From: Candidatus Kuenenia stuttgartensis
Lineage (GTDB): Bacteria > Planctomycetota > Planctomycetia > Pirellulales > UBA1268
Direction: 5' to 3'
DNA length: 37,486 bases
Assembly: GCA_945877135.1 (NCBI GenBank)
Contig: CAMCQY010000022.1
Coordinates: 1-37,486, forward strand
In this document: positions 1-37,486 of the stretch, piece by piece
Layout: each line of letters starts with the position of its first letter
Position numbering within the stretch: the stretch's first letter is position 1
Program-made: the position numbers and the translations under genes
The notes under the pieces: model-generated
Told to the model about the DNA's origin: nothing
Databases searched by the model: none
Seen by the model: the letters and a program-made list of their open reading frames with translations, nothing else

Positions 1-749
1 CTCACCAAGCCGAAGAGAAACACGCCGCAACAGATCAGCAGCGTGATCACCTGGTTGACCCGCGTCGAGGCCGCTATCGCCACTGCCGACAGCACCAGAA
101 TCGCCAGAAACACCATCCCAATCGCGTACATGAGTTGCGGATTGAAGTCGGTCAGCGGGCTCTGCAGCCACCAGTCGCGGGCCAGGATCGAGCAGATCCC
201 AACCGCCACCGTGAGCATCACGGCCAGACAGGCAGTAAGCGTCGAGGGAAAAGGCCGTCGGTAGAGATAGTTCAGCAGCCCCGCCGTCAGCAGGGCGAGC
301 AGGCCGAAGAGCAGGCCGAAGGTGAGCACCGGGCCGTCGTAGATCTCGCCACGGCCCATGCCCATCTGCGGCTTGTGCCGAACCGCCATCAAAAACGCGA
401 GGAGCAGGACGTAATAGCCGACGGCCAGCGCCCCGGCCACGCCGAGGAATTTTCCGACGATCACCGCCGCCCGCGCCACCGGCTTGCTCACCACGGTGAG
501 CACCGTCTTGTTTTCGATCTCCTTCGAGAGCACACTCGACGCCGTAAAGGCGGCCAGCAGCAACCCCACAATCAGGAGGGTGCTCAGTCCGAGATCGACG
601 AGCAGCTTTTCATCCTCCCCCATCGTGAACGCGGCGAGGTTGACGTTGCAGACCATCGCCAACAGACCGATCAGCACAAGCACGATGAAGATCGGCTGCC
701 GGATGGCCTCGAGGAATGCATTGCGAGCGATGGAAAAGATTGGCGTCAT
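1..749 (-). CDS. ABC-2 type (NosY-like) transporter permease, C-terminus truncated by window edge
   Basis: Reverse complement from the ATG at 749 reads MTPIFSIARNAFLEAIRQPIFIVLVLIGLLAMVCNVNLAAFTMGEDEKLLVDLGLSTLLIVGLLLAAFTASSVLSKEIENKTVLTVVSKPVARAAVIVGKFLGV..., open to position 1. The 'SKEIENKTVLTVVSKPVAR' pattern is typical of ABC-2 permeases. Confidence 0.8.
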   Translation of the reverse strand, partial: MTPIFSIARNAFLEAIRQPIFIVLVLIGLLAMVCNVNLAAFTMGEDEKLLVDLGLSTLLIVGLLLAAFTASSVLSKEIENKTVLTVVSKPVARAAVIVGKFLGVAGALAVGYYVLLLAFLMAVRHKPQMGMGRGEIYDGPVLTFGLLFGLLALLTAGLLNYLYRRPFPSTLTACLAVMLTVAVGICSILARDWWLQSPLTDFNPQLMYAIGMVFLAILVLSAVAIAASTRVNQVITLLICCGVFLFGLV

Positions 750-854
750 GACAATAGGATACCGGCTCTTTGCCGCTCATTGAAATCTCACATGCGGCTG
801 CATGATGGAGATGGCAGGATCAGACTTAATCGAGGCCGGATCAGTTTCAGAAGC

Positions 855-2921
855 ATGAACAACGACGAACTCACCTATCGCCGCGGCACCACGGCGGCCC
901 TCGCTGGCCTCGCCGTCCAGGTCGTGCTCTGCGTGGCCACGGGGCTGATCGGCGCCTGGGCCCAGAGCCCCGCCATTCAGGCCGCCACCTGGCACATCGC
1001 CGGCGGCATTCCGATCTGGATCATCCTCGCGATCATCTACCAGCAGCATGCTGTCGAGCGGACCGAGACCCTGGCCGCGGAAAAGCTGGCCACCCAAGAC
1101 GCCACCACGGCCGCGATCTTCGGCGAGACCAGCGACGAACTGCAACTGGCCCGCAACCGGCTCGACCGGCTCTATGCCTACGGCCTGCCCGCGGTGAGTT
1201 TCGGGGTGGCCCTCTATCTCATTGCCGCCGGTCTCGCCCTGCTCTACCGCGCAGCTGGCTTCGGCACCGACCGAATCGCCCTCTCTCTCTCCAAAGACTG
1301 CAATCCAGTCGGCCTGATGTTCGCGACGGCGGGTGTGGCCTTCGTGGCCTTCATCGCCGCCCGTTGGATCAGCGGCTACACGCGGGTCCGCGAGTGGCAA
1401 CTCCTTCGTGGTGGTGCCAGCTACCTGATGGGCACATTTCTCGTGGCCGCCCTGCTCCTTGCAGGCGCCGCCGCGGTGGCCATCGTCAAAGAGACGTCGT
1501 TCTTTGAACTGTTGGCCCGGCTCGTTCCCTCGATGATGATTCTGATCGGCGGCGAGATTCTGCTCACCTCCCTGCTCGCGGCCTACCGGCCAAAGCGGCC
1601 GGGCGAGATTCCGCGGCCGGCATTCGACAGCCGGTTCCTCGGCCTGCTCACGGCTCCCGAATCGCTCGGCCATGTGGTGGGAGAACTGATCAACTACCAG
1701 TTTGGCGTTGAAGTTTCCCGGAGCTGGTTCTATCAGATGCTCGGCCGCGCGGTGACGCCACTGACGGTCTTTGCCGGCGGCGTGCTCCTCGCCCTGAGCA
1801 CGCTTGTGATCGTCGGTCCCGACGAGCAGGGGATCGTGCTGCGGCAAGGCGCGCTTGCCCGCGGACCGGTCGGCCCGGGAATCCATTTCAAGGCGCCATG
1901 GCCGGTCGAGACCGCGGAAATCTACCCTACCGGAAAAGTCCTCCAGCTGACGATTTCCAGTGACAAGCTGGGCCGCTTTGAGAAAAAGCGGGAAGGCCTG
2001 CTCTGGACGGGGGGTGACGACGATGCTTCGAAAATGGGCCTTGAGTTGTTTCTCTGCGCCCCGGAATCCGCGGCCGGCGGTGGTGGCTCGCTCTCGCTGC
2101 TGATGGCCGACGTGATCGTGCAGTATCGCATCGGCGACCTCGTCACGTTTCTGGAGGGCTCGACCGCCGCCCGCGACTCGATCGAACTGGTCACCCAGCA
2201 GGAGGCAAGCACCTACTTTGCCAGCAAGCCGCTCGACGAACTGCTCTCCAAGGGTCGCACCGAGGGCGGCCCGGAACTCCAGAAGCGGATTCAGAGCCGA
2301 GTTGATGCCCTCGGCCTGGGCTTTGAGATCGTGGATGTCGGTATCTGCACGCTCCAGCCGCCGCCGGGCAAGGTGGCCCGCGAGTTCCACCGCCAGATCG
2401 GCGCGCAACAGCAGCGGGAGACGCTTGTGCAACAGGCGTATAAAGACGCGATCGTCACGCTGGCGAAAGTCGCCGGCTCGGTGGAGCGCAGTCGAAAGAT
2501 CAACGATGCCATCGTGCGGCTCGACGACTCCCGCACCGCCGCCGCGGAGGTGGCCGCCAAGATCGGCGCCCGCGACGTCCTGCCCATCACCGCTCAGCAA
2601 CTCGCCAAGCAGGAAATCGAAATCGAGGAACTGCTCGGCGAGGCTCGCGGTGAGGCGGCTGAGATCATCCACAAGGCCCGGTCCGATCGCTGGAAGAAGA
2701 CGATCGGCGAGCGGTCGGCGCTCGAACGGTTTGCCGGCCAACTGCTCGCCTACCAGGCGGCCCCCGCCTACTTCCGCACAAAGCAATATCTCGAAGTCCT
2801 CGCCAACTCGCTCGTCGATCGCCGCAAGGTGGTGATCGCCGGGGATAAGGGTGACCTGCCCGTGCTCAACCTCGACTTCAGCGACCCGACCAACGCCATC
2901 GACACGCTTATCGGTGAATAG
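855..2921 (+). CDS. SPFH/Band-7 domain protein (HflK-like) with multi-TM N-terminal region
   Basis: Same frame as ORF 135..2921, start placed at MNNDELTYRRGTTAALAGLAVQ. Several hydrophobic segments precede 'VGPDEQGIVLRQGALARGPVGPGIHFKAPWPVETAEIYPTGKV', a typical SPFH entry motif, followed by coiled-coil. Confidence 0.8.
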   Translation: MNNDELTYRRGTTAALAGLAVQVVLCVATGLIGAWAQSPAIQAATWHIAGGIPIWIILAIIYQQHAVERTETLAAEKLATQDATTAAIFGETSDELQLARNRLDRLYAYGLPAVSFGVALYLIAAGLALLYRAAGFGTDRIALSLSKDCNPVGLMFATAGVAFVAFIAARWISGYTRVREWQLLRGGASYLMGTFLVAALLLAGAAAVAIVKETSFFELLARLVPSMMILIGGEILLTSLLAAYRPKRPGEIPRPAFDSRFLGLLTAPESLGHVVGELINYQFGVEVSRSWFYQMLGRAVTPLTVFAGGVLLALSTLVIVGPDEQGIVLRQGALARGPVGPGIHFKAPWPVETAEIYPTGKVLQLTISSDKLGRFEKKREGLLWTGGDDDASKMGLELFLCAPESAAGGGGSLSLLMADVIVQYRIGDLVTFLEGSTAARDSIELVTQQEASTYFASKPLDELLSKGRTEGGPELQKRIQSRVDALGLGFEIVDVGICTLQPPPGKVAREFHRQIGAQQQRETLVQQAYKDAIVTLAKVAGSVERSRKINDAIVRLDDSRTAAAEVAAKIGARDVLPITAQQLAKQEIEIEELLGEARGEAAEIIHKARSDRWKKTIGERSALERFAGQLLAYQAAPAYFRTKQYLEVLANSLVDRRKVVIAGDKGDLPVLNLDFSDPTNAIDTLIGE

Positions 2922-2929
2922 GTGACTCC

Positions 2930-3868
2930 ATGAAAAACTCCTTCACGATCCTCATGGGCATTGTGATTACAGCCGCCCTGCTGTCGTACATGTTTCTCTA
3001 CCAGGTGCGGTATGACCAGGTTGCCGTCCGCACCACATTCGACAAGGCGGACGACGGCAGCGTGCAGACGGCGCCCGGGCTCAAGTTCCGGCTTCCCTGG
3101 CCGATTCATAAAGTCACGCACTACTCGAAGCGGCTGCAATTGCTGGAAGACACCGTCGAGGAACTCCAGACGGCCGACGGCAAGAGCGTGATCGTGAAGA
3201 CGTATCTCACGTGGCGGATCGAGAATCCGCTCGAGTTTTACGTCACGCTCAAAGACCCTGCCGAGGCCCAGCGGCAGCTCTCCAGCCGCCTCCGCGAGAT
3301 CCGAGGCCTCATCAGCCGCTACCGGCTCGACCAACTCGTCAACCTCGACAAGAATGCGATCAAACTCGACGAGATCGAGAACCTGGCGAAGAGCTCGCTG
3401 GAGAAGTCGCTCGCCCAGTCGGGCTACGGCCTGAAGGTGGAGAGCGTGGGCATCTACAAGATCGTCCTGCCAGAGTCGACGACCCAGAAGGTGTTTGAGA
3501 CGATGATCACCACCCGGGAGCGGCTCAGCGAAAACGCCCTGCAGGAAGGGCAGGCGCAGGCCTCGGCGATCCGCAGCGAAGCGGAGAGCGCCCGCGAGCG
3601 AATTCTCGCCTTCGCGGAGCGGCGGGCACAGACGATCCGCTCAAAGGGCGACCGCGAGGCCTCCAAGGAATACCAGAGCTTCGCCGCCAATGAGGATTTT
3701 GCGGTCTTTCTCCGCAAGGTCGAGGCCCTGAAGAAGATGCTCGACCACAACACGACCTTTGTGCTCTCGGCCGACAGCCTCGGCATCCTCGACTGGTTCA
3801 ACCGGGATCCGGGCCAGGCGGCACCAGCCCAGCGACCGGCCCCGCAGGCCCGACCGCTGCCGCAGTAA
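2930..3868 (+). CDS. SPFH domain protein (HflC-like)
   Basis: N-terminal TM, then 'YDQVAVRTTFDKADDGSVQTAPGLKFRLPWPIHKVTHYSKRLQLLEDTVEELQTADGKSVIVKTYLTWRI', typical of HflC/prohibitin. Confidence 0.85.
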   Translation: MKNSFTILMGIVITAALLSYMFLYQVRYDQVAVRTTFDKADDGSVQTAPGLKFRLPWPIHKVTHYSKRLQLLEDTVEELQTADGKSVIVKTYLTWRIENPLEFYVTLKDPAEAQRQLSSRLREIRGLISRYRLDQLVNLDKNAIKLDEIENLAKSSLEKSLAQSGYGLKVESVGIYKIVLPESTTQKVFETMITTRERLSENALQEGQAQASAIRSEAESARERILAFAERRAQTIRSKGDREASKEYQSFAANEDFAVFLRKVEALKKMLDHNTTFVLSADSLGILDWFNRDPGQAAPAQRPAPQARPLPQ

Positions 3869-3894
3869 GCGGCCAGCCAGCCAGCGAACCAGTT

Positions 3895-5262
3895 ATGAAA
3901 GACACAGACATGAGCGATCAGCCGATGAACGATTCGAGCGTCCATGGCGTTGCCGTGAACGATCCTGCCGTCGCGGCTGCGGGCGTCGCGCCTGCGGCCC
4001 CGGCATCATCGGACGATCCGGGCGATGCGTTTGACCCGGCACAGCAGTCGCTCGCCGAGGCGCTCAAGGTCAGCTTTGGCATCCTCAAGTTTGCCATGTT
4101 CGGCCTGCTTGTCGCCTACTGCCTAAGCGGCACGTTCAGCGTGGGCTCCAACGAGGTCGCGTTGCGACTGCGGTTCGGCGACTACGTCGGGGCCCCCGGC
4201 CAGCGGGTGCTCGAGCGGGGCACCTACCTCGCCGCGCCGTTTCCGATCGAGCAGGTGATCAAGGTCGACACGCGGCCTACGACGATCGACTTGAACCGTG
4301 AGTTCTGGTACGAGATCACCGGCGGCGGCGAATCAAAGGAGAGCTTCCGCTCAGGCCAGGCCAGGCCACTCAATCCGATCAAGGACGGGTCACTCCTGAC
4401 CGGCGACTTCAATATCGCCCACGCCCGCTGGTCGCTCACTTACCGCGTGGCCGACCCTGAAGACTACATCACCAACGTCGGCAAGCCCGCGCTTGGAGAA
4501 GAGATCGTCCGGTGCGCGATCCAGCAGGGAATCGTGCAGGCGACAGCCCAGTTGCCGGCAGAGGATTTTCTCAAGGGCGTGGTGAATCGGGAACTCGCGA
4601 TCGGCATCGCCCAGCGCAGACTCGATGAGATGAAGACCGGCCTCACGATCGATCAACTCAATCTCGATCAGGTGACCGCGCCGATGGCCGTCGTGAAGAG
4701 CTTTGATGATGTGACCACCGCGGAGGCCGACCGCTCACAACGGATCGTGTCGGCCCAGCAGGACCGTACGCGGATCCTCGCCGAGACCGCGGGCGAAGCT
4801 GCGGAGAAACTCGTCGGCCTCGTGACCGACTACGAACAGGCCGTCGAGGCGGGCACGGCCGCCGAGGCCGACGCTGCCGACGCAAAACTCGACCAGGCCT
4901 TCACGGCACTCGAGACGGAGAAGGCCCAGATCGGCGGTGAGGCCGCGAGGGTGATCAATGCGGCCAACACCTACCGCACGCAGGTGGTAGAACGGGTGAA
5001 GTCGGAACGGGAAATGTTCGAGCGGCTCTTGCCGCAGTATGAGCAGAATCCTCGGATCATCCTGTCGCGGCTCTGGGAGGATGCTCGCGAGAAGATCCTC
5101 ACCGGCGACGTCGAAACCTTCTATACGGTTCCAGGCCAACTCCAGCTCCAGCTCAACCGCGATCCCGAGATCCAAAAAATGAAGCAGCGCGAGCAGCTCA
5201 AGGCGCTCAAGACGGAGCAAAAAAGCATGCAGCGGGCCCGGCAATTGCAGACCGGAAAATAG
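3895..5262 (+). CDS. SPFH domain protein (HflK-like), third paralogue
   Basis: 'SVGSNEVALRLRFGDYVGAPGQRVLERGTYLAAPFPIEQVIKVDTRPTTIDL' and a long helical C-terminus. Start may be 3895 or 3910. Confidence 0.8.
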   Translation: MKDTDMSDQPMNDSSVHGVAVNDPAVAAAGVAPAAPASSDDPGDAFDPAQQSLAEALKVSFGILKFAMFGLLVAYCLSGTFSVGSNEVALRLRFGDYVGAPGQRVLERGTYLAAPFPIEQVIKVDTRPTTIDLNREFWYEITGGGESKESFRSGQARPLNPIKDGSLLTGDFNIAHARWSLTYRVADPEDYITNVGKPALGEEIVRCAIQQGIVQATAQLPAEDFLKGVVNRELAIGIAQRRLDEMKTGLTIDQLNLDQVTAPMAVVKSFDDVTTAEADRSQRIVSAQQDRTRILAETAGEAAEKLVGLVTDYEQAVEAGTAAEADAADAKLDQAFTALETEKAQIGGEAARVINAANTYRTQVVERVKSEREMFERLLPQYEQNPRIILSRLWEDAREKILTGDVETFYTVPGQLQLQLNRDPEIQKMKQREQLKALKTEQKSMQRARQLQTGK

Positions 5263-5276
5263 GCAGGGAGGACCAG

Positions 5277-6500
5277 ATGATCACGCAGGCGGTACCTACC
5301 ACCATGGCGGCAGACGACCAGCGGCCCGTGGACATCAAGTGCGCGGGTGTGACGAAGATCTTTCGCGACTTCTGGATGCGGCCGCGGGTCCGCGCGGTGG
5401 ATGGCGTCGATATCGAGGTCCGCCGTGGGCAGGTCTACGGCCTGCTCGGCCCCAACGGCTCGGGCAAGAGCACGACGATCAAGATGCTCCTGGGACTCCT
5501 GACGCCGACCGCCGGGCGGATCGCCGTGATGGGAAAGCGTCCGCGACACGTCGAGTCAAAGAAGCAGATCGGCTACCTCCCGGAGGAGAGCTACCTCTAC
5601 CGCTTTCTCTCCGCCCGCGAGACGCTCGACTATTACGGGAGGCTGTTTCGGATCCCGGCTCCGATCCGCCGCGAGCGCGTCTCGAAGCTTTTGGAGATGG
5701 TGGGGCTCGAGGCCGTCGAGCACCGTCCGGTCGGCGAATTCTCCAAGGGCATGCAGCGGCGGGTGGGCCTCGCCCAGAGCCTGATCAACGATCCACAACT
5801 GCTGATTCTCGACGAGCCGACCAGCGGCATGGATCCGGTCGGGGCCCGTCAGATCAAGGACGTGATCGAGAAACTGGCCGAGCGTGGCAAGACGATTCTC
5901 CTCTGCACGCATCTCTTGTCCGACGTCGAAGACCTCTGCGACCGGGTGGCGATCATGTTCGGCGGCAAGGTGCGGGCGGAGGGCACCTGCGGCGAACTCC
6001 TTGAACAGCAGGACCTCACGAATCTCCAGACAGACCGGCTGCCTGCAGACGTGGTTGCCGAGATTCAGGCGGTACTCGAAAAGCGTGGCCTCGGCCTCCG
6101 CAGCGTCGAACAGCCCCGCCGGCGGCTCGAGTCGCTGTTTCTCGAAATCGTCGACACTGCCCGCAAGGATGGGACGCACACCAGCGGTGCCCGCAGCGGC
6201 GGCCAGATCGCCGACTTCCTTCGGGAAGGGGCGACCGAGGCGGGAGCTGACACCGAGGCCGACGGTGAGGAGATTCTCGATTCGCTCGCCGCCAGGGCCG
6301 CGACGTCACAGACTGGCTCGGAAAAAACGGCTCCATCCGCTCCGGCCGCTGAAGATGACACGCTTGCTGGTCTCGTTGCCCGTCCGCAGGCCCCGGCCCC
6401 GGCCGCAGTCCCTCCGTCGCAGCAGGCCGTCGCGGCCGAGACCGGCTCTGTCGAGGATCCCGACGACGACATCCTGTCGTCGCTCACGCGTCGTCCATGA
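5277..6500 (+). CDS. ABC transporter ATP-binding protein (NosF/CcmA-like) with long disordered C-terminal tail
   Basis: Walker A GPNGSGKST, signature FSKGMQRRVGLAQ, Walker B LLILDEPTSGMDP; Ala/Pro/acid-rich C-terminal extension. Confidence 0.95.
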   Translation: MITQAVPTTMAADDQRPVDIKCAGVTKIFRDFWMRPRVRAVDGVDIEVRRGQVYGLLGPNGSGKSTTIKMLLGLLTPTAGRIAVMGKRPRHVESKKQIGYLPEESYLYRFLSARETLDYYGRLFRIPAPIRRERVSKLLEMVGLEAVEHRPVGEFSKGMQRRVGLAQSLINDPQLLILDEPTSGMDPVGARQIKDVIEKLAERGKTILLCTHLLSDVEDLCDRVAIMFGGKVRAEGTCGELLEQQDLTNLQTDRLPADVVAEIQAVLEKRGLGLRSVEQPRRRLESLFLEIVDTARKDGTHTSGARSGGQIADFLREGATEAGADTEADGEEILDSLAARAATSQTGSEKTAPSAPAAEDDTLAGLVARPQAPAPAAVPPSQQAVAAETGSVEDPDDDILSSLTRRP

Positions 6501-6513
6501 AGGTCTGGAAACG

Positions 6514-8571
6514 ATGCCTGCCGCACCCCACGCCCGCCCTGCCCCACGCCGCCCCGGCACACCCGCGCTCGACAGCATGCTGCTCGGCCGATTTGCCGCC
6601 GTGCTCGTCGGGATCGTCGCGGCAGCCGCCGGTGCCGCCTGGCTGCTTGATGCGCAGGCCGCTCCAGCCGTGGCGACTGCCGTCCGGCTGCTCGGCCTCG
6701 TGGCAGCAATCGGTTGGACATTCCACGCCGTTTCGGCCCTGCTGGGCGAAGGCCAAAACGTTGCGGTCGGTCCCGCCAGCCGTGCGGCAATCCTGACCTT
6801 CGTATTGGCCGGTGGCAGCGGCCTGGCGGAACTCGCAGCATGGCGACTGCCGCTCCCGCTGGGAGTTTTTCTGCAAGTTGCCGCCGCGGCCGCGCCCGGC
6901 ATACTGCTCTGGCGGGCCTTCAAAGCCGCGCCGCAGCACCGCTGGCTCGCGACCGCAGTGGGTGGCCTGGCAGGCACCGCATTCCTGCTCTGGTTTCTCA
7001 TGCGGCACGGCCTCTCGGCCGGAGCGATCACGATCGGGGCCGCCGTCGCGATTGCGGCAGGATTCCTGGCGGGGCTCACGGCCCTGCGGGCCATCCTCTC
7101 GGGGCCCGGCTGGGCGGCTGTCGCCCGCACCGTCGTCGACGAGGCGATCCGCATGCGGGCGGCACTCGTACTCCTGATCGTGCTTGTGCTCTCGCTGCCA
7201 ATCCTGCCGCTCCTGCTCGACTCCGGCGAACGGCTCGAATACCGCGTGCAATTCCTGCTCACCTGGGCGCTGGGCACGACAACGCTCCTGCTCGGGCTCT
7301 TGAACGTGTTCCTCGGCTGTGGCAGCCTCTGCGGCGACATCGACTCCAGCCGGATCCACATGACGCTCACCAAGCCGCTCGGTCGGCCCGAGTATCTCCT
7401 CGGGAAGTGGGGCGGCTTGGTTGCGGTCAACGCGCTGCTGGTGGCCGTGGCCGGGATCGGGATCTACTCGTTCACGCAACTCCTCGCACTCTCCCCCGCC
7501 TCGAGCGAGGGCGACCGGCTCGCCGTGGAAGAGCAGGTGCTCGCCGCCCGGCAGAGCGTCCGGCCGACACATCCCGGCGGGGATGCCTATGCCAAAGAGA
7601 TCGAGAAGGTGATCGACGAGTTCGAAAAAGACCTGCCAGACGCCTTCAAGAAAGACCGCCAGGGAACACGGCAGCGCATTCGCGAGCAGTATTACGGCAA
7701 ATGGCACACGATCACTCCGGACAAGGTGAGCGAGTATCTTTTCACCGGACTGGCACAGGCAAAGAAGGTGTCACCGGTGGTACACCTCCGCATCAGGCCC
7801 TACGGCGATGGCACCGGACTCGACCGTGCGGATGTGCGTTTTGCGATGTGGGTCAACGGCCGACCCTATCCCTACCGTGACGGCGAGCACGTGCCCTACA
7901 CGCTCGCCGGCCAGACCACGCACACGATCGAGATCCCAACCGTGGCGATCGACGACAAAGGGACGCTCCGGTTGACGATCGAAAACAAAAACCTGGTGCT
8001 CCCTGGCGCCACCAGGCCAACGACGATTTCAATCGTGCCCGGCAAGGGACTGGAGATTCTCGAGCCAGTCGGCTCGTTTGGCCAGAACTACCTGAAGTGC
8101 CTGTTCGTCATCTGGCTCAAGCTGGCGATGATCGCGGCGGTGGCTGTCGCCTCCTCGACCTTCCTCGGCTTCCCGATGGCGGTGCTCCTGAGCCTGATGG
8201 TTTTTCTTTCGGCATTTGGCAGCGGTTTCGTCGGGGATTCGCTCGAACTCTACACCGGCATGGACGACGCGACGGCGACCGTGAAGGACATGGCACAGCT
8301 CCGCTACGCCTCCTTCTATGACTTCTTGAAGCAGGGTGAATACTGGGAGGCGTTCAAGGTGATCATGGCCATATTCGGCGAGCTGTTCGTGAAAGTGATC
8401 CCGTCGTTCGACCGCTACGACACAGTCACGGCGGTCGCCACCGGCATGAACATTCAGCCCTGGAGCGTGTTCGAATGCATTCTGCGGGTAGGCATCGTCG
8501 CCCCGGTCGCCCTCGGCCTGCTGGCCTGGTTCTGCTTTGAGCAACGCGACCTCGTCCGCTCCAATACATGA
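6514..8571 (+). CDS. ABC transporter permease (ABC-2/NosY-like) with large extracytoplasmic insert
   Basis: In frame with ORF 5884..8571; ATG at 6514 lies 13 nt after the ATPase stop. Many TM segments and 'CGSLCGDIDSSRIHMTLTKPLGRPEYLLGKWGGL', as in ABC-2 permeases. Confidence 0.85.
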   Translation: MPAAPHARPAPRRPGTPALDSMLLGRFAAVLVGIVAAAAGAAWLLDAQAAPAVATAVRLLGLVAAIGWTFHAVSALLGEGQNVAVGPASRAAILTFVLAGGSGLAELAAWRLPLPLGVFLQVAAAAAPGILLWRAFKAAPQHRWLATAVGGLAGTAFLLWFLMRHGLSAGAITIGAAVAIAAGFLAGLTALRAILSGPGWAAVARTVVDEAIRMRAALVLLIVLVLSLPILPLLLDSGERLEYRVQFLLTWALGTTTLLLGLLNVFLGCGSLCGDIDSSRIHMTLTKPLGRPEYLLGKWGGLVAVNALLVAVAGIGIYSFTQLLALSPASSEGDRLAVEEQVLAARQSVRPTHPGGDAYAKEIEKVIDEFEKDLPDAFKKDRQGTRQRIREQYYGKWHTITPDKVSEYLFTGLAQAKKVSPVVHLRIRPYGDGTGLDRADVRFAMWVNGRPYPYRDGEHVPYTLAGQTTHTIEIPTVAIDDKGTLRLTIENKNLVLPGATRPTTISIVPGKGLEILEPVGSFGQNYLKCLFVIWLKLAMIAAVAVASSTFLGFPMAVLLSLMVFLSAFGSGFVGDSLELYTGMDDATATVKDMAQLRYASFYDFLKQGEYWEAFKVIMAIFGELFVKVIPSFDRYDTVTAVATGMNIQPWSVFECILRVGIVAPVALGLLAWFCFEQRDLVRSNT

Positions 8572-8608
8572 CCCCCAGTATCCACTCGGTCCTTGCATCC
8601 GTGACACC

Positions 8609-10636
8609 ATGACACAGACCCTCACGCCACCTCGCCCCGCTGCCGCCGCTCGGCCGCTCGTCGGTGACGACCGCCCTGCAGCCACGGCCGCCCAGCCGAT
8701 CGGCAGCCGCGACTGGATCGTAGAGGCCGTCTGTGGCGGCGTCATCGTCTGCTGCCTGATCGGGGCCGGATTCCTCCTGCGGTCGATCGGACGACAGCGC
8801 AACGATCTGCAGCTTGTCATGGCGGTCGAGGGGACGCAGGGCATGCCGCCGCACGTGGCCTTGGCGACGGCGGCACTCGGCACGTTCCGCGGACTGGCCA
8901 CCGACGTCCTCTGGATCCGGGCGGACGAACTGCAGGCCAAGGGGCAGTATTTCGAGGCCCAGACACTCGCCGAATGGATCACATCGCTCCAGCCACATTT
9001 TGTGAACATCTGGGGCTTCCAGGCAATCAACATGGCCTACAACATTTCGGTGATGGCCGAGGAACCGTTCGACCGCTGGGGCTGGGTGAGTCGGGGGATC
9101 GAACTGTTGCGGTCCCAGGGCATCCCGTTGAATCCCAACGCTCCCAAGCTCTACGAGGATCTTGGCTACATCCTCATGGACAAGGTCGGCGGTGACCGCG
9201 ACCGCGAGCACTGGTTTCTGAAAGCCCGGCTCGCCAGCGACATGCAGGAGGTTCTCGGTGACAAGAATCAAGGCCGCACGGGGATGGAGGTCGTGGAGGC
9301 TTTCAAGTCGGTTGCCAGTGCCCCCGACACGCTGGCGGAGCTGCTCGACCAGCATCCGGAAATCCAGCCCGTGCTCGACACGCTCGCGAAGTTCGACGCC
9401 AAGCCCGACGAGGAATTCCTGCGGATGCTCGGACTGGTCGTGATGGTCAACGCCTCCAGCGACGCCGCCGCGATGACCGGCCGCGGCATTCCGGAGGGCA
9501 CCAACAAACCCCTCGTCGGCACGCTCCAAAGCGTGCCCGAGCTTGGCAAGCCCTGCTTCGAACTCTTGATCCCCCACCTCCAAAAGAGGGTGCTCCTCGA
9601 CCGCTATCGGATGGACGCGAAAAAGATGCTCGCACTGATGGAAAAGTATGGCCCAATGGACTGGCGGCACCCGAGCGCCCAGGGCATCTACTGGATGGAG
9701 GAGGGCTATGCCAAGTCGCTCGAGAGCCGCAACCGCGAGGGACGCAACGAGTTGCTCGTGATCAAGCGGCGGCTCAACATGATCGCAGAGCTGATGCGGA
9801 CCGGCCGGATCAGTTACGACGGCGTTTCAGACCGCGTGGACCTGCTGCCCGATCCGCGATTCATCCCCGCCTATGAAGCGGCTCTCGCTGAGGCGATTCA
9901 AATGATCCAATCCGAGGCGGGCGTCAGCACGCAGTATTGGAACCGGGCAGAAGTGGACGACCTGATGAAGGGCTGGGAACGGTTTTTGAACGAGGCCACG
10001 ATCATGGCCTATATCTATGGCGACGAGCCGAAGGCCAACGAATGCTTTAAGAAGCTCGTCAGCCTCGCTCAGGACCAGGGAATGGGCGACCAGCCGATCT
10101 ACCGGGAGTCGCTCCAGGCGTTCGTGACGCTTCGCCTCGGTGACGTCATGAAACTCGATCTGAACAACACCCGGCAGTTCGTCGACGGCATGATCAACCG
10201 GGCGCTCGTGGATGGCCTCGGCCAGGGGCGGATGGACGTCTTCAACCGGTTCTTGAAGATGGCCTACAAGGTCTACGACAAGAAGTATTCGGTCAGCGAT
10301 CCAACGAAGGTCCGCGTGCAGAAACAGACCGACATCGGCTCGTTCCCCGAGCTCGTCGATGCGAGCTTCGAGGGCATGATGCGGCAAGGGAAGAGTCCGG
10401 TGCTCATGCGGGCCCGCATCTGGGCCTGGGCGCCAGAGGAACTCAAAATCCGAGCCTGGCCAAAACTCAAAGACTCGTTCACCGAGCAGGCGGTGGCCGG
10501 CGGTCTCGACCCGGCCCGGGCCTTCCCCAAGCCCAAGGGCTACGAGGATGACAAGGTGGAGGACACAAACGACTCGCCCAACGACACGATCGACACGACC
10601 GAACCTGTCGGTGCCGGCGACACAGGCCGTGGATGA
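8609..10636 (+). CDS. Uncharacterised membrane-anchored helical-repeat (TPR-like) protein
   Basis: Start MTQTLTPPRP; one TM (AVCGGVIVCCLIGAGFLL), then 'FRGLATDVLWIRADELQAKGQYFEAQTLAEWITSLQPHFVNIWGFQAINMAYNISV', resembling a conserved PVC-group family of unknown function. Confidence 0.7.
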   Translation: MTQTLTPPRPAAAARPLVGDDRPAATAAQPIGSRDWIVEAVCGGVIVCCLIGAGFLLRSIGRQRNDLQLVMAVEGTQGMPPHVALATAALGTFRGLATDVLWIRADELQAKGQYFEAQTLAEWITSLQPHFVNIWGFQAINMAYNISVMAEEPFDRWGWVSRGIELLRSQGIPLNPNAPKLYEDLGYILMDKVGGDRDREHWFLKARLASDMQEVLGDKNQGRTGMEVVEAFKSVASAPDTLAELLDQHPEIQPVLDTLAKFDAKPDEEFLRMLGLVVMVNASSDAAAMTGRGIPEGTNKPLVGTLQSVPELGKPCFELLIPHLQKRVLLDRYRMDAKKMLALMEKYGPMDWRHPSAQGIYWMEEGYAKSLESRNREGRNELLVIKRRLNMIAELMRTGRISYDGVSDRVDLLPDPRFIPAYEAALAEAIQMIQSEAGVSTQYWNRAEVDDLMKGWERFLNEATIMAYIYGDEPKANECFKKLVSLAQDQGMGDQPIYRESLQAFVTLRLGDVMKLDLNNTRQFVDGMINRALVDGLGQGRMDVFNRFLKMAYKVYDKKYSVSDPTKVRVQKQTDIGSFPELVDASFEGMMRQGKSPVLMRARIWAWAPEELKIRAWPKLKDSFTEQAVAGGLDPARAFPKPKGYEDDKVEDTNDSPNDTIDTTEPVGAGDTGRG

Positions 10637-10708
10637 GGTTCTCGCGAACGGCTACGATCGTGGGCCGCTCACACTTCCCTCCACGGCGTTTCTTTCCGGA
10701 ATCACATC

Positions 10709-11701
10709 ATGTACTTCGTACGGCGAAAGGGCAAAACCAGAGGGCCGTTGACGCTGGAGAAACTTCAGTCGCTGCGGGACCAAGACCGGCTCCGGATGCG
10801 TGACGAGATCAGTGAATCCGAGCATGGGCCATGGACCAGGCTGGCTGACATCTACGACGAACTGCTGGGTGATCCTGAAGCGAACGGCGACAACCAGGGC
10901 GACTTCGACGACGACTTTCTGATCGCGAAGCCCTCGTCACGGCGACAGTCCTCCAGGCAGACACTGGTGAACGCCAGCCCAAAACCAAGCGGGCAAAACG
11001 TCCTGTTTGGCCGCCAATTGAAGCCATGGCAAATGATCACAGCCGGTGTCGGCCTGGCATGTCTGGCGGTCCTGGCGGTCACAGCTGGGATCCTGCTGTC
11101 ACCATCTGTCAGTGCACCAAAAGATGACGATGAAACCGTCGCCGAGGAGCGATCCCCGGTGAAGGTACGCCCAGCCAATCCGCGGCCGGCTCAGGCCTCG
11201 CCGGCGAAGCCCAGCCCGCCAGCCATAGCCCAGGTAGCCTCTGCAACGCCGCGGGCCAGCGAGACGCCCACAGTACAGCCCAGCAGCATGCCAGCCCCGC
11301 CAACGGAATCGACGCCGCCAGCGACCGCCACCCCGCAGGCGGAGAGCGGTACGGCGATAGACCCGGCCAGCATCGACCACGTGGCCGGCATCCAGGCGGT
11401 TCTCACGGCCTACTACTCCGCCAGTAGCTGGGAGGAACGGTACCGCACGGCAGTACCCGGCGACGACGTGAAGAAGCTGATGAGCAGCCTGTATGAGGAC
11501 GTCGACTGGGTCTCGGTGCAGTGGAGCGTCGTCAAGATGCCCACGCAGGATGAACTCGTCGCGGCGGCCCAGGACGGCCAGCGGATCCGCGTCGACACCC
11601 TCACCAACGGCAACCCACACGCAGTTTTTCTGGCCTTCTCGCAGGGGCAGTGGCAGGTGGACTGGCTACAGAGCCTCAACCGTCTTTGGCTAAGCAAATA
11701 G
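10709..11701 (+). CDS. GYF_2-like domain membrane protein
   Basis: N-terminus MYFVRRKGKTRGPLTLEKLQSLRDQDRLRMRDEISESEHGPWTRLADI looks like a bacterial GYF_2 domain; then a TM, a Pro/Ala-rich linker and a small C-terminal domain. Confidence 0.7.
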   Translation: MYFVRRKGKTRGPLTLEKLQSLRDQDRLRMRDEISESEHGPWTRLADIYDELLGDPEANGDNQGDFDDDFLIAKPSSRRQSSRQTLVNASPKPSGQNVLFGRQLKPWQMITAGVGLACLAVLAVTAGILLSPSVSAPKDDDETVAEERSPVKVRPANPRPAQASPAKPSPPAIAQVASATPRASETPTVQPSSMPAPPTESTPPATATPQAESGTAIDPASIDHVAGIQAVLTAYYSASSWEERYRTAVPGDDVKKLMSSLYEDVDWVSVQWSVVKMPTQDELVAAAQDGQRIRVDTLTNGNPHAVFLAFSQGQWQVDWLQSLNRLWLSK

Positions 11702-11797
11702 CGGCAGCGGCTGGCGACTTGCGGTGCCGGTGAGGTATCATGCTGTCTTTCGCTTCCGGCTCGTTGGTGCCGGAATCCCTCTCCCCGCTCCCTCGCC

Positions 11798-12736
11798 ATG
11801 ACCGCCGCCCGCCCCAACCATTGGCTGCTCGCAGCGCTGTTTCCGCGGTGGGCTGTAGGCTGGCTGCTGGTCGCGGCCACGAGCCTGACGAACGACGCGG
11901 CTGCCGTGCAGCCGACGCCTGACGCCGCAGCCGGCCTGGCACGATCGCGGGTCTTCTCACCGGCCGAGGCGACCAGGCTCGTCGCCGCCCACCACAGCGG
12001 GCCGCTCACCGTGGATGTTCCAGCGATCGACGCCGAAACGGCGGCGATCCTTGCGGCGTGGGAGGGCGATCTTGCCATCGATCATCTCACGACACTCGAG
12101 CCCGCGGTAGCGGCAGCGCTGGGACGGCACCGCGGCCCCCTGTCGCTCTGCGGCGTGACAACGCTCTCGGTAGAGTCCGCCCGAGGGCTGGCAGGACACA
12201 GAGGGATTCTCTGGCTCGACGGCCTCCCGACGGTCAGCCCGGCGGCCGCTGGCGGGCTGGCGGATCACCAAGGACCACTGGTGATGAACGGCGTGGTGGT
12301 CCTGTTGCCGGCCGCGGGAATGGCTCTGGGGCGTCACGCCCACTGGCTCTCGCTTGCGAGACTCGACACAGTCGACCGGCCGCTCGCTCGGAGTCTCGCC
12401 AGGCATTCAGGCCCACTGTCGCTTGACGGCATCGTGCAGTTGACACCCCCCGTGGCGGCCGAACTCGCCACGCTCAAGCATCCGCTGTCGTTGGGTGGTG
12501 TTGTGAGCCTCGCGCCGCAGACGGCGGCTGCCCTTGCCGATCACCGTTCTTTGCTGGCACTCCCAAGGGTCTTTACCCTGCCGGTCGCCGTGGCTCGCAG
12601 CCTTGCCGATCATCAGGGCACGCTCTCCCTGCCGGCCGTCGACAGGCTGTCGTATGACGCTGCTGCCGCCCTCGCGCTGCACTGGAATCCACGGGCATTC
12701 AATGCCTTGGAATTCAGCGGTTCGCAGGACCACTAG
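11798..12736 (+). CDS. Exported protein made of 23-residue LRR-like repeats
   Basis: Signal-peptide-like N-terminus, then about 10 consecutive 23-aa units with consensus xTLSPxxAxALAxHxGPLSLxGV. Confidence 0.7.
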   Translation: MTAARPNHWLLAALFPRWAVGWLLVAATSLTNDAAAVQPTPDAAAGLARSRVFSPAEATRLVAAHHSGPLTVDVPAIDAETAAILAAWEGDLAIDHLTTLEPAVAAALGRHRGPLSLCGVTTLSVESARGLAGHRGILWLDGLPTVSPAAAGGLADHQGPLVMNGVVVLLPAAGMALGRHAHWLSLARLDTVDRPLARSLARHSGPLSLDGIVQLTPPVAAELATLKHPLSLGGVVSLAPQTAAALADHRSLLALPRVFTLPVAVARSLADHQGTLSLPAVDRLSYDAAAALALHWNPRAFNALEFSGSQDH

Positions 12737-15700
12737 CCGGGCTCGTCGACTGCCTCTCGCCATGATTGAGAACCGCCTCCAGACCGGCGGCATCGTTGAC
12801 GAGCGAGAGGAAGGACCTCTGTAGCCTGCTCGGCAGAGGCCGCGGCGTTGCGTGGCCGCGAACGGACGCCCTCCCCATTACCGCTGCAGCGTGCGACGTG
12901 TCCCCTTCGGCGACCGCAGACCGTGCAGCCAGCCATTCCACGCGGGCAGCGACCGGATGGCGTGGCGGCAGCGTGACGGCAGCGGCAGATGCGGCTGAGA
13001 CTGCCTCAGCCGCCTTGTCAACCCGCCCGCCTTCCCACCAGAGGGCAGCAAGGTTGGCGGCCGCCGCCACGGCGGCGGCGTCTGTGGTGGACGGCTTCAT
13101 CTGTCTGACGTACGGCAGCAGATCCTGTCCGGCCTGATCGGCCGTCGCTTCCCACTGCGGGTTGGCCGCCGCCTGCTGCGCCATGGCCAGCACCACCAGA
13201 TCGTCGGCCGCCGACGAGCGGGAGGAGACCTGACCCAGACTTACCAATCGATTGGCAATGTCGACCGCTCCCGCGGCATCCCCCGACAGGCGTCGCGCCT
13301 GCGTCGCAGCGATGAGGATTCCCCTGATGAGCCCAGGCCCCAGCGGCAGTCGACTGCCAAGCGCGACACAAAGGTCATCCGACTCGTCCCGAGCGGTCTG
13401 CAGATCACCCACGTCGCTGAGCAACTGGACCGCGGAAACGCGTCCTGCCAACGCAGCGACCGCAGCCGGCAACGGTATGCGGTCCAGTTCGCCGACTGTT
13501 TTCAAGAGGCCGCGGGCCTCCTCGAGATGAACGGCCGCTGCCCCCGGTTCGCCCCGGCCCAGATCGATCCTGGCCAGCAGCAGCAGCGGCCTGGCCGCCC
13601 CCTGTGGATCGACGGCAGCATTCTTTCGGATGGTTGTCAGTGCCTGATTGGCCAGCGGCTTCGCCCGCTCGTATTCGCCACACTCGGCCAACAACGTCGC
13701 CAGACGAAACGCCGCATCGGCTACCTGCGGGTCGGTAGGGCCAAGCAATTTCCACCGTGTGCTGCCGAGCCGCTCGAGCAGTTTTTTTCCCCGAACCAGG
13801 TCCCCCTGAGAAATGGCGATCGTGGAGCTTTGGTCGAGCACGTCGGCGACGCGCCGGCTCGACTCACCAGAATCTCGAACGGCGAGGGCAAGCGCTTCCT
13901 CGCAGAACATGATCGCCTCCTGCCCGTTACCGATGACATGGGAGCTCCAGGCGGCGAGCAGCAACTGTTCGACGGTCAGCGCTGCCGGCGCTTTGGTTCC
14001 CAGCGTCCGCTGACGGGCCACGGCGGTCCGCAGCTGAAGCCCGCTTCGCGAGGCGGCAACGAACGGGGATCGCTTCACCGGCGTTGCCGCAGGAGACGCG
14101 GCTGAAGGTGGCCCCTCGTCGACTCGCTCCGCAGCCGGCGGGCTGGAACGCGTTTCGGCTGGATCGACGGCGGCGGGAACACCCCCCTCGGCCCCATTGG
14201 CAAGCGTCTCCAGGTTGCCGAGGTAGACCATCATGTTTTCCAGCCCCTGTCGGGCAGCGCCAGGCTTTTTCTTCTTTTTTGGATCACCGCCGTAGAGCCT
14301 CGTCGCCGCATCGAGGGCCCGCCGAGCCTTGTCGGCCTGGGCGCTGACGGCCGTGCCGGGGGCCAACGTGGGACCTTCATCCTGGCCCACGGCAGCCGGG
14401 CCAGCGGTCTGGTCCGGGCCTGTCTGCGTCCGTGAGACGGCGGCCCGTCCAGCGGTGTCGGCCGATTTTTTGGCAAGGATCGCGGCAAAATCGGAACCTG
14501 CGGTCGACGGGGCACGAACGGCGGCGTTCCTGCCACCCCTCACCCCATCCCCCGACTTGCCCGCCACCCGGACCTGCTCCTGACCCGCTCGCTCCGCGCG
14601 AAGCCGGGCGGCCACGGCAGCGGCATGTCCGGCTCCCCATACCGGCTGCACAAGCGCGGCCGACTCGTTCAGGATTTGCTGCATGCGGCTTGTCTGGCCA
14701 CGCGCCTGACTGAGTGTCGCCGAATGCCTGGCGATTCCAGCTATCAAAAGCGGGTCTGTGGGTTTCTTCTTTTCGGCAGCCTCCAGGGCCGCCGCCAGCC
14801 ACCTGGCAGCCGGCTCGAACTCCCGACGTTCCGCGTGCAGATCGGCCAGCCGACACAGATCACCAACATCGGCATCCGCCGCCAAGTTTTTCTGAGACTC
14901 ACTCTCACGCACCTCTGCCAGCAGCCGCGCCGCGGCGGCAGTATCGCCCCGCCTTGCCTGGATCGCTGACTGTTTCAGCAGGTAGCACAACACCCGAGGA
15001 TGGGCCCGCCCAAACGTCCGTTGATCGGCATCCACCGCACGCTGCACGAGTTTCTCGGCCTCTTCGAACTTCCCTGCCGCCTCCTGGGCCAGCGCCAACT
15101 GATACATCACGATGCCAGCCAAGGCCGGCTGTGATACCTTCACAAGGTTAGCCGCCTGCAAGACGCGGGATCGCACCGCCGCGGCCGATTCGTCCTGACT
15201 TCCCGCCGGCAGCAGCTCCTCCAGCAGTTCGAAGGCGTGGAGCAGGCTGCGGTCGTCCAGGAGCGGTCCGGTGCGTACCAGCGTGTCGAGGCAGCGGAGT
15301 GCGGCGTCGCGATCCCCCACAGCGACGGCGACATTTGCCGAACCACACAACGCCTCGCGAAGCGCGGCGATCTGCGGCTTGGTCGCCTTCGCTATGGCGG
15401 TTGCGACCTTTGCGGCCACCAGGTCATCGATCTCCGACGCCCGCCGCAGATCTCGCTGCCCACGGGCAGCGTCGGCCAGACGGACCGCCGCCACGAGCGT
15501 GGTCGGATGGCCGTCGCCGAGTGCTGTGGCGGCGATTTCGAGCCCGCGACTGTAGAGCGGGACGGCGCTGGACCAATCGAGCGTCTGCGGCCGCATGTCG
15601 GCCAACGCGATGAGCATCCCCGTCCGTTCGGCCCGCTCAGGCCCGCTCAGGCCCGCCTTGGGATCGTCCAATGCCGCAATCGATTCGCGGAGTAGTTCGA

Positions 15701-18074
15701 CCGCCTCTTCCCGCTGACCATCTCGGTATTTCTGCCATGCCGAGGCCGTGACTCCAGCGGCATCCTTCAGCCTCGCCGACCGCGCGTCGGCGGGGAGGGG
15801 CGATGCTGCCGCTGCCACGCTAGGTCGCGAGGGAACGGCCGCACTCGGCTTGGCCGGCCCGCCGGGATCGGCCTTGGAAAGCCGCCTCTCGGCAGCCTGC
15901 AGGCTCGCCGCTACCTCTCGTGCCTTGGCAAGGTTGGTCTCAGACTCCTCATCGACCGTGAGCATCTTCTTCAGCTTTGACGTATCGACGGCAACATCCT
16001 CGCCGCCGCCAGCATCGCCGACCGACTTACCCATGGCTGCCTCGCCTGCCACCGCCCGCTCGAGGTATCTGCGGGCGATTTCGGCTTCGCCGCGGGTCTC
16101 ATGAATCTGGGCAAGCTTTTTGAGAAGTTTGATCGTGTCTGTCTGCGGCGTGGCCGGGTCAGCGTCGTAGGCGGCCAGCAGCCGGGTCATCAGCGGCAAG
16201 GCCGCATCGTTCTGCCGCAGCGCCAGTCGCACCAGCGCCAGCGGCTTGAGCGTCGCGATCGTCACTGGGTGATCGGGACCGACACTCGCCTCCCAGATCG
16301 CCAGACCGCGAGCGAGCGACTCCTCCGCCTGCTCGTTAGCCCCGATCGCACGGTAGCTGACTGCCAGCGGCACCAGAATGGCGGCCACCTCGGGGTCGGT
16401 AGCCGATCGCACCTGCTCCACGATCTCGATCGCCTTCTGGTAAAGCGCCACCGCATCGGGGTGGTTCCCGGCCGCCTGCCGGGCATTGGCCAGCCTGACC
16501 ATCACGTCGGCGACCCGTTCATGCTGCTGCCCAAACTGCTGCTGCCGGAGACCGATCAGGGCAGCGCGGGTTTCCATCGCCCGATCGGCGTTCCCCGTCC
16601 GCTCCTCGAGCCCCGCCACCCCCTCCACCAAAGCGCAGAGGTCTCCCTCGAAGGCATCACTTCGCCGCGCGACGCCCCGGTCGATGAGCGTCTTGAGAAT
16701 TCCGGCCGACGTAGCGAGGTCTCCCGCCTGTGCTGCACACGCACCCGCCTCGGCAAGCAGGGCGAGCGTTTCGGCATGGAAGGGGCCACGGACTCGTTTT
16801 GACACCGCAAGCGCATGGTCGAGCAACGGCAACGCCGCTTTGGTGTCGCCACTGCCCAGCAGACAACGCCCGAGGCCAGCCTCGTCTGCGGCCCGGTCTG
16901 GATGATCGGCACCGAGTAATTTGGTGTCGAGTTCCAGGGCCCGTCGAAAGAGTTCGGCCGCCGGGCCGAGATCCTGACCCTCGAGATGCACCTCGGCCGC
17001 CGCCCGCAGGGCTGCCGCCGCCTGCGGATCGTCACGGGCAACGAGCGGCTCGATCGCCGACACGATCGGCCCGCAGGCTGCCTGAGCCGCAGCCGTGTCG
17101 CCCCGCATCCCATCAAGCTTCAACAGCAGCAACGAGTCGATCAACACCGCCGCATGGCCTTCACCCAAGAGCTTCCGATCGGTCGACCGCGCCCGCTCGA
17201 GAGACACTCCCGCGGCGTCGAGGTCTCCGCATTCGGCCTGCAGTTCAGCCAGTTGCCGTAACGCACTCGCGACGGCAGGTGGATCGGCGCGGGCCCGTTC
17301 ATGGGTCGTGATCGCCGTGGCCAGCGGCTCGATCGCGGCTGCCGCATTGCCCTGCCAGGCCTGGGCCCGCGCGAGTAGCGTGGCGGTCGCCAAGACCTCC
17401 GCCAGCCGGCCTGCCCGCTGCTGCCGTCGCTTCAGCAACTGCTCCAATTCCGCCTGACCGGCGGCGGACTCACCAAGCCCGAAGTGCACCTCAGCCAACC
17501 GCTCCAGTGCCGCCTCTGTCGACGGATGACCTGGTCCGACCGACTTGCCGAAGAGTTCGACCGCCTTGGTGAGCAGGTCTGCAGCCGGCTCGAATATCCC
17601 CACACCCATCTGCGCTCTGGCTAGCAGCACAAGCGCGGCGGCAGTCTCCACCGGCGAGACCTCCCTGCCTTCGGCCGTCAGAGCATCGCGCAGGGCGACC
17701 GCTTTCCGCAGTGGGTTCTGAGCCTCTGCACACTGACCGTTCTCCAGGAGGATCAGACCAGCCAGATCGAGCACGGGCAGCGTATCGGGATGGTTGTCGC
17801 CAAGCGTCTTCTTGATCAGCGTGTTGGCCACCCGCAGGTCGGCGAGTGCCTCGGTAATCTGTCCGGCCTCCCGCTTCCGCTGGGCGTCGCGCAGGCACTG
17901 GGCAACCCGCACGCCAGTTTCCAGGTCAGCCTCGCCCGGGGCTGCGGCTGGCGGCTGGGCAGCCGCATCAGAAATGGTCATCGCCAGCAGACAGCAGCAC
18001 CCGGCAGCAAGCTTCGACCAACTGGCTGCCCGGGCCGAGACCGTCTTGCGGATTGTCGTGATCGGCGCGATCAT
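12714..18074 (-). CDS. Large exported TPR-repeat protein (kinesin-light-chain-like TPRs)
   Basis: 1786-aa ORF; signal peptide (LAAGCCCLLAMTISDAAAQ); repeated units such as 'LGDNHPDTLPVLDLAGLILLENGQCAEAQNPLRKAVALRD' and 'LGADHPDRAADEAGLGRCLLGSGDTKAALPLLDHALAVSKRV'. Confidence 0.85.
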   Translation of the reverse strand: MIAPITTIRKTVSARAASWSKLAAGCCCLLAMTISDAAAQPPAAAPGEADLETGVRVAQCLRDAQRKREAGQITEALADLRVANTLIKKTLGDNHPDTLPVLDLAGLILLENGQCAEAQNPLRKAVALRDALTAEGREVSPVETAAALVLLARAQMGVGIFEPAADLLTKAVELFGKSVGPGHPSTEAALERLAEVHFGLGESAAGQAELEQLLKRRQQRAGRLAEVLATATLLARAQAWQGNAAAAIEPLATAITTHERARADPPAVASALRQLAELQAECGDLDAAGVSLERARSTDRKLLGEGHAAVLIDSLLLLKLDGMRGDTAAAQAACGPIVSAIEPLVARDDPQAAAALRAAAEVHLEGQDLGPAAELFRRALELDTKLLGADHPDRAADEAGLGRCLLGSGDTKAALPLLDHALAVSKRVRGPFHAETLALLAEAGACAAQAGDLATSAGILKTLIDRGVARRSDAFEGDLCALVEGVAGLEERTGNADRAMETRAALIGLRQQQFGQQHERVADVMVRLANARQAAGNHPDAVALYQKAIEIVEQVRSATDPEVAAILVPLAVSYRAIGANEQAEESLARGLAIWEASVGPDHPVTIATLKPLALVRLALRQNDAALPLMTRLLAAYDADPATPQTDTIKLLKKLAQIHETRGEAEIARRYLERAVAGEAAMGKSVGDAGGGEDVAVDTSKLKKMLTVDEESETNLAKAREVAASLQAAERRLSKADPGGPAKPSAAVPSRPSVAAAASPLPADARSARLKDAAGVTASAWQKYRDGQREEAVELLRESIAALDDPKAGLSGPERAERTGMLIALADMRPQTLDWSSAVPLYSRGLEIAATALGDGHPTTLVAAVRLADAARGQRDLRRASEIDDLVAAKVATAIAKATKPQIAALREALCGSANVAVAVGDRDAALRCLDTLVRTGPLLDDRSLLHAFELLEELLPAGSQDESAAAVRSRVLQAANLVKVSQPALAGIVMYQLALAQEAAGKFEEAEKLVQRAVDADQRTFGRAHPRVLCYLLKQSAIQARRGDTAAAARLLAEVRESESQKNLAADADVGDLCRLADLHAERREFEPAARWLAAALEAAEKKKPTDPLLIAGIARHSATLSQARGQTSRMQQILNESAALVQPVWGAGHAAAVAARLRAERAGQEQVRVAGKSGDGVRGGRNAAVRAPSTAGSDFAAILAKKSADTAGRAAVSRTQTGPDQTAGPAAVGQDEGPTLAPGTAVSAQADKARRALDAATRLYGGDPKKKKKPGAARQGLENMMVYLGNLETLANGAEGGVPAAVDPAETRSSPPAAERVDEGPPSAASPAATPVKRSPFVAASRSGLQLRTAVARQRTLGTKAPAALTVEQLLLAAWSSHVIGNGQEAIMFCEEALALAVRDSGESSRRVADVLDQSSTIAISQGDLVRGKKLLERLGSTRWKLLGPTDPQVADAAFRLATLLAECGEYERAKPLANQALTTIRKNAAVDPQGAARPLLLLARIDLGRGEPGAAAVHLEEARGLLKTVGELDRIPLPAAVAALAGRVSAVQLLSDVGDLQTARDESDDLCVALGSRLPLGPGLIRGILIAATQARRLSGDAAGAVDIANRLVSLGQVSSRSSAADDLVVLAMAQQAAANPQWEATADQAGQDLLPYVRQMKPSTTDAAAVAAAANLAALWWEGGRVDKAAEAVSAASAAAVTLPPRHPVAARVEWLAARSAVAEGDTSHAAAVMGRASVRGHATPRPLPSRLQRSFLSLVNDAAGLEAVLNHGERQSTSPASGPANR
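15631..15656. repeat. 10-bp tandem repeat (gcccgctcag x2.6) inside the TPR gene
   Basis: Read directly: gcccgctcag gcccgctcag gcccgc. Confidence 0.9.
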
Positions 18075-18125
18075 GAATGGGTACTCGCGTTGCGTTGTGT
18101 CTGCCGTTTACAAGCCCAGGCTCCC

Positions 18126-18893
18126 ATGATATCCCCGCCCCAGACGCCCGCCACACTCCCTTGGCCGGCGTGCCGCCGACTTTCGGCATTGATGCTTTCG
18201 GGCCTCGTGCTGTCGACCGGCGGTGCGCTGCGGCCGGCGGCCGGCGTGGATCCGGCCAGCATGACGACGCTTTCAGCCGCGGAGGCGGCTGATCTGGCCA
18301 GTCGTGCGGAGGGCCTGATCGGGTTGGATGCCGTCAAGCAACTCACTCCCGACGCCGCGTTGCAACTGGCCCGTCACACTCAAGGGCTCTCACTGGATGG
18401 ACTCCCGACGGTCGACGCGGCGACGGCCCGGGCGCTGGCGATGCACGGACGACTCGATCGGTTCGACCAAGACGCTGAGTTCGACGTCGGCGGCATCCTC
18501 GAGAAAATCGACGCCTACTTCGCCTCCTCCACCGGCCAGGAATTGGACGTCGCCGATATCGACGCCCTGCTGGCGAATCTGGCCGGGCCGACGGATGACG
18601 AGACAGACGGTGGGGCCGACGCTGCGCCGGCAGACCCTTGGCTCTCGCTGGGAGGATTGCAGACGATCAGTCCTGAGGTGGCATCCGCCCTGGCGATTCA
18701 TGACGGACCGCTGCTTCTCGATGGACTGACCAAAATCTCCACAGAGGTGGCGAGTTCGTTGGCGACACATTCTGGCGAACTCTCCCTGGCCGGACTGACT
18801 CAGCTTTCGGACGATGCCCGAGCGGCTCTGGCGGAACACGACGGACCCGTGACCCTCCCCGACGCGCTCGTATCGGCGGCCGGCAGGCCGTAA
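18126..18893 (+). CDS. Exported protein with an interrupted 23-residue LRR-like repeat array
   Basis: ATG at 18126 in ORF 17790..18893; units such as 'QTISPEVASALAIHDGPLLLDGL' and 'TKISTEVASSLATHSGELSLAGL' match the 11798..12736 repeats; acidic insertion in the middle. Confidence 0.65.
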   Translation: MISPPQTPATLPWPACRRLSALMLSGLVLSTGGALRPAAGVDPASMTTLSAAEAADLASRAEGLIGLDAVKQLTPDAALQLARHTQGLSLDGLPTVDAATARALAMHGRLDRFDQDAEFDVGGILEKIDAYFASSTGQELDVADIDALLANLAGPTDDETDGGADAAPADPWLSLGGLQTISPEVASALAIHDGPLLLDGLTKISTEVASSLATHSGELSLAGLTQLSDDARAALAEHDGPVTLPDALVSAAGRP

Positions 18894-18937
18894 CAGCGTC
18901 AAAACCTGTCGTGGCATCGCCCCGGGCACCGGCACGT

Positions 18938-20125
18938 TCAAAATCGTGCGGCCAGAAGTGGTACGAGCGTCGCTATGGCCTTATCGATCTCCGCCTCCGT
19001 CGTTGTCCGCCCCACGCTCAGCCGCACCGCGCTTTTGACCACGGCTGGTTCGAGTCCCATCGCCACCAAGGCCGGCGCCGGCTCGCTCGACCCGCTGGCG
19101 CAGGCGGTCCCCGTCGCCAGGCAGACGCCGGCGAGGTCCGCGGCCATCGCCAGTGCCTGCCGGTCGAGGCCGGGGAAGGCCAGTGTGGCGATGTGAGGGC
19201 ACCGCCTGCCTTGGGCGGCGATCACCACTGCCGGGATGTCGGCGTGACGGGCGGCGGCCACCAGCCTCGATTCGAGCCGATCGCGGAGTCCAGCCACCTG
19301 ACGGGCGGTCTCGTCCCGATCCGCGACCGCCAACTCCATTGCCCGGGCGAATCCCACCGCCAGCGGCACCGCCTCCGTGCCACCTCTGAGCCCCTGTTCC
19401 TGGGTGCCGGCCTGCACCGGCTCGATCGCCACGTCGCCGCGGATCAGGAGACCACCGATGCCTCGCGGGCCGCCAAACTTGTGCGGAGCAAGGGCGAGGG
19501 TGGCTGCCCTGAGAGTGGAAAAATCCATCGTGAGAAGACCGGCTGCCTGCGTGGCGTCGATATGCACGAGCACGCCGTGTGGGTTCACGGCAGTTGACAG
19601 TGCCGCAATGAACCCTGAGTCTTCGATCGACCCCGTCTGGCCGCAGACGAGCGTAAGCGATGCGATCCGTGGACCGCTGACACGAGCCGTATCCGCGGCG
19701 GCAATCACCGCGGCGGTCGCAGTGCCATCCACCGGGTCGAGTGTCGCCTCGTGGAGGGTCCACCCGCGGCGGCCGGCTGCCTGCACCGCGCTGACACTGC
19801 TGGCATGATCGCGGCGTGACCAAAAGAGGTGCCCAAAGGCCGGTGCTGCGGCGGCCATGCCGAGGATGGCCAGGTGATTGGCCTCACTGGCTCCGGAGGT
19901 GAATACCAGCCGGTCGCGGTGGGCCGGCCCCGATCGGGCTCCCAGGGCTGACATGATCCGATCGCGGGCGTCTTCGAGCAGACTGCGGGCCGCCCGGCCA
20001 AGGGAGTGCTGGCTCGACGGATTGGCCTGGGCCAATGCCTGCGCGGCGGCGATCGCAGCTGCCACCTCCGGGTGGAGCGGCGTGGCGGCGGCATGATCAA
20101 GATAAAGAGACGCGGACGTGCTCAT
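18938..20125 (-). CDS. Cysteine desulfurase (NifS/IscS family)
   Basis: YLDHAAATPLHPEV, TSGASEANHLA, HIDATQAAG, APHKFGGPRGIGGLLIR and active-site region 'CLATGTACASGSSEP'. Confidence 0.9.
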   Translation of the reverse strand: MSTSASLYLDHAAATPLHPEVAAAIAAAQALAQANPSSQHSLGRAARSLLEDARDRIMSALGARSGPAHRDRLVFTSGASEANHLAILGMAAAAPAFGHLFWSRRDHASSVSAVQAAGRRGWTLHEATLDPVDGTATAAVIAAADTARVSGPRIASLTLVCGQTGSIEDSGFIAALSTAVNPHGVLVHIDATQAAGLLTMDFSTLRAATLALAPHKFGGPRGIGGLLIRGDVAIEPVQAGTQEQGLRGGTEAVPLAVGFARAMELAVADRDETARQVAGLRDRLESRLVAAARHADIPAVVIAAQGRRCPHIATLAFPGLDRQALAMAADLAGVCLATGTACASGSSEPAPALVAMGLEPAVVKSAVRLSVGRTTTEAEIDKAIATLVPLLAARF

Positions 20126-20187
20126 CCCGACAGCCTAGCAGCCTCTTTTGGCACGCTGAAAAAGTGTGTACCACGATCTGCCGCCGA

Positions 20188-21210
20188 TCACCGCCCCACG
20201 AGCGCCGCCATCAAACGGTCGATCTCGGCGGCAAGCCCCGCATCGAGCGACCGCCGCAATTCCGTGCCGCGGATCCCATGCATGACGGTCGTGTGATCGC
20301 GGCCTCCGAAGGCGTTGCCGATCGACTGCAGGCTCTGCGTTGTCAGCCGCCTGGCCAGATACATCGCCAGCCCGCGGGCCTGTGAGACCTGCCGGCAACG
20401 GGAGGGGCCGACTAAGTCGGCCGCCGTCAGCCCGTGATGCCTGGCCGCGGCGTTGATCACCCGCCGGAGCGATACCTCCCGGCGGCCGGCGAAGGCGTCG
20501 CCTGTGCCCTCGTACCGGGTCGTACCGACCGGCGGCATCGACACCACGAGGCCGCCCGACAGTCGCGACGCCAGCGACGGTTCCAAGAGCGTACAGGCGA
20601 TCGGATGGGTTCGCAGGGTTGCCACAAAGGCCGTGCCGGTAGCGCTGGCTGCGTCGAAGAGATGGGCGAGCGCTCGCTGGGCATCCCACGCTGTGATCTG
20701 TTCGACACCGTCGATCATGATCAGCCGTGACGCGACAAACCGCATATGCAGCCGGTCGATCGTATTTTGTGACAGGGCCGTCGTGAGGTCACGTCCAAGG
20801 GAACGGCCATCCCACATGATCGCGGCTGACGATGTCGGGCTGCCTGCTGCGGTCGGGCTGTGCTGCACGAACCATTCTGCCAGCAGCCGTGACTTCCCCG
20901 AACCGGCCGGCCCTACGATTACAAGCGGAGCGTAGCCGGAGAGACTGCCGCGATCGCCCCCGGCCGCAATCCCCGTATTCCGAATGCCGGCGGCCACCGC
21001 TTCCAGGGCATGGTGCACGAGCCGGTGAGAGAGCGCTACCCGAGCTCTGGTCTGATCCTTGGTCTGATCCTTGGTCTGATCTTGGAACAGCCGAGGGCCG
21101 GCTGACGATTCGTGCGTGGCGACAGCAGTCACGGGCAACGTCCCGGTGGGGGAACGCGGCCTCCATGCCGACGCAGTTGGAAACGAAACGGGGAATGAAC
21201 GCTCATCCAA
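20188..21210 (-). CDS. dnaA: Divergent, reduced chromosomal replication initiator DnaA
   Basis: C-terminal signature 'LARRLTTQSLQSIGNAFGGRDHTTVMHGI'; Walker A GPAGSGKS; Walker B-like RLIMIDGVEQI; 'LASRLSGGLVVSMPP' aligns with DnaA 'LKSRFGWGLTVAIEPP'; adjacent to dnaN. Confidence 0.85.
   Translation of the reverse strand: MDERSFPVSFPTASAWRPRSPTGTLPVTAVATHESSAGPRLFQDQTKDQTKDQTRARVALSHRLVHHALEAVAAGIRNTGIAAGGDRGSLSGYAPLVIVGPAGSGKSRLLAEWFVQHSPTAAGSPTSSAAIMWDGRSLGRDLTTALSQNTIDRLHMRFVASRLIMIDGVEQITAWDAQRALAHLFDAASATGTAFVATLRTHPIACTLLEPSLASRLSGGLVVSMPPVGTTRYEGTGDAFAGRREVSLRRVINAAARHHGLTAADLVGPSRCRQVSQARGLAMYLARRLTTQSLQSIGNAFGGRDHTTVMHGIRGTELRRSLDAGLAAEIDRLMAALVGR
21048..21083. repeat. 12-bp tandem repeat (tggtctgatcct x3) within dnaA
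   Basis: Two exact copies plus one with a single mismatch; encodes DQTKDQTKDQT. Confidence 0.95.
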
Positions 21211-21305
21211 GCAGGATCAGGCTGCTCAGGCTACCGGGACGGTCTCCGCGAAAAAAGGGTTGGCAAAAAAAGCGATACCAGACTGCACGCGCCAGCACAG
21301 GCCAG

Positions 21306-21327
21306 CAGGATTCACACAGGATTCACA
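21306..21327. repeat. Exact 11-bp tandem repeat caggattcaca x2
   Basis: Read directly; each copy contains ATTCACA, matching the ATNCACA core of a DnaA box. Confidence 0.9.
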
Positions 21328-21352
21328 AAGATGCTCGCCCCTCGGGGGATGC

Positions 21353-21374
21353 TGGCACGCTGTTGGCACGCTGT
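21353..21374. repeat. Exact 11-bp tandem repeat tggcacgctgt x2
   Basis: Read directly: gc tggcacgctgt tggcacgctgt tgg. Confidence 0.9.
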
Positions 21375-21906
21375 TGGTTGAGGGATGGGAGAACCGCCCA
21401 ACGCGAGCCGACATTTTCGAAGACACATCGCTGGCAGGCACCGGACGCCGCCCTGGCAGCCAGACCCCAGCCGGCCAACAGCACGACCACCCGTTTCAGA
21501 TACCTACACAACCGTTCCTGCACGGAGAAACAACAAGGAACTACCAGGTTGTGCACAGCGAAGAGCTGGCTCAAAAAACCAGATAAAACCTGATTTTTCC
21601 GAAGAAAAACTGTTTCTGAGCTGACTCGCAGCGTTCTTTCAGTTTCTGCATCAGCTGAAAAACCCCTTTCGCTGCTCCTTCTACCGACTCCTGTATTTCT
21701 CCTCATTTTCTTCAACCAAAGAGAGAATCAAAGGAGAACCACCGAGGGTTTGGATCACTGGCACGCCCGCCTCGGCGGGGGCCTGCCAGATGGTCCCGCG
21801 TCGGGTACACTGACAGTCTTCGATATCGAGCCAATGACCGTATCGCCGGCCGTCGTTCCGACGGGTTTTTCGGGTGCCAGTCCCTGGAAAGGACAGCCGT
21901 TCTTCG

Positions 21907-23031
21907 ATGAAAGTTCGTCTTACCCGCGAGCCATTGCTCGCAGCCCTTCAGAGTGCGTCGGCAGTCGTGCCTGCCCGCTCGCCCAAGCCCGTGCTCTCCA
22001 ACGTGAAGCTCGAAGCTCAGGGAACATCGGCTGTCCTCTCCGCAACCGATCTGGAGGTGGGGATCAGGATCGATCTGGAGGGTGTCGAGGTGGGGGCGGC
22101 TGGGGCCGTGCTGCTGCCGAGCGGCCGACTGATGGCGATTGTTCGAGAGAGTCAGCCCGGGACGGTTTTCGACATTCAATCCGATGGCACCGCAGCCGTG
22201 GTCAAAGCCACCCGCAGCGAGTTTCGTTTGCCGGCGGAGGATCCGCTGGAGTTTCCGTCAGTCGCCACCTTCCCATCGGAGGCCTGCTTCGAACTCTCCC
22301 AACCCCTCGTGCGGGAACTGGTCAGGCGGACGGTTTTTTCCACTGACAACGAATCGAGTCGCTATGCCCTCGGGGGAGTGCTCCTCGAACTGGCGGCTCA
22401 GGGATCTGCTGCGAGCGTGATCGCCGTCGGCACGGATGGGCGACGGCTGGCCAAAATGGAGGGACCGGCCGCGGTCAAGGACGGCGTGCCGGCCGAGGCG
22501 CAGCCGATCGTGCCAGCCCGGGCCATGCAACTCATCGAGCGGTGTCTGGGGGATGCCAGCATGCCGGTGCAGGTGGCGGTGCGAACCAGCGAGATCCTTG
22601 TGAAGACTGGGCCGACCACGATCTCGGCACGGCTTGTCGAGGGACGTTTTCCCCGCTGGCGTGATGTGTTTCCTGATCGGCCGGACGCGGCGAAGGTCAA
22701 CATCGTGGCAGGTCCACTCCTCGTGGCAGTCCGCCAGGCGGCGATCGTCACCAGTGAGCAGTCAAAAGGGGTCGATTTCGCGTTCGATCCTGGGCAACTC
22801 GTGCTCTCGGGCCGTTCTGCCGAAAGCGGTGAAAGCCGGATTGAACTGCCGATCGAACATGCCGGCCAGGCGGTGAAAATCAAGCTTGATCCGCGGTTTA
22901 TGAGCGAATTTCTTCGAGTGCTCGACGGCGCCGCCACGGTGACTGTGGAACTCACCGATGCCCAAAGCGCCTGTGTCTGTCGCACGGATGACGGCTACGG
23001 CTACGTGATCATGCCGCTGGCGGCCGATTAG
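21907..23031 (+). CDS. dnaN: DNA polymerase III beta subunit (sliding clamp)
   Basis: MKVRLTREPLLAALQSASAVVPARSPKPVLSNVKLEAQG...DLEVGIRIDL...TDGRRLAKMEG...VEGRFPRWRDVFP. Start at 21907 in ORF 21874..23031. Confidence 0.95.
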   Translation: MKVRLTREPLLAALQSASAVVPARSPKPVLSNVKLEAQGTSAVLSATDLEVGIRIDLEGVEVGAAGAVLLPSGRLMAIVRESQPGTVFDIQSDGTAAVVKATRSEFRLPAEDPLEFPSVATFPSEACFELSQPLVRELVRRTVFSTDNESSRYALGGVLLELAAQGSAASVIAVGTDGRRLAKMEGPAAVKDGVPAEAQPIVPARAMQLIERCLGDASMPVQVAVRTSEILVKTGPTTISARLVEGRFPRWRDVFPDRPDAAKVNIVAGPLLVAVRQAAIVTSEQSKGVDFAFDPGQLVLSGRSAESGESRIELPIEHAGQAVKIKLDPRFMSEFLRVLDGAATVTVELTDAQSACVCRTDDGYGYVIMPLAAD

Positions 23032-23123
23032 CGTGTGTCTCTGACAGACTTTTGACCGGCTACCTCCAATCCAGTTTCAGCGGCGGAGTTCAAAACGCCG
23101 CACGAGTCACAAATCCTATCGAG

Positions 23124-23498
23124 ATGATGGACGCCCTCCACGCCTTCACCATGCAGCCCAGTAAGAAACCGTCCGCCGCCTCTGGACCTCGTGCGATCGG
23201 CAGTGTCATGTCGCGGCTGTTGGCGCGGACGGGCTACGACCAGGAGCGTGGCGTCGACGGGCTGACAGCAGCCTGGCAGGAGGTAGCGCCGGCGGCGCTG
23301 CGGGGGAGTTCGCAGGCGGGGCTCGTCCGCCGTGGTGTGCTCGATGTGTTCGTGAGCCACTCGGCACTCGTGCAGGAGATGGGATTCCACAAACGGGAGG
23401 TGCTGGCCCGGCTGGGTGAACTCGTTCCGGCCGAGGGCATCACCGACATCCGCTGCCGGGTCATGATCGATGCGGGCCGGGACGATGCCGAGCGGTAG
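23124..23498 (+). CDS. DUF721 / DciA-like protein
   Basis: 'LTAAWQEVAPAALRGSSQAGLVRRGVLDVFVSHSALVQEMGFHKREVLARLGELVPAEGITDIRCRV' has the DUF721 pattern. Start could be 23052, 23124 or 23127. Confidence 0.75.
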   Translation: MMDALHAFTMQPSKKPSAASGPRAIGSVMSRLLARTGYDQERGVDGLTAAWQEVAPAALRGSSQAGLVRRGVLDVFVSHSALVQEMGFHKREVLARLGELVPAEGITDIRCRVMIDAGRDDAER

Positions 23499-23546
23499 TT
23501 CCAAAGGACTCATCTGAGGTGAGTCGGTGACTGGTGCGTGTCCTGA

Positions 23547-26069
<2,523 letters not shown>

Positions 26070-26072
26070 CCA

Positions 26073-26143
26073 TTCCCTTGCTGGCGATGCGGGCTTGGAT
26101 GGAAGGCGGGTTCCCATGCAAGCCCGAAGCGCACGCGACGGAA
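26073..26143. repeat. REP/BIME-like hairpin element downstream of gyrB
   Basis: Arm ttcccttgctggcgatgcgggcttggatg, 9-nt spacer, inverted arm ttcccatgcaagcccgaagcgcacgcgacggaa; related elements at 30827-31064 and 31981-32008. Confidence 0.75.
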
Positions 26144-26162
26144 TCCGCGACGGATCGCATCG

Positions 26163-27137
26163 CTACCCGGCCGTGTCCCTCTGGAAGTGGGCTGGGCTGA
26201 TGCCGAACACCCGCTTGAACGCCCGCGAAAATTGATACTGGTCGGCAAATCCGAGGTGCGTTGCCACCTGTTTGACAAGCAGCCGCTGGCCGCCGGTCTC
26301 CCGGCGGGACAGAAGGTCGGCGGCGAAGTTCATCCGCTCCCGCAGCAGGTGTTGATACGGACTCGTCGCATCGAACCGCCGAAAGAGGCGGCAGGCATAC
26401 GCCGGTGAGATCTGAAAAAGACGGGCGGCCTCGGCGACGCTCCAAAGCCGAGGGCACTCGGCGGAGAGAAACGCCCGGAACCGCTGGTAGGTGTCGAACG
26501 CCCTGGGATCGACATCATCGGCCCGCAGGCCGCGTTCGGCGATCTTCGTGAGCAGCACTCCGAGCAGTTGGCCGCAGAGGGCGGACGCGTGGGAGGAATG
26601 TGCCAGGCCGCACTGCTGGAGGAGGTCGAAGATCTCACCGATCTCTTGAGGCTGTGGCACGCGGAGCATGCTGCCCGGGGCGATCCTGGCCGCCTGCATA
26701 CGGGCTGCGGCGGTGGTGCCGACGAAATCGACGTAATACTTCCGCAGCCGGTGCCGCGGGTCGGTGCGGATGGCATGCGGGATGCCGGGGCCGTAGGAAA
26801 AAATACTCCCCGGCACGAGGTCGTGGTCGCGGCCATCGAGCGTGAGGGTGCCGCGGCCGGCGATGACGAACTCGATGCAGAGGTAGGGAAAATCGTGACG
26901 CTCTAGAAAATAGTCGCCACGCACCCGCTCGCAGCCACCGCAGACGACCGCCAGGTCGGGCGGACGGCTGGTGCGGCCCACCGGCCGGAGGTTCAGAAAC
27001 CAGCGGCGGGCCGCCACAACCTGACGCGACACGAATTCCGGCAGCCGCCGGCGTGGAGGTTTCTTGGAGCCTGCGATGCGTTGCTTCTGGCCTGCCATGA
27101 GGTCAAGAATAGCCATCCTGCGGTCAAGAATCATCAT
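26163..27137 (-). CDS. AraC-family transcriptional regulator (cupin plus HTH)
   Basis: C-terminus 'RLWSVAEAARLFQISPAYACRLFRRFDATSPYQHLLRERMNFAADLLSRRE...VKQVATHLGFADQYQFSRAFKRVFGISPAHFQRD'; N-terminal AraC-type binding domain. Start may be 27137, 27134, 27116 or 27098. Confidence 0.88.
   Translation of the reverse strand: MMILDRRMAILDLMAGQKQRIAGSKKPPRRRLPEFVSRQVVAARRWFLNLRPVGRTSRPPDLAVVCGGCERVRGDYFLERHDFPYLCIEFVIAGRGTLTLDGRDHDLVPGSIFSYGPGIPHAIRTDPRHRLRKYYVDFVGTTAAARMQAARIAPGSMLRVPQPQEIGEIFDLLQQCGLAHSSHASALCGQLLGVLLTKIAERGLRADDVDPRAFDTYQRFRAFLSAECPRLWSVAEAARLFQISPAYACRLFRRFDATSPYQHLLRERMNFAADLLSRRETGGQRLLVKQVATHLGFADQYQFSRAFKRVFGISPAHFQRDTAG
27101..27131. promoter_or_regulatory. Direct repeat ggtcaagaat at 21-bp period, candidate AraC-family operator
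   Basis: ggtcaagaat at 27101-27110 and 27122-27131, between the divergent AraC gene and the sugar operon. Confidence 0.5.
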
Positions 27138-27206
27138 TGCCCGCCGTGTGGAGAAAAGCGACAGTGGAAAGGTTCCTGAGATCGGATTCCTGCAGCCGGA
27201 GGTACT

Positions 27207-28481
27207 ATGTCGCTCCCCCGTTTTTCCTTTGGCGTCGGTGACCGCTTCGCCCATCAGGCCGAGGCGCAGCTCGCTGCGTTTGAGCGGCTCGCCGCGGCGG
27301 GCGTGATCGTCGCCCCGGTCTGGAACAAGTCGAACCGGGAGCACTCCTTTATTGGCAGCGAGCCGGGGAGCGTGCGGGCTGCTGCCGCGGCTGCCGTGGC
27401 GGCACGCCACTGGTCCCATCCGTGGTTTGTCGATGCCGACCACATCCGGCTGGAGACAGTGGACCGCTTCCTCGATTCGAGCGATTTCTTCACGATCGAT
27501 GTTGCCGACAGCATCGGCAAGCCGGCCAGCGAGACCGAAGTGGCAGCGTTCGTGGCGCGGCACGGTGAACTGGTGGGCAGGCTCACGATCCCAGGCTGCC
27601 AGGAGCCGATCCAGCTCGACGCGACAGGCCTTGGAGCGATCGCGCGGCAGTATCTGCTCGCCTGTCGGGAGGCGGGCGAGATCTACCGTCACATCCAGGC
27701 GAAGCTGGGCGGACGGCCGTTCGTCACCGAAGTGAGCATGGATGAGACCGATCTCCCGCAGACGCCACCGCAGCTGCTCGTGATTCTCGCTCTGCTGGCC
27801 GACGCCGGCGTGCCGCTCGAAACGATCGCGCCAAAATTCACAGGCCGGTTCAACAAGGGGGTCGACTACGTCGGCGACGTCCTGCAGTTCGAACGGGAAT
27901 TTGCCGATGACATCGCGGTGCTCGCCTTCGCGGCAAAACAGTACGGACTGCCTCGGAATCTCAAGCTCTCGGTGCACTCAGGCAGCGACAAGTTCTCGCT
28001 CTATCCGACGATCCAGCGGGTGCTGGCGGCCACGGGCGCGGGCCTCCATCTGAAGACGGCCGGGACGACGTGGCTTGAGGAACTGATCGGCCTGGCGGAG
28101 GCTGGTGGCGACGGACTCTCGCTCACCCGAGAGATCTACGCCTACGCCCTCGACCACGTCGATGAACTCTGCGGACCGTATGCGACGGTGATCGACATTG
28201 ACCGAACGAAATTGCCGACGGCTGCCGAGGTCAACGGCTGGAGTGGGCCGTGGCTCGCGGCCGCGATCCGGCACGTGCCGACGAACCCCCAGTTCAATGC
28301 CAACATCCGCCAGCTCTTGCACGTGTCGTTCAAGGTGGCCGCCAAGCAGGGGAAGCGCTACACCGACCTGCTTGATGCCAATCGCGAGATCGTGGCCCGC
28401 CAGGTGACCGAGAATCTGTTTGACCGCCATCTCAGGCCGCTGTTTCTCGGCGAAGAAGCACCGCGGGAATGCACACCATGA
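27207..28481 (+). CDS. Tagaturonate epimerase (UxaE)-like family protein
   Basis: 'FSFGVGDRF', 'DADHI', 'VTEVSMDETDLPQTP', 'KFTGRFNKGVDYVGDVLQFEREF', 'LSVHSGSDKFSLYPTI', 'LHLKTAGTTWLEE' resemble UxaE; SD-like ggagg upstream. Confidence 0.75.
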   Translation: MSLPRFSFGVGDRFAHQAEAQLAAFERLAAAGVIVAPVWNKSNREHSFIGSEPGSVRAAAAAAVAARHWSHPWFVDADHIRLETVDRFLDSSDFFTIDVADSIGKPASETEVAAFVARHGELVGRLTIPGCQEPIQLDATGLGAIARQYLLACREAGEIYRHIQAKLGGRPFVTEVSMDETDLPQTPPQLLVILALLADAGVPLETIAPKFTGRFNKGVDYVGDVLQFEREFADDIAVLAFAAKQYGLPRNLKLSVHSGSDKFSLYPTIQRVLAATGAGLHLKTAGTTWLEELIGLAEAGGDGLSLTREIYAYALDHVDELCGPYATVIDIDRTKLPTAAEVNGWSGPWLAAAIRHVPTNPQFNANIRQLLHVSFKVAAKQGKRYTDLLDANREIVARQVTENLFDRHLRPLFLGEEAPRECTP

Positions 28482-29311
28482 AAACTGCGATCACGATCTG
28501 TCTGGTGCCCGAGGCACGGCAGGGGCCCTTCGTGTTCCACGCGACCGCCGCCGATGGCGGGCTCGCGGCTGCCTGCCGGACGGCGGCCGAGCTCGGCTTC
28601 GACGCCGTCGAGATTTTCCCCGAGTCGGCCGAGGCGTTTCCTGCGGCCGAGCTCTCACGGCTGCTGGCAGAGCATGGTCTGGCTGTGGCTGCCGTCGGCA
28701 CGGGCGCCGGCTGGGTCAAGCAAAAACTCCACCTCTGCGATGCTGATGCCACCGTGCGGGCTCAGGCGCGGGAGTTCATCGCGGGGATCATCGACGTGGC
28801 TGGTCGGTTTGGTGCCCCGGCGATCATCGGCTCGATGCAGGGGCGGTGGGAGGGGGATGTCTCGCGGGAGACGGCCTTTGAGTATCTTGCCGCGGCCCTC
28901 GGCGACCTCGGGGCCCGGGCCGCTGGGCACGGTCAGGTGCTGCTCTACGAACCCTTGAACCGCTACGAGACGAACCTGTTCAACCGGCAGGGAGATGCCG
29001 CCGCGTGGCTTGAGTCGCGAGGGCTTTTGCATGTGCAACTCCTCTGCGACCTCTTTCACATGAACATCGAGGAGGTGGATGTCGCCGCCGCGCTGGCTGC
29101 CGCCGGCCGACGGGTGGGGCACGTGCACTGGGCCGACTCCAATCGGCAGGCGATGGGGCTGGGCCACACCGATGCCCGGCCGGTCGTTGCCGCGCTGCGC
29201 GGAATGGGCTACGAAGGCTTCCTGTCGGCGGAGGTGCTTCCGTTGCCCTCGGCCCTCTCCGCGGCCCGGCAGACGATCCTGAGCCTCCGCCCTCACACCA
29301 CCTCCGTCTGA
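28478..29311 (+). CDS. Sugar isomerase/epimerase TIM barrel (hydroxypyruvate isomerase-like)
   Basis: ATGA overlap with the preceding stop; 'LGFDAVEIFPES', 'LLYEPLNRYETNLFNRQGDAAAWLE', 'LLCDLFHMNIEE', 'GHVHWADSNRQAMGLGHTD', 'GFLSAEVLPLP'. Confidence 0.85.
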   Translation: MKTAITICLVPEARQGPFVFHATAADGGLAAACRTAAELGFDAVEIFPESAEAFPAAELSRLLAEHGLAVAAVGTGAGWVKQKLHLCDADATVRAQAREFIAGIIDVAGRFGAPAIIGSMQGRWEGDVSRETAFEYLAAALGDLGARAAGHGQVLLYEPLNRYETNLFNRQGDAAAWLESRGLLHVQLLCDLFHMNIEEVDVAAALAAAGRRVGHVHWADSNRQAMGLGHTDARPVVAALRGMGYEGFLSAEVLPLPSALSAARQTILSLRPHTTSV

Positions 29312-29343
29312 ACACCGTCCTGCCCGAGACTGGAAACGAAACC

Positions 29344-29799
29344 ATGCTGAACACCCCCCTGCTCCACCCCGACATCCTCCGGATTCTCGCCCAGTCGGGG
29401 CACCACTCGAAGGTGCTGATCGCCGATGGCAACTATCCGGCGTCCAACAAGCGGGGGCCGCGGGCGGAACTCATCTCGCTCCAGCTCATGCCGGGAGTGC
29501 CCACGGTCGCGCAGGTGTTCGAGGCGATCCTCGGCACGGTGCAGATCGACGAGGTGCACACCATGGGTGTCGATCGCACCGATTCCTACGCCGCGGCCAC
29601 GCCCGGTGATCCGCCGGTGTGGGATGAGTATCGCCGGATCCTTGCCGCCGCAAAGAGTGCCTGCAGGCTCGAGCCAATTGTGAAGTGGGATTTTTATGAG
29701 GCGGTGGCCTCGGCCGACCATGTGCTCACGATCCAGACCGCCGACACGCAGCCCTGGGCCAATCTCCTGCTGTCGGTCGGCTGCCGAACCTTTTCTTGA
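29344..29799 (+). CDS. RbsD/FucU family sugar mutarotase
   Basis: 'LHPDILRILAQSGHHSKVLIADGNYPAS...MGVDRTDSY...FYEAVASADHVLTIQTADTQPWANLLLSVG' matches FucU/RbsD. Confidence 0.88.
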   Translation: MLNTPLLHPDILRILAQSGHHSKVLIADGNYPASNKRGPRAELISLQLMPGVPTVAQVFEAILGTVQIDEVHTMGVDRTDSYAAATPGDPPVWDEYRRILAAAKSACRLEPIVKWDFYEAVASADHVLTIQTADTQPWANLLLSVGCRTFS

Positions 29800-29838
29800 A
29801 AACGACCTGAAACCTCCCGACACCGTACAGGTGAACGC

Positions 29839-30771
29839 ATGAAGACACGCCCGCTTGGCACCACCGGCATCGACGTGCCGATCCTCGCCTTCGGTGCCTC
29901 GTCGCTGGGGCAGGAATTCCGCTCGATCACGATCGATGAAGCTTTGGAGAGCGTTCGGGCGGCGCTCGACTGCGGCATGAATCTGATCGACACGAGCCCC
30001 TTCTACGGCCGGGGCATGAGCGAGGTGCTGCTCGGCGTGGCGCTGCGGAACATACCACGGAGCCACTATCTGCTCTGCACGAAACTGGGCCGCTACGACC
30101 TGCCGCACTTCGACTTTTCGGCCCGCAGAGTTGCCGAAAGCGTCGATGTGTCGCTGCACCGACTCGGCACCGACCACCTCGACATCATCCTCTGCCACGA
30201 CATCGAGTTTGTGCCAATGCAGCAAATCGTCGATGAAACGCTCCCTGCCCTGCGGAAGATCCAGCAGGCGGGCAAGGTGCGGTGCATCGGCTTCAGCGGC
30301 TATCCGCAGAAGATTTTCCCTTTCATATGCGATCAGACGTGCGTTGACTGCGTGCTCAACTACAACCAGTACACGCTGCAAAACACCCGGTTCGCCGACG
30401 AGACGATTCCCGCTCTCAAGGCGAAGGGGATCGGTGTCATGAGTGCCGGCCCGTTCAGTGCCAGACTGCTCACCGATGCGCCGTTGCCCGCCTGGCTCAA
30501 GGAACCGGAGGAGGTGAAGGCGGCGGCCCGCCGTGCGGCGGATCTCTGCCGGGACCGGGGCACGTCGATCGCGAAACTGGCACTCCAATTTGCACTGGCC
30601 AATCCCGACATCGCCACGACTGTGGCCGGCAGCGCCAATCCAAACAACATCCGTGCCTGGGCAACGTGGGCCGCCGAGCCGCTCGACACCGACGTGCTCG
30701 CGGAAGTGCTCGCGGTCTTCGCCCCCGTACACAATATCGGCCACACCGAAGGCCTCCCCGAAAACAATTGA
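29839..30771 (+). CDS. Aldo/keto reductase (L-galactose/L-fucose dehydrogenase-like)
   Basis: MKTRPLGTTGIDVPILAFGASSLGQEF...LDCGMNLIDTSPFYG...LHRLGTDHLDIILCHDIEF...VRCIGFSGYP. Confidence 0.88.
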   Translation: MKTRPLGTTGIDVPILAFGASSLGQEFRSITIDEALESVRAALDCGMNLIDTSPFYGRGMSEVLLGVALRNIPRSHYLLCTKLGRYDLPHFDFSARRVAESVDVSLHRLGTDHLDIILCHDIEFVPMQQIVDETLPALRKIQQAGKVRCIGFSGYPQKIFPFICDQTCVDCVLNYNQYTLQNTRFADETIPALKAKGIGVMSAGPFSARLLTDAPLPAWLKEPEEVKAAARRAADLCRDRGTSIAKLALQFALANPDIATTVAGSANPNNIRAWATWAAEPLDTDVLAEVLAVFAPVHNIGHTEGLPENN

Positions 30772-30826
30772 CGTTGCTGCCGGAAACATCGAAGCGTTGA
30801 ACATGAGAGACTTCGCCCCGTTGCCT

Positions 30827-31064
30827 TTCCCATGCAAGCCCGAAGCGCAAGCGAGGGAATACGGGCCTGATTGCTATGTGATGGACGCGATTTCCCTTGC
30901 TTGCGCTGCGGGCTTGGATGAACACGGGATTCCCATGCAAGCCCGAAGCGCAAGCGAGGGAATACGGGCCTGATTGCTATGTGATGGACGCGATTTCCCT
31001 TGCTTGCGCTGCGGGCTTGGATGCATGGGGGATTCCCATGCAAGCCCGACCCGCCAGCGAGGGA
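30827..31064. repeat. Tandem array of BIME-like hairpins, 103-bp period, about 2.3 copies
   Basis: Two 94-bp copies (30827-30920, 30930-31023) read as identical, plus a partial diverged copy at 31033-31064. Confidence 0.9.
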
Positions 31065-31118
31065 CCGTCGATGCCGCGGACTGCATTGAAAACGCCTGTG
31101 GATTGATCGACCAGCCCC

Positions 31119-31979
31119 ATGAACATCGACTCTCACCAGCACTTCTGGAGCTACTCGGCCGCGGAGTATCCGTGGATCGGGGCCGGCATGGAGCGGCTGG
31201 CGCGGGATTATCTGCCTGGCGATCTCGGGCCTGTCGCCGCGGCGGCGGGGATCGGCGGCACGGTCGCCGTGCAGGCCCGGCAGACGCTCGAAGAGACCCG
31301 CTGGCTGCTCGACCTGGCCGAACGCCATCCGCTGATACGCGGTGTCGTCGGCTGGGTCGAGCTGCGAAGCCCGGAGGTCGCCGGTGAGTTGCGGGAGTTT
31401 TCGTCACGGCCAGCATTCGTGGGCGTGCGGCACGTCGTGCAGGACGAGCCGGATCCGCGGTTTCTCTCGGGTGAGGAGTTTGTGGCGGGCCTGCGGCACC
31501 TCGGCCCACTCGGACTCACTTACGACCTGCTGCTCTATCCCCCGCAACTGCCGGCGGCTGTCGAACTGGTGGCGAGCCTGCCCGAGCAGCCGTTCGTGCT
31601 CGATCACCTGGCCAAGCCGCAGATCAAGACGTGGACGAATCCCGCTGACAGGCACTCATGGCGGCACGACATCGAGGCCCTGGCCAAACATAAAAATGTC
31701 TGTTGCAAGCTCTCGGGACTCGTGACGGAGGCGGCCTGGCGGCAGTGGCGACCGAACGACTTTGCGGCCTATCTCGACATCGCCCTGTCGGCGTTTGGTC
31801 CAGACCGGCTGATGTTTGGCAGCGACTGGCCGGTCTGCCTGCTCGCCGCCGACTACGCCGAAGTGGCGGGCATCGTCAGGGATGTTTGTGCCACACTCTC
31901 AGCGGTCGAACAGGCAGCAATCTGGGGCGGCACAGCCACACGGTTCTACGGACTCGATCGAGCGCGTCCATCGCCTTGA
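31119..31979 (+). CDS. Amidohydrolase-family sugar lactonase (COG3618)
   Basis: MNIDSHQHFWSYSAAEYPWIG...GVVGWVEL...GVRHVVQDEPDPRFL...PFVLDHLAKPQIK...CCKLSGLVTEA...DRLMFGSDWPVC. Confidence 0.88.
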   Translation: MNIDSHQHFWSYSAAEYPWIGAGMERLARDYLPGDLGPVAAAAGIGGTVAVQARQTLEETRWLLDLAERHPLIRGVVGWVELRSPEVAGELREFSSRPAFVGVRHVVQDEPDPRFLSGEEFVAGLRHLGPLGLTYDLLLYPPQLPAAVELVASLPEQPFVLDHLAKPQIKTWTNPADRHSWRHDIEALAKHKNVCCKLSGLVTEAAWRQWRPNDFAAYLDIALSAFGPDRLMFGSDWPVCLLAADYAEVAGIVRDVCATLSAVEQAAIWGGTATRFYGLDRARPSP

Positions 31980-31980
31980 G

Positions 31981-32008
31981 TCCCTCGCTTGCGCTTCGGG
32001 CTTGCATG
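31981..32008. repeat. Single REP-like arm (tccctcgcttgcgcttcgggcttgcatg)
   Basis: Starts 2 nt after the lactonase stop; equals the reverse complement of the 30827 arm. Confidence 0.8.
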
Positions 32009-32067
32009 AGTGCTGCGCATCAAGTCGATCCAACATCAGTCAGGTAATCAACCACGGAGTAAAACAG

Positions 32068-33099
32068 ATGCAGGCGTTGCTACTGGAAAAGCCCAAGGAG
32101 TTTCGGTTCATCGACACGCCGGAGCCGGGGCCACCGCAGGCCGGTGAGGCGGTCGTCCGCGTGCATGCCGTCGGGATCTGCGGCACCGACTACGGCGGCT
32201 ACTTGGGCAAGATGCCCTTCTTCAGCTACCCGCGGATTCCGGGGCATGAACTGGGGGTCGAGGTGGTGGCCGTCGGCCCGGGTGTCACGAACGTCCAGCC
32301 CGGTGACCGCTGCTGCGTTGAACCCTACATCAACTGCCAGGAGTGTTATTCCTGCCAGCGTGGGCTGACCAACTGCTGCGAACACCATCAGACGCTCGGC
32401 GTGCACTGCGATGGGGGCCTGCGGCCACGGTTCACGGTGCCGGCGCGAAAGCTCCATCCCTCACCGAAGCTCTCCCATGCAGAGAACGCGCTGGTCGAGA
32501 CGCTCGCCATCGGCTGCCATGCGATCGACCGCGCCGCTCCCAGGCCTGGTGAGAACGTGCTCATCATCGGCGCCGGGCCGATCGGCCTGTCGGCGCTTGA
32601 GTTTGCCAAGCTGTCGGGGGCACGGGTGATCGTGATGGACATGGTCGAGAGCCGGCTGGCGTTTGTCCGCGAGAAAATGGGCGTGGCCGACACACTCGTC
32701 GCCAAAGGGAATACTTCCGACGAGCAGGCCATAGCCGGACTCACCGACGGCAGAATGTGCGACGTCGTCGTCGATGCGACCGGCAGCGCCGTGAGCATGG
32801 CAAGCAGCCTCACGCTCTGCAGCTTCGGCGGGCGACTCGTGTACGTCGGGATCACGCAGAGCGATCTCGTGTTTCCGCACGCACCGGTGATGCATCGCCG
32901 CGAACTCTCGCTCCTTGCCAGCCGCAACGCCCTCTCCCGTGATTTTGCCCGCATCATCGGACTGATCGAAGCAGGAACGATCGACACGGGGCCGTGGATC
33001 ACCCACCGCGTGCCGTTTGTCGACACGATTCAGCAGTTTCCGAGGCTGCTCGAGACAACCAGCGGCGTGATCAAGGCGGTCATCGAGATTCCGGCGTGA
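32068..33099 (+). CDS. Zn-dependent alcohol dehydrogenase (candidate L-galactonate 5-dehydrogenase-like)
   Basis: 'VGICGTDYGGYLGKMPFFSYPRIPGHELGVEVVAVGPGV', structural-zinc 'INCQECYSCQRGLTNCCEHHQTLGVHCDGGL', 'VLIIGAGPIGLSALEFAKLSGARVIVMD'. ATG at 32068. Confidence 0.85.
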   Translation: MQALLLEKPKEFRFIDTPEPGPPQAGEAVVRVHAVGICGTDYGGYLGKMPFFSYPRIPGHELGVEVVAVGPGVTNVQPGDRCCVEPYINCQECYSCQRGLTNCCEHHQTLGVHCDGGLRPRFTVPARKLHPSPKLSHAENALVETLAIGCHAIDRAAPRPGENVLIIGAGPIGLSALEFAKLSGARVIVMDMVESRLAFVREKMGVADTLVAKGNTSDEQAIAGLTDGRMCDVVVDATGSAVSMASSLTLCSFGGRLVYVGITQSDLVFPHAPVMHRRELSLLASRNALSRDFARIIGLIEAGTIDTGPWITHRVPFVDTIQQFPRLLETTSGVIKAVIEIPA

Positions 33100-34846
33100 C
33101 GATCGTCACGTCGGTCACCTCGAGCTTGGCGAAGCAGTTGCTCGTGGTGCACCGCAGCGTGAACACGTCGCCAGAGCGAACCGGCTCGCCGCGGACGAGT
33201 TCGAAATAGTTTCCACGCTCCCGCGCGGCAGCCACGGCATCGGCGAGGATCGGACCGATGATGTCCCATTCCTGATCGGGGAGCGGATCACCGGCAGAGA
33301 CCGTGTTGATCGCAGCAAAGGGGCGGGGATCGCGGTGCAGTCCGGAGAGTGGCTGAAATTCGGCGGTGTAGGCCGTGTCGACGAGATACCACACCGGGGT
33401 GCCGGCCGGCAGGGTGGCGAGGGCCTGTCGCGTCTGCTCGGGCAGGCTGTCGTCGTCGATGGGCGTCTGGGCCAGCATCAGATCGCAGGCCTCGCCCGTA
33501 CGCAGCCGCATGCCCCGAGCCAGCGAGATCCGGCTACTCGTGACACTGAAAAACGCCTCGCCGGTCTGCGTGCCCCGGCCGATCAGGTCCTGTGACAGTT
33601 CGCGGGTCTGCAGCGTCCACCGCAGGCCCACGGTGGTGACGGCCCGGAGCATGAGTTCGCATGCATTGTCCTTGCCCGGCTCCAGGTCGACAAACTGCTC
33701 GCGTTCGCCGCCGGGACTCTCCGCCCGCACGAGCCACCGTCCCGGTGAGACCTTCGGAAATGTAAACCGGCCATCGGCATCGGTGCGGACGACTGCCGGC
33801 GCGGGAACGCCGTCATCCCCGGTGGCAGCGGTCCACCAGTCATCGATCCGGACAATCGCCGCGGCGACTGGCGAGCCGTCGGGCTTCAACACGCGGCCAG
33901 AGAGCCTCGCCGCGTCGGTGTCGGCCAGCGGCCGCAGATCGTAGCGGCGGACCTGCACGGCGGTTCCCGGTGCGGGCGGTTCGAAACGAACCGTATCGCT
34001 CACGAGCCGGCAGCCGGGGGCCGTGATCCGCACCGCCACCGCCGGTTCACCCGTGCGGTCGACGGGCACGAGCACGAGCCCGGAGGCAGGGATGCCGTAT
34101 TCGCTGCACGACTCCGCCAGTTCGGGTGGCCGTCCGACGACCAGCGACTCGGCCAGCAGGTCGTCGTTTGTCTCCGTGTTGCCGAGACAGTCAACTCCGG
34201 CCAGAAACCGCACGTCGTCCGGCACCATGCCGTCCGGAAGGCTGACGCTCGCGATGAGATAGTTGGCCTGCCGTGAGTCGTCCCCGGCCGCCGGCGCGAG
34301 CAGGTCGTGCAGCCCCGTGGCATTGCCGGCCTCGACGAGCTTCTCGGCCCGCTCGCCGTCGAACGAAAACATCCGCGCCGCCACCTCCTTGAGCCCTGAC
34401 GTGAGGTCGATGCCGATCGCCCGCCGTGCATGGACGATCTCCCGGGCCAGGAGTTCAACGGTCTTCTCGCCGCTTGTGCGGTGGAGCACGCCGCCGGTGA
34501 AAGGGTTCACGAAGGCCAGTGTCGGATGTTCCTTCGCTCCCAGTTGCCGTTCCAGATCGGCATCACCCACCACCCGCACCCAGACCATGTCGGCCAGTCC
34601 CTCGCGGATCAAAGCGGCGGTCAGGGCCTTCGTCTCGAGCCTGCGGCAGGGCTCGGAATCCGGCGCCGCGAGCAGCACGACGATGTGCTGCTGCTGGGCT
34701 TGGGCCTTGGCGACGGCCGCGGCATAGTCGGGCTGCCACGGCAGCGGCTCTGGGAAGGGTGGCTGGGCCGCCGCCGCGGCATTGCCTGCGATCATGGCAA
34801 CGACACAGGCGATCCGGACCAGGGTGGGAACAACGCTGGTGTGCAT
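33080..34846 (-). CDS. Exported protein with thioredoxin-fold-like N-terminus and carboxypeptidase-regulatory-like domain
   Basis: Signal peptide MHTSVVPTLVRIACVVAMIAGNAAAAAQP; 'AYAAAVAKAQAQQQHIVVLLAAPDSEPCRRLE...PTLAFVNPFTGGVL'-type thioredoxin-like region; 'LSGRVLKPDGSPVAAAIVRIDDWW...ADGRFTFPKVSPGRWLVRAES'. Confidence 0.7.
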   Translation of the reverse strand: MHTSVVPTLVRIACVVAMIAGNAAAAAQPPFPEPLPWQPDYAAAVAKAQAQQQHIVVLLAAPDSEPCRRLETKALTAALIREGLADMVWVRVVGDADLERQLGAKEHPTLAFVNPFTGGVLHRTSGEKTVELLAREIVHARRAIGIDLTSGLKEVAARMFSFDGERAEKLVEAGNATGLHDLLAPAAGDDSRQANYLIASVSLPDGMVPDDVRFLAGVDCLGNTETNDDLLAESLVVGRPPELAESCSEYGIPASGLVLVPVDRTGEPAVAVRITAPGCRLVSDTVRFEPPAPGTAVQVRRYDLRPLADTDAARLSGRVLKPDGSPVAAAIVRIDDWWTAATGDDGVPAPAVVRTDADGRFTFPKVSPGRWLVRAESPGGEREQFVDLEPGKDNACELMLRAVTTVGLRWTLQTRELSQDLIGRGTQTGEAFFSVTSSRISLARGMRLRTGEACDLMLAQTPIDDDSLPEQTRQALATLPAGTPVWYLVDTAYTAEFQPLSGLHRDPRPFAAINTVSAGDPLPDQEWDIIGPILADAVAAARERGNYFELVRGEPVRSGDVFTLRCTTSNCFAKLEVTDVTIVTPESR

Positions 34847-34934
34847 GCCCGCGACTATGGCTTGCTCCCCAGTCAAATGCCAGTCATCCGAAGGGCCGTT
34901 GGCCGGGCTATTCTTCGAGCTTGAATCCACCAAC

Positions 34935-34951
34935 GTAAGACGATATCTTAC
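34935..34951. promoter_or_regulatory. Perfect inverted repeat GTAAGA-cgata-TCTTAC overlapping predicted -10 of the TA operon
   Basis: Read directly; ends 1 bp before the antitoxin ATG. Confidence 0.6.
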
Positions 34952-34952
34952 C

Positions 34953-35186
34953 ATGATGCACACCCGAGTTTCGAGCAAAGGTCAGATTGTTCTGCCGGCG
35001 GCGGTCCGGCAGCAGGATGACATCAAACCCGGCCAGGAGTTTGAAGTCGAGCGGATCGACCGCGGCGAGTATCGACTGCGGCGGTGCGAGCCAACTCCCA
35101 ACGAGGGGCTGGCGGACTGGCTGCTTGCATGTCCGGAGAAGGGGTTCTTCGTGGGAGTCGCTTCTGAATCGACCAACGACCTGTGA
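34953..35186 (+). CDS. AbrB/MazE-like (VapB-type) antitoxin
   Basis: MMHTRVSSKGQIVLPAAVRQQDDIKPGQEFEVERIDRGEYRLRR, SpoVT/AbrB swapped-hairpin pattern; 6 bp upstream of a PIN-domain gene. Confidence 0.85.
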   Translation: MMHTRVSSKGQIVLPAAVRQQDDIKPGQEFEVERIDRGEYRLRRCEPTPNEGLADWLLACPEKGFFVGVASESTNDL

Positions 35187-35192
35187 GCCGCC

Positions 35193-35603
35193 GTGAAATT
35201 CCTCGTCGATGCGAATGTCCTCAGCGAGCCCACGAGGCCGCGGCCTGATGCAAAGGTCGTCGAGTGGCTCCGTCGCCATGAACGCGAGATTGCCATCGAC
35301 CCGATCATTCTCGGTGAGTTGCGATTCGGGATCGAGCTTCTGCCGTCGAGCGGGCGTCGCAAGCGGCTGGAGCAGTGGTTCGAGAGCGGTGTCGGCCGAA
35401 TCACCTGCCTCGACTGGACAGCCGAGACCGGCCTCCGGTGGGCAAGGCTTCTCGCTGATATGCGGTCGGCTGGAACGGCCATGCCGGTCAAGGACAGTCT
35501 CATTGCCGCCACCGCCTTGGCGCACCGCCTGACTGTCGTGACCCGCAACGTCACCGATTTCCGCAAGGCGAATGTCAAAGTCCTCGACCCGTTCGGGGCG
35601 TGA
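35193..35603 (+). CDS. PIN-domain toxin (VapC family)
   Basis: MKFLVDANVLSEPTRPRPDAKVVEWL...ELRFGIELLP...MPVKDSLIAATALAHRLTVVTRNVTDFRKANVKVLDPF. Confidence 0.92.
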   Translation: MKFLVDANVLSEPTRPRPDAKVVEWLRRHEREIAIDPIILGELRFGIELLPSSGRRKRLEQWFESGVGRITCLDWTAETGLRWARLLADMRSAGTAMPVKDSLIAATALAHRLTVVTRNVTDFRKANVKVLDPFGA

Positions 35604-36769
35604 TCTCCCCTCCGGCCCGCATGCCACACCACCCGACACGGTTGCCCGCCCCGCCGCCCGCCGCCCGCCGCGTGTATCCCTTCATCGACGCGATCCGTGG
35701 CGTGGCCTCGCTTGTCATTCTGGCCCACCACCTTCTCACCTACGTCCCGCGGACCGATGAAACGCTGGCGGCTGTACCCCTGCTGCATCATGTCGTCTGG
35801 TGGTATGGCGGCCTCGCCACGCAGGTGTTCCTCGTGATCAGCGGCTTTGTCGGTGGCGTGTCGCTGGCCCGTGCGACGCCGGAGGCCGCCGATCTTGGGC
35901 GACTGCTGCTTGTGCGCTATCTTCGACTGGCGTTACCGGCGGTGGCGACGCTCCTGTTCGCGATCGTGCTCTACGCGATCGTGCCGCCGTCGTGGGCCGC
36001 GTTTCCGCTCTTCGACGAAATCTCCGCTCCGGGTGTGCTCGCGCACGTCGCCTTCCTGCAGGACGTGCTCGGCTATCCGAGTCTGCTGGCGGGCTTCTGG
36101 TATCTGTCGATCGACTGGCAGTGCAACGCGGTATTGTCCCTCTTGATCATCGTGCAGGACGCGCTCCTGCGGCGGCTGCCTGGTCTGTCCCGTTCCACCC
36201 AGGGGTTTGCGGCCCTTGGGTTGCCAATGCTGGTGGCGGTGCTGTCGCTTTTCGTGTGGAACGGTGCGGTCGCCCATGAGATCTACGCGACCTACTTCTT
36301 CGGGATCGTGTTCCTCGGGACCCTGGCGGGGCTCGCCGTCGCGGGCCGAATCCCGCCGGCGATCTTCTGGGCCTATGTGGCGGCGACCGCCGTTGCCGCC
36401 GGCGCAGCCGTCGTGCAGAGTCGTCCACATCTCGCCGTGGCACTCACCGCCGGCGTCGCGATCTATCTCTTGGCGCAGCGGCAGCCCGTGGCCGCGTCCC
36501 GTGCCGACTCCCTGCCTATGCTGGGCTGGCTGGGCCGCATCTCCTACTCCCTGTTCCTTGTGCACTACCCGACAATCTGGGCGGTGACGAGCGTGGCGCG
36601 GGGGATCGGCGGCGACACGGCAGCAGCCTCATGGCCGAGCCTCGTGGCGGCGGTCGCGGCCAGCCTCGTGGCCGCGGTGCTCTTGCACCGGCTGGTGGAG
36701 GTTCCCACGCTCGCGGTGGTGGGCAGGCTCAAGCCGCGGCAAGCCGGTGCCGTTTCACTCTCGCGGTAG
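35600..36769 (+). CDS. Acyltransferase-3 family membrane protein
   Basis: 'RVYPFIDAIRGVASLVILAHHLLTYVP', about 10 TM segments, C-terminal 'WLGRISYSLFLVHYPTIWAV'. Start 35600 (GTG) or 35621 (ATG). Confidence 0.85.
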   Translation: MISPPARMPHHPTRLPAPPPAARRVYPFIDAIRGVASLVILAHHLLTYVPRTDETLAAVPLLHHVVWWYGGLATQVFLVISGFVGGVSLARATPEAADLGRLLLVRYLRLALPAVATLLFAIVLYAIVPPSWAAFPLFDEISAPGVLAHVAFLQDVLGYPSLLAGFWYLSIDWQCNAVLSLLIIVQDALLRRLPGLSRSTQGFAALGLPMLVAVLSLFVWNGAVAHEIYATYFFGIVFLGTLAGLAVAGRIPPAIFWAYVAATAVAAGAAVVQSRPHLAVALTAGVAIYLLAQRQPVAASRADSLPMLGWLGRISYSLFLVHYPTIWAVTSVARGIGGDTAAASWPSLVAAVAASLVAAVLLHRLVEVPTLAVVGRLKPRQAGAVSLSR

Positions 36770-37486
36770 CTCTTCGATCACGATGTCGTCGAGCACGAGC
36801 GGGCCAAACGCGATGAAGTTGATCGACTCCTTGTCGCAGTCGGCGTGCTTGTGGGTCTGGGAGAGCGTTTGCTTGCCATCGATCCAGAGCGTCCATTCCG
36901 TGCCCACGCTTTCGACCACGAAGGTCGTCCACTTCCCGGGCTCGAGCGCCGCGTGCGCCTTGCACCTCAAGCCGCGGATCTCGTAGGCCCCCAGTGGCTT
37001 GAAGATCTCGGCCGGGCCGCGGCTTTTTTTGGCGTTGCGGGGATCGTTTTCGTCGTAAGTGAAATCCCGTTCGAAGATGTCGATGCACGCGTCGTTTGGA
37101 TTCCGTGGCAGCCGGGTCGTGACGTCGGCGATGTGCCAGACCGGTAGGCCCGTTTTCACCGGCGGAAAGCCGGCGTTGATGATCATCACCATGCGGGCCG
37201 CCTCGTCGCCGAACTTCACGCGGTACGACACCCGTACGTCGCGGGCCTTGAACTTCGGATCGATCGACTTGCCGTGGGCCTTCCCCGGATGCTGCTTGGG
37301 GTCATAGATGCACTCGAGGCCACCGTCCTTGAGTTGCCACGTGTCCGGGACATCCCACGAGGCGTTGGAAAAGTTCTTCTTGTCGACGGTGCTAGAGCTG
37401 AAGTCTTCACGGATCAGCACGCGGCCCTTCGTGCCGCTTTGCGCCGCGGCAACGCCGCTCACGCAGGCGATGAGGAGAAGCGTCGC
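36755..37486 (-). CDS. Exported LamG/DUF1080-like (concanavalin-fold) protein, N-terminus beyond window
   Basis: ORF open to the window edge; upstream reading '...ATLLLIACVSGVAAAQ' is a signal peptide; 'LIREDFSSSTVDKKNFSNASWDVPDTWQLKDGGLECIYDPKQHPGKAHGKSIDPKFKARDVRVSYRVKFGDEA...WTTFVVESVGTEWTLWIDGKQ'. Confidence 0.65.
   Translation of the reverse strand, partial: ATLLLIACVSGVAAAQSGTKGRVLIREDFSSSTVDKKNFSNASWDVPDTWQLKDGGLECIYDPKQHPGKAHGKSIDPKFKARDVRVSYRVKFGDEAARMVMIINAGFPPVKTGLPVWHIADVTTRLPRNPNDACIDIFERDFTYDENDPRNAKKSRGPAEIFKPLGAYEIRGLRCKAHAALEPGKWTTFVVESVGTEWTLWIDGKQTLSQTHKHADCDKESINFIAFGPLVLDDIVIEELPRE

Follow-up and report, generated by a model that had tools for sequence, protein, structure and literature searches.

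The DnaA-box code is usually regarded as nearly universal, and origin finders look for TTATCCACA. In Escherichia coli, oriC contains arrays of low-affinity DnaA sites (Rozgaja et al. 2011, cited in PMC4285127): the 9-mers stand in two opposed arrays and stronger boxes serve for nucleation, a layout shared by the origins discussed here. In the basal unwinding system (BUS) of Bacillus subtilis (PMC8287927), a DnaA box and a short spacer are followed by a trinucleotide repeat that lies next to AT-rich DNA; this layout recurs in many origins of the order studied, where the box reads TTATCRACA and the trinucleotide is TAC on the dnaN strand. Residue D433 of DnaA is reported to contact base 7 of the DnaA box and to be highly conserved across bacterial classes (PMC8235120). 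We describe a planctomycete locus that is likely an oriC at which two DnaA paralogues, differing in specificity, would each have their own sites.

The spacer upstream of dnaN and its neighbors

The window, a stretch of 37,486 nucleotides, is contig C22 of a planctomycete genome present in 240 contigs. A spacer of 696 bp (21211-21906) separates the gene of a short DnaA paralogue (20188..21210, minus strand) from dnaN (21907..23031, plus strand; TIGR00663, 180.8 bits with a cut-off of 137.65), the two genes being divergent from each other. A profile search placed gyrB downstream of dnaN (23556..26069, plus strand), and the spacer adjoins this dnaN/gyrB block, as in the gene context by which a bacterial oriC is recognized. 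The cumulative GC skew of the window is lowest here, at 21-22 kb. In another genome of the same family (G005), the skew switches sign beside dnaN, to within a 20-kb block boundary: the fifteen 20-kb blocks to the left of dnaN are all negative, the next is positive and the later ones are weak. Skew sampling of one complete genome put the sign change 0.8-1.1 Mb from dnaN, which does not fit. Because of the gene context, the skew minimum of the window and the skew switch in G005, the spacer looks like an origin, and the candidate oriC proposed in the preliminary description is thereby supported; it is very probably a planctomycete chromosome replication origin.

Apart from the start of dnaN, conservation in the spacer is strongest in a block that contains GTCGGGTACACTG (21777..21820, plus strand) and is likely the dnaN promoter. 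In the window's genus, a cysteine-desulfurase gene and the short dnaA (18938-21210) point away from dnaN, and in other genera of the family both are co-directional with it. Rfam and tRNA scans of the 37-kb window returned no matches. Elsewhere in the window, a TPR-repeat protein of 1786 aa is encoded at 12714-18074 (minus strand), and a tandem repeat at 30827-31064 (2.3 copies of a 103-bp unit) contains CCCGAAGCGCAAGCGAGGGA, an element that resembles a REP-type palindrome and has 19 copies genome-wide, with 0 in the reversed control.

The short DnaA, 340 aa as called, has no domain I and consists of an AAA+ remnant and a domain IV with GGRDHTTV. It matched Pfam Bac_DnaA_C (84 bits) and Bac_DnaA (26.4 bits), both above cut-off, and scored 108.1 bits against the full-length initiator equivalog TIGR00362, below its cut-off of 343.9. 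The start of the gene is uncertain because a run of five G (21148-21152), longer than in three congeners, carries one extra G that puts a congener-conserved ATG (21166, minus strand) out of frame; this could be an assembly or sequencing error, or a real frameshift or early decay. Comparison of the conserved part with congeners gave dN of 0.17-0.25 and dS of 0.93-1.37, and the rest of the gene is under purifying selection. A 12-bp repeat within the gene (21048-21085), not found in congeners, encodes DQTK repeats.

Phased sites and the two DnaA paralogues

On the minus strand of the window, altered boxes with an 11-bp period occupy 21350..21377 (CCAACA at 21372-21377 and 21361-21366, and a degenerate CCAGCA at 21350-21355). 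This array includes the second of two tandem repeats taken up below and holds the sole YCRACA-N5-YCRACA of the 37-kb window. The plus strand has boxes at 21398..21413, CCAAC (21398-21402) and CCGACA (21408-21413), the latter in a block conserved across most of the genus, and the site search also found a single CCAACA at 21475..21480. The minus array is clear, and the plus side amounts to two boxes 10 bp apart. A search of the window's genome found the two-box pattern 10 times, as often as in the reversed control; one pair is therefore uninformative alone, and the argument is one of position and comparison.

That comparison covered related genomes, with first-order Markov shuffles as controls. 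Upstream of dnaN, same-strand YCRACN pairs exactly 11 bp apart were present in 27 of the 34 family genomes and in 11 of 12 genera (shuffles of the 34: mean 1.4, maximum 3); 7 of the 34, and about half of the genomes sampled from the order, have no strict pair. The YCRACA motif was chosen after looking at congener alignments, and a word-free autocorrelation, independent of this choice, gave a peak at 11 bp in the family spacers (z of 8.1, or 7.2 minus the window's genome) and also at 22 bp. Spacers of the order Pirellulales, which were fetched after the motif had been chosen and so provide independent support, contained 89 YCRACA against 23 in shuffles, with an 11-bp peak of z 6.9. Their sites form opposed 11-bp arrays on the two strands, the minus array following the short gene and the plus array lying about 100 bp further, and the lineage thus has the E. 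coli-type layout. When 60 genomes were searched in full for three phased YCRACA, 5 of the 8 matches fell in the spacer upstream of dnaN, with 0 in the reversed control. The pattern YCRACANNTTTTCCAC was rejected as not origin-specific, few of its 29 whole-genome matches being at dnaN. A free EM motif search of the family spacers returned A-rich and T-rich composition only, and phase-based tests were used instead.

The canonical box TTWTNCACA is absent from both strands of the window spacer, as first described, and no cluster of such boxes was found. The site already pointed out near 21549 is TTGTGCACA (21549..21557, plus strand), one mismatch from TTWTNCACA; three congeners have a canonical-type box, TTTTCCACA, at the same place, of which it is a degenerate counterpart. 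At the level of the order, a near-canonical TTTTCCAC box is often in phase with the YCRACA arrays, and YCRACA 9-mers stand 11 bp upstream of 7 of 21 TTWTCCAC anchors, the commonest offset. Beyond the boxes, an AT-richer stretch at 21571..21720 (50-63% AT per 60-bp window, against 28-48% upstream of 21541) is a candidate unwinding region. Many origins of the order have a TTATCRACA box ahead of a DnaA-trio-like TAC-repeat tract, and in several genomes TTATCGACA or a similar sequence lies ~25 bp ahead of a TACTACTACT tract. No clear trio tract was found in the window spacer, where TTCTACCGACTCCTG (21679-21693) is at most a weak counterpart.

A genome-wide search with Bac_DnaA_C gave two matches, one in the gene next to dnaN and one in an open frame of 533 aa on contig C23. 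The latter encodes a full-length DnaA (L002, 202-1803; 77.3 bits) with Walker A and B and a domain I-like N-terminus. Nearly every genome of the order has two DnaAs, the shorter beside dnaN and the longer unlinked; across the class, most families have two and one family often has a single DnaA. Several genera of the window's family are without the short gene beside dnaN, and in one such genome DnaA_C also matched a second time, on a different contig. In a maximum-likelihood tree, the two types form separate ancient clades, one of 33 short DnaAs (support 97) and one of 29 long DnaAs together with two Phycisphaerae sequences (98). The nearest named relatives of the window's long DnaA include Blastopirellula marina and MAGs labelled Pirellulales, and the order is called Pirellulales here on this basis; the nearest of all, at 63% identity, comes from a MAG labelled Candidatus Kuenenia stuttgartiensis, a label that looks wrong.

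The paralogues differ in the recognition helix. By alignment with solved DnaAs, the short DnaA keeps E. coli R399, D433, H434 and T435; its last 104 residues found no match in a PDB search, and a longer stretch matched solved DnaAs. Against E. coli domain IV (1j1v), the full-length DnaA has D433 changed to S and T435 to S, with H434 kept, and so does not carry the canonical set of recognition residues. In the order, the helix of most short DnaAs is RDHTT or RDHST and that of most long ones RSHST, a few of the latter having R or K and one a deletion. In one public-genome search, the residue at D433 was S, R, N, T, Q or A in 24 planctomycete matches, and all 56 non-planctomycete matches kept D. 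The preliminary description had supposed an altered DnaA that possibly co-evolved with the boxes. A DnaA with changed base-contacting residues does exist, but it is the unlinked full-length paralogue and not the neighbor. The VSQARG segment that had been taken for the alteration is ordinary in the same alignment with solved DnaAs (Aquifex DnaA has TSEARK there) and changes no base-contacting residue.

We propose that the core of the origin consists of initiator-binding 9-mers ending in YCRACA, on two strands in opposed arrays, whose 11-bp period corresponds to 9-mers 2 bp apart; the fullest form, TTATCRACA, is one base class off TTATCCACA. The likely reader of the arrays is the full-length DnaA, whose helix has S in place of the near-universal D433; this protein, encoded elsewhere, probably reads the conserved array of unusual sites. 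The short DnaA beside dnaN, with its canonical helix, likely reads the single TTTTCCACA-type box; in many origins of the order this box shares the 11-bp register of the arrays, and in the window it is degenerate. Filaments starting from the array sites would then open the DNA beyond. Computation establishes the pattern of the sites, their phase, opposed strands and conservation, the two old DnaA clades and the changed residue; binding of DnaA to the sites, the pairing of paralogue and site and this filament-driven opening are what we infer.

The origin could also be real with no second specificity, the short DnaA, or both proteins indiscriminately, binding the YCRACA arrays as weak sites. YCRACA is indeed close to the canonical box, and both E. 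coli (PMC4285127) and Helicobacter pylori (PMC8235120) have low-affinity arrays in which degenerate sites are separated by 2 bp. We regard this as unlikely. Among the family genomes, YCRACN arrays occur in 13 of the 19 that have the short gene next to dnaN and are kept in 14 of the 15 that do not, whereas TTWTCCAC is present in 13 of the 19 and in 1 of the 15 (Fisher 0.0004, with relatedness ignored and genomes that are not independent events). Moreover, each order has its own uniform array site, which varies from order to order along with the helix of the long DnaA. A second lineage (f23) has the same layout with the site CGCGCCA (31 against 1.5); in 11 cases this site precedes TTTTCCACA by 11 bp, and the long DnaA of the lineage carries the helix KTHST in place of RSHST; such uniformity is unlike that of merely degraded canonical boxes. 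In a further lineage (f22), N occupies the D433 position in the long paralogues, as in the short ones seen, and its spacers showed no YCRACA enrichment. The boxes are changed mainly at position 6 and the reported D433 contact is at position 7, and residue and base are thus not related one-to-one.

It is improbable that the 11-bp arrays are operators of another regulator, of dnaN or of initiation, rather than DnaA boxes. Their place upstream of dnaN would suit such a role, but in many genomes they are in phase with canonical-type boxes and ahead of DnaA-trio-like tracts, and opposed arrays on two strands suit an origin better than a promoter operator.

The two tandem repeats

Both exact 11-bp tandem duplications of the preliminary description were confirmed at their positions. 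The unit CAGGATTCACA is exactly duplicated at 21306-21327, where it provides two copies of GGATTCACA (plus strand; two mismatches to TTWTNCACA), and TGGCACGCTGT at 21353-21374, with a periodicity that extends to 21377 (2.3 copies, 100%). Among 3000 first-order Markov shuffles of the 696-bp spacer, 2 had an exact 11-bp tandem duplication and 0 had two, and both duplications are beyond chance expectation. Replication slippage without function would account for the first repeat, which is unique to the window's genome, and for the extra upstream unit of the second, which is also specific to it. As an explanation of both duplications it is very improbable, since the core of the second repeat (TGTTGG-N5-TGTTGG-like, reading CCAACA-N5-CCAACA on the minus strand) is kept in four congeners in the spacer alignment and the same pattern recurs across 11 of the 12 genera. 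In the same alignment all four congeners have a gap or unrelated sequence at the first repeat, which is therefore unlikely to be a functional element and is probably incidental and lineage-specific. Conservation in close relatives, named beforehand as a test, thus fails for the first repeat and holds for the core of the second; helically phased, co-oriented sites resembling non-canonical DnaA boxes, as had been predicted, are present and conserved, but in the second repeat, on the minus strand, and not in the first. That the two GGATTCACA copies are working DnaA boxes read by an altered DnaA next door is hardly credible: their core ATTCACA fits ATNCACA and their spacing is 11 bp, but four congeners lack them and the neighboring DnaA has a canonical helix.

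Comparison with described origins

Across this class of planctomycetes, two ancient DnaAs of different specificity may co-assemble on one composite origin: the full-length DnaA would occupy phased lineage-specific arrays, the short DnaA a canonical box that anchors them, and box and helix would have changed together between orders; we hold the chances of this wider reading to be evenly balanced. The full-length DnaA has lost D433, a residue whose conservation is described as spanning bacterial classes, and the origins show a change of the box to match. If binding confirms it, canonical, YCRACA and CGCGCCA sites would form a natural series for the co-change of initiator and site, two DnaAs would be seen to act at one origin, and planctomycete origins would become predictable. 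No description of such a two-DnaA planctomycete origin was found in the open-access literature, subscription journals being outside the scope of the search.

The oriC of Thermotoga maritima, with 12-mer boxes AAACCTACCACC, likewise pairs a non-canonical box with its own DnaA (PMC4285127). The sequence differs, and the box types are mixed here and not there. To our knowledge, T. maritima has one DnaA per genome. More than one DnaA in a genome of the PVC superphylum is also the case for chlamydial DnaA1 and DnaA3, whose box specificities were not reported, the ChIP being of too poor quality (PMC4989314). In contrast to the B. subtilis BUS, the trinucleotide tract is hardly recognizable in the window itself. 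The boxes of Epsilonproteobacteria, with the core TTCAC (PMC5043019), offer the same combination of a lineage-specific box and changed helix-5 residues, but here the long paralogue has lost D433, whose conservation was described as extending over bacterial classes (PMC8235120). The E. coli arrays, finally, differ from those of the planctomycete origins, whose sites share a single recurrent consensus specific to the lineage, YCRACA, with a second DnaA of altered helix as putative reader.
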